Below are positions 1 to 64,000 of a stretch of 64,000 nt of DNA, piece by piece (the stretch's first letter is position 1; each line of letters begins with the position of its first letter). The notes below the pieces were generated by a model. That model was not told the origin of the DNA. It made no database searches and saw only the letters and a list, made by a program, of their open reading frames with translations. The position numbers and the translations under genes are program-made. The stretch lies in contig CACIKV010000008.1 in NCBI GenBank assembly GCA_902587325.1, positions 1-64,000 on the forward strand. The letters run 5' to 3'. This DNA is from an uncultured Bacteroidota bacterium. GTDB lineage: Bacteria; Bacteroidota; Bacteroidia; Flavobacteriales; Flavobacteriaceae.

Positions 1-858
1 TCTAGTAATATAATTTTCTGCTAAATTGCTATTTAAGGATATTTTTAGAGAATCTATATTTCCCCTAAATCCAAAGCTAACTTTATTTGAAAACTCTTGA
101 AAAGGTTTAAAAATTTTATAGTTTGGAACTTCCTTGAACAGATTTAAATTAAAAGCCTTGTCAGTTGGTAAATTAATTATTGAATCATAAAAAGCAATTT
201 TATCATTAAGAGGGTCAAAAACATAATTATTATTAGAGTCCTTAACAGCAACTAATCGGTAAGAGCCTTTTTTTAAATTAGTGAAATTGAAAAATGTACT
301 ATCCAAAGTACTTGCTACATATAGTGGTTTCTCCTTAAAAATTGTTGAATCATTATATTTTTCATTTAATGGGTAAAGCATAGCAGTTATAAAGTCATCT
401 TTTTTCCTTTCATAAGTTGTATTAATATTACCTTTTAGTTCTAACGAATCTATATAAGATCCTGTTGAAAAAACATATTTAAAATAGGGCAATAAGTTAC
501 CTTCATTATTGTCTTTAATGCTTTCTCCAAAATTGAATACAAAAGTTGTATTTTCTTTGAATTTTTCATTAATCTCAATATCTATAAATTTTGAAGCACC
601 ACCTTGTGGAAATATGGAATAGTTAAACTTTTCAATTGGAGGTGAAACAACAAGCTGAGTACTAAGTTTATCTAGTTTTATATATTCATCAAAATAAATT
701 CTAATTTTTTTATCATTAAAAAAAATCGAATTATTTTCAGGTTGAGCTTTTAAATATTTAGGAGCTATTTCATCTTTTTCACCACCCTCAGGAATTCCTC
801 TTTTGGCACATGAAATACTTAGAATAAGAAAAAGTATAATTAAATAATTTGATTTCAT
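1..858 (-). CDS. Ig-like (Big_5) lipoprotein, C-terminus cut by window edge
   Basis: The open frame runs from an ATG at 858 to the window edge without a stop, giving 286 residues of a longer protein. The N-terminus is a lipoprotein signal: a short basic start, a hydrophobic stretch and a lipobox ending in Cys17 (SISC). Residues of about 25-130 (a GGEKD-x-APKYL start and a later FIDIEINEKFKENTTFVF stretch) resemble the bacterial Ig-like Big_5 domain of Bacteroidota outer-membrane lipoproteins; a following segment (KKGSYRLVAVKDSNNN) looks like a carboxypeptidase-regulatory or CNA-B-like beta domain. It is divergent from glyS. Molecular function is unknown; an envelope location is inferred from the lipobox. 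Confidence 0.8.
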   Translation of the reverse strand, partial: MKSNYLIILFLILSISCAKRGIPEGGEKDEIAPKYLKAQPENNSIFFNDKKIRIYFDEYIKLDKLSTQLVVSPPIEKFNYSIFPQGGASKFIDIEINEKFKENTTFVFNFGESIKDNNEGNLLPYFKYVFSTGSYIDSLELKGNINTTYERKKDDFITAMLYPLNEKYNDSTIFKEKPLYVASTLDSTFFNFTNLKKGSYRLVAVKDSNNNYVFDPLNDKIAFYDSIINLPTDKAFNLNLFKEVPNYKIFKPFQEFSNKVSFGFRGNIDSLKISLNSNLAENYITR

Positions 859-916
859 TTAAATGCAAAGTAAAATTTTATTTTTAAATCTGGTAAGTGT
901 TTAGTTATGAAAGTGC

Positions 917-924
917 TATTTTTG
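917..924 (+). promoter_or_regulatory. Putative -7 box for glyS
   Basis: TATTTTTG fits the Bacteroidota -7 consensus TAnnTTTG. It ends only 4 nt before the glyS ATG. Since transcription in this phylum normally starts about 4 nt after the box, the mRNA would be leaderless or nearly so. No good -33 TTTG is visible at the expected 17-23 nt spacing, so this is a partial match in AT-rich DNA. Confidence 0.4.
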
Positions 925-928
925 TTAT

Positions 929-2467
929 ATGTCTGACGAAAAGTTCAAAAAAATAGTATCTCACGCTAAAGAATACGGATTTATATTTCAGTCAAGTGAG
1001 ATTTATGATGGATTGAGTGCAGTATATGATTATGGCCAAAATGGTGTTTTATTGAAAAATAATATTAAAGAATATTGGTGGAAATCAATGGTACAACTAA
1101 ATGATAATATTGTTGGCATTGATTCTGCTATTTTTTCTCATCCTACAACATGGAAAGCGAGTGGGCATGTGGATGCATTCAATGATCCGTTGATTGATAA
1201 CAAAGATTCTAAAAAGAGATACAGAGCTGATAATCTAATTGAAGATTATTTACAAAAATTAGAATTAAAAATTTTAAAAGAACAAAAAAATCAAGAAAAA
1301 AGATTTGGAGAAAGCTTCGATAAAAAAACTTTTCTAGAAACTAATCCTAGAGTTATAAATTATAAGTCAAAGATTGATGTTATTCATAATAGATTTTCAA
1401 AAGCTTTGAATAATGATGACCTCAGTGAGCTAAAAAAAATTATTGATGACTGTGAAATAGTTTGTCCTATTTCAGGAACAAGGAATTGGACTGATGTAAA
1501 ACAATTTAATTTGATGTTTAGAACACAATTAGGTGCAACAAAAACTAGTTCAATAGACCTTTTTTTAAGACCTGAAACAGCTCAAGGAATTTTCTTAAAT
1601 TATTTGAATGTTCAGAAAACTGGAAGAATGAAGATTCCATTTGGAATAGCTCAGATTGGAAAAGCTTTTAGAAATGAAATTGTTGCTAGACAATTCATAT
1701 TTAGGATGAGAGAATTTGAACAAATGGAGATGCAGTTTTTTATAAAACCAGGTTCACAAAAACAGTGGTATGAATATTGGAAAAAAGAAAGATTAAATTG
1801 GCATTTATCTTTAGGTATCGATAAAAGTTTATTCAGATTTCATAATCATGAAAAATTAGCTCATTATGCAGATGCAGCTTGTGATATTGAATTTAACTTC
1901 CCATTTGGTTTCAAAGAACTTGAGGGAATACACTCAAGAACTGATTTTGACTTATCTAATCATGAAAAATATTCTTCAAAACAAATAAAATATTTTGATT
2001 CAGTTGATAATTCAAAATATACACCTTATGTTTTAGAGACATCAATTGGTCTAGATAGAATGTTCTTAGCTATTTTTACTTCATCTTTAACTTATGATAA
2101 ATTAGAAGATAGTTCAAAAAGAGTTGTGTTGAAAATTCCATCAATTCTTGCACCTTATAAATGTGCTTTTTTACCATTACTTAAAAAAGATGGATTACCT
2201 GAAATAACAAAAAAAATTCAAAAAAAACTCAAACTTAATTTTAGTACTGCTTATGATGAGAAAGATGCTATTGGAAGAAGATATAGGAGACAAGATGCAA
2301 TAGGAACACCATATTGTATAACTGTTGATCATCAGACGGTTACTGATAATACTGTAACTATTAGGGAGAGGGACAGTATGAATCAAGAAAGAATTCATAT
2401 CGATAAATTAGAAGAGTTTTTGAGATCTTCCCTTAATATTAATAATTGGTTATTAAACAGTGCTTAA
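929..2467 (+). CDS. glyS: Glycyl-tRNA synthetase (single-chain type)
   Basis: Charges tRNA-Gly with glycine in the cytoplasm. The 512-residue length and motifs match the dimeric eukaryote/archaeal-type class II enzyme found in Bacteroidota, not the two-subunit GlyQS. The motif RPETAQGIF is near residue 214 and the class II motif-2 region FRNEI near 247. A C-terminal anticodon-binding domain covers about residues 405-500, and motif 3 is ETSIGLDRMFLA. The ATG at 929 is the first in-frame start and gives a typical N-terminus. The stop overlaps the GTG start of xth by 8 nt, so the two genes are probably co-transcribed. Confidence 0.97.
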   Translation: MSDEKFKKIVSHAKEYGFIFQSSEIYDGLSAVYDYGQNGVLLKNNIKEYWWKSMVQLNDNIVGIDSAIFSHPTTWKASGHVDAFNDPLIDNKDSKKRYRADNLIEDYLQKLELKILKEQKNQEKRFGESFDKKTFLETNPRVINYKSKIDVIHNRFSKALNNDDLSELKKIIDDCEIVCPISGTRNWTDVKQFNLMFRTQLGATKTSSIDLFLRPETAQGIFLNYLNVQKTGRMKIPFGIAQIGKAFRNEIVARQFIFRMREFEQMEMQFFIKPGSQKQWYEYWKKERLNWHLSLGIDKSLFRFHNHEKLAHYADAACDIEFNFPFGFKELEGIHSRTDFDLSNHEKYSSKQIKYFDSVDNSKYTPYVLETSIGLDRMFLAIFTSSLTYDKLEDSSKRVVLKIPSILAPYKCAFLPLLKKDGLPEITKKIQKKLKLNFSTAYDEKDAIGRRYRRQDAIGTPYCITVDHQTVTDNTVTIRERDSMNQERIHIDKLEEFLRSSLNINNWLLNSA

Positions 2468-3224
2468 CATAGTTTCTTATAATGTAAATGGTATTAGAGC
2501 AGCTTTGAGAAAAAATTTCTTAGGCTGGCTGGAAACTTTTAATCCTGATATAGTATGTCTACAAGAAATAAAAGCTAATCAAGATCAATTTGATTCATCA
2601 ATGTTCAACAAGTTGGGGTATTATAATTATTGGTTTTCAGCAAAAAAGAAAGGTTACAGTGGAGTTGCAATATTATCTAAAATAAAACCAAATAAAATTG
2701 AATATGGTACTGGAATAGATTATATGGATTTTGAAGGAAGAAATATAAGGTTAGATTTTGATAATTTCTCAATAATGAGTTTATATTTACCCTCAGGAAC
2801 CAATGTTGACAGATTAGATTTTAAATTTAAGTTTATGGATGATTTTGCTAATTATGTAAATGAGTTAAAAAGTTTTATTCCAAAACTTATTATTGGTGGA
2901 GATTATAATATTTGCCATAAAGAAATTGATATTCATGATCCAATTAGAAATGCTAAAATTTCAGGTTTTTTACCACAAGAAAGAGAATGGTTAGATAAAT
3001 TTATAAATAATGGGTTTATTGATACATTCAGACACCTAAATTCATCGCCAAATAAATACTCATGGTGGAGCTACAGGGCAAACTCTAGAGCAAATAATAA
3101 AGGTTGGAGAATAGATTATTTATTGGCAACTAATTCATTAACAAGTAGTATTAAACAATCTTACATACTTCCTGAAATTATACATTCTGATCATTGTCCA
3201 ATTGGTGTTAAAATTAAATTATAA
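2460..3224 (+). CDS. xth: Exodeoxyribonuclease III
   Basis: AP endonuclease and 3'-5' exonuclease of base-excision repair, of the metal-dependent EEP phosphatase fold. At 254 residues it has the family length and motifs: NVNGIRAA at the N-terminus, the metal-binding Glu in LQEIKA, GGDYNI (catalytic Asp/Asn) around residue 148, and the C-terminal SDHCPIG with the catalytic His. The start is GTG, inside the glyS coding end; no ATG is available nearby and the conserved N-terminus begins immediately (MLNIVSYNVNG). Its stop overlaps the next ATG as TAATG, so glyS, xth and the aldo/keto reductase form a tight operon. Confidence 0.95.
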   Translation: MLNIVSYNVNGIRAALRKNFLGWLETFNPDIVCLQEIKANQDQFDSSMFNKLGYYNYWFSAKKKGYSGVAILSKIKPNKIEYGTGIDYMDFEGRNIRLDFDNFSIMSLYLPSGTNVDRLDFKFKFMDDFANYVNELKSFIPKLIIGGDYNICHKEIDIHDPIRNAKISGFLPQEREWLDKFINNGFIDTFRHLNSSPNKYSWWSYRANSRANNKGWRIDYLLATNSLTSSIKQSYILPEIIHSDHCPIGVKIKL

Positions 3225-4255
3225 TGGATTATAATATATTACCAAATTCCGACATCAAGGTAAGTAAAATTTGTTTGGGTACTATGACTTGGGGAAGACA
3301 AAATAGTCAAAAAGAAGCATTTGATCAAATGAATTATTCTTTAGAAAGAGGCATTAATTTTTTTGATACTGCAGAGTTATATCCTGTTCCTGCAACACCA
3401 GATAAATATGCTGTAACTGAGCAAATTATCGGAAACTGGTTTAATGAGACAAAAAAAAGAGATAAAGTTATTCTTGCTACAAAAATAGCAGGTCCAGGAG
3501 ATTACACTGCACATATTAGAAAATCTGGTTTCAAAGGTGATTCAATTGAAACAGCTTTAAATAGTAGTTTAAAAAGATTAAATACAGATTATATTGATTT
3601 GTATCAACTGCATTGGCCAGAAAGAATTACTAATACCTTTGGTAACAGAAACTACCAATATTTTAATGACTCCTGGGAAGACAACTTTGAATTTATATTA
3701 TTAAAGTTTAAAGAATTAATTAAATCTGGAAAAATTAGAAAAATTGGTTTATCTAATGAAAATCCATGGGGAATTATGAAGTTTTTAGAATATTCAAAAA
3801 AAAATCTTCCAAAAATGGTTACAATACAAAATCCATATTCACTTTTAAATAGGTTATTTGAGATAGGATCATCCGAAATATGTAAAAGAGAAGAGGTCGG
3901 ATTATTAGCTTATTCCCCACTGGCATTTGGTATTTTGACCGGAAAGTATTTTAATAAAAATATTCCAAAAAATAGCAGATTAGATCTTTTTCCAAGGCTT
4001 AAAAGGTATAGTAATGAAAATTCATTTAAAGCTGCGAGCCTCTACAATGATATTTCAAAAAAATATAATATTTCTTTAACTCATTTATCACTCGCTTTTG
4101 TAAATGATAGACCTTTCGTAACAAGTAATATTATTGGAGCGACAACTATTGAGCAGTTAAAAGAAAATATTGATAGTTCAAATATTAAACTGACTGATGA
4201 AATTATTTCTGAAATAAATGTAATTAGTAATAGAATTCCTAATCCGTCTCCTTAA
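3224..4255 (+). CDS. tas: Aldo/keto reductase, Tas family
   Basis: NADP-dependent aldo/keto reductase fold (TIM barrel) of 343 residues. It resembles the E. coli Tas branch along its whole length: LGTMTWGRQNS near residue 20, FDTAELYPVP near 47 with the catalytic Asp and Tyr, DLYQLHWPER near 125 with the family His, and IQNPYSLLNR near 200. The physiological substrate is not known for this branch. Translation is coupled to xth (1-nt overlap). The 3' end overlaps convergent radA by 17 nt. Family assignment is firm; the function is generic. Confidence 0.9.
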   Translation: MDYNILPNSDIKVSKICLGTMTWGRQNSQKEAFDQMNYSLERGINFFDTAELYPVPATPDKYAVTEQIIGNWFNETKKRDKVILATKIAGPGDYTAHIRKSGFKGDSIETALNSSLKRLNTDYIDLYQLHWPERITNTFGNRNYQYFNDSWEDNFEFILLKFKELIKSGKIRKIGLSNENPWGIMKFLEYSKKNLPKMVTIQNPYSLLNRLFEIGSSEICKREEVGLLAYSPLAFGILTGKYFNKNIPKNSRLDLFPRLKRYSNENSFKAASLYNDISKKYNISLTHLSLAFVNDRPFVTSNIIGATTIEQLKENIDSSNIKLTDEIISEINVISNRIPNPSP

Positions 4256-5594
4256 AAATTTGTTTCACAACTTGATTAAGGTTTTTTTGTTTTAAAATAT
4301 TAATATTTTTTGCAGTGTAACCAATTTTAGAATTATTTGAAACAATAATATTTTTATAACCTAAACGTTCTGCTTCAGAAATTCTTTTATCAATATTACT
4401 TACCCCACGTAATTCACCAGAAAGATCAATTTCAGCACAAAAACAGGTGTTTCCATTTATACTTATGTTAATATTTGAAGATAAAATAGCTGCAACTACA
4501 GCTAAATCGATAGCTGTATCTTCAATTTTAATTCCTCCAGTTATGTTGATGAAGACATCTTTCACACCTATTTTGAAGCCTGCTTTTTTTTCTAGAATAG
4601 CTAAAAGCATATTTAATCTTTTAGAATTAAAACCATTAGAAATCCTTTGTGGTGTACCATATACGGCACTACTTACAAGAGCTTGAACTTCTATCATGAT
4701 AGATCTATCACCATCTAATGATACAGCAACAGATGTTCCTGGCTCAAGACTTTCTTTTTTAGAAATAAATAATTCACTTGGATTTAGCACCATTTGTAAC
4801 CCTCTTTCATTCATTTCATAAATACCAATTTCATTTGTAGATCCAAATCTGTTTTTTTTAGATCGTAAGATTCTAAATTGATGATGTTTATCACCTTCAA
4901 AATGTAAAACAACATCTACCATGTGTTCAAGAATTTTTGGCCCTGCTATATTTCCGTCTTTTGTAATATGTCCAACAATGATAATTGGAATTCCAATATG
5001 TTTAGCAAGCTTAATTAATATACTAGTACATTCTTTTATTTGAGTTGTACTGCCTTGGCTATTGTCAAACATGTCAGTTTGTATTGTCTGAATTGAATCA
5101 ACAACAATTAATTCTGGTTTAGTTTTTTCAATATTTTTTAATATTATTTCAATATTTGTTTCAGTTAAAACAAAGCAATTTTTTGGGTTATTTGAAATTC
5201 TTTTAGATCTTAAATTTAATTGCTCTGCACTTTCCTCACCTGAAATATATAGAACTTTTTCGTTAGAGTTTATAGAGTTTTGTAGTAAAATTGTAGATTT
5301 CCCTATACCTGGTTCACCTGAAATTAAAATAACCGAGCCTTTAACTATTCCTCCACCTAAAACCCTATTAAATTCATTATCATTAAAGGTTATTCTATCC
5401 TTTTCACATGAGTTAATAGTAGTTATTTCTCTTACAGAATTTTCTTTAAAAAAAGATTCATTAGATTTTTTTTTTCTAATAACCTCTTCACTTATCGAGT
5501 TCCATTCACCACACTGAGTACATTGACCCATCCATTTTGGAAATTTTGCACCACAATTAGAACAGCAATATATTATCTTTGATTTCGATAACAT
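4239..5594 (-). CDS. radA: DNA repair protein RadA
   Basis: RecA-like ATPase that drives branch migration of recombination intermediates. The 451 residues show the usual order: an N-terminal four-cysteine zinc finger (CSNCG and CTQCGEW, residues 12-32), Walker A GEPGIGKST near 94, a Walker B region ending ELIVVDSIQT, the RadA signature KNRFGS near 246, and a C-terminal Lon-protease-like domain (FINITGG, AEIDLSGELRGV). Its ATG overlaps the panD stop by 1 nt, so it lies downstream of panC-panD in one minus-strand transcript. The 3' end overlaps the Tas-family gene on the other strand. Confidence 0.97.
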   Translation of the reverse strand: MLSKSKIIYCCSNCGAKFPKWMGQCTQCGEWNSISEEVIRKKKSNESFFKENSVREITTINSCEKDRITFNDNEFNRVLGGGIVKGSVILISGEPGIGKSTILLQNSINSNEKVLYISGEESAEQLNLRSKRISNNPKNCFVLTETNIEIILKNIEKTKPELIVVDSIQTIQTDMFDNSQGSTTQIKECTSILIKLAKHIGIPIIIVGHITKDGNIAGPKILEHMVDVVLHFEGDKHHQFRILRSKKNRFGSTNEIGIYEMNERGLQMVLNPSELFISKKESLEPGTSVAVSLDGDRSIMIEVQALVSSAVYGTPQRISNGFNSKRLNMLLAILEKKAGFKIGVKDVFINITGGIKIEDTAIDLAVVAAILSSNINISINGNTCFCAEIDLSGELRGVSNIDKRISEAERLGYKNIIVSNNSKIGYTAKNINILKQKNLNQVVKQIFKETD

Positions 5595-5941
5595 TAATTA
5601 ATAGAATTATTTTTTGAGGGAAAAATTACAGTTGGTTTAAATTTATCAGATTTATCAAAATCAACTAAAGCATATGAAATAATAATCACTTCATCACCTT
5701 TTTGAACCTTTCTTGCAGCAGGCCCATTTAAAGTAATTTCTCCACTATTTTTTTTTCCATTGATGACATATGTAATTAATCTTTCACCATTATTAATATT
5801 TACTACATGAACTTTTTCTCCTGTTTTGATATTGGCTGCATTCATAAGTGCTTCATCAATAGTTATACTACCAATGTAATTTAAATCTGCACCTGTAACG
5901 GTAGCTCTATGAATCTTAGATTTTAAAATCTCAATTTTCAT
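5594..5941 (-). CDS. panD: Aspartate 1-decarboxylase proenzyme
   Basis: Makes beta-alanine from L-aspartate for pantothenate and CoA synthesis. It is a pyruvoyl enzyme, made as a proenzyme that cleaves itself between Gly24 and Ser25; both residues are present (YIGSITID). The later conserved segments are GERLITYVI and the [12 protein letters not shown] loop. At 115 residues it has normal length. It sits directly after panC (13 nt gap) and overlaps radA by 1 nt, so both halves of the pantothenate branch are adjacent. Confidence 0.97.
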
Positions 5942-5954
5942 TTTCTAAATATAA

Positions 5955-6803
5955 TTATTTAAGCTCTATATTATCAATTAATCTTATTCCATTAACTTTT
6001 ACACATATAAACGCTCTAATATGTTTTTTTGAATTTATAGTTGAAATTTTTTTTAAGGAATTAGCATCTCTAAAATCTAAATACTCTAGTTCAAAACCAG
6101 AAATTTCATTAATTTTTTTGGCAATTATATTTTCTAATAATCTAAAATTAATTTTATTAATGTTATTTCTCGCAAAAACTAACATCTTATAGATTATTGC
6201 AGATTCCATAAATTTTTTTTTACTTAAGAAACAATTTCTAGAGCTAATTGCTAAGCCATTTTTTTCTCTGATTGTATCACAAATAATCATCTTAGTTTCT
6301 TTAAAATTTGTTTCGATAATTTTTTTTATAATTACAACTTGCTGATAATCTTTTTCTCCAAAAAAACAATAATCAGGTATAAATATTTCAAATAACTTAG
6401 TTACAATAGTTGCAACACCATTAAAGTGATTAGGTCTAAATTTACCTTCCATTATACTTTCAAGAAATCCAAAATCAAAATCATCAGATTTAACCTTATT
6501 TGTGTATATCTCTTTAGTTGAAGGGGAGAAAATACATATTTTATGAGATAATTTTTTTAATTTTGAAATATCATCATTTAAAGATCTTGGATATTTTTCA
6601 TAATCATCTAATTCATTAAATTGAGTAGGGTTTACAAATATTGATACCCATACCATCTCTCCCATTTTTAAGGCTTCTTTTACTAAAGAAATATGTCCTT
6701 TGTGAAGTGATCCCATTGTTGGGATTAAGCAAATTTTATTTCCTAAAATTTTATTTTTTTTTATTATTTCTTCAACATTTTTTATTTTATTTTCAATAAT
6801 CAT
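5955..6803 (-). CDS. panC: Pantothenate synthetase
   Basis: ATP-dependent ligation of pantoate and beta-alanine. The nucleotidyltransferase signature is TMGSLHKGH near residue 29, with FVNPTQF, a GVATIVTKLF segment with the pantoate-binding region, FGEKDYQQ, and the C-terminal SSRN motif that binds the adenylate. An in-frame opening extends upstream to 6887, but the added 28 residues are not family-like and run into the divergent promoter region. I therefore chose the ATG at 6803, giving 282 residues and the usual N-terminus. It is the first gene of panC-panD-radA. Confidence 0.95.
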   Translation of the reverse strand: MIIENKIKNVEEIIKKNKILGNKICLIPTMGSLHKGHISLVKEALKMGEMVWVSIFVNPTQFNELDDYEKYPRSLNDDISKLKKLSHKICIFSPSTKEIYTNKVKSDDFDFGFLESIMEGKFRPNHFNGVATIVTKLFEIFIPDYCFFGEKDYQQVVIIKKIIETNFKETKMIICDTIREKNGLAISSRNCFLSKKKFMESAIIYKMLVFARNNINKINFRLLENIIAKKINEISGFELEYLDFRDANSLKKISTINSKKHIRAFICVKVNGIRLIDNIELK

Positions 6804-6863
6804 TAATAAAACTTTAACAGCAAGCAAACTTAATACTTTAATGTCAATCTTATATAAATTTTG

Positions 6864-6871
6864 TAATTTTG
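6864..6871 (+). promoter_or_regulatory. Putative -7 box for the GT5-like/DUF4270 pair
   Basis: TAATTTTG matches TAnnTTTG, 24 nt before the ATG at 6896 and inside the 92-nt divergent spacer with panC. A clear -33 element is not visible, so confidence is limited. Confidence 0.4.
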
Positions 6872-6895
6872 TAAATCTTAAATACAAAAGGATTT

Positions 6896-7714
6896 ATGAA
6901 AGGAAAAAAAATATTATTTATTTCATCAGAGGTTGTTCCCTACATGCCTCAGACAGAAATTTCTACTTTAACATATGCTCTTCCAAAACTTGTTAATGAG
7001 AATGGAGGTCAAACCAGAATTTTCATTCCAAAATACGGCAATATAAATGAAAGACGACACCAATTACACGAAGTTATAAGACTTTCTGGAATAAATTTAA
7101 TAATTGATGACATGGACATGCCTTTAATTCTTAAAGTTGCTTCTATTCCGAAAGAAAGAATGCAGGTATATTTTATTGACAGTGAAGATTACTTTAAAGC
7201 AAGAGAGGGTTATTCTAAAGATTTAAATAATAAACTCTATAAAGATAATGATGAACGTTCAATTTTTTATTGTAAAGGAGTTATTGAAACAATTAAAAAA
7301 CTAAACTGGGCACCTGACTTAATCCATGTTCACGGCTGGATTGCTTCTCTACTACCATTATACATGAAGTATTATTATAACAATGATCCGATTTTCGAAG
7401 GAACTAAAGTTATCGTTTCATTATATGATAATTGCCTTGAAGGTCAAATGGATAAAAACTTCGTAAAAAAAATAAAATTTGATGAAATTGATGAGTCTAA
7501 TGTTACCATTTTAAATGATTCATCATATCAAAATCTATATAAAATTTCACTTTTACATGCTGATGGAGCTATTTTTAACTCTGATATTAAGGAAAAGTTT
7601 TCTGATATTTTAAATGAGATAAACATTCCTGTCCTTGAATGCTCTTCTGACTCTGATGATTACAAAGAAAAGTGTTTGAATTTTTATAATAGTTTTCTAC
7701 AAAATGAAAAATAA
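6896..7714 (+). CDS. Short GT5-like (glycogen/starch synthase N-domain) protein
   Basis: 272 residues resembling only the N-terminal ADP-glucose synthase (GT5) Rossmann domain. Visible segments are FISSEVVPY at the start (cf. family VASEVxPF), NGGQTRIFIPKYGN near residue 36, YFKAREGYSKD near 95 and PDLIHVHGWIASLLP near 143. The C-terminal GT-B domain with the nucleotide-sugar site and the family's Lys/Glu motifs is absent. This half-length form next to panC and upstream of a DUF4270 gene is, as I recall, typical of Flavobacteriia, so it is probably a stable family and not a fragment. Glycogen synthase activity should not be assumed. It overlaps the next gene by 11 nt. Confidence 0.8.
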   Translation: MKGKKILFISSEVVPYMPQTEISTLTYALPKLVNENGGQTRIFIPKYGNINERRHQLHEVIRLSGINLIIDDMDMPLILKVASIPKERMQVYFIDSEDYFKAREGYSKDLNNKLYKDNDERSIFYCKGVIETIKKLNWAPDLIHVHGWIASLLPLYMKYYYNNDPIFEGTKVIVSLYDNCLEGQMDKNFVKKIKFDEIDESNVTILNDSSYQNLYKISLLHADGAIFNSDIKEKFSDILNEINIPVLECSSDSDDYKEKCLNFYNSFLQNEK

Positions 7715-9518
7715 GTTTTATAATATTTTTATTTTATTCATTATACTTTCGGAATTATCTTGTACAAAAGAATATAATTCTATTGGAACCGAGATTTTAA
7801 AATCAGACACATTCGAAACAAGCCTGGAAAATATCCCTGTATTTGCTAGTCAAAAACGTATCCAACCATTTAAATCTAATGGTTTAACCTCATATCAACT
7901 AGGGCAAATTAATGATAATATTTTTGGTAAAACTGAAGCTTCATTTATTACTCAATTAACTCTCTCACAACCTAACCCTTATTTTGGTAAGTGGGATTCT
8001 GATTCTGAAATAAATGGAGATCCTAATAACATAAAAGTCATCGAAGAAAATGAAACTGTAAATAATGTTATTTTAGAAATACCTTTTTTTAACAACACAT
8101 TTGATTCTGACGGTGATGGAGTAATTGATTTATACGATATTGATAGTAACGACATTTACAGCGATAGTGATGGTGATGGAGTTTCCGATATTGTTGAGAA
8201 GTCAAATGGGACAGACCCATTGAACCCAGATACTGATGGAGATGGAATTAATGACAATGAAGACACAGAATCAATTAACCCCAACAATGGAGCAACTGTT
8301 TATGATGTCGACTCACTAATTGGAAATATAAATGCAAGTTTTAAAATTAAAATAGAAGAGTTAGATTATTATTTAAGAGACTATGACCCTACTAATAACT
8401 TTGAATCCTTTCAAAAGTATTATTCGGACGATCATTTTATTAAAAATTTTTCAAAAGAGACCCTATTTGATGATAATATTGAAATTGATACAAATGAAAT
8501 TGTAATTTACAATGAAGATGATCCAAATACTAACGATGTTGATGAATCAACAACAGTTAAAGAAAGACTGTCGCCTAGATTAAAAATACCTTTAGATAAT
8601 GCTTTTTTTCAAGATAAAATTTTAAATAAAGAGGGTAGTGTTGAATTATTGAATCCAGATAATTTTAATTTATTTTTTAAAGGATTAATTATAAGTTCCT
8701 ATAATTTTTCTGATGATTTATTAATGATTCTCGATTATTCAAATTCAAAAATTAAAATTAATTATGATTACGATGTATATAATGATAATGGTACAGCTGA
8801 TGATACATCTGATGATTCTGTTGAGAAAGAAAATAAAGATTTTGAAATTCTTTTATCTGGTAATCAATTAAACTTGTTTAATAAAGATAATTATAGTCAA
8901 GAAATATTAGATAATGTTAATAATTCTGAAAATTTAAGTAAAGGATATTTAAAGGGGGGAGAAGGTTTTATGTTAGAGCTTGACTTATTTACTGAAAATA
9001 ATGGCGAAAATATACTTAATGAAATTAGATCTAAAGGATGGCTAATTAATGAAGCTAATTTAACCGTTTATGTTGATCAAACTACAATAAATTCCTATGG
9101 TGGATTAATTGAGCCTGCACGTTTGTATTTGTATAATATTGAAGACCAAACTCCTTTAATTGATTATTTTTTAGATAATTCAACTGGAAATAAGGAGTCT
9201 GATAAAAAAATAAATCATGATGGATTCCTTGAATATCAATCGGATAAAAAAGGGTTGAAATATAAGATTAGGATTTCAGAGCATATTAAAAATATTGTAA
9301 GAAATGATTCAATTTCTCCAAAACTTGGATTAGTTGTTACTTCCTCAATTGAAAATTCACTAAACTTAGATTTAAGAGAAAATTATAGTCTTAGTAAAAT
9401 ACCAATATCTTCAGCTATTAATCCACTTGGTACTGTAATTTATGGTCCAAACCCCGAATCTGAAAACTTTGATAAAAGGTTAAGATTAGAAATTTATTAT
9501 ACTGAAATAAATAATTAG
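7704..9518 (+). CDS. DUF4270 lipoprotein with thrombospondin type-3-like repeats
   Basis: A 604-residue envelope protein. The N-terminus is a lipoprotein signal with lipobox LSC at Cys20. The body looks like the Bacteroidota DUF4270 family: an early GSYQLGQIND-like segment (here TSYQLGQINDN), FGKTEASFITQL, and a C-terminal ISSAINPLGTVIYGPN stretch. Residues of about 134-195 hold three Asp-rich calcium-binding-type repeats (DSDGDGVID, DSDGDGVSD, DTDGDGIND), as in thrombospondin type-3 or OmpA-like proteins. Function is unknown; outer-membrane anchoring is inferred. It overlaps the GT5-like gene by 11 nt and the convergent glycosyltransferase gene by 4 nt. Confidence 0.82.
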   Translation: MKNKFYNIFILFIILSELSCTKEYNSIGTEILKSDTFETSLENIPVFASQKRIQPFKSNGLTSYQLGQINDNIFGKTEASFITQLTLSQPNPYFGKWDSDSEINGDPNNIKVIEENETVNNVILEIPFFNNTFDSDGDGVIDLYDIDSNDIYSDSDGDGVSDIVEKSNGTDPLNPDTDGDGINDNEDTESINPNNGATVYDVDSLIGNINASFKIKIEELDYYLRDYDPTNNFESFQKYYSDDHFIKNFSKETLFDDNIEIDTNEIVIYNEDDPNTNDVDESTTVKERLSPRLKIPLDNAFFQDKILNKEGSVELLNPDNFNLFFKGLIISSYNFSDDLLMILDYSNSKIKINYDYDVYNDNGTADDTSDDSVEKENKDFEILLSGNQLNLFNKDNYSQEILDNVNNSENLSKGYLKGGEGFMLELDLFTENNGENILNEIRSKGWLINEANLTVYVDQTTINSYGGLIEPARLYLYNIEDQTPLIDYFLDNSTGNKESDKKINHDGFLEYQSDKKGLKYKIRISEHIKNIVRNDSISPKLGLVVTSSIENSLNLDLRENYSLSKIPISSAINPLGTVIYGPNPESENFDKRLRLEIYYTEINN

Positions 9519-10390
9519 ATTTTTTTTAGTAAATAAAAAAGAACCCCTCTTTTTACTTTTGAAAATAAAGAAAGAATTAATAGTTCAAAAAAAACAGAAA
9601 AATATATAAATGAAATAAGTAGTATCTTATTGTAACCTTCAAAATGTTTTTTAACATATTTTATTTTTGATATTAATACCTCTGTTTTTGTTTTAATTTT
9701 AGTTTCGTAATTGATTCTTGAAGACAATCCATGAAAATGATAACAATATATGTCATTAATCATTAAAATATTGTTATTAAAATTCTTTGCTCTTTTACAT
9801 AAGTCCATATCTTCATAGTACATCCAAAAATTTTCATCCCATTTTCCGATTTTGTGAAATAATTTTTTTGAAATCATGATAAATGATCCCGAAATCCAGT
9901 CTGGACTAAATTGATTATATCTTTCTAATCTTTTTTTTGTTTTTTTGTTCCTAAGTCTATACAAGTATCTTAGTGTTCCATTGAAAGTTAAGAGGTTTAA
10001 AAAATCTCCGTATGCATATGTGTTCTTGTTGTTATTATCAACTTGTTTAATACTTACTAGATTTGTATTAAAATCAATATTTTTCTTGAAAATTAGGTCT
10101 AATACATCTGAATTCAAATTTGTATCTGGATTTAAAAATAAAAGAGTATCAAACTTAGATTGAACCTCACCGATATTGCATGCTTTTGAAAAACCGTAAT
10201 TTTTTTTATTCTCAATCCATTTTATAGTCCTATATTTTTTTTTAAATAAATCAATTTTATTATCATTAGAATAATTATCAACTACAATTATATCAGTATT
10301 GACATTATTTTGATTAAGTAGACTGTTTAAACAATATTCTAATGGCTTCCATGATTTGAAGTTTACAATGATAATAGAAATATTATTCAT
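9515..10390 (-). CDS. Family 2 glycosyltransferase
   Basis: 291 residues with a GT-A fold start (ISIIIVNFKSW), the nucleotide-binding Asp in IIVVDNYSND near residue 35, a DxD-like site in LFLNPDTNL near 80, the ISGSFIMISK and WMYYEDMDLC (EDxDLC) segments near 168 and 190, and one hydrophobic, probably membrane-associated segment near the C-terminus (FFELLILSLF). This pattern is that of rhamnosyl- or similar transferases working on cell-surface glycans; donor and acceptor cannot be read from sequence. It starts directly after the rpoN stop with no spacer, so it is probably co-transcribed. Confidence 0.88.
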   Translation of the reverse strand: MNNISIIIVNFKSWKPLEYCLNSLLNQNNVNTDIIVVDNYSNDNKIDLFKKKYRTIKWIENKKNYGFSKACNIGEVQSKFDTLLFLNPDTNLNSDVLDLIFKKNIDFNTNLVSIKQVDNNNKNTYAYGDFLNLLTFNGTLRYLYRLRNKKTKKRLERYNQFSPDWISGSFIMISKKLFHKIGKWDENFWMYYEDMDLCKRAKNFNNNILMINDIYCYHFHGLSSRINYETKIKTKTEVLISKIKYVKKHFEGYNKILLISFIYFSVFFELLILSLFSKVKRGVLFYLLKKI

Positions 10391-11833
10391 TTATAATTCT
10401 TTTCTCAATCTTGCAACAGGTGCTCCAATCATCTCACGGTATTTAGCAACTGTTCTTCTAGCTATTGGATATCCTTTTTTGTTCAGAATTTTAGTTAATT
10501 GATCATCAGTGTGTGGATCATTCTTGTTTTCATTCTCAATAATATTTTCAAGTGTTTTTTTTACTTCAATTGTAGAAATTTCAATTCCTTGAGAATTTTT
10601 GATTCCCTCTGAGAAAAATGACTTTATCAGTTTTGTTCCATAAGGTGTGTCAACATATTTACTATTAGCTACTCTAGATATGGTTGAAATATCCATATCT
10701 ATTTTTTCAGCAATATCTTTCAAAATCATAGGTTTTATTTTACTTTCATCACCTGTTAGAAGGTATTCTTTTTGAAAGTTAATAATAGAAGTCATTGTCA
10801 TTATTAAAGTTTGGTTTCTTTGCTTAATTGCATCAATAAACCACTTTGCTGAATCAAGTTTTTGCTTTATAAACATAACTGCATCCTTATGAGATTTAGT
10901 TTTATTTTTAGACTCAGAATAGCCTGATAACATATTTTTATATTCTTCTGATACATAAAGATCTGGTGCATTTCTAGAATTTAATTCCAATTTTAATTCA
11001 CCTTCAATTATTTTAATTGTGAAATCTGGGACAATTGATGAGTTGATTTTTGTATTTTCATTGAAAGCTCCACCCGGTTTAGGATTTAATTTTTCGATTT
11101 CTGAAACAACATCCTTTAATTCATCATTACTAATATTTAATTTTTGTTTTATTTTTTCAAAATGTTTTTTTGAAAATAAGTCAAAAAATTCTTCAATAAT
11201 TTTTAATGACAAATCAATGGTTTTAGTTTTATTTTTTCTTTTAAGTTGCAAGATTAAACATTGTTTAAGATCTCGAGCACCAACTCCAGGTGGTTCTAAA
11301 AGATATATTTTGTCTAAAATATCTTTAATTAATTTTTCGTCAGCATCAATGCCTAATGTAAATATCAAATCATCTGAAATATCTAAAATATCTCTTCTTA
11401 GATAACCGAAAGGGTCTAAACTTCCAATAATAAATTCTGCGATTTGTTGTTCTTTTTTATTTAGAGAAAATGAGTGTAATTGGGCTGTAAGATATTGGTT
11501 GAAAGAAGTGCCCGAAGCAAACGGTATACTCTTCTCAGATTCTTCACTATAATTATTTGACTTCAATTTATAGTCGGGTGTATCATCATCTGAAAGATAA
11601 TCGTTGACATCAATCTCTTCATGAGAATTATCATCTTTTTCAAATTCACTATCATCTAAATTATCTGGTTCAATACTTTCATCTTTACTTGTATCAAGAG
11701 CAGGATTTTCTTCAATTTCTGTTGATAATCTCTGTTCAAATTCTTGCGTTGACAATTGAATTAATTTCATCAATTGAATTTGCTGGGGAGAAAGCTTTTG
11801 TGATAATTTTAATTTTAACTTTTGATTAAGCAT
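10391..11833 (-). CDS. rpoN: RNA polymerase sigma-54 factor
   Basis: Alternative sigma factor recognising -24/-12 promoters and needing an AAA+ activator. The 480 residues show region I rich in Gln and Leu (QKLSPQQIQLMKLIQLS), an acidic region II (about 45-95), the core-binding domain, the helix-turn-helix region (ISTISRVANSKYV) and an intact RpoN box (ARRTVAKYRE, residues about 458-467). No activator gene is in the window. It lies 43 nt downstream of asnS and abuts the glycosyltransferase gene. Confidence 0.97.
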   Translation of the reverse strand: MLNQKLKLKLSQKLSPQQIQLMKLIQLSTQEFEQRLSTEIEENPALDTSKDESIEPDNLDDSEFEKDDNSHEEIDVNDYLSDDDTPDYKLKSNNYSEESEKSIPFASGTSFNQYLTAQLHSFSLNKKEQQIAEFIIGSLDPFGYLRRDILDISDDLIFTLGIDADEKLIKDILDKIYLLEPPGVGARDLKQCLILQLKRKNKTKTIDLSLKIIEEFFDLFSKKHFEKIKQKLNISNDELKDVVSEIEKLNPKPGGAFNENTKINSSIVPDFTIKIIEGELKLELNSRNAPDLYVSEEYKNMLSGYSESKNKTKSHKDAVMFIKQKLDSAKWFIDAIKQRNQTLIMTMTSIINFQKEYLLTGDESKIKPMILKDIAEKIDMDISTISRVANSKYVDTPYGTKLIKSFFSEGIKNSQGIEISTIEVKKTLENIIENENKNDPHTDDQLTKILNKKGYPIARRTVAKYREMIGAPVARLRKEL

Positions 11834-11876
11834 ATCAATTTAAAGTTTAAAATTACGAAATAACAAAGTATATAAA

Positions 11877-13295
11877 CTAAAACTCAGCGTTTTTTGGTGT
11901 TCTCGGAAAAGGAATGACATCCCTAATATTACTCATTCCAGTAATAAATTGAATTAATCTTTCTAAACCAAGACCAAATCCACTATGTTTTACAGTTCCA
12001 AATTTTCTAAGGTCTAGATACCACCAAAGCTCTTTTTTTTCAATTCCTAAAGCTTCAATTCTTTCATTTAAAACATCAAGTCTTTCTTCTCTTTGAGAAC
12101 CACCAACAATTTCACCTATTCCAGGAAATAAAATATCCATTGCTCTAACGGTTTTAGCATCATCATTTAATCTCATGTAAAACGCTTTTATTTTAGCAGG
12201 ATAATCATAAACAATTACGGGACTTTTAAAATATTTCTCAACTAAAAAACGTTCGTGTTCGCTCTGAAAATCAATTCCCCATTCTTTAACAGGATATTTA
12301 AATTTTCCTTTTTTATTTGGTTTAGAATTCCTTAAAATTTCAAATGCATCTGAATATGTAACTCTTTTAAAATTGTTATTTATTACAAATTCAATCCTTT
12401 CAAGAAGAGAAAGCTCGCTTCTTTGATTTTTTGGTTTGGACATTTCTTCTTTTTCAAGCCTATCACTTAAAAAAACTATATCATCCTTACATTTTTCAAA
12501 AATATTTTTAATTACATTCTGTATAAATTTTTCAGCCAAATCCATATTGTCATTTAAATCATAGAAAGCCATCTCAGGTTCAATCATCCAAAACTCAGAT
12601 AAATGCCTAGAAGTATTTGAGTTCTCAGCTCTAAAGGTTGGTCCAAAAGTATATACATTTCCTAGACCCATCGCCATCGATTCAGCTTCCAGTTGTCCAG
12701 AGACAGTCAAATTTGTTTCTTTACCAAAAAAATCTTCAGAATAATCGAGATTCTTTTTTTTTGAATCTAGTGTTGTTACTTTAAATATTTCACCTGCTCC
12801 TTCAGCATCACTTCCTGTAATGATTGGAGTGTGGATGTAATAAAAATTATTTTTATTGAAAAAATTATGGATAGCAAATGAAACTTCTGATCTGATTCTA
12901 AATACTGAACTTAAAGTTTTAGTTCTAACTCTGAGGTGAGCATTTTCTCTTAAAAATTCAAATGAATGTTTTTTTGGTTGAATTGGAAATTTTTCAGGGT
13001 CACTTTCTCCTAAAACATTAATATTATTTGCAATTAATTCAACACTTTGTCCTCGACCTTGACTTTTTACTATTTCGCCCTCAACTTCTAAACAAGCGCC
13101 TGTATTAATTTTTGATAATTTTGATTGATCAAGTTTCTCGTAATCAACTACACATTGAAGGTCACTAAGACAAGAGCCGTCATTTAAATTTATAAATCTA
13201 TTAGAACGAAATGTTTTAACCCAACCACAAACAAGGATAACTTTTCCAAGATAATCATTGTTCAATACGGATTTAATTTGTAATCTTTTTAGCAT
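11877..13295 (-). CDS. asnS: Asparaginyl-tRNA synthetase
   Basis: Class IIb synthetase charging tRNA-Asn. An N-terminal OB-fold anticodon-binding domain (VCGWVKTFRSNRFINLNDG) is followed by the catalytic core: FRAENSNTSRHLSEFWMIEPE (motif 2 region, near residue 222-242) and GLGLERLIQFITG plus the terminal RDVIPFPRTP (motif 3 and C-terminus). The 472-residue length is usual. Two nt separate it from the frr stop, so it belongs to the pyrH-frr run. Confidence 0.97.
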   Translation of the reverse strand: MLKRLQIKSVLNNDYLGKVILVCGWVKTFRSNRFINLNDGSCLSDLQCVVDYEKLDQSKLSKINTGACLEVEGEIVKSQGRGQSVELIANNINVLGESDPEKFPIQPKKHSFEFLRENAHLRVRTKTLSSVFRIRSEVSFAIHNFFNKNNFYYIHTPIITGSDAEGAGEIFKVTTLDSKKKNLDYSEDFFGKETNLTVSGQLEAESMAMGLGNVYTFGPTFRAENSNTSRHLSEFWMIEPEMAFYDLNDNMDLAEKFIQNVIKNIFEKCKDDIVFLSDRLEKEEMSKPKNQRSELSLLERIEFVINNNFKRVTYSDAFEILRNSKPNKKGKFKYPVKEWGIDFQSEHERFLVEKYFKSPVIVYDYPAKIKAFYMRLNDDAKTVRAMDILFPGIGEIVGGSQREERLDVLNERIEALGIEKKELWWYLDLRKFGTVKHSGFGLGLERLIQFITGMSNIRDVIPFPRTPKNAEF

Positions 13296-13297
13296 AA

Positions 13298-13849
13298 TTA
13301 CATAGATAAAATTTCTTTTTCTTTAGTTGAAAAAATCAAATCAATTTTTGAAGTGTATTTATTAGTAATATTCTGAATATCTATTTCATAATTTGATTTC
13401 ATATCTTCACTAGCGTCAGATTTTCTTATTTCATTATTAGCCTCTTTTCTAACGTTTCGAATACTCACTTTAGCATTTTCAGCTTCAGATTTTGCAACTT
13501 TTACTAACTCAATTCTTCTTTCTTCAGTTAAAGGGGGGATGCTGATTATTATAGATTCACCATTATTCATTGGATTAAACCCTAAATTACTAGTTAAAAT
13601 AGCCTTTTCTATATCTTCAAGCTTATCTTTTTCCCAAGGTTGAATGGACAAAGTTTGTGAATCTGGGGTATTAATATTTGCAATTTGATTTAGTAAAGTT
13701 TGTGAACCATAATAATCAACTTTTACGCTTGACAACATATTAGGATTAGCTTTACCAGCTCTTATGTTTAAAAGTTCTTTTTCCAAAAAAGATATGGAGT
13801 TACTCATTGATTCTTCACTTGCTTCAATAATAAAGTCTAATTCTTCCAT
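13298..13849 (-). CDS. frr: Ribosome recycling factor
   Basis: Splits post-termination ribosomes together with EF-G. The 183 residues cover the whole family: LNIRAGKANPNMLSSVKVDYYGSQTPL-like N-terminal segment (here with TLLNQIANI), SIQPWEKDKLEDIEKAI in the middle, the PPLTEERRIELVK helix and the coiled three-helix end. The ATG directly abuts the pyrH stop, a conserved pyrH-frr pairing in bacteria. Confidence 0.97.
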   Translation of the reverse strand: MEELDFIIEASEESMSNSISFLEKELLNIRAGKANPNMLSSVKVDYYGSQTLLNQIANINTPDSQTLSIQPWEKDKLEDIEKAILTSNLGFNPMNNGESIIISIPPLTEERRIELVKVAKSEAENAKVSIRNVRKEANNEIRKSDASEDMKSNYEIDIQNITNKYTSKIDLIFSTKEKEILSM

Positions 13850-14554
13850 TTAATTGACTATTGTACCAACTTGTTTTCCATCAATAACTTTCTTTAGATT
13901 TCCGGGTTTATTTATGTTAAAAACAATAATTGGTAAATTATTTTCTTTACTCAAGGTAAATGCTGTTGAATCCATAACTTTTAATTTTTTTTTGATTGCA
14001 TCATCAAATGTTAGATATTCGAATTTAATAGCATCTTTGCGTTTTTTTGGATCAAGATTATAAATACCATCTACTCTTGTTCCCTTTAAAATAACATCTG
14101 CATTTATTTCAATTGCTCTTAAAACTGCAGCAGAGTCTGTTGTGAAAAAAGGGTTTCCAGTTCCCGCACTAAAAATAACAACTCTTTTTTTTTCCAAATG
14201 TCTTACAGCTCTTCTTTTTATGTATGGCTCAGCAATTGATTCTATTTTAAGTGCTGTTTGAAGCCTCGTTTGAACACCAATTTCCTCAAGAGTACTTTGT
14301 AAAGCAAGTCCATTTATTACAGTGGCTAACATTCCCATGTAGTCAGCTTGAACTCTATCCATACCATTACTTGCAGCGGATAATCCTCTAAAAATATTTC
14401 CACCGCCAATTACTATCGCTATTTCAACACCTGTTTTTACAAGTTCATTAATTTCTTTACAATATGCCTTAATTCTTAAAGGGTCTACACCATGAGTCCT
14501 GTTACCCATAAGAGCTTCGCCACTTAATTTTAATAAAATTCTTTTGTAAGGCAT
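13850..14554 (-). CDS. pyrH: UMP kinase
   Basis: Phosphorylates UMP to UDP; amino-acid-kinase fold. Visible landmarks are [14 protein letters not shown] at the N-terminus, the nucleotide-binding [13 protein letters not shown] near residue 45, [16 protein letters not shown] (UMP site), [15 protein letters not shown] near 129 and [13 protein letters not shown] near 155. The 234-residue length is typical. It is 49 nt downstream of tsf; that spacer carries a 7-bp AT-rich inverted repeat (14560-14566 with 14573-14579). Confidence 0.97.
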
Positions 14555-14603
14555 TTTAATGATTATGTAAATATAATCATAGTATTTAAAAAGGGTGTAT
14601 TAA

Positions 14604-15428
14604 TTATACTAAGGAAACTCTTTTAAAGTTTGTTATAGAGCAATCTGAATTTACAGATTTAATATAATCATTAACCGATATCTTATTGTCTTTGATAAAT
14701 GCTTGATTAATTAGGGTGTTATCCTTGAAATATTTCTTCAATTTTCCTTTAGCTATATTATCAAGCATAGCTTCGGGTTTACCTTCAGATCTAAGTTGTT
14801 CCTTAGCAATCTCTATTTCTTTATCAATTATCTCATTACTAACTCCATCTTCATTTAGTGCAACTGGGTTCATAGCAGCAACTTGCATACATATATTTTT
14901 TGCTAGCTCATGTGCTTGATCAAAATTAGTAGACAACCCAACAATTGTAGCAATTTTATTTCCAGCATGAATGTAAGATCCAACAAATTCTGAGTCAATT
15001 TTTTCAAATGAGCCTATTTCTAATTTTTCACCAATAACACCTGTTTGTTCAATTAATTTTTCGTGAACAGACATTGATTGAATTTTTGAATCTAAAAGAT
15101 CTTCTTTTGAATTTGAACTTAATGCTAATTCAGCTATATGAGTAGCAAGAGAAATAAATGATTCATTTTTTGCAACAAAATCTGTTTCACAATTTAGAGA
15201 TATTATGACTCCAGATTTTGAATCAGAATTTACTTTTGCTATAACTGCACCTTCTCTTGACTCTCTATCAGCTCTTTTTGCAGCAACCTTTTGACCTTTT
15301 TTTCTTAAATTTTCTATGGCTAAATCAAAATCACCATTAGCTTCAACTAATGCTTTTTTACAATCCATAATTCCAGCACCGGTACTTTTTCTTAACTTGT
15401 TTACATCAGCAGCAGTAATATTACTCAT
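14604..15428 (-). CDS. tsf: Elongation factor Ts
   Basis: Nucleotide exchange factor for EF-Tu. The N-terminal UBA-like domain (VNKLRKSTGAGIMDCKKAL) and the EF-Tu-contacting TDFVAKN motif near residue 80 are intact, followed by the core and the QVAAMNP region. The 274-residue length suits a Bacteroidota EF-Ts. It follows rpsB by 12 nt, the near-universal rpsB-tsf pair. Confidence 0.97.
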   Translation of the reverse strand: MSNITAADVNKLRKSTGAGIMDCKKALVEANGDFDLAIENLRKKGQKVAAKRADRESREGAVIAKVNSDSKSGVIISLNCETDFVAKNESFISLATHIAELALSSNSKEDLLDSKIQSMSVHEKLIEQTGVIGEKLEIGSFEKIDSEFVGSYIHAGNKIATIVGLSTNFDQAHELAKNICMQVAAMNPVALNEDGVSNEIIDKEIEIAKEQLRSEGKPEAMLDNIAKGKLKKYFKDNTLINQAFIKDNKISVNDYIKSVNSDCSITNFKRVSLV

Positions 15429-15440
15429 ATTATAGTTTTA

Positions 15441-16214
15441 TTATTCAGATTTTACTTTTTTAATATCTTTTGTTTTTTCTTCATTACTATTCTCTTTTAT
15501 TGCATCCTGTTCAGCTTTCTCTTTTTCTCTAAGTTCAAGTCCTGATTTTATAGATTTAGTAATATTTTTTAAAATAATTTCGATTGATTTAGATGCATCA
15601 TCGTTCGACGGAATACCAAAGTCAACTTTTTTAGGATCCGTATTTGTATCAACCATTGCAAATATTGGTATGTTTAACTTATTGGCTTCTCTTACAGCAA
15701 TGTGTTCTCGTCTAATATCAACTACAAAAAGAGCTCCTGGAAGTCTTGTCATTGTACTAATAGAACCTAAATTTTTTTCTAGTTTTGCTCTGGTTCGATC
15801 AACTCTTAGTTTTTCTTTCTTGGAGAGAGTTTCAAATGTTCCATCTTCCTTAGTTCTATCAATAGCTGACATTTTTTTTACAGCTTTTCTGATAGTTATA
15901 AAATTAGTTAACATTCCACCTGGCCATCTCTCTGTGATATAGGGCATATTCAGCTCAGAAGCACAATCAGAAATTATCTTTTTAGCTTGTTTTTTTGTTG
16001 CAACAAATAAAATTTTCCTGCCTGATAAAGCAATTTTTTCGAGGGCTACACAAGCCTCATCTAATTTATTAATCGTTTTATATAAATTAATAATATGAAT
16101 TCCATTTTTTTCAGAATAAATAAATGGAGCCATATTAGGATTCCATTTTCTTGTCAAGTGTCCAAAATGAACACCAGCTTTTACTAGGTCTTTAATATCT
16201 ACTTCTTTTGCCAT
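15441..16214 (-). CDS. rpsB: 30S ribosomal protein S2
   Basis: Small-subunit protein. Conserved segments include LVKAGVHFGHLTRKWNP, the GIHIINLYKT region, RWPGGMLTNF near residue 114 and FAMVDTNTDPKKVDFGIPSNDD near 190. The 257 residues include a charged Lys/Glu-rich C-terminal tail. It is 126 nt downstream of rpsI; that spacer contains two perfect hairpins that may be an S2-controlled leader. Confidence 0.97.
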   Translation of the reverse strand: MAKEVDIKDLVKAGVHFGHLTRKWNPNMAPFIYSEKNGIHIINLYKTINKLDEACVALEKIALSGRKILFVATKKQAKKIISDCASELNMPYITERWPGGMLTNFITIRKAVKKMSAIDRTKEDGTFETLSKKEKLRVDRTRAKLEKNLGSISTMTRLPGALFVVDIRREHIAVREANKLNIPIFAMVDTNTDPKKVDFGIPSNDDASKSIEIILKNITKSIKSGLELREKEKAEQDAIKENSNEEKTKDIKKVKSE

Positions 16215-16340
16215 TTTTATTTAGTTTACTTTCTTGTTATTTAGCAACGTACCATGTAAGGCAGTTTAGATGCTAAACTAAATTTCGATTTAACGAAATT
16301 CGACAATGTTATTATAATGAACTTGAATCCAAATACCCAA
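16215..16340 (-). promoter_or_regulatory. Putative structured leader of rpsB-tsf
   Basis: The longest spacer inside the translation block. It holds two adjacent perfect inverted repeats: 16281-16287 with 16294-16300 (AATTTCG/CGAAATT, 6-nt loop) and 16263-16269 with 16273-16279 (AGTTTAG/CTAAACT, 3-nt loop). Neither is followed by a T tract on the transcribed strand, so they do not look like terminators. rpsB operons in several phyla are autoregulated by S2 binding to the leader; that role here is inference. No TAnnTTTG box was found in the spacer. Confidence 0.45.
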
Positions 16341-16727
16341 TTATCTTTTAGAGAATTGGAATTTTTTTCTAGCCTTTTTCTGGCCAAACTTTTTTCTTTC
16401 AACCATTCTAGGATCCCTTGTAAGTAATCCTACACTCTTTAATGCTGATTTATTATCCTCAGATAATTCACACAATGCTCTTGAAACTGCTAACCTGATA
16501 GCTTCAGCTTGTCCAGTGGTACCACCACCATAAACATTTACAGACAAATCATATTTACCAGTGTTACTTGTTAAATCAAAGGGTTGCATAATTTTATATT
16601 GTAATATTGTAGTGGGAAAATATTCTTTATAATCTTTTCCATTAACAATAAATTTATCTTTTCCTTTAGACATGTAAACTCTAGCTACAGATGTTTTTCT
16701 TCTACCGATCTTATGAATAACTTCCAA
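16341..16727 (-). CDS. rpsI: 30S ribosomal protein S9
   Basis: 128 residues with the normal S9 start (EVIHKIGRRKTSVARVY) and the conserved end KKARKKFQFSKR, whose terminal Lys-Arg reaches the ribosomal P site. The start must be TTG: in frame there are only four codons between it and an upstream stop, none of them ATG, while the conserved sequence begins at residue 2. It lies 1 nt after the rplM stop, the standard rplM-rpsI pair. Confidence 0.96.
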   Translation of the reverse strand: MEVIHKIGRRKTSVARVYMSKGKDKFIVNGKDYKEYFPTTILQYKIMQPFDLTSNTGKYDLSVNVYGGGTTGQAEAIRLAVSRALCELSEDNKSALKSVGLLTRDPRMVERKKFGQKKARKKFQFSKR

Positions 16728-16728
16728 A

Positions 16729-17181
16729 TTATATTTTATTTAAATTTATAGGCTGAGGATTTTGAGCCTCCTGCTTATGTATTTCTTTGTTATAAACTTT
16801 CAAATTTTTGAAAATTGCAGCTCCCAATTTATTCTTGGGAAGCATACCCTTTACAGCTTTTTCAATAATAATTGAAGGATTTTTATCATAAACTTGTTGA
16901 GCTGTTTTAATTCTCTGACCACCAGGATATCCAGTGTAGCTAATATATTTTTTATCAGACCACTTATTCCCTGTTAAATTAATTTTACTAGCATTTATCA
17001 CAACTACATTATCTCCACAATCAACGTGAGGAGTAAAGCTTGCTTTATGTTTACCCCTAAGTATTTTTGCTATTTTTGAACACATTCTTCCAAGAGTTTG
17101 TTCACTTGCATCAACAAGAAACCATTTCTTTTGAACGTCTTCATTTCTGATCGAAATTGTTTTAAAACTATTAGATTCCAA
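16729..17181 (-). CDS. rplM: 50S ribosomal protein L13
   Basis: Large-subunit protein with WFLVDASEQTLGRMCSKIA, the FTPHVDCGDNVVVINA segment, YTGYPGGQ and VKGMLPKNKLG. The reading frame is open to 17205 but contains no ATG before the conserved region. The first possible start, TTG at 17205, lies inside a full promoter -7 box, so it cannot be on a transcript made from that promoter. The next candidate, TTG at 17181, gives 150 residues, close to the family's usual 151, and an N-terminus (ESNSFKTIS) aligning with Bacteroidota L13. I therefore use 17181; an ATT start at 17196 is the alternative. Confidence 0.9.
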   Translation of the reverse strand: MESNSFKTISIRNEDVQKKWFLVDASEQTLGRMCSKIAKILRGKHKASFTPHVDCGDNVVVINASKINLTGNKWSDKKYISYTGYPGGQRIKTAQQVYDKNPSIIIEKAVKGMLPKNKLGAAIFKNLKVYNKEIHKQEAQNPQPINLNKI

Positions 17182-17202
17182 TTCAATTATTTTAATGGTC
17201 GA

Positions 17203-17233
17203 CAAAACTACAATAATTAATCAAAATTGCAAA
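17203..17233 (-). promoter_or_regulatory. Promoter of rplM-rpsI (-33 TTTG, 19 nt, -7 TAGTTTTG)
   Basis: On the minus strand TTTG (17233-17230) is followed after exactly 19 nt by TAGTTTTG (17210-17203). This fits the Bacteroidota consensus TTTG-N17-23-TAnnTTTG and is the best two-part match I found in the window. The predicted transcription start is near 17199, leaving a leader of about 18 nt before the TTG at 17181. Confidence 0.7.
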
Positions 17234-17255
17234 TGATTTGTAAAATAAATGTAAC

Positions 17256-19898
17256 CTAGTGTGCCTCTAGCCAATTATAACCTTGACCAATGTCAACTTT
17301 CAATGGAACTTTTAGTTTATAGGCATTTTGCATGTTGTATGAAACAATTTTTTTAACATTATCTATCTCATCTATTAAACAATCAAAAATAAGTTCATCG
17401 TGTACTTGTAAAATTAGTTTTGTTTTCATTGATTGAGATTGAAATTCTCTGTTAATTTTCACCATTGCAATTTTGATTATGTCTGCTGCACTTCCTTGAA
17501 CTGGAGTGTTTATCGCATTCCTCTCAGCAGAGGATCTAATTATTGCATTTCTAGAATTTATATCACTTAAATATCTTTTTCTACCAAGAATTGTTTTCAC
17601 ATATCCATTTTCTCTCGCAAATTCAACTTGTTCATTAGTAAAATCTTTTAGTTTAGGAAATGATTTGTAGTAGTTTTCTATTATTGCTTTTGATTCAGCT
17701 CTGCTAAGATTCGTTTGATTACTAAGCCCAAAAGCAGAAACACCATAAATAATTCCAAAGTTTACAACTTTAGCATGACTTCTTTGTTCATTACTTACAT
17801 TTTCTTGTTTAACTCCAAAAACATTAGCTGCTGTTGCTCTGTGTATATCCTCATCATTATTGAATGCTTTAATCATACTTTTATCATTACTCATCGATGC
17901 AATTACTCTTAATTCAATTTGTGAATAATCAGCTGAAATTAGTATATGTTTATTATTCCTAGGTATAAAAGCTTTTCTGATCAATTTTCCATTTTTAGTT
18001 CTTATAGGAATATTTTGAAGATTAGGATTTAGACTACTTAGTCGTCCAGTGGCTGTGAGGGTCTGATTAAAAACACTATGAATTCTTTTGGTTTTATTAT
18101 TTATCTGCTTTGGCAATGCTGAAACATATGTAGTAATGAGTTTTTGTAAGGATCTCCATTTAAGAATTTTTACTACTATTTCATGTTTATTAGCTAGCTT
18201 TGATAAAGTCTCTTCACTTGTTGAGTATTGACCTGACTTCGTTTTTTTTGCTTTTGATATAATTTTTAACTTATCGAAAAGTATTTCACCTAATTGTTTA
18301 GGAGAAGCTAAATTGAATTCTTGATCACATATTAGATAAATTTCAGACTGTAGTTTTTTTAAAATATTTCCGAATTGAATATTAATATCATTCAATAGTT
18401 TGGTGTCAATATTGACTCCTTCATTTTCCATTTCAGTTAATATTACTGAAAGAGGCATCTCAACATCCTCAAAAAGTGATTCCAAAGCATGTTCACTGAT
18501 TTCTTTTATAATTGTTGTTGAAATTTTATTAATGTAATATGATTTTGTATCACTATCTAAAACTGAATTAAAACCATAAATTTTCAAAAATGATTCAAAG
18601 TCATCTCTTCTGTTTGAATCAATTAGATAGTTAGCAATTTTTAAATCAAAAAATACTTTAGTGTTGTTAGCTAAATTATATTTTTTAAAAAAACGTAAAA
18701 TTTTTTTTATGTCAAAAACAAAAATTCTAGAATTTGTATTAAATAATGGTTCAATCAGTTTAATAAATTGATTTGATTCACCTTGATTAATGTCAATAGA
18801 GTAAATTGAATTTTCTGTCCAACAAATCGATAAAATATTGTCCTTATTTACATCTAAGGAAAATGTCTTTTCCTTTTTTAATTTTTCATTTAGAATTTCA
18901 AAAGACTTTTTGCTAGAAACTTCTTGTATGAAAATTTTTTTTGAAGATTTTGATATCTCTTCAATGTTAGAAAATAAGTCAAAATTTTTATCAATTTGCT
19001 CAATTTCTATATTATCTTTTATAAAAATTTTTTTAAATGTTTCACTCAATCTTTTAAATTCAAGATCATTGAAAATCTTGGATATTTCTTTATTGTTTGG
19101 TGTTTTTAATTTTAAATCTTCAATTTTATATTTAATGGGAACATCAGTAATTATAGTTGCTAATTTTTTAGATAAAATACCTAAATCTTTGTTCTCTTCG
19201 ATCTTTTCTTTTAACTTACCTTTAATTTGTTCTGTATTTTGAATTAAACCTTCAAGAGATCCATATTCCTTTAAAAATTTTTTTGCAGTTTTATCTCCAA
19301 CTCCAGGAAGTCCAGGAATATTATCTACAGAATCACCCATCATACCTAAATAGTCAATAACTTTTGTTGGATGATCTATTTCAAATTTGTTTTTAACCTC
19401 ATCAACTCCCCAAATTTCAATTCCATTTCCAAATCTAGCAGGTTTGTACAGAAAAATATTTTCAGTAACTAATTGAGCAAAATCTTTGTCAGGTGTTACC
19501 ATGTATATTTGGAATCCTTCTTTTTCAGCATTAATTGCGATTGTTCCCATTATGTCATCAGCTTCATAACCATCTTTATCGATTGTTTTAATACCCAAGT
19601 TTTTCAAAATATCATAAATAATAGGAACTGATTCAAGAATTGGTTCAGGTGTAGCATGTCTGTTAGCCTTATATTCTTGAAAAATTTCTTTCCTATCTTT
19701 TGAACCACCTTTATCAAATACAACTGAAAAATATTTAGGTTTTTCTCTATTTAAAATATCAAAAATAGAATTTAAAAACCCCATTATTGCACTTGTATCA
19801 AATCCTTTTGAATTTATTCGAGGGTTTTTTATAAAAGCATAATATCCTCTGAAAATTAGAGCATAAGCATCAATCAAAAAAAGTTTTGGTTTATTCAT
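17256..19898 (-). CDS. polA: DNA polymerase I with degenerate proofreading domain
   Basis: 880 residues: an N-terminal 5'-3' FEN-like nuclease (about 1-290; FLIDAYALIFRGYYA, DGYEADDIMG, TPDKDFAQL, PGLPGVGDKTA), a reduced middle domain (about 310-480) and the polymerase domain. Polymerase motifs are intact: motif A DYSQIELR near 657, motif B RSHAKVVNFGIIYG near 707 with the dNTP-selecting Phe, and motif C VHDELIFD near 832. The middle domain has lost the 3'-5' exonuclease residues: Exo I reads FSLDVN instead of DxE, the Exo II Asp is missing and the YxxxD Exo III segment is gone. It should fill gaps and remove primers without editing. Confidence 0.96.
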   Translation of the reverse strand: MNKPKLFLIDAYALIFRGYYAFIKNPRINSKGFDTSAIMGFLNSIFDILNREKPKYFSVVFDKGGSKDRKEIFQEYKANRHATPEPILESVPIIYDILKNLGIKTIDKDGYEADDIMGTIAINAEKEGFQIYMVTPDKDFAQLVTENIFLYKPARFGNGIEIWGVDEVKNKFEIDHPTKVIDYLGMMGDSVDNIPGLPGVGDKTAKKFLKEYGSLEGLIQNTEQIKGKLKEKIEENKDLGILSKKLATIITDVPIKYKIEDLKLKTPNNKEISKIFNDLEFKRLSETFKKIFIKDNIEIEQIDKNFDLFSNIEEISKSSKKIFIQEVSSKKSFEILNEKLKKEKTFSLDVNKDNILSICWTENSIYSIDINQGESNQFIKLIEPLFNTNSRIFVFDIKKILRFFKKYNLANNTKVFFDLKIANYLIDSNRRDDFESFLKIYGFNSVLDSDTKSYYINKISTTIIKEISEHALESLFEDVEMPLSVILTEMENEGVNIDTKLLNDINIQFGNILKKLQSEIYLICDQEFNLASPKQLGEILFDKLKIISKAKKTKSGQYSTSEETLSKLANKHEIVVKILKWRSLQKLITTYVSALPKQINNKTKRIHSVFNQTLTATGRLSSLNPNLQNIPIRTKNGKLIRKAFIPRNNKHILISADYSQIELRVIASMSNDKSMIKAFNNDEDIHRATAANVFGVKQENVSNEQRSHAKVVNFGIIYGVSAFGLSNQTNLSRAESKAIIENYYKSFPKLKDFTNEQVEFARENGYVKTILGRKRYLSDINSRNAIIRSSAERNAINTPVQGSAADIIKIAMVKINREFQSQSMKTKLILQVHDELIFDCLIDEIDNVKKIVSYNMQNAYKLKVPLKVDIGQGYNWLEAH

Positions 19899-20001
19899 TG
19901 ACTTAAATTCTAAAATACAAACTAATGTCTAGAAATTTTAATATTTATTAAGCTAAATATTTTGACTAATAGTTTTATGATTTATTATTTATAAAAAATG
20001 T

Positions 20002-20009
20002 TATTTTTG
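20002..20009 (+). promoter_or_regulatory. Putative -7 box for the thioredoxin-like gene
   Basis: TATTTTTG matches TAnnTTTG, 15 nt before the ATG at 20025. The -33 position is not convincing. Confidence 0.4.
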
Positions 20010-20024
20010 CATTAAATTTTTGAT

Positions 20025-20321
20025 ATGCCGAAATTTGGTGAACTTATTGATTCAGAAATGCCAATTCTTCTTGATTTTTATACCGATTGGAACGAAGCTT
20101 CAACCTCAATGCATCCCGTATTAAAGGATGTTGCTGCTGCAATTGGTGATAAGGGTAAAGTAATAAAGATTAATGTTGATAAAAATAATGAGTTGGCACA
20201 AGCTTTGCGAATTAAGGGTTTACCTACATTAATGATATATAAATCTGGTGAGATGGTTTGGAGACAGAGCGGAGAACAAGATGCCAATACACTTATAAAT
20301 TTACTGAGCGAATTTATCTAA
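20025..20321 (+). CDS. Thioredoxin-fold protein without active-site cysteines
   Basis: 98 residues with a complete thioredoxin fold pattern: PILLDFYTDW, the central VIKINVDKNNELAQALRIKGLPTLMIYKSGE with the cis-Pro, and the final helix. The redox motif WCxxC is replaced by WNEAS (residues 22-26), and the protein contains no cysteine at all, so it cannot act as a dithiol reductase. I recall similar cysteine-poor thioredoxin-like proteins in other Flavobacteriia, which would make this a conserved non-redox role such as binding or chaperoning. It is divergent from polA and ends 1 nt from the convergent DUF2723 gene. Confidence 0.85.
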   Translation: MPKFGELIDSEMPILLDFYTDWNEASTSMHPVLKDVAAAIGDKGKVIKINVDKNNELAQALRIKGLPTLMIYKSGEMVWRQSGEQDANTLINLLSEFI

Positions 20322-20322
20322 G

Positions 20323-23300
20323 TTAGAACTGATTATAATATTTTTCATAATCAATAATTTCGGAATCTAGATATTTTTTATTTTCAAATTTTGAAATAAT
20401 ATTAACTATATTTTCATATTTTTCTAGTTCTTGAGCAATTAAATCGTTTATATATTCTGAATTCGAATTATCATTTGCAGAAATTAAAGTATTTAATCTT
20501 GATATTATTAACCCTTTTATTTTCTCATATAAATTTCTTGCATCTGTAACTTTTTCAGAAATATAAAGCGGCTTTATAAAACTTTTCATATAATTATAAA
20601 AGTCGTATTCACCATATAAATCCTTAAATATTTCTGTTGATTTCATGTATTTTATAATAAATTCACTAACAAATTTTTCTTCTCCAATATTTATTTGATT
20701 TTCTAAAAGACCTCTAAGTCTTTCATTATAAGTAAAAATATTTTCAGCGTGTTTTTCTAAGTTAAACTTATTTGAATTTAACATCATTGAATTCGAGTAA
20801 TAATAAATCTGCTCATGGTACTTTTCTTCAATCTTCTTAAATAAATTTTTTGACTTTTCTTTTTCGCCAATTTTATAATAGCTATTTATGTAAGGTTCAC
20901 TTAAGCTGTAATATCCAAAATATTCAATTGGCAATTTCTCAAATGATAAATCTAAAATCTCAAGAGCTTTAGAATTATCGCCTAATGATATAAATTTTTC
21001 AGCTAGTCTATGTAAGTTACTTCTAAATGTTATACTATTTTTTCTAGTTTCAGGGTCATGATATATTTTGTCAGATTCAGAATTTCCCCACTTCCATTTT
21101 TTAACAATTTCATACATTGTATTTGCATCAATCCTACCCATTTGATATGGATTTTCAGGATTTACGGGTGTTTCTATTGGTACAAGCTTGTAAACCAAGC
21201 CATCTAATTGTAGGTAATTTTTCATCCACAAATATTCAGAATCTTTATAACTTCCACCTGTGAAATATATAGGTCTTTCCCAATCATTTTTTGATAATAT
21301 ATCAAGCATTAAAATTTGATTTTTATATAATCCTGATTCAGGCAAATCTATATCTATGTAGTCAACAATTAAATTTTCATTTTCCTTTTTAACAACACCA
21401 CTGTTCAAAACATTTTCTTTATTAACATAAAATCTAATTTTATTTGTTGGATAGAAAATCATGTTTTGAGTGAATTTTGGAATTTCACTAAGATCAGATT
21501 TTTCATATCCATATTGTTCAAGTAAAAATTTATATTTAGTTCTTTCATTATCACTACTTATCCAATTCATAAAATCTTTAAGGTCCCACCTAACTGAATC
21601 AATAAGTTCTTCATATTTAATGAAATCTCTAACACCATAAGCATATTGTTTGTGTGTAAGTTGAGATTTTATAGGGTCACTTTTGTAAGCTTTCCTTTTC
21701 ATTTGGTCCATATACCAATCAGTTGCTATCAAACTAGTATTTATGGTTCTGACATCCGTTCTATGCTCTTCTATTTCTTGAGCATACCAAAGAGCAAAGG
21801 TGTCATTATCCCCAATTGTAAATATTATAGATTGCTTATCTTCTTCAATTGAATCTAGATACGCTTTAGCAAGTGTTTGTGCAGTGTATCTATTGGATCT
21901 GTCATGGTCATCCCAATTGTTAAAACCTAAAAGTAAAGGGCAAGCTGAAACAATGATCAATGAAATTAAAGAACTGTAATTTTCATTTAGATAATTTTTC
22001 ATTTTTTTGAAAAAAAATAAAAAACTCAAACCTATAAAAATTGAGTATGCATAGAAAGAACCAACAAGGGCATAATCTCTCTCCCTTGGTTCAAAGATTC
22101 TTTCATTAAGATAAAATTTTAGAGCTATTCCGGTAAAAATAAATAATAAAAAAACAGGCCAAAAAGTTTTAAAATCAGTTTTTAAAAGCATGAATAAGCC
22201 CAATATCCCTAGAAGGAAGGGAATCATAAAATATATATTTCTTGATTTATTATTAACTGAGTCACTTGGAAGGTTTTCTTGAGAACCCAGTCGAATTTCG
22301 TCAATATATTTAATTCCTGAAAGCCAATTTCCATTTTCAACGTCAAATTTCCATTGATTATCATTTTGTCTTCCAGAAAAATTCCACATGAAATATCTAA
22401 AATACATGTAACCTAACTGAAATGATAAAAAATAATTAAGATTTGATAGAAAGCTAGGTTTTTCTATGTTAATATAACTACTAAAATTTGTTAAAAATTC
22501 ATTAAATTCCTCAGCTGAAACATCTCCATTTTTTATTTCATTTTTAAAATCATTAACTATTTCTTCAATCTGTGAATTATCTTTAAATTCCCTCTTGATC
22601 TCAAAATCTAGAAATCCATAATATTTGATATAGTTTAAAGCATTATTATCACTCCACATTCTAGGAAAAAAACCCCTATGATTTTTATTTGAATTGATCT
22701 TTCCATTTTTCCAGTCATTTACAATTACATACCTATTTAAAGTATAATCTTTTTCATATTTAGGCTTATCATCTTTATATGGCTCATCTAAATCTTGACC
22801 AGCATACGCATCAGTGAACATAGGACCATAAAACAAGTATGTTTCAGGGTATTGTTCTAAATTATAGTAAGCTAATAATGATCTTGCATCTTTCGGGGAA
22901 TTTTCATTAATAACAGTGTTAGCATTTGATCTAATTGGTATCATTAACCAAGATGAAAATCCAATGAATATAAAGGTTAAACAAAGGAGAGTAGTGTTGA
23001 ATAAATAAAGTCTATTTTTGATAGAGTAGTTAAATAAATAGTAAAGTGTTAATACTATTAAAAAACCTGTAAAAATTGTTCCAGAATTAAATGGTAATCC
23101 AAGATCATTTACAAAAAAAACTTCGAGATATCCAAATAATTTTAATGTTGATGGTAGTAAAAGTTTAAAAATGAACAATAATATTGAAACAGAAATAATA
23201 TTAGCAATTAAAAATTTTTTAAAATTAAACTCAGAATATTTTTTAAAATAGTAAATTAAACCAATTGAAGGTAAGGCTAGAAGACCCATAAAATGAACTC

Positions 23301-23859
23301 CAAAAGAAAGACCTACAACAAATGAAATTAGAATTAACCACTTGTCAGATCTTTCATTGTAAAACTCAGACTCCCACTTTAACCCCAACCAAAATAAAAC
23401 TGATAAGATTAAGGTTGCCATAGCATAAACTTCAGCTTCTACAGCGTTGAACCAAAAACTATCTGTGAATGTGAAAGTCAATGCACCTAAAAAAGAGGAT
23501 CCAAAAACTTTTATTACTTCATTTTTCTTTATAGTTTTTCCTACTCCAAGAATTTTTTTAACCAAAAGAGAAATCGACCAAAAAAGAAATACAATTGTAA
23601 AGGCACTTGATGTCACAGACATCATGTTTACAGTATATGCGATTTGTTCATTATTTAGTGCTAGTATCGAAAAAATTGCACCTAGCATTTGAAAAAGGGG
23701 TGCTCCAGGTGGATGACCAATTTGAAGCTTAGCTGATGTTGAAATGTATTCTGCACAATCCCAGTAACTTGCTGTTGGTTCAACTGTTAGTGAATAAATT
23801 ACGAACGCAATTAAACCGCAAAAAATCCCAAATATTTTATTATATTTTGAAAAGCTCAA
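20323..23859 (-). CDS. GT117/DUF2723 membrane protein, probable protein O-glycosyltransferase
   Basis: A 1178-residue integral membrane protein. The N-terminal half has about a dozen hydrophobic helices and the family signature TVEPTASYWDCAEYI near residue 28 and LQIGHPPGAPLFQML near 46; Asp/Glu in the first loop are the likely catalytic region, as in other GT-C enzymes. The C-terminal 250 residues look like TPR-type helices (NSKALEILDLSFEKLP). The family is linked to protein O-mannosylation-type glycosylation in Bacteroidota; substrate is inferred. The start is TTG at 23859, since the family N-terminus begins there and no ATG precedes it. Confidence 0.88.
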   Translation of the reverse strand: MSFSKYNKIFGIFCGLIAFVIYSLTVEPTASYWDCAEYISTSAKLQIGHPPGAPLFQMLGAIFSILALNNEQIAYTVNMMSVTSSAFTIVFLFWSISLLVKKILGVGKTIKKNEVIKVFGSSFLGALTFTFTDSFWFNAVEAEVYAMATLILSVLFWLGLKWESEFYNERSDKWLILISFVVGLSFGVHFMGLLALPSIGLIYYFKKYSEFNFKKFLIANIISVSILLFIFKLLLPSTLKLFGYLEVFFVNDLGLPFNSGTIFTGFLIVLTLYYLFNYSIKNRLYLFNTTLLCLTFIFIGFSSWLMIPIRSNANTVINENSPKDARSLLAYYNLEQYPETYLFYGPMFTDAYAGQDLDEPYKDDKPKYEKDYTLNRYVIVNDWKNGKINSNKNHRGFFPRMWSDNNALNYIKYYGFLDFEIKREFKDNSQIEEIVNDFKNEIKNGDVSAEEFNEFLTNFSSYINIEKPSFLSNLNYFLSFQLGYMYFRYFMWNFSGRQNDNQWKFDVENGNWLSGIKYIDEIRLGSQENLPSDSVNNKSRNIYFMIPFLLGILGLFMLLKTDFKTFWPVFLLFIFTGIALKFYLNERIFEPRERDYALVGSFYAYSIFIGLSFLFFFKKMKNYLNENYSSLISLIIVSACPLLLGFNNWDDHDRSNRYTAQTLAKAYLDSIEEDKQSIIFTIGDNDTFALWYAQEIEEHRTDVRTINTSLIATDWYMDQMKRKAYKSDPIKSQLTHKQYAYGVRDFIKYEELIDSVRWDLKDFMNWISSDNERTKYKFLLEQYGYEKSDLSEIPKFTQNMIFYPTNKIRFYVNKENVLNSGVVKKENENLIVDYIDIDLPESGLYKNQILMLDILSKNDWERPIYFTGGSYKDSEYLWMKNYLQLDGLVYKLVPIETPVNPENPYQMGRIDANTMYEIVKKWKWGNSESDKIYHDPETRKNSITFRSNLHRLAEKFISLGDNSKALEILDLSFEKLPIEYFGYYSLSEPYINSYYKIGEKEKSKNLFKKIEEKYHEQIYYYSNSMMLNSNKFNLEKHAENIFTYNERLRGLLENQINIGEEKFVSEFIIKYMKSTEIFKDLYGEYDFYNYMKSFIKPLYISEKVTDARNLYEKIKGLIISRLNTLISANDNSNSEYINDLIAQELEKYENIVNIISKFENKKYLDSEIIDYEKYYNQF

Positions 23860-23964
23860 AAAACTAAATTGAATAACTAAAATAAATAAACATTATCAAT
23901 TATTATATTTTAATATTTAATAATATTTATTTAAAATAAACTGGTGTATAATTGAAAGTTATTT

Positions 23965-23972
23965 TAAATTTG
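23965..23972 (+). promoter_or_regulatory. Putative -7 box for tRNA-Gln
   Basis: TAAATTTG matches TAnnTTTG and ends 8 nt before the mature tRNA 5' end, a sensible distance. No clear -33 element at standard spacing. Confidence 0.45.
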
Positions 23973-23980
23973 AGCCCTCT

Positions 23981-24053
23981 TGGCCTATGGTGTAATTGGC
24001 AACACGTCTGGTTTTGGTCCAGAAGAGTCTAGGTTCGACCCCTAGTAGGCCAA
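23981..24053 (+). tRNA. trnQ: tRNA-Gln (anticodon TTG)
   Basis: A cloverleaf folds cleanly: acceptor TGGCCTA (23981-23987) with TAGGCCA (24046-24052), seven Watson-Crick pairs; anticodon stem TCTGG/CCAGA with loop TTTTGGT giving TTG; T arm CTAGG-TTCGACC-CCTAG. Discriminator base A at 24053. CCA is not encoded. Reads CAA (and CAG by wobble). Confidence 0.96.
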
Positions 24054-24074
24054 CTAAGTTTTGCAATATATTTA

Positions 24075-24121
24075 TATATTTGCACAGCAGAATGAAATAA
24101 CAGAGGGGACATCGTCCCCTC
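24075..24121 (+). promoter_or_regulatory. nusA leader: -7 box and GC-rich hairpin
   Basis: TATATTTG (24075-24082) fits the -7 consensus. Just downstream is a perfect 8-bp stem GAGGGGAC (24103-24110) and GTCCCCTC (24114-24121) with loop ATC, unusually GC-rich for this DNA. It is followed by CTTTATTATATATAA, not a clean T tract. It could terminate tRNA-Gln transcription, attenuate nusA-infB, or be what remains of a rimP leader; sequence alone does not decide. Confidence 0.55.
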
Positions 24122-24146
24122 CTTTATTATATATAATTTAATAAAT

Positions 24147-25382
24147 ATGGACAATTTATCATTAATTGAATCTTTTTCAGAGTTTAAAGATGAAAAGTTT
24201 ATAGACAGGGTTACATTGATGTCTATTCTTGAAGAAGTTTTTAGAAATACATTAAAAAGAAAATTTGGTGACGATGAAAATTTTGATGTTATTATAAATC
24301 CAGATAAGGGTGATTTGGAGATTTGGAGGAATAGAGTAGTTGTTGCAGATGAAGATGTTGAAGACGATAATAGTCAGGTTTCCTTGTCAGATGCAAGAAA
24401 AATTGAACCTGATTTTGAGGTTGGTGAAGATGTTTCAGAAGAAGTTAAACTTGTTGATTTAGGTAGAAGAGTTGTATTATCTCTTCGACAAAATTTAGTT
24501 GCTAAAATTCATGAACATGATAATGGAATTATATATAAACAGTTTATTGATCTAGTTGGTGAAATTTATACAGCCGAAGTTCACCACATAAGACATAATG
24601 TAGTTATTCTTTTAGATGATGATGGTAACGAAATAATTATGCCTAAAGACAGGCAAATACCATCTGACTTTTATAGAAAAGGCGATTCAGTTCGTGGGAT
24701 TATTGAGTCAGTTGAACTCAAGGGAACTAAACCTTCAATAATTATGTCAAGAACTTCCCCGAAATTCTTAGAAAAGCTTTTCGAACAAGATATTCCAGAG
24801 GTTTTTGATGGACTAATTAATATTAAAAAAGTTGTTAGAATACCTGGTGAAAAAGCAAAAGTATCAGTTGATTCATACGATGATAGAATTGATCCAGTAG
24901 GAGCATGCGTAGGAATGAAAGGTTCTAGAATACATGGAATTGTTAGAGAACTTGGAAATGAAAATATTGATGTAGTTAATTTCACAAACAATGTTCAACT
25001 GTATATTACAAGATCTCTTAGTCCCGCAAAAATAACTTCATTGAAAATAGATGATGAAAATAAAACAGTTCAGGTTTATTTAGATTCAGATCAGGTTTCA
25101 AAAGCAATTGGCAGAGGAGGTTATAATATTAAATTAGCTGGACAGCTTACTGGATATGAAATTGATGTTTTTAGAGAAGGTTCTGAAGAAGATGTTGAGC
25201 TTACAGAGTTTTCTGATGAAATTGATTCATGGATAATACAGGAATTTAAAAAAGCTGGATTGGACACTGCTAAAAGTATACTTGAGCAAGATGTTGATGA
25301 TTTAGCCAAAAGAACAGATTTAGAAGAAGAAACAATTATTGATGTAAGAAAAATACTTAGTGAAGAGTTCGAAAAAAATTAA
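24147..25382 (+). CDS. nusA: Transcription termination/antitermination protein NusA
   Basis: Binds RNA polymerase and modulates pausing, termination and antitermination. The 411 residues contain the N-terminal polymerase-binding domain ([27 protein letters not shown], in two parts), an S1 domain (about 135-200), and two KH domains ([16 protein letters not shown] near 257 and [14 protein letters not shown] near 318), ending in a short acidic tail. The start ATG gives the normal Bacteroidota N-terminus. It overlaps infB as TAATG. rimP, which normally precedes nusA, is not in the window. Confidence 0.97.
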
Positions 25383-27943
25383 TGAGCGAATTAAATAAAA
25401 TTAGGTTAAATAAGGTCATTAGAGAATTTAATATTTCTTTAGAAAGAATTGTTGAATTTCTTTCATCAAATGGTCATGAAATAGAACCAAGACCAACAAC
25501 TAAAATTTCTCAAAATCAATACGACTTATTGGTATCTGAGTTTAGCTCTGATAGATCTAGTAAAGTTGAATCTCATGATTTAACAGAAGAAAAGCAAAAA
25601 GAAAAAGAAGAGTTAAGGATTAAATTTGAGCAAGAAAAAGAAGAAAAAAGTAGGAACAGAATTATAACTTCAAAATCATCTATTCATCAATTTAGAAAAG
25701 TAGGTGAAATAAATTTAAATGAAAAAACTATTGTTCAAGATGTTAAGGATGAAGTAAATGAAAATAAAGATAAACTATTTATAAAAGACGAAAATCAAAA
25801 TCAATCCTCTGAAAATTTAGAATCTAAGATTCATACAAAATATGAGAAGCTTTCTGGGCTAAAAAAGACCGGTGAAAAAATTAATTTGGATCAATTCAAA
25901 AAATCAGAAGCTGATAATGATACTCTAAAAAATAAGAGAAAAAGAAGAAGAATTGCTAAAGATATTCCATCGAATAGAGATGTTTCAAAAACAGTTATTA
26001 GCAAACAAAAAAAAATAAAAAGTTCTGACTCTCTTCCGAATGACGATATTGTTCAAAAGCAGATTAGAGAAACCCTTGAAAAATTACAGACATCTTCAAA
26101 ATCTAATGCTGCAAAATACAGAAAAGAAAAAAGAGATAGTCATAAAAAAAGATCTGAGGATCAAGAAAAAATCGATTCTGACAAGAAAATAATTCAAGTT
26201 ACTGAATTTATTACTGTTGGAGAAGTAGCTTCAATGATGGAAGTTTCTGGAAATGATATTATTTCAGCATGTATGTCATTAGGAATAATGGTTACAATGA
26301 ACCAAAGATTAGATGCTGAAACTCTTTCTGTTGTTGCTGATGAGTTTGGATTTGAAGTAGATTTTGTTACTGCTGAAATTGAAGAATCAATTCAAGAGGA
26401 TACTGACTCCATAGATGACCTTTTACCTCGCCCGCCAATAGTCACAGTAATGGGTCACGTTGATCATGGTAAAACATCATTATTGGATTTTATTAGAAAA
26501 GAAAATGTTATAGCTGGAGAGTCTGGTGGAATAACCCAGCATATTGGAGCATATAATGTGAAATTAAAGAATGGAAATAAAATAACATTTTTAGATACCC
26601 CGGGCCATGAAGCTTTTACAGCTATGAGGGCTAGAGGAACTCAACTTACAGATATTGTAGTAATAGTGATCGCAGCTGATGATGACATAATGCCTCAAAC
26701 AAAAGAAGCAATTAGCCATGCTCAAGCAGCTGGGGTACCAATCGTTTTTGCAATTAATAAAATTGATAGAGATGTTTCAAATCCTGAAAAAATAAAAGAA
26801 AAGTTGTCAGGAATGAATTTATTAGTTGAAGATTGGGGAGGTAAAATTCAGTCCCACGATATTTCAGCTCTAAAGGGAATTGGTATAGATGAACTTTTGG
26901 AAAAAATTATTTTGGAAGCTGAAATGTTAGAACTCAAAGCAAATCCAAATAAATCATCAAGTGGTTCCGTTATTGAAGCTAGGCTAGATAAGGGTAAGGG
27001 TTATATATCTACTTTACTTGTACAATCCGGAACACTTAATATAGGAGACTATATTTTAGTTGGCCAACATAGTGGAAAAGTAAGAGCACTTTATGACGAG
27101 AGAGGACATCAAATTAAATCAGCAGGCCCATCCATGCCGGTATCAATTTTAGGTTTAGATGGAGCCCCTCAGGCTGGTGATAAGTTTAATGTTTTTGATG
27201 ACGAAAAAGAAGCTAAGAGTATAGCAGCAAAGAGAACTCAGTTGGTGAGAGAACAGAGTGTTAGAACTCAAAAACATATAACATTGGATGAAATTGGAAG
27301 AAGGATTGCCATTGGAGATTTTAAAGAGCTAAACATTATATTAAAGGGTGATGTGGATGGTTCAGTAGAGGCACTATCTGACTCCTTTCAAAAATTATCT
27401 TCTGACGAAATAGTTGTAAATATTATTCATAAAGCGGTTGGTGCGATAACAGAATCTGACATTTTACTTGCTTCTGCATCGGACGCTATTGTTATTGGTT
27501 TTAACGTACGACCAACTGGTAATGCAAGAAATATTGCAGATAAAGAAGAAGTTGATATTAGAAATTATTCTATCATATATGACGCAATTAATGATTTGAA
27601 AGATGCTATGGAGGGGTTACTATCTCCAGAGTTGAAGGAAGAGCTAACAGGTTCAGCTGAAGTCCGTGAAACATTTAAAATATCAAAAGTTGGGACTATT
27701 GCAGGTTGTATGGTGATGAGCGGAAAGATTAATAGAAAATCTAAAGCTAGATTAATCAGAGACGGGATTATTGTTACCACAACTGAACTTTCTTCTTTAA
27801 AAAGATTTCAGGATGATGTGAAAGAAGTAACGAAAGGTTATGATTGTGGAATTCAATTGAAAAATTACAATGATATCAAAATTGGGGATACTTTAGAGTG
27901 TTTTAATGAGCTAAAGGTCAAGAAAAAGCTTAAAAACAAATAA
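25382..27943 (+). CDS. infB: Translation initiation factor IF-2
   Basis: GTPase that places fMet-tRNA on the 30S subunit. The 853 residues have a long, lysine- and glutamate-rich N-terminal region (about 50-280, low complexity), an IF2_N domain ([18 protein letters not shown]), the G domain with GHVDHGKT near residue 358, DTPGHEAF and NKIDR, and the C-terminal domains II-IV ([19 protein letters not shown]). It is translationally coupled to nusA by a 1-nt overlap and abuts the convergent SPOR gene with no spacer. Confidence 0.97.
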
Positions 27944-28318
27944 TTAGTTGACTTTTGGTTTAAATATAAATGCAGATTTAAATATTTGTTTAATCTCTCT
28001 TAATTTTTTTTCTGCAATAATTCTAGACTTAAATTTTCCAACCCTAACCTTGTAGTTTGGAGTTTCAAAATAAAAAAATGCACTGTCAACTGGGTATTTT
28101 TCAGTAACGAATTTTGAAATGGAGTCTGCCAAATTATAACTTCCACTAAAAACTTGTATCGAATAATAATTTTTGTCAAATAATTTTTTATCAACCTGTT
28201 TTTTAATAGTTAGTAGGCTATCGAATTTAGTGTTGTTTGTCAAATTAAATTGGTCAATTTGAGAGTATGTTAAACAATAAAAAAACATCCAAAAAATGCT
28301 TAATATATTTTTATTCAT
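27944..28318 (-). CDS. SPOR-domain exported protein
   Basis: 124 residues starting with a probable signal peptide (NKNILSIFWMFFYCLTYSQ) and a C-terminal SPOR-like domain (YYSIQVFSGSYNLADSISKF and YKVRVGKFKSRIIAEKKLREI), which in other proteins binds denuded peptidoglycan glycan strands. I use the ATG at 28318; a TTG three codons earlier is less likely. Small SPOR proteins between infB and the act cluster are, as I recall, a common Flavobacteriia arrangement. It abuts infB tail to tail. Role in cell envelope maintenance is inferred. Confidence 0.82.
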   Translation of the reverse strand: MNKNILSIFWMFFYCLTYSQIDQFNLTNNTKFDSLLTIKKQVDKKLFDKNYYSIQVFSGSYNLADSISKFVTEKYPVDSAFFYFETPNYKVRVGKFKSRIIAEKKLREIKQIFKSAFIFKPKVN

Positions 28319-28449
28319 TAACAACAAATATAGTCCTTTAGTATGAAAGAAATTATTGTTTTTTTTTTAATATAGTATTAGGATTATTTATAAATGTTAA
28401 AAATTGAAAAATAGATTCAAAATATATTTTTTGTCTGATTATTGTTTAT

Positions 28450-28457
28450 TATTTTTG
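28450..28457 (+). promoter_or_regulatory. Putative -7 box for the act-cox cluster
   Basis: TATTTTTG fits TAnnTTTG. A TTTG at 28430-28433 lies 16 nt upstream, one short of the usual 17-23. It would start transcription near 28461, about 20 nt before the actA start. The 165-nt spacer 28319-28483 holds nothing else I recognise. Confidence 0.45.
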
Positions 28458-28483
28458 TATTCTAAAATCAAGCAATTTTTTAA

Positions 28484-29791
28484 TTGTTGGAAACTAATAA
28501 AAACAAAAACTTAAGTCAATCTTTTAAGAAACTTACTGTCTCTAGATTTTTTGCGCTTGTAATTCTTATTTTTTCTTTTTCATTTAATTCTTTTTCTCAA
28601 GAAGTAGATATTGCAAAAGGTAAATCTTTATTTAATGCAAATTGTGCTGCTTGTCATAAGTTAAATAAAAACCTAATAGGTCCTGCACTTGCTGGTGTTT
28701 CAGCTAAATACGAAAAGGAATGGCTGTATACTTGGATCAAGAACAGTAATGCAATGATTAAATCTGGTGATGAAAGGGCAGTTGCGATTTGGGAAGAATG
28801 GAATAAAGCTGCAATGAATGCTTTTCCACAACTTTCAAATATGGATATTGACAATATTTTGGCTTACACTGATTACGTCCCTGAACCTGTTGCTGTAGCT
28901 TCCACAGCAGTGCCATCAGCTCAAGCTCCAACAGCGGGGTCTGTCTCAACTGATATTGTTTTGGCCATTTTGATTTTAGTTCTTTGTATTCTTTTAACCA
29001 TGCTGTTCATGGTTAATAAAACACTGAAAGCCATAGCAATAAAAAATGGTGTTAAGTTTGAAGATCCTAAACCATTATTTAAAGTTCCAGTATGGAAGCT
29101 TTTCATTAAAAATCAATTTTTGGTCTTTTGTTCAGTTATTGCGTTTCTTTTATCTAGTGCATATTTTGCATATGGTTGGATGATGCAAATAGGTATTGAT
29201 CAGGGTTATATGCCAGTGCAACCAATTCATTACTCACACAAAATTCATTCTGGAGCTAATCAAATCGAATGTCAATATTGTCACTCATCGGTTAGATCAT
29301 CGAAGCATTCAGGAATACCATCCTTAAATGTTTGTATGAATTGTCATCAAAATATTGCTGAGTACAATGGCGAAGAGGATCTCGAAAAAGGGTATACCAA
29401 AGAATTTTATACAAACGAGATAAAAAAATTATATAAAGCTGTAGGTTGGGATGAAGAAAGCAGAACTTACACTGGAGACACTGAACCTGTAAAGTGGGTT
29501 AGGATTCATAATCTTCCAGATTTTGTGTATTTCAATCACTCACAACATGTTAATGTTGGGGGTATTGATTGCAAAGAATGCCATGGTCCTATTGAGGAAA
29601 TGGAAATTGTTTATCAGCACTCTTCTCTAACTATGGGTTGGTGTATTAATTGTCATAGGGAATCTGAGGTTAATGTAAAAAGTAATGAATATTATACAAA
29701 AATTCATGAAGAGCTTTCGAAAAAATATGGAGTTGAAAAATTAACTGTAGCACAAATGGGAGGACTGGAATGTGGTAAATGTCATTATTAA
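28484..29791 (+). CDS. actA: Alternative complex III subunit ActA: monohaem plus pentahaem cytochrome c
   Basis: Electron-transfer subunit of the quinol:cytochrome c/acceptor oxidoreductase that replaces bc1. Six c-type haem motifs are visible: CAACH near residue 53, then after two hydrophobic segments (about 155-175, 205-230) CQYCH near 262, CMNCH, CKECH, CINCH and CGKCH near 430. The first belongs to an N-terminal monohaem domain fused to the pentahaem ActA core, a known Bacteroidota form. A signal peptide spans about residues 1-39. No ATG exists near the start: translation must use TTG at 28484 or 28487. First gene of actABCDEF-coxBA. Confidence 0.95.
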   Translation: MLETNKNKNLSQSFKKLTVSRFFALVILIFSFSFNSFSQEVDIAKGKSLFNANCAACHKLNKNLIGPALAGVSAKYEKEWLYTWIKNSNAMIKSGDERAVAIWEEWNKAAMNAFPQLSNMDIDNILAYTDYVPEPVAVASTAVPSAQAPTAGSVSTDIVLAILILVLCILLTMLFMVNKTLKAIAIKNGVKFEDPKPLFKVPVWKLFIKNQFLVFCSVIAFLLSSAYFAYGWMMQIGIDQGYMPVQPIHYSHKIHSGANQIECQYCHSSVRSSKHSGIPSLNVCMNCHQNIAEYNGEEDLEKGYTKEFYTNEIKKLYKAVGWDEESRTYTGDTEPVKWVRIHNLPDFVYFNHSQHVNVGGIDCKECHGPIEEMEIVYQHSSLTMGWCINCHRESEVNVKSNEYYTKIHEELSKKYGVEKLTVAQMGGLECGKCHY

Positions 29792-29803
29792 ATTATTGAT
29801 TAA

Positions 29804-32800
29804 ATGAGTCAAGAAAAAAGATATTGGAAAAGCGAAATTGAATTAAAACCAAATAATGGTTTAGATGAAATTAGGAACAATGAGTTCGTTGATAAGCTCC
29901 CAGTTGATGAAAATATTTTCTCTAATGACTCTGTTAATAATTCTGAAACTAACAGGAGAGATTTTCTAAAGTATTTAGGTTTTAGCACAACCGCGGCAGT
30001 ACTTGCCAGTTGTGAAGGACCAGTTAATAGATCTGTACCATATGTAGTTCAGCCTGATAGAATCATACCAGGTATTTCAAACTACTATGCTACTACATTA
30101 TTTGACGGGTATGATTCTGCTAATGTTCTTGTTAAAACTAGAGAAGGAAGACCAATAAAAATTGATAACAATAAGTTATCATCATATAATGGTTATGCAA
30201 ATGCCAGATTAAATGCTTCTGTTCTCAGTTTATATGATAGTGGAAGAGTACAAGGTCCAACAATCAATAAAGAAGATGTAAGTTGGAATAACTTTAATAA
30301 AAATATTAAAGCTCAATTAAATTCATTAAAATCATTAAATCAGCAGGTTGTTCTTTTAACATCAACAGTTAACAGTCCAACAAGTAAAAAAATTATTTCT
30401 GAATTTTTAAATAAGTATCCAAATGTTGAGCATATTGAATATGACTCTATTTCAGAATCCTCAGTATTAGATGCTCATGAGTTAATGTATGGAACCAGAG
30501 CTTTACCATATTATGATTTTCAAAATGCAAAGTGTATTGTTTCAATTGGAGCAGATTTTTTAGGTGATTGGCAAGGCTCAAACTATGATCATGACTATGT
30601 AAAGGGCAGAATTCCAAATAAAGAGAATGGAAAAGCTTCAATGTCTAAACACATACAAGTCGAATCAAATCTATCCATTACTGGCTCAAATGCAGATCTG
30701 AGAATTCCAATTTCAGTTGACGACCAAAAACTATTTTTGGCTTATTTATATCAAAAACTCTCTGACAGCTCTATTTCATTAAAATCTGTACCCGAAAAAC
30801 TTGCAAAAAAAATAGACTATGTTTATGATCAATTACTTTTAAGCCCTTCAAAATCTGTTGTATTGTGTGGATTAGATGATTTGAATGCTCACATAATCAC
30901 AAATAGAATTAATGACTTATTAAAGTCTAATGTTAAAAGTACATCGAAAGTTTCATTAGTTAGAAATGGAAGTGATTCTAAAATGAATAATTTCTTGACT
31001 AGAATTAATAAAGGAGAAATTAAGGGATTGATAATGAATGGTGTTAACCCTTGTTACACTTTATCTAATTCAAATGCTTTTTCCGAAGCATTAAAAAAAT
31101 TAAATTTTAGTGTAAGTTTTTCAATGAAAATTGATGAAACAGCTAATTTTTGTTCTCACCTTGCTGCAACACCTCATCAACTAGAATCGTGGGGTGATTT
31201 TGAGTTTATAAATGGAGAATTTAGCTTAACTCAACCGACTATAAAGCCATTGTTTGATACTAAGCAGTTAGAAGATTGTCTACTGAACTGGTTGGATTCT
31301 GAAAATTCATTTTATGACAGAATAAAAGATAATTGGAAAAATAATATTCTTGACTCCTCAACATACTGGAATTCTTCACTTCATGATGGAGTATATTCTT
31401 CAAAAGTTAAAAAACGATTAGTTGATAAGAAAAGTAATTCAAATCTTACCAATTTAAACTACAGTAAATATGCATCTGAACTTTCCTCATCTAAATCTGA
31501 AGGGTATGATTTAATTTTATACTCAAAAATTGGAATGGGCGATGGCCAGCAGGCAAATAATCCCTGGTTACAAGAGTTTCCTGATCCACTTACAAGAGTT
31601 TCTTGGGATAATTATATTACTGTTTCAAAATTTGATGCTGATGAAATTGGCTTAAAAAATTATAATGAATCCAATGGCGCATTAAATAGTAATTTTGCTC
31701 AAATCAATCTCGATAATACAGTTATTAAAGCCCCCGTAATCATCCAGCCCGGTCAAGCTAGGGGAACTGTAGGATTAGCCTTTGGCTATGGCAGAAGTGA
31801 TGGGGTTAAAGAAGAGATGAGAACTGGAGTTAATGCTTTTAAGATATACAAAGGTTTTTCTAAACATCAAAAAGTTAAAATTTCTTCAGTTTATGAGATT
31901 CATGAATTTGCTTGTGTACAATTACACAATACTTTAATGGGTAGAGGTGATATTATTAAGGAGACAACTCTTGAGATATTTAATTCAAAGGATAAAGAAT
32001 TTTGGAATCCAATTCCGAAGGTTTCTAAAAATCACATTGAAACTGCTGTTAACAGCAGAGAAGTTGATATTTGGAATGAGTTTGATAGGTCTATAGGTCA
32101 TCATTTTAATTTATCCATAGATTTAAATGCATGTACTGGTTGTGGTGCATGCGTAATTGCTTGTCATGCAGAAAATAATGTTCCAGTAGTTGGTAAGGAA
32201 GAAGTTAGAAAATCTAGAGATATGCATTGGTTAAGAATTGACAGATATTATTCCTCTGAATCAGAATTTTCTTCTGATATCGAAAAGAAAGAAAATATAT
32301 CTGGACTTGGTGAATCATTATCAGTTTTTGGAGAGATGGAAGAACCAAGTGAAAATCCTCAAGTTGTTTTTCAACCAGTTATGTGTCAACATTGTAATCA
32401 CGCACCTTGTGAAACTGTTTGTCCAGTTGCAGCCTCTGCGCATGGTAGACAAGGTCAAAACCATATGACTTACAACAGATGTGTTGGAACAAGATATTGC
32501 GCTAATAATTGTCCTTACAAAGTAAGAAGATTTAACTGGTTTTTGTACAACAATAATGATGAGTTTGACTTTCATATGAACGATGACTTAGGGAAAATGG
32601 TATTAAATCCAGATGTAGTTGTCAGATCAAGAGGTGTAATGGAAAAATGTTCTTTTTGTATACAAGGAACTCAATCGGTTATACTAAAAGCTAAAAATGA
32701 GGGTAGGGAAGCTAATGCGAACGAGTTTAATGACGTTGTTGCATGCTCTGCCGCATGTTCTACAGGTGCTCTTAATTTTGGAGATATTAACAATAAAGAA

Positions 32801-32923
32801 AGCGAAGTTTACAAGAGAAAACAAGATGAAAGAGTATATCATCTTCTTGAATATGTAGGAACAAAACCTAATGTGTTTTATCACACAAAGGTTAGAAATA
32901 TTGATAAAAATAAAAGTATATAA
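29804..32923 (+). CDS. actB: Alternative complex III subunit ActB (molybdopterin-oxidoreductase-like plus Fe-S)
   Basis: 1039 residues. A Tat-type signal (NRRDFLKYLGF) near residue 48 is followed by a lipobox-like ASC at about 67-69, suggesting export and lipid anchoring. Residues of about 75-740 resemble molybdopterin oxidoreductases but in this family lack the cofactor. The C-terminal ferredoxin-like domain (about 765-1000) has four cysteine groups: CTGCGACVIACH, CQHCNHAPCETVCP, CVGTRYCANNCPY and CSFC...CSAACSTGA. These hold the iron-sulfur clusters that pass electrons to ActA. It lies 12 nt after actA and abuts actC. Confidence 0.96.
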   Translation: MSQEKRYWKSEIELKPNNGLDEIRNNEFVDKLPVDENIFSNDSVNNSETNRRDFLKYLGFSTTAAVLASCEGPVNRSVPYVVQPDRIIPGISNYYATTLFDGYDSANVLVKTREGRPIKIDNNKLSSYNGYANARLNASVLSLYDSGRVQGPTINKEDVSWNNFNKNIKAQLNSLKSLNQQVVLLTSTVNSPTSKKIISEFLNKYPNVEHIEYDSISESSVLDAHELMYGTRALPYYDFQNAKCIVSIGADFLGDWQGSNYDHDYVKGRIPNKENGKASMSKHIQVESNLSITGSNADLRIPISVDDQKLFLAYLYQKLSDSSISLKSVPEKLAKKIDYVYDQLLLSPSKSVVLCGLDDLNAHIITNRINDLLKSNVKSTSKVSLVRNGSDSKMNNFLTRINKGEIKGLIMNGVNPCYTLSNSNAFSEALKKLNFSVSFSMKIDETANFCSHLAATPHQLESWGDFEFINGEFSLTQPTIKPLFDTKQLEDCLLNWLDSENSFYDRIKDNWKNNILDSSTYWNSSLHDGVYSSKVKKRLVDKKSNSNLTNLNYSKYASELSSSKSEGYDLILYSKIGMGDGQQANNPWLQEFPDPLTRVSWDNYITVSKFDADEIGLKNYNESNGALNSNFAQINLDNTVIKAPVIIQPGQARGTVGLAFGYGRSDGVKEEMRTGVNAFKIYKGFSKHQKVKISSVYEIHEFACVQLHNTLMGRGDIIKETTLEIFNSKDKEFWNPIPKVSKNHIETAVNSREVDIWNEFDRSIGHHFNLSIDLNACTGCGACVIACHAENNVPVVGKEEVRKSRDMHWLRIDRYYSSESEFSSDIEKKENISGLGESLSVFGEMEEPSENPQVVFQPVMCQHCNHAPCETVCPVAASAHGRQGQNHMTYNRCVGTRYCANNCPYKVRRFNWFLYNNNDEFDFHMNDDLGKMVLNPDVVVRSRGVMEKCSFCIQGTQSVILKAKNEGREANANEFNDVVACSAACSTGALNFGDINNKESEVYKRKQDERVYHLLEYVGTKPNVFYHTKVRNIDKNKSI

Positions 32924-34315
32924 ATGGCATCTCATTACGAAGCACCAATTCGAAAGCCTTTAATTACGGGTAATAAAACTTATCATCAGATTTCTGTTGA
33001 TGTTGCTAGACCAATTGAAGGTAATGCCAATAAGCAGTGGTGGATTGTTTTCTCAATTGCTCTCATATTATTTATGTGGGGTATTGTATGTATTATTTAT
33101 ACAATATCAACTGGAATTGGTGTTTGGGGATTAAATAAAACTGTAGGTTGGGCATGGGATATTACAAACTTTGTATGGTGGGTAGGAATAGGCCATGCAG
33201 GGACTTTGATTTCAGCTGTATTGCTTTTATTTAGACAAAAGTGGAGAATGGGAATCAATCGCTCTGCTGAGGCTATGACTATATTTTCTGTCATTCAAGC
33301 TGGTCTGTTTCCACTTATTCACATGGGAAGACCATGGCTTGCATATTGGATTGTTCCAATTCCTAACACATTTGGATCATTGTGGGTTAATTTTAATTCA
33401 CCATTATTGTGGGATGTATTTGCAATATCTACATATTTGACTGTTTCATTGGTTTTCTGGTGGACTGGACTTTTACCTGATTTTGCAATGATCAGAGATA
33501 GAGCTGTAAAACCTTTTCAAAAGAAAATTTACAGTCTTGTAAGTTTTGGATGGAGCGGAAGAGCTAAGGATTGGCAAAGATTTGAGGAAGTATCTTTGGT
33601 CCTAGCTGGGTTAGCTACACCATTAGTTCTATCTGTTCATACAATTGTATCTTTTGACTTTGCCACATCTATTATTCCTGGTTGGCACACTACAATATTT
33701 CCTCCCTATTTTGTAGCTGGAGCTATTTTTTCAGGCTTTGCAATGGTTAATACATTACTTATCGTTATGAGGAAGGTTTGTAATCTTGAAGATTACATCA
33801 CTCTTCAACATATTGAGTTGATGAATATAGTAATAATGATTACAGGTTCAATTGTAGGTTGTGCCTATATAACCGAATTATTTATTGCCTGGTATTCAGG
33901 AGTTGAGTATGAACAATATGCTTTTTTAAATAGGGCTACTGGCCCTTATTGGTGGGCATATTGGGCTATGATGACTTGTAATGTTTTTTCTCCACAGTTA
34001 ATGTGGTTTAAAAAACTTAGAACAAGTATTGTTTTTTCATTTGTGATTTCAATTGTAGTAAATATTGGAATGTGGTTTGAAAGATTTGTTATTATAGTAA
34101 CTTCTTTACATAGAGACTACTTACCATCTTCATGGACAATGTTCTCACCATCATTTATTGATATTGGAATTTTCTTAGGAACTATTGGTTTTTTCTTTGT
34201 TTTATTTTTGTTATATGCTAGAACATTTCCTGTTATAGCTCAAGCTGAAGTTAAAACGATACTAAAATCCTCAGGTGATAATTATAAAAAAATAAGAGAT
34301 AAAAATGGCAAATAA
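32924..34315 (+). CDS. actC: Alternative complex III subunit ActC (NrfD-like quinol-binding membrane protein)
   Basis: 463 residues with about ten transmembrane helices of the NrfD/PsrC type. Landmarks are ITNFVWWVGIGHAGTLISA near residue 80, which carries the family His-Ala-Gly, FPLIHMGRPW near 128 and SVHTIVSFDFA near 240. It forms one of the two quinol-oxidising membrane halves of the complex. It starts immediately after the actB stop and overlaps actD by 11 nt. Confidence 0.95.
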   Translation: MASHYEAPIRKPLITGNKTYHQISVDVARPIEGNANKQWWIVFSIALILFMWGIVCIIYTISTGIGVWGLNKTVGWAWDITNFVWWVGIGHAGTLISAVLLLFRQKWRMGINRSAEAMTIFSVIQAGLFPLIHMGRPWLAYWIVPIPNTFGSLWVNFNSPLLWDVFAISTYLTVSLVFWWTGLLPDFAMIRDRAVKPFQKKIYSLVSFGWSGRAKDWQRFEEVSLVLAGLATPLVLSVHTIVSFDFATSIIPGWHTTIFPPYFVAGAIFSGFAMVNTLLIVMRKVCNLEDYITLQHIELMNIVIMITGSIVGCAYITELFIAWYSGVEYEQYAFLNRATGPYWWAYWAMMTCNVFSPQLMWFKKLRTSIVFSFVISIVVNIGMWFERFVIIVTSLHRDYLPSSWTMFSPSFIDIGIFLGTIGFFFVLFLLYARTFPVIAQAEVKTILKSSGDNYKKIRDKNGK

Positions 34316-34835
34316 ATTTTTACATGCTATATATGACGATGATGACAAGTTGATGGATGCTGTTAAGTATCTAAAGAAAGAGGGTGTATACATTGAAGAT
34401 GTTTTTACTCCATTTCCTGTACATGGTTTAGATCATATTTTAAAACTAGAACCAACAAGATTAGCAATTACAGCTTTTATTTATGGCTGCGTTGGTCTTG
34501 CCTTTGGAATACTGATGATTAACTATATTATGATTGTTGATTGGCCTCAAAATATAGGAGGAAAGCCAAGTTTTAGCTTGATTGAAAATATTCCAGCTTT
34601 TGTTCCAGTAATTTTTGAGTTAACCGTATTCTTTACTGCTCACCTAATGGTAATTACTTTTTATTTGAGAAGTAGATTGTGGCCTTTTAAAAAAGCTGAA
34701 AATCCAATTCCGGAAACAACTGATGATAAGTTTTTAATTCAAATTCCCATTAGCAATAATGAAAAAGACTTAAAAGCAAAAATTAATAAAACAGATATTT
34801 TTAAAATTGATATTGTTGAAAATAAGAATGAATAA
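34305..34835 (+). CDS. actD: Alternative complex III subunit ActD (DUF3341)
   Basis: 176 residues: an N-terminal cytoplasmic domain (LHAIYDDDDKLMDAVKYLK; VFTPFPVHGLD near residue 40) followed by two transmembrane helices (about 55-80 and 95-122). This is the DUF3341 pattern of ActD, a structural membrane subunit. The C-terminal tail after residue 130 is charged. It overlaps actC by 11 nt and actE by 8 nt. Confidence 0.94.
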   Translation: MANKFLHAIYDDDDKLMDAVKYLKKEGVYIEDVFTPFPVHGLDHILKLEPTRLAITAFIYGCVGLAFGILMINYIMIVDWPQNIGGKPSFSLIENIPAFVPVIFELTVFFTAHLMVITFYLRSRLWPFKKAENPIPETTDDKFLIQIPISNNEKDLKAKINKTDIFKIDIVENKNE

Positions 34836-35373
34836 ATTAAATTATTTGTACATATTATCCTTGCTGACTATAGTCTCTTGCTTTGATCCATCTAAGCCAA
34901 ATTATCAGTATTTCCCAAATATGTACGAATCTGTCGGTTATGGCACTTACGATGAATCAGACGCTTTTTCCAATGGAATTGAGGCTCAAAAACCAGTTGT
35001 AGGCACGATATCCAGAGGATGGGAACCTTATGAATATGAAGATTCTAATGAGGGATATGCTCTTGCCAAAGCTAATTTAAAATCTCCTTTGGATAAAACT
35101 GATGAAAATATTAAAAAAGGAAAAGAACTTTATGAGATTTATTGTTCTGTATGTCACGGATCAAAAGGTGATGGTCAAGGAATTTTGATGCAAAGAGAAA
35201 AGTTTCTAGGTATACCTAGCTATGCAGATAGAGATATTACTGAAGGAAGTATATATCATGTTTTAATGCATGGTATAAACTTGATGGGTTCACATGCATC
35301 CCAAGTTAATCAAGAAGAGAGATGGAAAATATCCCAATATGTTCTAGAATTAAGAAATGAATTAATAAAATAA
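34828..35373 (+). CDS. actE: Alternative complex III subunit ActE (monohaem cytochrome c lipoprotein)
   Basis: 181 residues from the ATG at 34828. Lipoprotein signal with lipobox IVSC at Cys18, then the family segment NMYESVGYGTYDES and a cytochrome c domain with haem motif CSVCH near residue 106 and a Met-rich stretch (VLMHGINLMGSH) that supplies the axial ligand. It carries electrons out of the complex, probably to the oxidase encoded just downstream. A TTG start seven codons earlier is possible but lengthens the signal needlessly. Confidence 0.94.
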   Translation: MNKLNYLYILSLLTIVSCFDPSKPNYQYFPNMYESVGYGTYDESDAFSNGIEAQKPVVGTISRGWEPYEYEDSNEGYALAKANLKSPLDKTDENIKKGKELYEIYCSVCHGSKGDGQGILMQREKFLGIPSYADRDITEGSIYHVLMHGINLMGSHASQVNQEERWKISQYVLELRNELIK

Positions 35374-35377
35374 TTTA

Positions 35378-36706
35378 ATGTTTAAACTAACAAAAAAAAT
35401 TAAAATCTTTTCATTTTCTCTGATAATCATAGGTTTGTTGGGAATAGCTTTTGGTTTCTATTCTGCACCAAGTAATATTGAAGAATCAAAAGAGATGGTT
35501 GCTAGCCATGATCATGATTATGAACACAGCTCAGATCATGATAAATCTTCTCAATATTATAATAAATATGAATCTAAGGAAGGCGGTGGACACATGTCAC
35601 ACGACGAGCATGTATATCATCAGTTAGCCAATAGACCTTGGGCAGCACTTTATGTTGCTGCATTTTTCTTTTTTATGATTTCACTTGGGACACTTGCATT
35701 TTATGCAATTCAAAGGGCTTCTCAGTCAGGATGGTCACCAGTACTATTTAGAGTTATGGAAGGAATAACTGCTTATTTATTACCTGGGGGTTTGATACTT
35801 CTACTAATTTTATTACTCTCTGTATTCCACTTAAATCATTTATTTATTTGGATGGATCCTGAGGTAGTTGAATATGATAAAATCATAAAAGCTAAAAGTG
35901 GATATTTAGAACCATATTTTTTCTTAATCCGAGCTGTTATTTATTTATCTGGATGGTATTTGTACAGATATTTATCACGAAAATTTTCACTTTTACAAGA
36001 TAAATCAAATGACAATAATTATCACATAAAAAACTTCAAACTTGCAGCTGGATTTCTAGTTTTTTTCTTAGTTACCGAATCAATGATGTCCTGGGATTGG
36101 ATAATGTCTATTGATCCACATTGGTTTAGCACGCTATTTGGTTGGTATGTATTTGCAAGTATGGCAGTATCTGGAATTACTACGATTGCTTTAATTTCAA
36201 TTTATTTGAAATCCAATGGTTATTTACCAAATGTAAATGATAATCATCTTCATGATTTGGGTAAATTTATGTTTGGATTTAGTGTATTTTGGACTTATTT
36301 GTGGTTTTCACAATTTATGTTAATATGGTATTCCAATATCCCTGAAGAAGTAGTTTATTTTATTTCAAGAATAGAAGATTATACAATTCCTTTTTGGGGA
36401 ATGGTTGTAATCAACTTTATTTTACCATTTTTATTGTTAGTAAGTAGTAGTTTAAAGCGTGTAAATTGGATATTAGTAATGGCTGGTATTGTGATTTTAG
36501 TGGGTCACTATATGGATGTATTTAACATGATAATGCCTTCTGCAGTTGGTGATCAATGGTTTATTGGTATTCCTGAGATAAGCTCAATAATGTTCTTTGC
36601 AGGTTTGTTTATATATATTGTTTTCTCATCATTAGAAAAAGCTCCTCTTGAAGTCAAAGGAGATCCTTTTAATGAAGAAAGTAAAAAGTTTATTTACCCA
36701 TTTTAA
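35378..36706 (+). CDS. actF: Alternative complex III subunit ActF (NrfD-like membrane protein)
   Basis: 442 residues with ten predicted transmembrane helices. After a first helix (about 10-30) comes a His/Asp-rich loop (SHDHDYEHSSDHD and a second cluster near residue 70), then the membrane core with WDWIMSIDPHWFSTLFGWYVFA near 230 and LSVFHLNHLF near 145. It is the second quinol-site-type subunit, paralogous to ActC. The His-rich loop could bind metal, but this is speculation. It sits 4 nt after actE and 10 nt before coxB. Confidence 0.94.
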   Translation: MFKLTKKIKIFSFSLIIIGLLGIAFGFYSAPSNIEESKEMVASHDHDYEHSSDHDKSSQYYNKYESKEGGGHMSHDEHVYHQLANRPWAALYVAAFFFFMISLGTLAFYAIQRASQSGWSPVLFRVMEGITAYLLPGGLILLLILLLSVFHLNHLFIWMDPEVVEYDKIIKAKSGYLEPYFFLIRAVIYLSGWYLYRYLSRKFSLLQDKSNDNNYHIKNFKLAAGFLVFFLVTESMMSWDWIMSIDPHWFSTLFGWYVFASMAVSGITTIALISIYLKSNGYLPNVNDNHLHDLGKFMFGFSVFWTYLWFSQFMLIWYSNIPEEVVYFISRIEDYTIPFWGMVVINFILPFLLLVSSSLKRVNWILVMAGIVILVGHYMDVFNMIMPSAVGDQWFIGIPEISSIMFFAGLFIYIVFSSLEKAPLEVKGDPFNEESKKFIYPF

Positions 36707-36716
36707 TGTTTAAAGA

Positions 36717-37793
36717 ATGACAACAATAATTTTCTCATTAATAACTGTAATCTTGATTTCAATATCAGTCTGGCAGATTGTAAAAATTTTTGAAGTCTCG
36801 AACTTAGGAAAGAAGAAAGATACTTCCCAAATTGCTAATTACAAGGATAATGACCTGCATGGAAAGTTGATGTTTGCTTTCTTAGTTTTCATATATCTTG
36901 TTACTATATATTCTTTTGTTTCATATACAAAAGTTCTTCTCCCCGAATCTGCATCGGAGCATGGATATACATATGATAGATTGTTAGTCATATCATTTAT
37001 AGTAATATTTATAGTGCAGACAATTACTCAAGCACTATTACATTACTACACGTATAAGTTTAGAGGAACAAAGGGAAGGAAGGCAGCATTTATAACCCAC
37101 AATAATAGACTTGAATTAGTTTGGACTGTAATACCTGCAATTGTTCTTTTTGTTTTAATTTTATATGGAATGAGTACTTGGTCCGATATTATGAATTTTG
37201 ATGAGGATGAAGATGCCTTAGTTGTGGAATTATATGCAGCCCAATGGAACTGGAAGGCTAGATACTCAGGTGATGATAATGTTTTGGGTGATGCAAATGT
37301 TAGATTTCTAAACGATTTTGATGGAAGAAATATTGTCGGTATTGATTCATCAGATCCTAATGGATTAGATGATATTGTTGTTACCAATGAATTCCATTTA
37401 CCTGTTGACAGAAAAGTTATTTTTAAAATTAGATCTCAGGATGTATTACATTCAGCTTATATGCCTCATTTTAGAGCTCAGATGAATTGTGTTCCAGGAA
37501 TGATAACTGAATTTTCTTTTACTCCAACAAAAACTACCGCTGATATGAGAATGAACCCCGATGTAGTAGATAAGGTTAATAGAATTAATAAAATTAGATA
37601 CGATAATAGTCAAGAATTAATTGCTAAAGGTGAGGAGCCATTAGAACCATATCAATTTGACTATTTACTTCTTTGCGCAAAAATATGTGGATCTTCACAT
37701 TACAACATGCAAATGAAGATTGTTGTAGAATCTGAAAAAGATTTTAATAAATGGTTGAATCAACAGAATACATTTTCTGAAATCATACAATAA
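36717..37793 (+). CDS. coxB: Cytochrome c oxidase subunit II
   Basis: 358 residues carrying the CuA centre. Four hydrophobic helices (about 1-21, 50-70, 88-110, 132-152) precede the cupredoxin domain; two are extra relative to the classical two-helix form. CuA ligands are visible: His in DVLHSAYMPHF, then CAKICGSSHYNM with both cysteines, His and Met. The usual Glu of CxExC is Lys, which is tolerable because that residue binds copper by its backbone. It receives electrons from cytochrome c or ActE. It ends 8 nt before coxA. Confidence 0.95.
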   Translation: MTTIIFSLITVILISISVWQIVKIFEVSNLGKKKDTSQIANYKDNDLHGKLMFAFLVFIYLVTIYSFVSYTKVLLPESASEHGYTYDRLLVISFIVIFIVQTITQALLHYYTYKFRGTKGRKAAFITHNNRLELVWTVIPAIVLFVLILYGMSTWSDIMNFDEDEDALVVELYAAQWNWKARYSGDDNVLGDANVRFLNDFDGRNIVGIDSSDPNGLDDIVVTNEFHLPVDRKVIFKIRSQDVLHSAYMPHFRAQMNCVPGMITEFSFTPTKTTADMRMNPDVVDKVNRINKIRYDNSQELIAKGEEPLEPYQFDYLLLCAKICGSSHYNMQMKIVVESEKDFNKWLNQQNTFSEIIQ

Positions 37794-37801
37794 ATAATAA
37801 T

Positions 37802-39598
37802 ATGTCTGTAGCAGTAAATAATAACGTAGAAAATCACGATGAGCATCATCACAAAGAAACTTTTATAACTAAATGGATTTTTAGTCAAGACCACAAAATG
37901 ATTGCCAAACAATACTTTGTTACTGGCGTAATTGTTATGGGTATAATTGGTGTATTAATGTCACTATTGTTTAGAATTCAACTTGCATGGCCTGAAGAAT
38001 CATTCTCTGTTTTTGAAATATTTTTAGGAGACAGGTGGGCCCCGGATGGTGTTATGGATCCTAATATATATTTAGCACTAGTAACTATCCATGGTACAAT
38101 CATGGTATTTTTTGTTTTAACCGCCGGATTAAGTGGGACATTTAGCAACCTGTTAATTCCTTTACAAATAGGAGCAAGAGATATGGCCTCAGGATTTTTG
38201 AACATGGTAGCTTATTGGTTATTTTTTATTTCAAGTGTAATTATGGTCGCTTCACTTTTTGTTGAGGCTGGTCCAGCTGCTGCTGGTTGGACAATATACC
38301 CACCATTAAGCGCCCTTCCACAAGCCCAGCCTGGTTCTGGTGCAGGGATGACACTTTGGCTTGTATCTATGGCTTTCTTTATTGCTTCGTCCCTTTTGGG
38401 TTCATTAAATTATATTGTTACAGTACTAAATTTAAGAACAAAAGGAATGAGTATGTTCAGATTGCCTTTGACTATTTGGGCGTTTTTTGTTACTGCAATA
38501 ATTGGTGTAATTTCCTTTCCAGTTTTATTATCAGCTGCTTTACTTTTAATTATGGACAGAAGTTTTGGGACATCCTTCTTTTTGTCAGATATTTTTATTC
38601 AAGGTGAAGTTTTACATTATCAAGGTGGTTCACCTGTGCTCTTTGAACATTTATTTTGGTTTTTAGGGCACCCTGAAGTGTACATAGTTTTACTTCCAGC
38701 ATTAGGAATTACATCTGAAATAATTGCGACAAATTCAAGAAAACCTATATTTGGTTATAGAGCTATGGTAGCTTCAATTTTAGCAATTGCATTTCTTTCA
38801 ACTATAGTGTGGGGACATCACATGTTTGTGACTGGAATGAATCCATTTTTAGGTTCTGTATTTACCTTTACAACTCTTTTAATTGCCATTCCATCTGCAG
38901 TAAAAGCCTTTAATTATATAGCTACTTTGTGGAAAGGTAATCTACAATTAAATCCTGCTATGCTCTTCTCAATTGGTTTAGTTTCCACTTTTATAACGGG
39001 AGGATTAACAGGAATTATACTAGGAGATAGTGCTTTAGATATTAATGTTCACGATACTTATTTTGTGGTAGCTCACTTCCATTTAGTAATGGGGATATCT
39101 GCCCTTTATGGTTTATTTGCTGGAGTATATCATTGGTACCCTAGGTTGTATGGAAGAATGATGAATAAGTCATTAGGTTATGTACATTTTTGGATTACAG
39201 CTATTGGAGCTTATGGTATATTTTTTCCAATGCATTTTATTGGTATGGCAGGACTTCCTCGAAGATATTATACGAATACTGCTTTTCCATATTTTGATGA
39301 TCTTGCGGATATAAACGTTTTAATAACTGTTTTCGCTTTAGTTACAGGTTTAGCTCAACTTATTTTCTTATATAATTTTATACATAGTATGTATTTTGGA
39401 AAAAAAGCTGAAAAAAACCCTTGGAAATCAAATACTTTAGAATGGACAGCACCTGTTGAGCATATTCATGGTAATTGGCCTGGTAAAATTCCTGAAGTAT
39501 ACAGATGGGCTTATGATTATAGTAAGCCTGGTAAAAAAGAAGATTATGTTCCTCAATCAATTCCTATTGCCAAGGAAGAAAAAATTACTGAACATTAA
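37802..39598 (+). CDS. coxA: Cytochrome c oxidase subunit I
   Basis: Catalytic subunit that reduces oxygen and pumps protons. The 598 residues have about 12 helices. The haem a ligand is in VTIHGTIMVFF near residue 100; the CuB site is in FLGHPEVYIVLLP near 288 (His, the cross-linked Tyr and the A1-type Glu) and WGHHMFVTGMN near 338; VVAHFHLVMG near 423 gives the haem ligands. These mark a type A1 haem-copper oxidase. Subunits III and IV are not in the window. A 6-bp hairpin (39622-39627 with 39631-39636) lies between it and ruvB. Confidence 0.97.
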   Translation: MSVAVNNNVENHDEHHHKETFITKWIFSQDHKMIAKQYFVTGVIVMGIIGVLMSLLFRIQLAWPEESFSVFEIFLGDRWAPDGVMDPNIYLALVTIHGTIMVFFVLTAGLSGTFSNLLIPLQIGARDMASGFLNMVAYWLFFISSVIMVASLFVEAGPAAAGWTIYPPLSALPQAQPGSGAGMTLWLVSMAFFIASSLLGSLNYIVTVLNLRTKGMSMFRLPLTIWAFFVTAIIGVISFPVLLSAALLLIMDRSFGTSFFLSDIFIQGEVLHYQGGSPVLFEHLFWFLGHPEVYIVLLPALGITSEIIATNSRKPIFGYRAMVASILAIAFLSTIVWGHHMFVTGMNPFLGSVFTFTTLLIAIPSAVKAFNYIATLWKGNLQLNPAMLFSIGLVSTFITGGLTGIILGDSALDINVHDTYFVVAHFHLVMGISALYGLFAGVYHWYPRLYGRMMNKSLGYVHFWITAIGAYGIFFPMHFIGMAGLPRRYYTNTAFPYFDDLADINVLITVFALVTGLAQLIFLYNFIHSMYFGKKAEKNPWKSNTLEWTAPVEHIHGNWPGKIPEVYRWAYDYSKPGKKEDYVPQSIPIAKEEKITEH

Positions 39599-39635
39599 GT
39601 TGTCTTTTTCAATTATTCTAAAGTCAACTTTTGAC

Positions 39636-39643
39636 TATATTTG
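39636..39643 (+). promoter_or_regulatory. Putative -7 box for ruvB
   Basis: TATATTTG matches TAnnTTTG but ends only 3 nt before the ruvB ATG, so it would give a leaderless mRNA. It overlaps the 3' arm of a 6-bp hairpin by 1 nt. No -33 element is seen. Confidence 0.3.
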
Positions 39644-39646
39644 AAT

Positions 39647-40669
39647 ATGAATGAGAATCTTGATCCTACAAATGATAATTTTTCAAATGAGGATCTAGAG
39701 TTCGATAAAGCTTTAAGACCATTAAATTTTGAAGATTTTAATGGTCAAAATCAAGTACTAGATAATTTAAAAATTTTTGTTCAAGCTGCTAATCAAAGAG
39801 AGGATGCATTGGATCACACTTTACTTCACGGTCCGCCTGGTTTGGGAAAAACAACCTTGGCTCATATACTAGCCAATGAACTAGGTGTTTCACTTAAAGT
39901 TTCATCAGGACCAGTCATCGATAAACCCGGTGATTTAGCTGGTCTTCTTACAAGTTTAGAAAATAGAGATGTTTTATTTATCGATGAAATCCATAGACTC
40001 TCACCCGTTGTAGAGGAATATTTGTATTCAGCTATGGAAGATTATAAAATTGATATAATGATAGAGTCTGGACCCAATGCAAGATCAGTTCAGATTAATT
40101 TGAATCAATTCACATTAATTGGTGCTACCACTCGGTCAGGGCTATTAACTGCTCCAATGAGAGCAAGGTTTGGAATAAATAATAGGTTGAAATATTATGA
40201 CAATAATACATTATCTGAAATAATTAAAAGAAGTGCAAAAATTTTAAATATTAAAGTTGACAATTTAGCCTCAGATGAAATTGCTAGTAGAAGTAGAGGA
40301 ACTCCTAGAATTAGTAATTCACTCTTAAGAAGAGTAAGAGACTTTGCTCAAATTAAGGGTGATGGAAATATTGATTTAGAAATTACAAAATATTCCTTAG
40401 AGGCACTCAATGTTGATAAGTATGGTTTAGATGAAATGGATAATAAATTACTTACAACATTAATTAAGAAGTTTAAAGGTGGACCTGTTGGTATTACAAC
40501 TTTAGCTACTGCCGTTTCAGAAACCTCAGAAACACTTGAGGAGGTATACGAGCCTTTTCTAATCCAACAAGGTTTTCTTGTTAGAACACCCAGGGGGAGA
40601 CAAGTTACTGAAAAAGCTTATAACCATTTAAATATTTCATTTTCTTCAGATCAAAAAAACCTCTTTTAA
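39647..40669 (+). CDS. ruvB: Holliday junction branch migration helicase RuvB
   Basis: AAA+ motor that drives RuvA-bound Holliday junctions. The 340 residues contain [12 protein letters not shown], Walker [11 protein letters not shown] near residue 63, Walker [13 protein letters not shown], sensor 1 [11 protein letters not shown], the arginine-finger segment APMRARFG and a winged-helix C-terminus ([15 protein letters not shown]). The ATG at 39647 gives the family N-terminus MNENLDP; a TTG two codons earlier overlaps a TATATTTG box (39636-39643). ruvA is not adjacent. Confidence 0.97.
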
Positions 40670-40671
40670 TA

Positions 40672-41595
40672 GTGATTCAACAAAAAATAAATAACACAGA
40701 TTTAATAAAATCTATTTCCAATGAATTGGGCTTTCTTTCTTGTGGTATTTCAAAATCTGGCTTTTTAGATACTGAGGCTGATAGATTTGAAAATTGGTTA
40801 AAAAATAATTACCATGGTAAAATGAGCTATATGGAAAGAAATTTTGATAAAAGACTAGATACTTCAAAGTTAGTCGAAGGATCAAAAAGTGTTATATCAC
40901 TTTTATATAATTATTTTCCTAAAACAAAAAAAAATCCAAAATCTTTTAAAATCTCGAAATATGCATATGGAAAAGATTATCATTTTGTAATCAAGGAAAA
41001 GCTAAAGCAATTCGTTTTAAAGATTAAAGATAAAGTTGGTGATGTAAATGCAAGAATTTTTGTTGATTCTGCTCCGATTTTAGAAAGAGCTTGGGCAAAA
41101 AAAAGTGGTTTAGGATGGGTTGGTAAAAACACCAATTTGATTAGTAAAAAAGTTGGATCATTTTTTTTTCTTGCAGAAATAATATTAGATCTTGATTTAG
41201 TGTATGATTCTGAAGTTACAGATCATTGCGGAAGTTGTACTGCTTGTATAGATTCGTGTCCAACGGATGCTATTTATGAGCCGTATAAACTAGATGCAAC
41301 AAAATGTATTTCATATTTAACTATTGAGTTAAAGGATAAAATATCAAATGAATTTAAAGGTCAATTAAATGATTGGATATTTGGTTGCGATATTTGCCAA
41401 GATGTATGTCCATGGAATAAGTTTTCAATAAACCACGAAGAACCTCTATTTAATCCGCGAAGTGAGATTTTGGAGTATTCAAAAAATCAATGGAAAGAAT
41501 TAACTAATGAAATTTTTGATTCTATTTTTAAATTGAGTCCAGTCAAAAGAACTAAATTTAAAGGCCTAAAAAGAAATATTGAGTTTTTACAGTGA
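40672..41595 (+). CDS. queG: Epoxyqueuosine reductase
   Basis: Last step of queuosine synthesis: cobalamin- and Fe-S-dependent reduction of epoxyqueuosine in tRNA. The 307 residues show the N-terminal cobalamin-binding domain ([46 protein letters not shown]) and two 4Fe-4S motifs ([16 protein letters not shown] near residue 188 and [11 protein letters not shown] near 240). HEAT-like repeats found in longer homologues are absent, as in many Bacteroidota. The start is GTG. It follows ruvB by 2 nt and overlaps the adenosine deaminase start as GTGA. Confidence 0.95.
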
Positions 41596-42578
41596 ATTTT
41601 AGAAATCTACCAAAAATAGAACTTCATGTTCATCTCGATTGTAGTTTGAGTTATAAAGTAGTAAAAAAAATAAACCCTAAAATTGATTACTTAAATTTTA
41701 ACAAGAAATTTAAAGCAGGACTTAACTCAAATTCTCTACTTGATTATCTTAAATGTGCAGAAAATGCAATTGATTTAATGCAAAATAAAACAAATATTGA
41801 ACTTATAGTTGATGATTTTTTTGATCAATTGAAGTATGATAATGTAGTTTATTGTGAAATTAGATTTGCTCCATTACTACATTGTAAAAATGATTTAAGC
41901 CCTGAAGATGTAGTTAGAATTGTATGCAAAGCTGTGTTAAAAAACACCAAACGGACGGGTATTATTGCCGGTATAATTTTATGTACTCTTAGGCATTTTT
42001 CTGAAAAACAAAGTATAAAAACAGTAGAGCTAGCTCAAATGTTTAGTAAGGATGGGGTAGTAGGTTTTGATATTGCAGCTGATGAAGCTGGTTTTTCTCT
42101 AGATAATCATATTAGTTCTTTTAATTATGCAATAAATAATAATATTAATTGCACTGCACATGCTGGTGAGGCTAAGGGTGCTGGAAGTATATGGGAAACA
42201 ATTAAAAAACTTAAATCAAAAAGAATTGGCCATGGAGTTAGATGTACTGAGGATAAAGAGTTGGTGAAATATTTAAAGGAAAATGATTATCACTTAGAAA
42301 TATGTGTCTCTAGTAATATAAAAACAAAGACATTTAATAAAATAGAAGATCACCCAATATCAGACATTTTTAATTCATCTATTTCTTTAAGTATAAATAC
42401 TGATGGACGGACCATTTCAGATACAAGTCTTACTAATGAATACGAAATTATTTCAAATAATTATAATTGGTCAATTAAAGATTTTAAAGTATGTAATTTA
42501 CAAGCTATAAAACATTCTTTTACATCAGACAATGTTAAAAAATATTTATCGAATATTATAAATACAGAGTACGTTTAG
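41592..42578 (+). CDS. add: Adenosine deaminase
   Basis: Zn-dependent hydrolytic deamination of adenosine (or a related 6-aminopurine). The 328 residues show all metal and catalytic motifs: HVHLDCS near residue 13, [10 protein letters not shown] near 190, IGHGVRC near 213 and [15 protein letters not shown] near 270. Substrate could be adenosine or adenine-like; the NTDGR form is seen in bacterial adenosine deaminases. GTG start coupled to queG by a 4-nt overlap. Its TAG stop extends 2 nt into the tRNA-Arg gene. Confidence 0.9.
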
Positions 42579-42648
42579 CCCTATAGTTCAACGGATAGAA
42601 CAAAAGTTTCCTAAACTTTAGATCTAGGTTCGATTCCTAGTAGGGCTA
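42577..42648 (+). tRNA. trnR: tRNA-Arg (anticodon CCT)
   Basis: Acceptor AGCCCTA (42577-42583) pairs fully with TAGGGCT (42641-42647). D stem GTTC/GAAC, anticodon stem AAAGT/ACTTT with loop TTCCTAA (CCT, reading AGG), T arm CTAGG-TTCGATT-CCTAG. Discriminator A at 42648; CCA not encoded. The first two bases are shared with the stop codon of the adenosine deaminase gene, so the tRNA is probably processed from that transcript. The photolyase stop lies 2 nt downstream on the other strand. Confidence 0.94.
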
Positions 42649-42650
42649 CT

Positions 42651-44114
42651 TTATCTATCAAATGCAGTTCTGTCTGAGTTAGTATGTTTTTTTAAAATTC
42701 TTTTGGATTCTTTTTTGACTTCAATATCATTTTTAATAGTCCATAATTTTGAAGCTGCAAATTTATATGTTTTACTAATATCAATAATTGGTTTTGGATA
42801 ATCGAAACCAATTTTGCAATCAAACATCTCTTGGTCAATTTCACTCAACTTCCATGGTTCAAAAACTAAAGGAACTGGAATTTTTTTTAGTTTTGGTATC
42901 CATTTTTTTATAAATAAACCTTCGTTATCATGTTCTTTTGCATTTTTGGTAGGGTTATAAATTCTAATCATATTTATTCCAGTTTCACCAGCTTGCATTT
43001 GAAATTGAGAATAATGTATACCGGGCTCAAAATCTAAAAAATTATTTGCTAAGAAAACAACACCAGCTTTCCAAGGCTGCCATAGATGGTGAGTAAAAAA
43101 AGAAACTAACATCGCTCTCATTCTGAAATTTAAATAACCTGTTTCAATCAAACATTTCATTGATGCATCAACTAAAGGATAGCCAGTTTCACCATTTTCC
43201 CATGCTCTTATATGTGTTTTGTTAATATTTTTATCCAGTTTTTCATAACCCCTATTAACGCTTCTAAATTCCATATCACTTTCCATTTCAAATTTTTGAA
43301 TGAAATGGGCTTCCCATCTTAGTCTTGATGTAAAACCATTTATCTGAAACTTTGATTTACCATGATTTAATTTTTCTTTAGCCCTTTGCCAAATATACCT
43401 GGTTGATAGATTTCCCCACGCAATATATGGTGATAGTCTTGAGCAATTAATTCTAGATAATTCTGGTTTACTAATATTACTTTGATATTTATCAATTCGA
43501 GTTTCAAGAAAAGTTTCTAAGTATTGCAGAGCATAAGTTGAGCCTCCGCATTGAAATTTGGATTTTTTAGGTTTTATAATTTTTCTTTCAAATTGGGATT
43601 TTTTATTCAATGTCACAAAGTCCTCAACTTTAGGATTAAAAACTCTAATTTTTTTTTTCATATAATTATTCCAATTCAAAATCCAGTTTTTCCTTGATTG
43701 CAGTCCCCTAAAAACTCCGTTGTTTATCTCTTCAATCCATTCAATATTATTTTTGTTACAATATTTTTTAAATTTTAGATCTCTGTCATAGGAGCTTTTA
43801 AGCCCTGTTTCCATATGTGAAAAAACTTTTTCAATATTAAATTTTGATTTTAATTCTTCAAACAAGGAAATAATATTCATCTCAAAAGAGTGAACTTTAC
43901 AACCAAATTTTTTAAAGAATAAGTTTAAATCGTATAATGATTCATTTATGAAATTATGATGCCTTGTTGTATAATGTTTGTCATTTAATAAAGCATTATC
44001 AAACGTGAATATTAAGAGTAATTTGTTGTTTTCTTTTACCGCTTTTGTTAAGGCAGTATTATCTATGGTTCGAAGATCTCTTTTGAACCAAAAGATATTT
44101 ATCGTTTGCTTCAA
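42651..44114 (-). CDS. phr: Cryptochrome/deoxyribodipyrimidine photolyase family protein
   Basis: 487 residues: an N-terminal antenna-binding Rossmann domain (INIFWFKRDLRTIDN) and a C-terminal FAD-binding helical domain with LSPYIAWGNLSTR near 230, RLRWEAHFIQKFE near 265, TGYPLVDASMKCL near 312 and the YNPTKNAKEHD segment near 392. Overall it looks like a Bacteroidota cryptochrome/photolyase branch; repair of cyclobutane dimers versus a sensory role cannot be told. The family N-terminus begins at a TTG, with no ATG available. It follows the Rieske gene by 5 nt. Confidence 0.9.
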   Translation of the reverse strand: MKQTINIFWFKRDLRTIDNTALTKAVKENNKLLLIFTFDNALLNDKHYTTRHHNFINESLYDLNLFFKKFGCKVHSFEMNIISLFEELKSKFNIEKVFSHMETGLKSSYDRDLKFKKYCNKNNIEWIEEINNGVFRGLQSRKNWILNWNNYMKKKIRVFNPKVEDFVTLNKKSQFERKIIKPKKSKFQCGGSTYALQYLETFLETRIDKYQSNISKPELSRINCSRLSPYIAWGNLSTRYIWQRAKEKLNHGKSKFQINGFTSRLRWEAHFIQKFEMESDMEFRSVNRGYEKLDKNINKTHIRAWENGETGYPLVDASMKCLIETGYLNFRMRAMLVSFFTHHLWQPWKAGVVFLANNFLDFEPGIHYSQFQMQAGETGINMIRIYNPTKNAKEHDNEGLFIKKWIPKLKKIPVPLVFEPWKLSEIDQEMFDCKIGFDYPKPIIDISKTYKFAASKLWTIKNDIEVKKESKRILKKHTNSDRTAFDR

Positions 44115-44119
44115 ATATG

Positions 44120-44647
44120 TTATTTGGTAACAGTGAGTGTTGAATTGCTAACAGATGTATTGTAGCATTCTAATGCTCCACTAGTAGAATTAGAGTTTGG
44201 ACTAACAGATGGAGAAGAACAATCAGATTTGTAAGAGTTACCGTGTTGACTACATCTAAATTGGTTATTAGTGTAGGACCAACGACCTCTAACACCTTGG
44301 TGTGGACAAGCATTGTTGAAGGCTCTATAATTTGAAGAATCTACTTTCAATAACAACATATTTTGAGCAGAAAAATTCAACCATCCATTGGATTGTAGTG
44401 TGCTAAACATAGAATGGTCTAAATTTATTGTGATAGTATTTCCACTTACGGTATATCCTTGATCAGTACTATTGTTACCACTACCATTTCCACTGTTATT
44501 ATTATTTGACCCAGTTCCATAATCCGAATCATCATCATAACCAGATGAACAAGAATCCAATACTGTGATACCTAGAAAAGCCATTGCCACAGTTGGACAG
44601 ACATTCATTAAAAAATCTCTTCTCTTGTTGTTTTTAGTATTATCCAT
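44120..44647 (-). CDS. Exported Rieske 2Fe-2S protein
   Basis: 175 residues from the ATG at 44647. A twin-arginine signal (KRRDFLMNV) is followed by a hydrophobic stretch and a lipobox-like DSC, then a low-complexity Asn/Gly/Ser linker (about residues 43-63) and a compact Rieske domain with NACPHQG and RCSQHGNSY, giving the CxH and CxxH ligands of a 2Fe-2S cluster. Stand-alone Rieske lipoproteins are electron carriers of unknown partner. It lies 5 nt upstream of the photolyase gene and is probably co-transcribed, though a functional link is not established. A TTG start nine codons earlier is less likely. Confidence 0.88.
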   Translation of the reverse strand: MDNTKNNKRRDFLMNVCPTVAMAFLGITVLDSCSSGYDDDSDYGTGSNNNNSGNGSGNNSTDQGYTVSGNTITINLDHSMFSTLQSNGWLNFSAQNMLLLKVDSSNYRAFNNACPHQGVRGRWSYTNNQFRCSQHGNSYKSDCSSPSVSPNSNSTSGALECYNTSVSNSTLTVTK

Positions 44648-44763
44648 ATTTACTATTTTATATAAAAATGACAAATCTTATGCCAACTTTCATTTATCAA
44701 AATAATTCAAAATTATTTTTAAACTTTTTTAACATCATAATTTAAATAGTTTAATTTTATTTT

Positions 44764-45237
44764 GTGAATAAATTTATATTATTGTTTGTTTTGTTAATAA
44801 TCGCTTGCTCTGATAAGAAAAAATCAGATTCAGATGTAAATAAATTTAAAGTTTCAACTTTAAACGGATATGTAGAAGATGAAATTATTAATATTAAAAA
44901 ATTGGATTCTTCATCTGCAGAAATATTTGACAGCTGGAATTTAATTTTAATTATTAGTTCTAAATTTAACAGTTTCAATAAAGACATCATAGATCATAAA
45001 TCTGTAATAAATTCTATTAAACAAGATCTTGAAAAAATTACAATTGATAATATTCCTCCATTATTTAACAGACCTGAAATAATTGGGAGGTTAAGAGTTT
45101 TAAAAACTTTTGTTTATAAGATAGATTCTTATAATCTAAATTATGAAAATATTGAAACGTACAAATCAGACCTAAAATTGATGTTTTCTAGTTATGATGC
45201 TTTAATTTCAAAAATGAATAGTATTAATTACAATTAA
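44764..45237 (+). CDS. Hypothetical lipoprotein
   Basis: 157 residues that I do not recognise. The N-terminus is a good lipoprotein signal (NKFILLFVLLIIAC, Cys15) followed by a Lys/Ser/Asp-rich spacer and a mainly helical, charged body with the segments RPEIIGRLRVLKTFVYKIDSY and LMFSSYDALISKMN. No catalytic motif is visible. The start is GTG; no ATG lies before the signal. It is divergent from the Rieske gene (116-nt spacer with nothing notable) and overlaps metG by 4 nt tail to tail. Confidence 0.7.
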   Translation: MNKFILLFVLLIIACSDKKKSDSDVNKFKVSTLNGYVEDEIINIKKLDSSSAEIFDSWNLILIISSKFNSFNKDIIDHKSVINSIKQDLEKITIDNIPPLFNRPEIIGRLRVLKTFVYKIDSYNLNYENIETYKSDLKLMFSSYDALISKMNSINYN

Positions 45238-46919
45238 TTTTTCTTCAACTTTTTTAATTGTTTTTCTATTTCATCATCTTCTATCTTCCTAAAAATTAGC
45301 TCTGGGGCATTGACAACCTCATTGGGACTAATTAAATACTTATTTTTCTCAATTTCATTCCATTTAATTTTTTTCAAATTCATTATGCCATATATTTTTT
45401 CTGAAGATTTTGGAAGAAAAGGCTCACTCAAAACAGCTAACATAGCACATATTTGTAAAGATATGAACATAATTTCGCTGACTCTTAGATCTTGATTTTG
45501 TTTTATTAATTTCCAAGGCTCTTTTTCAGCCAAATATTTATTACCCAATCTTGCTAAATTTATCAATGAATTAATTCCATCTCTAAATTTAAATTTATCC
45601 AATGATTTTGAAATAATATCAGGGTATTCAAAAACCTCATTGAGAATATCACGATCTTCATTGTCTTTATTAATTTCATTTGGGACAACACCATTGTAAT
45701 ATTTGTGAGTTAAGACTAAAACTCTATTTATAAAATTACCTAAAATTGCTACCAGTTCATTGTTGTTTCTAGCTTGAAAATCTTTCCAAGTAAAATCATT
45801 ATCTTTTGTTTCAGGTGCGTTAACAGTTAATGTATATCTCAAACTGTCTTGCATGTCTGGAAAATCTATTAAATATTCATGCAACCAAATTGCCCAGTTT
45901 TTTGATGTAGAAATTTTTTCTCCCTCCAGGTTTAAAAACTCATTAGCGGGAACATTTTCAGGAAGTATATAATCTCCCTTTGCTTTTAGTATTATTGGAA
46001 AAATAATGGAATGAAAAACAATATTATCTTTTCCTATAAAGTGAATTAATTTTGTTTTAGAATCTTTCCAATATGGTTCCCATTTTTTTCCATTTTTTTC
46101 TGCCCATTCTTTAGTAGAAGATATATATCCAATTGGTGCATCAAACCAGACATAAAGAACTTTACCTTTTCCATTTTTATGAGGAACAGAAATTCCCCAG
46201 TCTAAATCTCTAGTAATCGCTCTGGACTCAAGACCCAAATCAACCCAAGATTTTACCTGTCCGTAAACATTTGCTTTCCATTTATTCTTCTTCCCTTTGA
46301 TAATCCATTCTGTTAAAAATTTTTCATAATTACCTAAAGGTAAAAACCAATGTGTAGTTTCTTTTTTAATTGGCTTTTCTCCACTTAATTTTGATTTAGG
46401 GTTTATTAGATCTGTTGGACTAAGAGAAGAACCACAATTTTCACATTGATCCCCGTAGGCATGTTGATATCCACAATTTGGACAAGTACCCTCCACAAAT
46501 CTGTCGGCTAAAAATTGATTTTCTTTTGGGTCAAAAAGTTGACTTGAAGACTTTATTTCCAGAGCATTCTTTTTTTCAAGATCAATAAAAAATTCAGAGG
46601 CAGTCTTATGATGAATTGGTAGCGATGTTCTAGAATAATTATCGAAGGATATCCCAAATGATTCAAAAGAATCTTTTATTGTTTTATGGTATTTGTCGAT
46701 GATTTCTTTTGGAGTCTTATTTTCTGATTTTGCTTTGATTGAAATAGCTACACCATGCTCATCACTCCCGCATATATAAACAACATCATTTCCTGAAAGT
46801 CTTTTGAATCTAGCAAAGATATCTGCAGGTATATAAGCTCCAGCAAGGTGGCCAATATGAATGGGGCCATTGGTATATGGAAGTGCAGAAGTTATAGTAT
46901 ACCTTTGGTTACTTTCCAT
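45234..46919 (-). CDS. metG: Methionyl-tRNA synthetase, short form
   Basis: Charges tRNA-Met for initiation and elongation. The 561 residues contain the class I HIGH motif (NGPIHIGHLAGAY), a zinc-binding knuckle (CPNCG and CENCG near residue 143-160), the signature KISTSK near 337 and the helical anticodon-binding domain. Most Bacteroidota MetG proteins are about 680-700 residues with a C-terminal EMAP-type tRNA-binding domain; this one stops after the anticodon domain (ending KKLKKN). The catalytic parts look intact, so it should work, perhaps as a monomer. Confidence 0.96.
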   Translation of the reverse strand: MESNQRYTITSALPYTNGPIHIGHLAGAYIPADIFARFKRLSGNDVVYICGSDEHGVAISIKAKSENKTPKEIIDKYHKTIKDSFESFGISFDNYSRTSLPIHHKTASEFFIDLEKKNALEIKSSSQLFDPKENQFLADRFVEGTCPNCGYQHAYGDQCENCGSSLSPTDLINPKSKLSGEKPIKKETTHWFLPLGNYEKFLTEWIIKGKKNKWKANVYGQVKSWVDLGLESRAITRDLDWGISVPHKNGKGKVLYVWFDAPIGYISSTKEWAEKNGKKWEPYWKDSKTKLIHFIGKDNIVFHSIIFPIILKAKGDYILPENVPANEFLNLEGEKISTSKNWAIWLHEYLIDFPDMQDSLRYTLTVNAPETKDNDFTWKDFQARNNNELVAILGNFINRVLVLTHKYYNGVVPNEINKDNEDRDILNEVFEYPDIISKSLDKFKFRDGINSLINLARLGNKYLAEKEPWKLIKQNQDLRVSEIMFISLQICAMLAVLSEPFLPKSSEKIYGIMNLKKIKWNEIEKNKYLISPNEVVNAPELIFRKIEDDEIEKQLKKLKKN

Positions 46920-47027
46920 GTGATTTCAAAAATATGGATTTTAATTATCAAGTGAGTATAATTTTATTATTTACTGAAATTAAATTGTTAATTTTATAAT
47001 TAATTGTGTAATTTAAAACAATCTGAG

Positions 47028-47687
47028 TTGAAAACTATTTCACAAGCAGTTACTGAATATATAAAGACAAAACCTTTTTTAAGTTCAGCCTTATCTGATG
47101 GAATTATTAATCTTACTTCATTATCACGTCAAATAAAGCCTGAAATTGAAGAAATTTTAAGGAAAGCTGTTAACCATGGAGCAATCGTAATGGCTCTAAA
47201 CAGACTTTCCATAAATCTAGAGTTTCAAAATACTCACAGAATTATTAAGGTATTGAAAAAAATAGGAGATATTACTGTAAGATCAAATCTTGTCGATTAC
47301 AATTTTAGAGTTTCGGATTCGCTTTTAATGAATCAATCAATATTACTTAAAAGTTTAGACATGAGTAAAAACAATTTCTATACAAGTTCAAGAGGAGTTG
47401 ATGAATGTAATATTGTTGTTAGTAATAATATTTCCAAACTAGTTGAAGAAAAATTATCCACGGAGTATTGTACAAGTAAGACAGAAAATCTTTGTTCCAT
47501 CTCATTTAAACTTCCAGAGGAAAATGTCTCTGTCCCAGGGATATATTATTTTGTTTTTCAAAAACTTTCATGGGATGGAATCAATGTTTCACAAATCATT
47601 TCTACATCTAACGAATTTACTATACTTGTAAATGAAGAAGAAGTTGATAAAGCATTTTCTATTATAAACAGGTTAAAGTCCATTTAA
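47028..47687 (+). CDS. ACT-domain protein related to aspartokinase regulatory domain
   Basis: 219 residues. The N-terminal 75 residues look like a helical, possibly winged-helix region (AVTEYIKTKPFLSSALSDG, INLTSLSRQI). The C-terminus matches aspartate-kinase ACT domains (VPGIYYFVFQKLSWDGINVSQI, NEFTILVNEEEVDKAF), but there is no kinase domain. I recall a conserved Bacteroidota family of this size often mislabelled aspartate kinase; a regulator that binds an amino acid is a guess. No ATG is available: the family N-terminus MKTIS corresponds to TTG at 47028, while an upstream TTG at 47004 is possible. It overlaps mfd by 15 nt. Confidence 0.75.
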   Translation: MKTISQAVTEYIKTKPFLSSALSDGIINLTSLSRQIKPEIEEILRKAVNHGAIVMALNRLSINLEFQNTHRIIKVLKKIGDITVRSNLVDYNFRVSDSLLMNQSILLKSLDMSKNNFYTSSRGVDECNIVVSNNISKLVEEKLSTEYCTSKTENLCSISFKLPEENVSVPGIYYFVFQKLSWDGINVSQIISTSNEFTILVNEEEVDKAFSIINRLKSI

Positions 47688-50600
47688 ACTATTTAAGGCT
47701 TTTTCTATAGAATCAATTTTATCAAAAACAACATATAAGTTTATCAATCCATTTTTTTCTAACTCTTTTATTTTACAATCATTAATCTTATTAATATTTT
47801 GCATTATACGAACAAAAGTTTTTTGTTTGAAAAAATGATTTTTCTGATCCTTAATAAAGTAGCATAGCATTTTTTTATTCTTTAGAACAATTTTTCTAAA
47901 CCCAAGCTCTTTACCTATCCATTTTAATTTTACGCTTTCTAGCAGATTTACAGTTTCATTGGGTAAATAACCAAATCGATCTATCAGTCGAATTTTAAAC
48001 AACTCTAATTCTTCATTGTTTTCAATTATTGATAATTTTTGATAAAGATTCAATCTTTCAACACTACTTGGAATGTATGTTGTTGGAAATAAAATTTCAA
48101 GATCAGAGTCAATGATTGTTTCTTCTTTTATTGATTCATCAATTCGATCATCTTTAAATAGTCTCTTAAATTCTGAGTTTTTAAGTTCATTAACAGCTTC
48201 ACTCAATATTTTTTGATAAGTTTCAAATCCAATATCATTAATAAAACCGCTCTGTTCACCACCAAGAATATCACCAGCCCCTCTGATTTCTAAATCTTTC
48301 ATTGAAATATTAAACCCAGACCCTAAGTCACTATATTGATTAATTGCTGTTATTCTTTTTTTTGCATCATTTGTAATGGTTGAAATTGGAGGCGTTATAA
48401 AAAAACAAAAAGCATTTTTATTACTCCTACCTACTCTTCCTCTCATTTGATGTAAATCACTTAGTCCAAAGTTTTGGGCATTATTAATAAAAATAGTATT
48501 AGCATTTGGGACATCAAGTCCGCTTTCAATTATTGTAGTAGATAACAATATATCAAATTCATTATTAATAAATTCAAGCATTATTTTTTCTAACTTTTTA
48601 CCATCAATTCTGCCATGTGCAATCCCAATCTTTGCATATGGAACTATTTCTTGTAGCCATATTCCAAATTCATTTATGTTATCAATTCTGTTATGTACAA
48701 AAAATACTTGTCCTCCTCTTTGAATTTCAAATTCAATAGAATTTCTTATTAAATTTTTATCAAATCTAATTACCTCACTCTGAATAGGAACTCTGTTAGG
48801 AGGTGGTGTATTAATAATAGATAGATCTCGAGCTGACATTAAACTATACTGCAATGTTCGTGGAATAGGGGTGGCCGTTAACGTTAAAACATCAATATTT
48901 TCTTTCAGGGATCTAATCTTTTCTTTAACATTAACTCCAAATTTTTGTTCTTCATCTACGATCAATAATCCTAATTTTGGATATATAATTTTATCATTAA
49001 CTACTTGATGGGTACCAATAATTATATCTAGTTTGCCAGAGTTAATATCACTAATGATTTTATTTTTATCTTTTTCTGATCTAAATCTATTTAAGTAGTC
49101 AAATGATATTGGAAAATCTTTGAATCTTTTTGTAAAAGTCTTATAGTGTTGAAAAGCTAAAATAGTTGTAGGGACAAGTATAATAACTTGTTTGCCATTA
49201 TCAACTGCCTTAAATGCTGCTCGAATCGCTATTTCTGTTTTACCAAAACCAACATCTCCGCATATTAATCTATCCATTGGATAACTAGATTCCATATCCA
49301 TTTTCACATCTTTATTTGCTTTGATTTGATCTTCAGTTTCTACATATAAAAAACTTGCTTCAAGTTCGTTTTGAATAGAACTATCCTTTTTATAGACAAA
49401 ACCTTCACTTATTTTTCTTTTTGCGTAGGACTTAATTAAGTCAAAAGCTAACTTTTTAACTTTTAATTTTGCTTTATTTTTTAACTTGTCCCAAGCTCCA
49501 GATCCAAGCTTATAAATCCTAGGCTTAGTTCCATCTTTACTATTGTATTTAGAAATTTTGTGGAATAAGTGTACACTAAGATAAACTGTGTCTCTTTCCC
49601 CATAGTTAAGTTTTATCGCTTCTTGTTTTGCACCATTGACTTCAATTTTTGTTAGCCCTTTAAATATTCCTACACCATGATCAATATGAGTGACATAATC
49701 TCCTGGTTCTAATTTGTTTAATTCTGAAATTTTAATCCTTTTAGATTTAGAGAATCTTTTGCTTAATTTAAATTTGTGAAATCTATTGAAAATCTCATGA
49801 TCGCTGAAGTATAGTTTTTTTTCATTCTCATTTATAAAACCTCTATATATAGGTTTAATTATAGATTTATATTCATATTCTCTATCATATTTGTCAAGAA
49901 TCTGTTTGAATCTTTCAGATTGTTCAAATGTTGAAAATAATAAATTTAGTTTATATCCTTTTTTGAAAAAGTCAGTTAAACTATCATTCAAAAGATTAAA
50001 ATTTTTATTAAATGATGGTTGTGGTTTTATTTTAAAATCGTAAAACAAATTTTCAGTTCTATTGTTTAAAAAAAGAGTAAGCTTATTCTTTATTTCTTCA
50101 TTGAATTTTTTGTGATTATAATAATTTAAGTCGTTTGATGGATTAAGCTTTTTAAATTCTTCATTAATAAGTTCCAATGAATTAATTACAACAATACAAT
50201 CGTAATTAATTATATTAATAACACTTTCATTTTTATCTAAAAGCTTAGAATTAATATTTGGAGAAATTTTAATTTTTTTTATATCATTTATTGAATATTG
50301 AGTATCAATATTAAATTCCCTTATTCTTTCAATTTTATCATCATCAAATTGTATTCTTATAGGATTTTCATTTGAATAAGAGAATACATCTAAAATATTT
50401 CCTCTAATGGCAAAATCACCTGGACTTTGAACAAAATCTTCCTTTGTATATTCGAGTTCAAATAATTTTTCATTAAGTTCATATAATGATACTTGATCAT
50501 TTTTATTTAACAAGAATTCATAATTAGTATTGCCATTTTTAGCAGGTATTTTTTCAATGATTCCCTCACAGTTTGAAACATAAACTCTAGGTTCATTTGA

Positions 50601-50942
50601 ATAAATTTTTTCTAAAATTTTTGTTCTACTTAATACTTGATCTTTATTTATTGATTTTGTTGAAAATTTATTAAAAGAAGAAGGTAGCAATGAACAATAA
50701 TTTTCTCCTAACTGTTCTACAATATCAGTATAAATATATGATGACTCCTCTTTATTGTCAGTTATGAAAAAAATAGGTTTTTTAACATTAGAAAATAGAT
50801 CAATTAAAAAAAACGTTATTGAAGAACCGTAAAGCCCATTTAAATAAATATTTTCTTGATTTTTGGATATAAGTTTACCCAGTTTCTGGAAGTTCAGAGA
50901 CCTATTAAATTTTGTATTTGAAGGATATATATCTTTTACCAA
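47673..50942 (-). CDS. mfd: Transcription-repair coupling factor
   Basis: Removes stalled RNA polymerase and recruits UvrA. The 1089 residues contain a UvrB-like N-terminal region without active ATPase motifs, the RNA-polymerase-interaction (CarD-like) domain near residue 415-490 (GDYVTHIDHGVGIFKG), the translocase with Walker A CGDVGFGKTEIA near 565, DEEQ box VDEEQKFG, TATPIPRTL and MRGRVGRS, and a C-terminal TRCF domain. The start is TTG (or ATT): the frame holds only seven codons upstream before a stop, none ATG. It is divergent from the GNAT gene. Confidence 0.95.
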   Translation of the reverse strand: MVKDIYPSNTKFNRSLNFQKLGKLISKNQENIYLNGLYGSSITFFLIDLFSNVKKPIFFITDNKEESSYIYTDIVEQLGENYCSLLPSSFNKFSTKSINKDQVLSRTKILEKIYSNEPRVYVSNCEGIIEKIPAKNGNTNYEFLLNKNDQVSLYELNEKLFELEYTKEDFVQSPGDFAIRGNILDVFSYSNENPIRIQFDDDKIERIREFNIDTQYSINDIKKIKISPNINSKLLDKNESVINIINYDCIVVINSLELINEEFKKLNPSNDLNYYNHKKFNEEIKNKLTLFLNNRTENLFYDFKIKPQPSFNKNFNLLNDSLTDFFKKGYKLNLLFSTFEQSERFKQILDKYDREYEYKSIIKPIYRGFINENEKKLYFSDHEIFNRFHKFKLSKRFSKSKRIKISELNKLEPGDYVTHIDHGVGIFKGLTKIEVNGAKQEAIKLNYGERDTVYLSVHLFHKISKYNSKDGTKPRIYKLGSGAWDKLKNKAKLKVKKLAFDLIKSYAKRKISEGFVYKKDSSIQNELEASFLYVETEDQIKANKDVKMDMESSYPMDRLICGDVGFGKTEIAIRAAFKAVDNGKQVIILVPTTILAFQHYKTFTKRFKDFPISFDYLNRFRSEKDKNKIISDINSGKLDIIIGTHQVVNDKIIYPKLGLLIVDEEQKFGVNVKEKIRSLKENIDVLTLTATPIPRTLQYSLMSARDLSIINTPPPNRVPIQSEVIRFDKNLIRNSIEFEIQRGGQVFFVHNRIDNINEFGIWLQEIVPYAKIGIAHGRIDGKKLEKIMLEFINNEFDILLSTTIIESGLDVPNANTIFINNAQNFGLSDLHQMRGRVGRSNKNAFCFFITPPISTITNDAKKRITAINQYSDLGSGFNISMKDLEIRGAGDILGGEQSGFINDIGFETYQKILSEAVNELKNSEFKRLFKDDRIDESIKEETIIDSDLEILFPTTYIPSSVERLNLYQKLSIIENNEELELFKIRLIDRFGYLPNETVNLLESVKLKWIGKELGFRKIVLKNKKMLCYFIKDQKNHFFKQKTFVRIMQNINKINDCKIKELEKNGLINLYVVFDKIDSIEKALNSLNGL

Positions 50943-51088
50943 AATATCATTAATTCTATCCTAATCCAGCGCAATTTACTGCATAAAAGTTAAAACTTGA
51001 ATTTTTTTCAATATAGTTGTGAATGCAACAATTGTACTGCAATATATTTTAAATAATAAATTATTAATTAGGATTTACAATAAAAATA

Positions 51089-51096
51089 TAGATTTG
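51089..51096 (+). promoter_or_regulatory. Putative -7 box for the GNAT/lysC pair
   Basis: TAGATTTG matches TAnnTTTG and ends 9 nt before the ATG at 51106. This also argues against the longer frame that opens at 51019. A -33 element is not clear. Confidence 0.4.
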
Positions 51097-51105
51097 CGTT
51101 ATTCT

Positions 51106-51591
51106 ATGAGTATTTTAATAAGAGAAGCAGTATCTAAAGACATGTCAAAAGTTCTTGAACTTATAAAAGAATTAGCCATTTTTGAAGAGGAACCAGATGC
51201 TGTCATACTAACTGAGAAGCAATTAATTAATGATGGTTTTTCAAGTTCGCCTAAATTTAAATGTTATGTAGCCGAACTAAATCAGAAAATAGTAGGAATG
51301 GCACTCTTATATCCTCGATATTCAACATGGAAAGGCCCAACAATTCATTTGGAAGATTTAATTGTAACCAAGAGTGTAAGGGGAAAGGGTATTGGTTTTA
51401 AACTTTTTTCTAAAGTAATACACTATGCCTTTCAATTAAATGTAAAAAGAGTTGAATGGGCAGTACTTGAATGGAATAAAAATGCATTAGATTTTTATAA
51501 AAAAAATGGTGCACAAGTTTTAGATGATTGGAAAGTTGCTCAAATGGATTTAAATGCAATTAAAAAATTTGTAAGGAATGAAAATTTTTAA
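51106..51591 (+). CDS. GNAT family N-acetyltransferase
   Basis: 161 residues with the GNAT pattern: SILIREAVSKDMSKVLELI at the start, GMALLYPRYSTWKGPTIHLEDL around residue 60-80 and the acetyl-CoA loop VRGKGIGFKLFSKV near 92, then EWAVLEWNKNALDFYKKNG. It resembles spermidine/diamine-type acetyltransferases, but the substrate cannot be fixed from sequence. The frame is open to 51019, but the extra 29 residues are not family-like and overlap a promoter box. It overlaps lysC by 14 nt, so the two are co-transcribed. Confidence 0.88.
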   Translation: MSILIREAVSKDMSKVLELIKELAIFEEEPDAVILTEKQLINDGFSSSPKFKCYVAELNQKIVGMALLYPRYSTWKGPTIHLEDLIVTKSVRGKGIGFKLFSKVIHYAFQLNVKRVEWAVLEWNKNALDFYKKNGAQVLDDWKVAQMDLNAIKKFVRNENF

Positions 51592-52828
51592 ATTTGGTGG
51601 AGCATCTGTAAAGGATGCTAGTGGAGTCAAGAATTTACTAAAAGTAATTAAGAGAAAAGCAGATTCTAATACAATAGTTATTGTTTCGGCAATGGGTAAA
51701 ACCACAAATGCACTTGAAAATATTGTATCAACCTATTTTAATAAAAAAAATAATTTAAATAGTGGTATTTCTGAGTTATATGACTATCATAAAATTATTT
51801 TGGAAAATTTATTTCCGGATAAACATCAAATTTTTAATGAAATAAATATTTTATTTCAAAGGATTAAATTTTTTTTAGAAAATAATAAATCTCCAAATCA
51901 TTCATTTGTTTATGATCAAGTTGTTACTTATGGTGAAATCATTTCAACAACTATAATTAATTCATTTTTAAATCACAATAATATAGAATCTGTCTGGTTG
52001 GATGCTAGAGATTGTATCAAGACAGATTCTAACTATAGAGGAGGTAATGTTCAATGGGCTGAAACCCAAAAAAATATTTTAAATAAAATTCAAAAAGGAA
52101 AAATAAATGTGACTCAAGGATTTATTGGAAGTGATAAAAATAATTTTAGCACCTCCCTTGGTAGAGAAGGGTCTGATTATTCTGCTGCTATTTTTGCTTA
52201 TTCCCTCAACGGCGAGTCTTTAACAATTTGGAAAGATGTTCCTGGAGTTTTGAATGGTGATCCCAAAGTTTTTAATAATTCCAGGTTATTAGATCAAATA
52301 TCTTATTCAGAAGCCATAGAATTAGCTTTCTACGGAGCATCTGTAATTCACCCAAAAACTCTTCAGCCATTACAAAAGAAGGAAATACCGCTTTATGTTA
52401 AATCTTTTCTGAATCCTGATGGAAATGGAACAATCATTTCTAAGGGATTAGATCTTATCCCTAAGGTTCCATGTTATATTTTCAAAGGAAATTTAATTTT
52501 ACTCAAGTTATCTTCATTAGACTTTTCATTTATAGTGGAGGATAATATTAGTAAGATATTTAAAACCTTGCATGAGTTTAAAATGAAAGTAGATTTAATA
52601 CAAAATTCTGCAATTAGCTTTTCTGTTTGTATTTATGATAAATACAATAGAATTGATGATTTAATAAGTAAAATGGAAGGGAAGTTTGATATAAAAATTT
52701 ATCGTAATGTCTGTCTCTACACAATTAGGCATTTCGACGAAAACTCAATTAAAAAAATTTCCAACGGCAAGAAGTTGCTATTAGAACAAAGAACTGAAAA
52801 AACTATTCAGCTAATTTTTCCAAATTAA
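51578..52828 (+). CDS. lysC: Aspartate kinase (monofunctional)
   Basis: First step of the aspartate family pathway (Lys, Thr, Met). The 416 residues show the kinase start FKFGGASVKDASGVKN, the VSAMGKTTNALE segment, LGREGSDYSAAIFA near 187-200, WKDVPGVLNGDPK near 220 and ASVIHPKTLQPL near 248, followed by C-terminal ACT-type regulatory sequence that may sense an end product. There is no homoserine dehydrogenase fusion. It overlaps the GNAT gene by 14 nt and the convergent ArsC gene by 26 nt, the longest overlap in the window. Confidence 0.94.
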   Translation: MKIFKFGGASVKDASGVKNLLKVIKRKADSNTIVIVSAMGKTTNALENIVSTYFNKKNNLNSGISELYDYHKIILENLFPDKHQIFNEINILFQRIKFFLENNKSPNHSFVYDQVVTYGEIISTTIINSFLNHNNIESVWLDARDCIKTDSNYRGGNVQWAETQKNILNKIQKGKINVTQGFIGSDKNNFSTSLGREGSDYSAAIFAYSLNGESLTIWKDVPGVLNGDPKVFNNSRLLDQISYSEAIELAFYGASVIHPKTLQPLQKKEIPLYVKSFLNPDGNGTIISKGLDLIPKVPCYIFKGNLILLKLSSLDFSFIVEDNISKIFKTLHEFKMKVDLIQNSAISFSVCIYDKYNRIDDLISKMEGKFDIKIYRNVCLYTIRHFDENSIKKISNGKKLLLEQRTEKTIQLIFPN

Positions 52829-53237
52829 AATATTTTTTACAAAAATTAAGACAATATAATTTTATTTCATCTCTTGATTTTTGAAATAATTTTTTCCAAT
52901 TATTTTCAGTGTTATCACTTGATGGATCAAAAAAATTTTGATGTAATCTAACAGCATTTTGACAGTTAAAATTAGGACATGTTTCATTTGCATGATCACA
53001 AACAGTTATTATGAAGTCCAAATCAAGCTTTTCATATTCTGAAACATGATTTGATGTATGATTAGAAATATCAACATCATCCATTTTCATAATTTCAATT
53101 GCTTTTGAATTAATCTCATGGTTTTTTACTCCTGCACTATATACATTTGCTTTTTGGTGTAAATATTTTTTTAAATAACCTTCAGCCATTTGACTTCTGC
53201 AAGAATTACCAGTACATAATATCAGAATATTTTTCAC
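52803..53237 (-). CDS. arsC: Arsenate reductase, low-molecular-weight phosphatase type
   Basis: 144 residues of the thioredoxin-coupled ArsC/LMW-PTP fold. The P-loop CTGNSCRS has the nucleophile Cys8, and the redox pair Cys80 and Cys87 (TVCDHANETCP) completes the three-cysteine relay of ArsC of the pI258 type. This supports arsenate reduction over tyrosine phosphatase activity. There is no arsR or arsenite pump beside it. The GTG start overlaps the stop of the dehydrogenase gene as GTGA, so the two are translationally coupled. Confidence 0.9.
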   Translation of the reverse strand: MKNILILCTGNSCRSQMAEGYLKKYLHQKANVYSAGVKNHEINSKAIEIMKMDDVDISNHTSNHVSEYEKLDLDFIITVCDHANETCPNFNCQNAVRLHQNFFDPSSDNTENNWKKLFQKSRDEIKLYCLNFCKKYFNLEKLAE

Positions 53238-54154
53238 AGTTCCTTAATTTTTTCAATTATGACTTTACTTAATTTTAATTCACTTTCAATTGTCCATCCT
53301 GCAATATGAGGGGTTAGAATAACATTATTAGAATTCTTCAAAAAATCAAAATCATTATTTTTTTTGATATTTTCAAAAGATATATCCTCGATGTCAAGAA
53401 CATCTAAACAGCAACCAGTAATTTTTTTATTTTTTAATCCTGTAATTAAATCCTTACTGTTAACACATTTTCCTCTTGATGTATTAATTAGAATAAAATT
53501 CTTTTCACATGAATTAATAAAGTCTATGTTTATTAGATTGAAAGAGCTTTGATTTAAATCAGTATGAATACTTATTATATCAGATTTTAATTTTATATCG
53601 TTTAGAGATACAGAATTTGCAAATTCGTTAGAGGGGATTTCTTTAATATCATTGAAAATTACTTTGCAGTCAAATCCAGATAATTTTTTTGCAAAACTCT
53701 GACCTGTTTTACCAAATCCTATTATTCCTACAATTTTTTTTTCTAATTCAATTCCTCTATTTTTTTCTCTTTCCCAAACATTAGTTTTTATCTCTTCATT
53801 ACTAACTCCAATGTTATTCATAAGGTTTAGGAGCATTCCAATAGCATGTTCTCCAACAGCATTAGAGTTTGCTTCACCAGCTGATAGTACTTGTATATTA
53901 TTTTTTTTAGCTGAAACTAAGTCAATATTTTCTAAGCCAGCACCAACTCTAGCGATGAATTTTAGTTTATTAGCGGATTTAATTATTTCATCATCAATAA
54001 TAATTCTACTTCTAATAATTATCCCTACATAGCCATCAATCTTTTCTAATATCTCATCTTTTGATGATATATAATCGTAATGGTTTTCAAAGCCTAGTTT
54101 TTCTAGTTCTGAAGATAAATATTCATGATTTTGATCTAGATGAAGAATCTTCAT
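53234..54154 (-). CDS. D-isomer 2-hydroxyacid dehydrogenase
   Basis: 306 residues of the SerA/hydroxypyruvate reductase superfamily. The NAD-binding motif is IIGFGKTGQSFA near residue 142; the catalytic Arg is in INTSRGKCV, and the His in LTPHIAGW near the C-terminus. The substrate-domain loop (ARVGAGLENIDL near 69, GEANSNAVGEHAIGML near 93) resembles 3-phosphoglycerate dehydrogenases without a C-terminal ACT domain. SerA is the most likely assignment but not certain. It overlaps mgtE by 1 nt and arsC by 4 nt. Confidence 0.85.
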   Translation of the reverse strand: MKILHLDQNHEYLSSELEKLGFENHYDYISSKDEILEKIDGYVGIIIRSRIIIDDEIIKSANKLKFIARVGAGLENIDLVSAKKNNIQVLSAGEANSNAVGEHAIGMLLNLMNNIGVSNEEIKTNVWEREKNRGIELEKKIVGIIGFGKTGQSFAKKLSGFDCKVIFNDIKEIPSNEFANSVSLNDIKLKSDIISIHTDLNQSSFNLINIDFINSCEKNFILINTSRGKCVNSKDLITGLKNKKITGCCLDVLDIEDISFENIKKNNDFDFLKNSNNVILTPHIAGWTIESELKLSKVIIEKIKEL

Positions 54155-55512
54155 TAAAATCCAAGGATAATTTTAGCGATGTAGAAAAATAAAAGAATTC
54201 CAATTATATCATTTCCAGTTGTTATAAATGGACCAGTAGCAATAGCAGGATCTATTCCGAGCCTGTTTAATATTATAGGTACAGATGTGCCAATAAGGGC
54301 AGCTACAATAATTACAAGAATCATTGAAACAGAAATAGTAATACTCATATCTATTGGTTGTTCAATTATGAAACCAAATAAGATAATTAAACCACCAAGT
54401 ATGATTCCATTTAAAATAGTTAAACTAATTTCTTTAAATAGTCTTGAGATTAAACTGTCTTTTATTACATCATTTGCCAAACCTTGCACAACAATTGCAG
54501 ATGATTGTACTCCAACATTTCCAGCCATCGCAGCTATTAGTGGAGTGTAAAAGAATAAAGCTCTTAATGATTTTGTTGACATTATCGATTCATAGCTTTC
54601 TAAGATAAATACACTACCTAAACCACCAAATAAACCTAATATTAACCATGGTAATCTTGCTTTTGTTAACTCAAAAATAGAATCATCAGCTTCCACATCG
54701 TTTGAAATACCAGCTGCTAGTAAATAATCTTCTTCTGCTTCATCTTTGATTAAATCAACAATATCATCAATAGTAATTCTTCCTTGAAGTTGTTTTTGAT
54801 CATCTACAACAGGAATAGCTTCAAGATCATATTTTGACATTATTTTAGCAACTTCTTCACCTGAGTCATTAACATGAACGAAGTCAACTTTAGGGATATA
54901 TATTTGTTTAATTCTACTTTTAGATGGAGAGGTAATTAAATCCTTAAGTGACAATCTCCCTATCAATTCATTTTTTCGATTAAGTACATATATTGAATGA
55001 ACTCTTGTTATATTTTCAGCTTGTTTTCTAATTTCTCTCAAACATTTTAAAACACTCCAGTTTTCATAGACACTAATTAATTCCTTTGCCATTAATCCAC
55101 CTGCAGAATCCTCGTCATAACTCAAAAGTTCACGAATATTTTCAGTAATGTTATCGTCTTTAATCAAGGATATTACTTTTTCCTTTCTCTCATCAGTCAA
55201 TTCATCTAAAATGTCAGCAGCATCATCACTATCCATTTCTGTTATTTCTCCTGCAATTTCTTTAGGGGATAATGTTTTTAGAATTTTTTCTCTTACATCT
55301 TCATCAAGCTCTGTAAGTATATCAGATGTTTTATCGCTATCAATAAGCTTAATCAGATAAATTCTTTGATTCTCATCTAACTCATCAATAATTTCAGCTA
55401 AGTCAGCATAGTGAAAGCCATCAACTATTTTCTTTATTTCAGAATTTTTTCTTTTGGAAATTAGCTGGGAGACTTTTTCTATAAGTTCATTAGATAACTC
55501 AAATGTTTCCAT
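54154..55512 (-). CDS. mgtE: Magnesium transporter MgtE
   Basis: Mg2+ channel/transporter gated by cytoplasmic Mg2+. The 452 residues have the MgtE N-domain of acidic helical repeats (ILTELDEDVREKILKTL, EITEMDSDDAADIL), two CBS domains (about 135-255) and a five-helix membrane domain (LPWLILGLFGGLGSV near 285; PLIAAMAGNVGVQSSA near 325; IDPAIATGPFITTGNDIIG near 420 at the pore). Normal family length. It overlaps rsmA by 14 nt and the dehydrogenase by 1 nt. Confidence 0.96.
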   Translation of the reverse strand: METFELSNELIEKVSQLISKRKNSEIKKIVDGFHYADLAEIIDELDENQRIYLIKLIDSDKTSDILTELDEDVREKILKTLSPKEIAGEITEMDSDDAADILDELTDERKEKVISLIKDDNITENIRELLSYDEDSAGGLMAKELISVYENWSVLKCLREIRKQAENITRVHSIYVLNRKNELIGRLSLKDLITSPSKSRIKQIYIPKVDFVHVNDSGEEVAKIMSKYDLEAIPVVDDQKQLQGRITIDDIVDLIKDEAEEDYLLAAGISNDVEADDSIFELTKARLPWLILGLFGGLGSVFILESYESIMSTKSLRALFFYTPLIAAMAGNVGVQSSAIVVQGLANDVIKDSLISRLFKEISLTILNGIILGGLIILFGFIIEQPIDMSITISVSMILVIIVAALIGTSVPIILNRLGIDPAIATGPFITTGNDIIGILLFFYIAKIILGF

Positions 55513-56272
55513 TAGATAAGAGATTAGTTAAAAAAATATAATCATCTACATCAAGTTCCTCTGCTCGTTTGTCAAAGATACTATGTTCTTTGATATTTTC
55601 TATTTTTTTAAAACTCTTTAGGCTATTTCTTAGTGTTTTTCTTCTTTGATTAAAAGCTGATTTAATAATGTGTTTAAATAAAATTTCATCACAATCAATA
55701 TTATCTCTAACCTTTATTATCCTAATCACTGCTGAAGTAACTTTTGGGGGAGGGTTAAAAGATTCAGGTCTAATTTTTATTAAAAGTTCAACAGAAAAAA
55801 AAGCCTGAATTAAAACAGATAGTATTCCATATTTTTTAGTTCCTTTATTAGAACATATTCTCTCAGCAACCTCATATTGAAACATTCCTATCATTTCATA
55901 AATAATTTCCTTGTTTTCAAAGACCTTAAATAAAATTTGAGAAGAAATATTATATGGAAAATTTCCAATTATAGTAACTGGTGGATTATATTTTTTTATA
56001 TCAAACTTTAAAAAATCATCATTGATTAAGTCCTTTTTAATTTCTGAAAAGTTATTAAGTAAATAATCACAGCATTCTATATCTAATTCAATAAACTTTT
56101 TATTTATTTTATCAATTTTTAGAATCTCTTTAGTTAAAATTCCCATTCCTGGACCAACTTCAATTATAGTTTTTGTTTTTTCTACAGATATTAAACTAAC
56201 TATTTGATTAGCGATGGATATGTCTTTTAAAAAATTTTGACCAAATTTTTTTTTAGGATTTACAGTTTTCAA
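55499..56272 (-). CDS. rsmA: 16S rRNA dimethyladenosine transferase
   Basis: Dimethylates two adjacent adenosines near the 3' end of 16S rRNA, a late 30S maturation step. Conserved parts are KKKFGQNFLKD at the N-terminus, the SAM-binding EVGPGMGILT near residue 40, the catalytic NFPYNISSQ near 114 and the C-terminal FNQRRKTLRNSLK helix. The 257-residue length is usual. The start is TTG: no ATG precedes the conserved N-terminus. Confidence 0.95.
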   Translation of the reverse strand: MKTVNPKKKFGQNFLKDISIANQIVSLISVEKTKTIIEVGPGMGILTKEILKIDKINKKFIELDIECCDYLLNNFSEIKKDLINDDFLKFDIKKYNPPVTIIGNFPYNISSQILFKVFENKEIIYEMIGMFQYEVAERICSNKGTKKYGILSVLIQAFFSVELLIKIRPESFNPPPKVTSAVIRIIKVRDNIDCDEILFKHIIKSAFNQRRKTLRNSLKSFKKIENIKEHSIFDKRAEELDVDDYIFLTNLLSNGNI

Positions 56273-56305
56273 ACCAGATTATTATCTTTCTCAATTTAGT
56301 AATAA

Positions 56306-57574
56306 TCAATCGATTATTTTAAACCCTGTATAACCATGAAGAGCTTTTGGAATTGTAATTCCTTTATCTGTTTGATTATTTTCAATTAATGCGGCAATAA
56401 TTCTTGGTAACGCAAGAGCACTCCCATTTAGAGTGTGAGCCAATTTTTTTGTTTTATCACCATAATCAATTCTTAACTTAAGTCTATTAGATTGATAACT
56501 TTCGAAATTAGAAACAGAGCTAACTTCCAGCCATTTATTTTGAGCTTTTGAAAAAACTTCAAAATCATAAGTAATTGCAGATGTAAAACCTAAATCACCT
56601 CCACACAAACGAAGTATTCTAAAAGGTAATTCTAATTCTATAAGTATTGATTTTACATGCTCAACCATCTCATCTAAAACTATATAAGATTTGGTAGGAC
56701 ACTCTATTCTAACTATTTCAACTTTATCAAATTGATGAAGTCTATTCAATCCTCTTACATCAGATCCATAACTTCCAGCTTCTCTTCTAAAACAAGGGGT
56801 ATAACCAGTTAATTTTATAGGTAATTCATGAATTTTTAGAATCGAATTTCTGTAAATATTAGTTATTGGAACTTCAGCAGTAGGAATCAAGTATAAGTTC
56901 TCATTTTGAATATGATACATTTGTCCTTCTTTATCAGGAAGTTGTCCTGTTCCAAAACCTGAATCTTCATTCACTAATAATGGAGGTTGTATTTCATTGT
57001 AACCTTGAGAAATATTTTTATCAAGAAAAAAATTGATTAGGGATCTTTGAAGTTTAGCACCTTTATTTTTATAAACTGGGAATCCTGATCCCGATATTTT
57101 ATTTCCTAAATCAAAATCAATTATATTATACTTTGATGAAAGATCCCAGTGGGGAATAATTTTTTTGTTGTCTTTAGAAATTTCAGTTGAAAATATAATT
57201 TCATTATCCTCTTCATTTTTACCTTTTACCACTAATTCATTAGGGATATTTGGTATTGAACATAATTTAATCTTTAGTTCTTCAGAAACGTTATTAAGCT
57301 TTTCTTGTAATTCTTTTGCTTTTGGTTTGAGTGATATGGATTTACTTTTTAACTCTTGAGCTTCATTACTTTTTCCAGATTTATATAGTATTCCTATTTC
57401 TTTTGCAATGTTGTTAGATTCGTTTAATATTGAATCATATTCGGATTGAATTTTTTTTCTTGTATCATCCAGATCAGTTATCTCTTTTAGTTTTTTCGTA
57501 AAATCAACATTTCTTTTGTTCAAATTACTAATAACACTTAAAAAATTTTCTTTAATGTAGCTGACCTGAAGCAT
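56306..57574 (-). CDS. serS: Seryl-tRNA synthetase
   Basis: Class II synthetase for tRNA-Ser. The 422 residues begin with the long antiparallel coiled coil that grips the tRNA variable arm (about 25-105), followed by the catalytic core: TAEVPITN near 233, CFRREAGSYGSDVRGLNRLHQFDKVE in motif 2, and LNGSALALPRIIAALIE in motif 3. The ATG at 57574 gives the normal N-terminus (LQVSYIKEN). It is the gene after ribF in the minus-strand run. Confidence 0.96.
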   Translation of the reverse strand: MLQVSYIKENFLSVISNLNKRNVDFTKKLKEITDLDDTRKKIQSEYDSILNESNNIAKEIGILYKSGKSNEAQELKSKSISLKPKAKELQEKLNNVSEELKIKLCSIPNIPNELVVKGKNEEDNEIIFSTEISKDNKKIIPHWDLSSKYNIIDFDLGNKISGSGFPVYKNKGAKLQRSLINFFLDKNISQGYNEIQPPLLVNEDSGFGTGQLPDKEGQMYHIQNENLYLIPTAEVPITNIYRNSILKIHELPIKLTGYTPCFRREAGSYGSDVRGLNRLHQFDKVEIVRIECPTKSYIVLDEMVEHVKSILIELELPFRILRLCGGDLGFTSAITYDFEVFSKAQNKWLEVSSVSNFESYQSNRLKLRIDYGDKTKKLAHTLNGSALALPRIIAALIENNQTDKGITIPKALHGYTGFKIID

Positions 57575-57589
57575 ATTGTTTTTTTAAAA

Positions 57590-58525
57590 TTAATTATTAA
57601 TAATTGAATTTATGTATTTGAGACAGTAATCTCTATCATTATTTAATTTTTCTATTAACTCATTTACACTATTAAATTCAATTTCTTCTCTGATATACTT
57701 AATGAATTCAATAGTTAAAGTTTTATTGTACAGGTTAGAGTTATAATCAAAATAATATACTTCAATTGATTTTTCTTGATTACCAAATGTTGGATTATAA
57801 CCTATGTTCATCATTCCATAATAAAGTTTGTTATCAATTTTACTTGAAACTAGGTAAACTCCATTTTTAGGTATGATTTTATCTTTATTAGTAACTACAA
57901 TATTAGCTGTAGGAAATCCTATTTTATTCCCTCTTGACATCCCTTTTACAACTTTTCCGGATAATTTAAAATTAAATCCCGTATATTTTTTACAAATTTC
58001 AATTTTACCTTCATAAATAGAATTTCTGATCATTGTAGAACTAATATTTATTTCATCAATATCAAAAGCACTTATTTCTATAACTTCAAAACTGTATTTA
58101 TTTCCAAATTTTTTAAGATCATCAATGTCAGCATTCCTGTTTTTTCCAAATCTATGATCATATCCTACAATAAGCTTTCTTATATTCAACTTCTGAATAA
58201 GAATCTTAACAAACTCTTCAGCATCAATATTTGAAAAGCTTACACTGAATTCATGTATTATTAAATAATCAAGACCTAAATTTTTAAGGATACCAACTTT
58301 TTCATCAGTTGTATTTATCAAATCTATTTTTGAGTTAGGATTAATCACTTTTCTAGGGTGAGGATCGAATGTTATTAAAACAGAGTTTAAGTCAGTTTCC
58401 TTAGAGCTAGATATTAATGATTTAATAATTTTTTGATGACCCAAATGAACTCCATCAAAAGTTCCAATGGTTGCTATTGAAGGCTTATCTAACTTTACTT
58501 TGAATAAATCTCTTAATACAATCAT
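57590..58525 (-). CDS. ribF: Bifunctional riboflavin kinase/FMN adenylyltransferase
   Basis: Makes FMN and FAD from riboflavin. The 311 residues hold an N-terminal nucleotidyltransferase domain (IGTFDGVHLGHQKII near residue 20, GYDHRFGKNRN near 119, ISSTMIR near 156) and a C-terminal riboflavin kinase domain (GMSRGNKIGFPTANI near 194, MNIGYNPTFG near 240). FMN and FAD supply many enzymes, including the photolyase family protein upstream in the window. It overlaps the pth stop by 1 nt. Confidence 0.96.
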   Translation of the reverse strand: MIVLRDLFKVKLDKPSIATIGTFDGVHLGHQKIIKSLISSSKETDLNSVLITFDPHPRKVINPNSKIDLINTTDEKVGILKNLGLDYLIIHEFSVSFSNIDAEEFVKILIQKLNIRKLIVGYDHRFGKNRNADIDDLKKFGNKYSFEVIEISAFDIDEINISSTMIRNSIYEGKIEICKKYTGFNFKLSGKVVKGMSRGNKIGFPTANIVVTNKDKIIPKNGVYLVSSKIDNKLYYGMMNIGYNPTFGNQEKSIEVYYFDYNSNLYNKTLTIEFIKYIREEIEFNSVNELIEKLNNDRDYCLKYINSIINN

Positions 58526-59085
58526 TAATTAAACTTGTTCATGGTATTTTCAGACCCGTGTTTTATGTAGTGAAAAATTATATTAATGTTATGATCAATA
58601 AGATTAGGTAAAGATTTCAATTCTTCATCTGACCATTTTTCAAGAACAAAATCTATTTGAGAACCTTTTTTAAAATTATTTCCAATTCCAAACCTCAGTC
58701 TACAATACTTATTGGATCCTAAATAATCATTAATACTTTTTAAACCATTATGACCTCCATCTTTTCCAAATTTTCTAAATCTTGATTTCCCAAAATCTAA
58801 GTTTAAATCATCTAAAACAACTAATAAGTTATCATTATGTATGTTTTCTTTGTTTTTCCAATACTTGATGGCCTTTCCACTCAAGTTCATAAAAGTATTT
58901 GGTTTTAGAAAAATAAGCGACTTTCCATTTGTTTTTGTCCTCAATATTTCACCATATCTTCTGGATTCATAATTGTCTTCAAAATTTTCAGACATAAGAT
59001 CAAGTATTTCAAAACCAATATTATGACGTGTCATAGCATAGTCTATCCCTATATTACCAAGACCTACAATTAGAAATTTGTTCAT
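58525..59085 (-). CDS. pth: Peptidyl-tRNA hydrolase
   Basis: Releases tRNA from stalled peptidyl-tRNA. From the ATG at 59085 the protein has 186 residues: FLIVGLGNIGIDYAMTRHNIGF with the catalytic His21, FLKPNTFMNLSG, VVLDDLNLDFG with the catalytic Asp, and GGHNGLKSI. The frame stays open to 59148, but the additional 21 residues are not family-like and would run past the probable promoter, so they are excluded. It follows rplY after a 110-nt spacer with a 9-bp inverted repeat. Confidence 0.95.
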   Translation of the reverse strand: MNKFLIVGLGNIGIDYAMTRHNIGFEILDLMSENFEDNYESRRYGEILRTKTNGKSLIFLKPNTFMNLSGKAIKYWKNKENIHNDNLLVVLDDLNLDFGKSRFRKFGKDGGHNGLKSINDYLGSNKYCRLRFGIGNNFKKGSQIDFVLEKWSDEELKSLPNLIDHNINIIFHYIKHGSENTMNKFN

Positions 59086-59130
59086 GTCTGTTGATTTAGT
59101 TCTTTTAAAAAGTTGAGATATAGAAAACAA

Positions 59131-59167
59131 GGTCAAAAATTTATACAAATATATAAGCTTTTTGACC
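59131..59167 (-). terminator. Inverted repeat between rplY and pth, possible terminator with an internal -7 box
   Basis: A perfect 9-bp inverted repeat: GGTCAAAAA (59131-59139) with TTTTTGACC (59159-59167), 19-nt loop. On the minus strand the loop contains TATATTTG (complement of 59146-59153), a TAnnTTTG match that could start a pth transcript near 59142. The sequence after the stem on that strand is T-rich (TTGTTTTCTAT), so the repeat may also end prs-rplY transcription. Both roles are inferred. Confidence 0.4.
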
Positions 59168-59195
59168 GTGTTTATAAATTAAGCTGATTGGAATT

Positions 59196-59873
59196 TTATT
59201 CTTTAGTTTCTGAACTATCTTCAGCTTTTGGAGCTTCTCCTCCTTCACCGGTTGAAGTCTCAGAACCTTCACTACTTTCTTCTCCATCTTCCTGTTCTTC
59301 ATCATCAGTAGATAATGATAATGAAGCTCTTGACATTTTCACTTGACAAACTACCATGTTATCAGGGTGTAAAAACTTAAATGAGTCATCCGAAACATCA
59401 TATATAGTTATTTTATCATTAAGATTCAAATTAGAAATATCCGCTTTTATATAGTCAGGTAGGTCTTTAGGTAAAGCTCTAACACTTAATTTTCTTTTAT
59501 TCTTGGAAAGAATTCCACCTTCATTTCTAACACCGGGTGCATTCCCTTCATATTTTACAGGTATAGTCATTGTAACTTCTTTACCCTCAAAAAGTTGAAG
59601 AAAATCAATATGAAGGATTTTTTCAGAAACTGGATGAAACTGAATATCTTGAATAATAGCATTTATTTCAGATTTCCCATCAAATGAAATTGCAACCGTA
59701 TGAGCATTAGGTGTGTAAACTAATTTGGAAAAGCTGATTTCATCTGCAGAAAAATGAACTGGTTTTTCCCCACCGTAAACTACGCAAGGAACCTTACCAG
59801 CATTACGTAGGACTTTAGCCGATGACTTTCCCACGCTTTCTCTTTTAGATCCGTTGATTTTGATTGATTTCAT
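59196..59873 (-). CDS. rplY: 50S ribosomal protein L25 (Ctc/TL5 form)
   Basis: Binds 5S rRNA. The 225 residues hold the N-terminal L25 domain ([42 protein letters not shown]), the TL5-type C-terminal beta domain ([34 protein letters not shown]) and a highly acidic, Ser/Glu/Gly-rich tail from about residue 188 that is probably disordered. Acidic tails are frequent in Bacteroidota L25. It is 5 nt after prs, so both are read as one unit. Confidence 0.96.
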
Positions 59874-59878
59874 AATTA

Positions 59879-60820
59879 TTATTTTATAAAAAAAGGATTA
59901 ATTGATTGATTAGTATTAACATTATGCATTACATCTGCAAATAAATTTGCACAGGTTAATACATTTACTTTTTTTGATTCTTTTTTCTGAGGAATTGAGT
60001 CCGTAACAATAAGTTCTTTTAGTTTGGAACTTTCTATTTTTTCATATGCATTTCCTGAAAGAAGAGCATGAGTACATATAGCTCTAACAGATTTAGCTCC
60101 TCTTTCTATCATCAAATCAGCGGCTTTTGTTAGTGTACCAGCAGTATCAACCATATCATCAATAATTACAACATTTTTACCTTTGACTTCACCAATTAAT
60201 TCCATTTGATCAATAACATTAGCTTTTTTTCTCTGTTTGTAGCATACTACAACATTGCTTTCTAAAAACTTAGAATAAGCATACGCTCTTTTTGATCCAC
60301 CCATGTCTGGAGAAGCAATTGTTAATCCATCAAGATTTAAAGATTGAATATAAGGAATGAAAATTGTTGAAGCATAAAGATGATCAACAGGTTTCTCAAA
60401 AAAACCCTGAATCTGATCAGCGTGAAGATCCATGGTAATAATTCTGGTTGCTCCAGCTGTTTCCAAAAGTTTTGCAATTAATTTAGCTCCGATTGGAACT
60501 CTAGGTTTATCTTTTCTATCTTGTCTTGCCCAACCAAAGTAAGGGATCACGGCAGTAATGTGGCGAGCAGATGCTCTTTTAGCTGCATCTATCATTAACA
60601 GCAATTCCATTAAATTTTCAGAACTTGGGTGTGTAGATCCAATCAAAAAGAGCCTGGCGCCTCTTACCGATTCTTCAAAAGATGGTTGATATTCACCATC
60701 ACTATAATGTGAAAAATTAACTTTTCCAATTTCAGAGCCAAAAGATTTAGCAATTTTTTCAGAGAGCACAGATGATTGGGTGCATGAAAATATTTTCGCG
60801 ACAGGAATAATTTTACTCAT
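59879..60820 (-). CDS. prs: Ribose-phosphate pyrophosphokinase
   Basis: Makes PRPP from ribose 5-phosphate and ATP for nucleotide, His and Trp synthesis. The 313 residues have the family landmarks [10 protein letters not shown]-like segment (here [17 protein letters not shown]), [18 protein letters not shown] near 95, [12 protein letters not shown] near 130 and the PRPP loop [16 protein letters not shown] near 218. A TAAATTTG -7 box lies 15 nt upstream. It begins the long minus-strand run ending at arsC and is divergent from tRNA-Leu. Confidence 0.97.
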
Positions 60821-60834
60821 TTTTCTTGGGGCGT

Positions 60835-60842
60835 CAAATTTA
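60835..60842 (-). promoter_or_regulatory. Putative -7 box for prs-rplY
   Basis: On the minus strand TAAATTTG fits TAnnTTTG, giving a predicted start near 60831 and a leader of about 11 nt. No -33 TTTG at standard distance. Confidence 0.4.
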
Positions 60843-60899
60843 ATAATTATTTAGTACAATTAAATATAAATGAAAAGTTTTTATAATTTTACACCCCTT

Positions 60900-60983
60900 G
60901 CTTCGGTGGCGGAACTGGTAGACGCGCTGGATTCAAAATCCAGTTTTGGTAACAAAGTGTGGGTTCGATTCCCACCCGAAGTA
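60900..60983 (+). tRNA. trnL: tRNA-Leu (anticodon CAA)
   Basis: Class II tRNA with a long variable arm. Acceptor GCTTCGG (60900-60906) pairs with CCGAAGT (60976-60982), including one terminal G-T pair. Anticodon stem CTGGA/TCCAG with loop TTCAAAA gives CAA, reading TTG. T arm GTGGG-TTCGATT-CCCAC. Discriminator A at 60983; CCA not encoded. The 125-nt spacer that follows carries an imperfect AT-rich hairpin (61034-61052) and a -7 box. Confidence 0.95.
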
Positions 60984-61095
60984 CAAAATTTTTATTTTTA
61001 TTTAAAATAAGATCACAAATATTCAATTTTTATGAAATTTTTTAAAAATTTCTTAAAAAAATAATCCATTGCATTACCCTTTTAATAAATTAATT

Positions 61096-61103
61096 TAGTT
61101 TTG
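61096..61103 (+). promoter_or_regulatory. Putative -7 box for the sugar-phosphate transferase
   Basis: TAGTTTTG matches TAnnTTTG and ends 5 nt before the ATG at 61109, predicting almost no 5' leader. A TTG at 61069-61071 lies 24 nt upstream, slightly beyond the usual spacing. Confidence 0.4.
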
Positions 61104-61108
61104 TTATA

Positions 61109-62461
61109 ATGATTCAAAGTAGATACAATACTTTTTTCCCATTGTTATTTATTATCTGTGAATTTATTATAATATATGTAGTCACTAAATGGATGCATTT
61201 TATAACCTTTGCTGATTGGACTATATATAATTCTATCATAATTACTTTCTGGATACTAGTTATTATTTATTCAAAGGCTTATCACATTGGAAGAGGAGTG
61301 AGTTATTTGATAACTTTGAAATCTGCTCTGAAATCTGTTTTTGTACTTTTTTCATGTATTTCAATTGTAAGTTTATTTCTTAATCTATATGTATTTACAA
61401 TAACATCAATATCACTATCATTATTGATTTTTACAATTTCAATTGTTTCTTTCAGATTACTTATCCACTTTATACTAGACAGGTATAGAGCATATGGTGG
61501 TAATATAAAAAATGTTGCTATAATTGGTTTCGATAAAAAAGGAGTTGAGTTTTATAATACTATAAATAATAATTTACACTTAGGTATTAGATCATCTGGC
61601 ATTTATAATAATAATTTTATCAAAAAAAAATCTATTCCTTATTTAGGAAAAATTAATGAATTTTATAAAAATTCATCTGGAATTAGCGAAGTGTATATCT
61701 CAGATGATATTAATAAAAAAGTTAAAAAAGAATTAATTGAATTTGCAGATTTAAATTTAATAAAAGTTAGAATTCTTCCTGAATTGATAAATTATCAATT
61801 TAAAAACTTTTTTATAAGTAAACTGATAAATATTCCAGTTATTGAAGTAAATCAATTACCTCTAGATTTTTGGTATAATAGTCTTTTTAAAAGGTTTTTT
61901 GATATAGTAATTTCTTTTTTTGTTATACTTTTCATTTTGTCTTGGATGATTCCATTGTTTGGAATTATTATAAAACTTCAGTCAAAAGGACCTATCCTTT
62001 TTACTCAATCTAGACATGGTATTGGTGAAACAACATTTAGGTGCTATAAATTTAGATCAATGGTTATTAATGATGATTTTGATAAAGTTTTTGCTGATAA
62101 TAATGACAAAAGACTAACGTCATTTGGAAAAATTTTACGCATTTCAGCCCTTGATGAAATGCCACAATTTTTAAACGTTCTGTTTGGGGATATGTCTATT
62201 ATTGGTCCAAGGCCTCATCCAATTTTATTAAACAATCAATATTCTGAAAAAATTCAAAAGTTTGGTAAAAGACATCAGTTTAAACCTGGTATTACTGGAC
62301 TTGCTCAAATTTCAGGATATAGAGGTAAAATTAAAAATTATCACGACATGGCATCAAGAGTTAAATTGGATAGATATTACTTTAAAAACTGGACAATTTT
62401 TTTAGAGTTTAAAATATTTTTTATAACTATTTTTAAGCTTATTCGATTTAATCTTTCTTAA
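61109..62461 (+). CDS. Polyprenyl-phosphate sugar-1-phosphate transferase (WcaJ/WbaP type)
   Basis: 450-residue membrane enzyme that starts surface-glycan synthesis by moving a sugar phosphate from a nucleotide sugar to undecaprenyl phosphate. Four N-terminal helices (about 10-115), a Rossmann-like middle domain (KNVAIIGFDKKGVEFYN near residue 132), a fifth hydrophobic segment (FDIVISFFVILFILSWMI near 265) and the catalytic bacterial sugar transferase domain with FRCYKFRSM, RISALDEMPQFLNVLFGDMS and GPRPHPI, then KPGITGLAQISG. The sugar is probably glucose or galactose, but this is not certain. It overlaps the cytidylyltransferase-like gene by 14 nt tail to tail. Confidence 0.9.
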   Translation: MIQSRYNTFFPLLFIICEFIIIYVVTKWMHFITFADWTIYNSIIITFWILVIIYSKAYHIGRGVSYLITLKSALKSVFVLFSCISIVSLFLNLYVFTITSISLSLLIFTISIVSFRLLIHFILDRYRAYGGNIKNVAIIGFDKKGVEFYNTINNNLHLGIRSSGIYNNNFIKKKSIPYLGKINEFYKNSSGISEVYISDDINKKVKKELIEFADLNLIKVRILPELINYQFKNFFISKLINIPVIEVNQLPLDFWYNSLFKRFFDIVISFFVILFILSWMIPLFGIIIKLQSKGPILFTQSRHGIGETTFRCYKFRSMVINDDFDKVFADNNDKRLTSFGKILRISALDEMPQFLNVLFGDMSIIGPRPHPILLNNQYSEKIQKFGKRHQFKPGITGLAQISGYRGKIKNYHDMASRVKLDRYYFKNWTIFLEFKIFFITIFKLIRFNLS

Positions 62462-62855
62462 TACTTTCAGAAATTAATTTTTTATATTTTGTTGTAGACC
62501 AACCATGATTTCTATTAATAAAGTATAGTTTAATATTTAAATGATCACCTGTAAATTTTTTATTTAAATAATCATCACCCAAAAATCTCAAATTAAAATT
62601 ATTGTTTTCCAAGATTGAAACTAATTCTGTCTCATATGTATAAGTTATTATGTCATCGATGTATTTTAAAGAAAATAGCACTTCTTTCCTTTCAGCTAAG
62701 GAAAGTATTGGTTTCAATTTATGTGGTCTTTCAATAGACGGATCAGAGTGAAGAAGAATGGTAAAGTGATCACAATTATCTTTACATTCTTTAAATAACT
62801 TAATGTAACCTGGATGTATTACATCAAAATTACCAGCTATAAATCCTCTAATCAT
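62448..62855 (-). CDS. Cytidylyltransferase-like nucleotidyltransferase
   Basis: 135 residues of the TagD/RfaE-N nucleotidyltransferase fold: GNFDVIHPGYIKLF at the N-terminus, LLHSDPSIERPHKLKPILS and the C-terminal WSTTKYKKLI motif. The family HxGH signature is HPGY here. I recall other short proteins with the same HPGY form in surface-glycan and marine sequence sets, so this may be a subfamily trait. Substrate unknown; glycerol-3-phosphate or a sugar phosphate is possible. It overlaps rfbB by 8 nt in the same orientation, which ties it to nucleotide-sugar synthesis. Confidence 0.8.
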   Translation of the reverse strand: MIRGFIAGNFDVIHPGYIKLFKECKDNCDHFTILLHSDPSIERPHKLKPILSLAERKEVLFSLKYIDDIITYTYETELVSILENNNFNLRFLGDDYLNKKFTGDHLNIKLYFINRNHGWSTTKYKKLISESIKKD

Positions 62856-63825
62856 TCAAATACCAATTTACTGTTTTTTTTAAACTATCAATAAAATTAG
62901 TTTTTGGTATCCAACCTAACTCATTTTTGATTTTTGAAATATCAATAGCATATCTGTAATCGTGACCAAGTCTGTCTTTCACAAAACTTATTAAATCAAC
63001 AGATGAATACTTTTTTTGTTGTATTAAGTCATATTCTTTTATAATCATTTTGATCAAATCTATATTTTTAATTTCATTTTCGCCACCAATACAATAGGTC
63101 TCTCCAATAGTTCCTTTGTGAAAAATTAAATCAATAGCTTCTACATGATCTTCAACATAAAGCCAATCTCTTACATTTAAACCATTTCCATAAACTGGAA
63201 TTTTTGTGTTCTTAATCAATGAATTTATAACGGTAGGAATAAGTTTTTCCTTATGTTGATTTGGACCGTAATTATTTGAACAATTAGATAAAATTACAGG
63301 TAATTTATGAGTGTCATAAAAAGCTCTGACAAAATGATCGGCCGAGGCCTTTGATGCAGAGTATGGTGAGTGTGGATCATATTTAGAATTTTCACTAAAA
63401 AATCCAGATTGATTTAAAGTCCCAAAAACTTCGTCTGTAGATATATGGTAAAATAAATTATTCTTTTTTTTATTCCAGTTTTTTCTCGATAGTTCAAGGA
63501 GGTTTATCGTTCCAATTATATTTGTATTCGCAAATTCTAGAGCATTTTCTATAGAATTATCAACATGGGATTCTGCTGCTAAGTGAATAACATTTGAAAT
63601 TTTATACTTATTAAATATTTCTTGAACTTTTTCCATATCACAAATATCACCTTGAATAAAAAAGTAATTTTTAAAATTCTTTATTTCTTCTAAAAAACTA
63701 ATATTACTTGCATATGTTAACTTATCTAAATTTATAATATTATAGTTCCTATATTTTTTAACAAAATATTTAACTACATGTGACCCTATGAAGCCCGCTC
63801 CGCCAGTTATTAATATGTTTTTCAT
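62848..63825 (-). CDS. rfbB: dTDP-glucose 4,6-dehydratase
   Basis: Second step of dTDP-L-rhamnose synthesis; extended SDR fold. The 325 residues include the NAD motif ITGGAGFIGSHVV, LDKLTYASN, HLAAESHVDNSI near residue 83, STDEVFG near 130, the catalytic YSASK near 155, NNYGPNQHKEKLIPT and GNGLNVRDWLYVEDHV. The ATG overlaps the rfbD stop as ATGA. The locus continues beyond the window edge. rmlA and rmlC are not seen. Confidence 0.96.
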   Translation of the reverse strand: MKNILITGGAGFIGSHVVKYFVKKYRNYNIINLDKLTYASNISFLEEIKNFKNYFFIQGDICDMEKVQEIFNKYKISNVIHLAAESHVDNSIENALEFANTNIIGTINLLELSRKNWNKKKNNLFYHISTDEVFGTLNQSGFFSENSKYDPHSPYSASKASADHFVRAFYDTHKLPVILSNCSNNYGPNQHKEKLIPTVINSLIKNTKIPVYGNGLNVRDWLYVEDHVEAIDLIFHKGTIGETYCIGGENEIKNIDLIKMIIKEYDLIQQKKYSSVDLISFVKDRLGHDYRYAIDISKIKNELGWIPKTNFIDSLKKTVNWYLND

Positions 63826-64000
63826 TTTAAATCGTTAATTACATAATTGGTAAGGCTTGAATCCCAATTATTAATTTCTAAATTAAAAGTATTAATTATT
63901 TTTTGTTTACTTGTGATCGAAAATTTGGGTCTTTTAGCTTCATCTTTAAAATATTCTGAATCAACTGGTTCTATCTTGATCTTAGAACCATAGAGCTTTA
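63822..64000 (-). CDS. rfbD: dTDP-4-dehydrorhamnose reductase, C-terminal part
   Basis: Only the last 59 codons are inside the window; the gene runs off the right edge. The readable sequence, ending DEAKRPKFSITSKQKIINTF then NNWDSSLTNYVINDLK, matches the end of RmlD proteins, where an A-x-RP-x-xS segment and a Trp-x-x-x-L helix are typical. Its TGA stop overlaps the rfbB start (ATGA). Assignment rests on this C-terminal similarity and on the rfbB neighbour. Confidence 0.75.
   Translation of the reverse strand, partial: KLYGSKIKIEPVDSEYFKDEAKRPKFSITSKQKIINTFNLEINNWDSSLTNYVINDLK

Follow-up and report, generated by a model that had tools for sequence, protein, structure and literature searches.

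Non-AUG start codons can act as regulatory devices in translation genes. The infC gene of E. coli starts at AUU, a codon that IF3, the protein encoded by infC, itself discriminates. The operon described here resembles infC in having a non-AUG start on a translation gene; we know of no IF3-like loop of start discrimination for L13 or S9. The closest precedent is the UUG-started rpsT gene. It encodes bS20 and starts with UUG in Enterobacteriaceae, Pasteurellaceae and Vibrionaceae and with GUG in some other gammaproteobacterial families, and an autoregulatory role of the weak start has been suggested, though without demonstration (PMC10931766). The rplM-rpsI operon, encoding L13 and S9, is controlled autogenously by L13 in E. 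coli, where the leader of 157 nt contains three hairpins and a Shine-Dalgarno (SD) sequence (PMC10931766). L13 r-leaders have furthermore been predicted in Firmicutes and Bacteroidia (Eckert and Weinberg, 2020; PMC7247131). Among the open-licence papers listed, we found no report of a non-AUG rplM start in Bacteroidota, and the word rplM is missing from the available text of PMC6847099 and PMC9976891.

We analyzed a stretch of 64,000 nucleotides (the window) from an uncultured member of the Flavobacteriaceae (genome G000; assembly of 1.475 Mb, 84.8% complete). As an earlier note had claimed for this DNA, both rplM and rpsI lack an ATG start. On the minus strand, rplM extends over 16729..17181 (150 amino acids) and is followed by rpsI at 16341..16727 (128 amino acids). 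The L13 profile PF00572 matches at 16777-17130 (contig C8) with an E-value of 9.1e-48, above the cut-off, and S9 was identified by its sequence, its place after rplM and the N-terminus GRRKTSVARVY in the alignment with relatives. Judged by title, the closest named relatives of L13 among the best 80 of 588 matches are mostly Flavobacteriales, such as Allomuricauda, Capnocytophaga, Tenacibaculum, Aequorivita and others. In the account that we consider the most probable as a whole, rplM and rpsI are ordinary, functional Flavobacteriaceae ribosomal-protein genes.

The open frame 5' of the conserved L13 domain offers just two TTG codons, at 17205 and 17181, in addition to ATT and ATA. The start is TTG 17181 and not TTG 17205, which the earlier note had considered as a candidate. 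The peptide LESNSFKT, which begins at TTG 17181, is the counterpart in the alignment of the N-terminus MDTLSYKT of the family, and hence rplM comprises 16729-17181 with its start at 17181-17179, and not 16729-17205. We sampled 23 genomes of the genus (g1) including that of the window; four gave no rplM match, and in all 19 that did the aligned start column reads TTG. In two of them (L005 and L006) an upstream start is ruled out by an in-frame TAG, which precedes the aligned TTG by two codons. A start at TTG 17205 was rejected, since this codon forms the end of a promoter-like box and lies outside the aligned column. Gene callers may extend rplM of this genus to the promoter TTG.

The start of rpsI at 16727-16725 is unambiguous among ATG, GTG and TTG codons. 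The frame above it reads TAA-ATA-AAA-TAT-AAT-TTG, so that the stop is reached without an ATG or GTG, and TTG 16727 is the sole possible start among these three codons, in line with the earlier note. At exactly this position of the alignment, other Flavobacteriaceae have the ATG of MEVIHKIGRRKT. Within the genus, rpsI was readable in 18 of the 19 genomes (the contig of L007 ends before rpsI) and starts with TTG in 12 and GTG in six, distributed over three clades, and with ATG in none. A sequencing or assembly error behind the TTG codons can thus be excluded, because the same non-ATG starts, including TTG in 19/19 rplM genes, are found in other genomes of the genus. Outside the genus rpsI starts with ATG: this applies to 79/79 named loci with rpsI in reach (from the best 80 of 588 L13 matches), four of which have an N-terminus one or two codons longer, and to all matches listed in a family-wide search save two rows from the genus itself. 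In what was sampled, a non-ATG rpsI is peculiar to the genus of the window.

The start codon is not the only difference at this junction. Outside the genus the rpsI ATG shares one base with the rplM stop (TAATG) in 42/65 loci, and in 47/79 named loci from the best 80 of 588. In the window the junction spans 16725..16731 (minus strand) and consists of the rplM TAA (16731-16729), one base and the rpsI TTG. A gap of 1-3 nt is present in 18/18 genus genomes, with 1 nt in the TTG clade of the window, 2 nt in the GTG clade and 3 nt in the second TTG clade. Thus, in the genus the rpsI ATG and the TAATG overlap are absent together. The sequence arrangement, with the stop adjoining the start, suggests termination-reinitiation at rpsI.

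The comparison across relatives gave a different picture for rplM. A degenerate pattern was run over 299 genomes, and among the matches listed, from which chance ones were excluded by eye, 136 rows represent Flavobacteriaceae rplM; these start with GTG in 113, ATG in 22 and TTG in one case. A second sample was obtained with internal peptides and is hence independent of the start. Its best 80 of 588 L13 matches, all named loci and mostly Flavobacteriales, comprise 60 GTG, 16 ATG and 4 TTG starts. The 16 ATG loci include Tenacibaculum, Aequorivita and a Polaribacter, and ATG is also used in the g152 genomes L200-L202. TTG occurs beyond the genus in L019, L126, L256, L257, L267 and L273. In the phylum, about 47 GTG-type pattern matches were counted by eye across nine other families. 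GTG as the universal Bacteroidota rplM start was rejected: of 40 phylum genomes missed by the pattern, 23 read ATG by eye, 13 GTG and 2 TTG, with 2 ambiguous. The GTG start of rplM is therefore common in the phylum, not universal, and it is probably old. On a quick L13 tree (163 rows of 140 aa or more, first 9 residues removed, short loci L110-L169 absent) the start changed at least 11 times, and genus g1 forms one clade. One contig, C38 of G392, carries the only L13 gene of a genome labelled as another family (f19), and this gene starts with GTGGATACATTAAGCTACAAAAC, which is typical of the family of the window; the L13 start of two other f19 genomes is unlike it. C38 may thus be foreign to this bin.

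The histories of the two genes thus differ, a point that the earlier note had missed. Since rplM mostly starts with GTG in the family, the TTG of the genus is just a small step, whereas the loss of ATG in rpsI is specific to the genus among the loci sampled. The note had considered a TTG pair in one operon unusual; the other ribosomal-protein genes read in the genome have ATG (see below), and rplM is mostly non-ATG in the family anyway.

Upstream of rplM, the minus strand contains a candidate promoter with a -33 element TTTG (17230..17233) and, 19 nt downstream of it, a -7 box TAGTTTTG (17203..17210), the last three bases of which are TTG 17205. TTTG-N19-TAGTTTTG is present in 19/19 genus genomes with rplM, 18-21 nt before the TTG start. 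The described Bacteroidetes -33/-7 consensus is TTTG/TANNTTTG, revised to TAHHTTTG (PMC6847099). TAGTTTTG fits TANNTTTG; its G at -10 conflicts with TAHHTTTG, and F. johnsoniae promoters are reported to have virtually no G at this position (PMC6847099). The spacer between box and start in the window (17182..17202, minus strand) has 21 nt and contains neither a 4-bp hairpin nor GTTTAA. Because transcription starts 4-5 nt after the -7 box according to the same source (PMC6847099), the mRNA leader of rplM is predicted to have about 16-17 nt.

Taken together, we favor, as on balance probable, an account that combines a weak rplM start, a shortened leader and a coupled rpsI. Both genes would be read from UUG by the standard initiator tRNA. 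In the family and part of the phylum, rplM mostly has the weak GUG start, and the most likely reason is that it suits expression control of a two-gene operon. In the genus the rplM start would have become UUG and a longer leader would have been reduced to about 16 nt. The rpsI gene would have lost the AUG that commonly overlaps the rplM stop, keeping UUG or GUG 1-3 nt past it. Ribosomes finishing rplM would probably start rpsI; such coupling would make the start codon of rpsI matter less and keep L13 and S9 in step. A weak rplM start may plausibly be under selection, given that most sampled loci have GTG even though AT-biased mutation would be expected to convert it readily into ATG. ATG is tolerated in rplM across several lineages, so a weak start cannot be indispensable. 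The weak starts may tune or autoregulate L13 and S9.

Autogenous control overlaps with this account, and as an explanation in itself we regard it as possible but doubtful. Free L13 would bind the leader and start region of the mRNA that encodes it, where a weak start would enable it to compete with the 30S subunit; as part of the same doubtful reading, the operon leader of the family would be an L13 r-leader that was lost or reduced in the genus. The known autoregulation by L13 in E. coli and the r-leader predicted in Bacteroidia (PMC10931766, PMC7247131) agree with this, as the operon is the same and the family has a leader-borne element 5' of rplM. Of 110 distinct leaders from outside the genus, 90 have a hairpin of at least 4 bp a short distance past the promoter box (single-base shuffles: mean 21.9, maximum 31), and GTTTAA is present in 68 of the 110. 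The stem sequences are highly varied. These leaders are mostly from Flavobacteriaceae and include other families (L062-L074, L088, L089); sequences without a TA..TTTG match were left out, and L115, L120, L125 and L163 were dropped. Two further loci were set aside: L065, where an ATG lies in frame 8 codons before the TTG, was excluded from the start-structure, tree and leader analyses, and L098, whose contig is cut, was unused. Autogenous control would also fit the choice of codons 3-5 of rplM (mostly ACA TTA AGC/T): in 64 non-genus sequences, codon entropy relative to usage is lower at these three codons than at any other well-conserved position of four- or six-fold degeneracy. The leader GUUUAAU can pair with AUUAAGY of these codons. 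This pairing is broken in L110, L116 and L117, where GTTTAAC stands alongside CTA AGT, and it is suggestive only, being confounded by descent.

The genus itself argues against such control, since unlike the L13 r-leader systems it has no such leader: neither hairpin nor GTTTAA occurs in any of its 9 distinct leaders (0/9). These leaders have only 18-21 nt, a length at which hairpins are hardly to be expected (mean of 0.3 in shuffles). No structured L13 r-leader was found at rplM of the window, the Rfam matches of which are three tRNAs only. Rfam models likewise gave no match in the rplM leaders of 27 loci at E-values up to 1, with few matches elsewhere. In the rplM neighborhood of one relative (L041, 2688-2774, plus strand) a Flavo-1 RNA scored below threshold with 34.8 bits (gathering 42, E 0.00091). 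The existence of rplM lineages with ATG also speaks against autogenous control. Leaders of ATG-started rplM genes differ in appearance: GACAAAAAACTA directly precedes the ATG in L036, L037 and 9/13 of L130-L142, these leaders often have an upstream ATG, and in L141 and L142 the TAA of a mini-ORF overlaps the rplM ATG.

Folding of the start region gave a mixed result. The minimum free energy (MFE) was -3.2 kcal/mol for GTG-started rplM (74 windows) versus -1.5 kcal/mol for S10-cluster controls (276 windows), and start pairing was 0.75 versus 0.36; in the genus the MFE was -3.3 for rplM versus -0.9 for controls. Compared with synonymous recoding, controls avoid structure (dMFE +0.96 and +0.58, based on 119/276 and 95/167 windows), whereas rplM does not (about 0). 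Start pairing changed over the recoded copies by +0.06 for GTG rplM and by -0.17 for the genus. The folds lie in different registers, and no single start-region fold common to rplM was found, which is a further point against autogenous control. A conserved hairpin at the rplM start codon is unproven.

Neutral drift is an unlikely explanation, in which the identity of start codons would be little constrained in a small AT-rich genome with many TTG and GTG starts. Starts other than ATG are no rarity in this genome: by a mechanical count, 12 of the 52 ORFs with 120 aa or more in the window, including rplM and rpsI, lack an ATG within the first 12% of their length, so drift could suffice. By eye, ORFs with no early ATG and a GTG or TTG start include those resembling exonuclease III (2460-3224, plus strand), adenosine deaminase (41592-42578, plus strand), photolyase (42651-44114, minus strand) and KsgA/RsmA (55499-56272, minus strand). 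The repeated changes of the rplM start on the L13 tree and the TTG starts of rplM that arise elsewhere fit drift as well. However, ATG stands at the expected N-terminus in each of the 35 other ribosomal-protein genes that were inspected visually in G000, which makes the rplM/rpsI pair exceptional among its peers. These are 25 genes of the S10/spc/alpha cluster plus rplK, rplA, rplJ, rplL, rplT, rpmI, rpsF, rpsR, rplI and rpsB; several were named by eye, the starts of rplX, rplR, rpsE, rpsK, rpmC and secY in G000 were taken by hand and not by automatic mapping, and about 15-20 more genes, estimated from the usual number, lie outside the count. The absence of ATG from rpsI in 18/18 genus genomes across three clades likewise speaks against drift, as does the prevalence of GTG in rplM outside the genus, given that AT-biased mutation should favor G-to-A changes.

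The sequence context of the starts does not compensate for the weak codons in a simple way. The lineage is SD-poor, as the earlier note had assumed: by a crude pattern, an SD tetramer precedes 8 of the 181 S10-cluster genes with a mapped ATG from eight genus genomes, and F. johnsoniae is described likewise (PMC6847099). A at -3 is the favorable base in that species (PMC6847099) and occurs in 129 of the same 181 genes and before rplM in 77/121 other loci. In the genus, however, rplM has G at -3 in 19/19 genomes, and a rescue of TTG by A at -3 was rejected for this gene. The suggestion that an AT-rich context explains the starts is accordingly not supported. The rpsI genes of the TTG clades have A at -3, and those of the GTG clade have G.

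In infC (IF3) of the same genome (L290, 656-1228, contig C20), ATG, GTG and TTG are all missing before the conserved part; the start is probably ATA (ATA GCA CTT AGA AAA AAA AGA), which recalls the AUU of infC in E. coli. This gene demonstrates that rarer starts occur, but true starts of rplM and rpsI at upstream ATA or ATT codons, with TTG unused, are very improbable, since the TTG column aligns with the ATG or GTG of relatives, is TTG in all genus rplM genes and follows an in-frame TAG in L005 and L006.

Compared with rpsT, the account that we favor describes a modest but real variant of known biology. As in rpsT, an abundant ribosomal protein has a weak start throughout a lineage: rplM has the same non-AUG start lineage-wide, with TTG in the genus and GTG commonest outside, much as UUG and GUG alternate between families in rpsT. 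Unlike rpsT, which forms a single-gene operon in SD-using hosts, the trait concerns a different protein and two adjacent genes in an SD-poor lineage. Ribosomal-protein genes are not always ATG-started, which calls for caution in annotation. A bolder proposal, which we consider rather unlikely, is that the L13-S9 operon of Flavobacteriaceae is governed by start-codon identity, that GUG, hairpin and the GUUUAAU pairing with codons 3-5 form a new L13-sensing element, and that in the genus the leader was given up while UUG on both genes preserved the balance. In any case, one operon offers a natural series of ATG, GTG and TTG starts, of leaders kept or lost and of TAATG overlaps kept or lost. This series sits in a lineage that hardly uses SD sequences, so that one could measure how much start codon, context, leader and coupling each contribute to ribosomal-protein levels.
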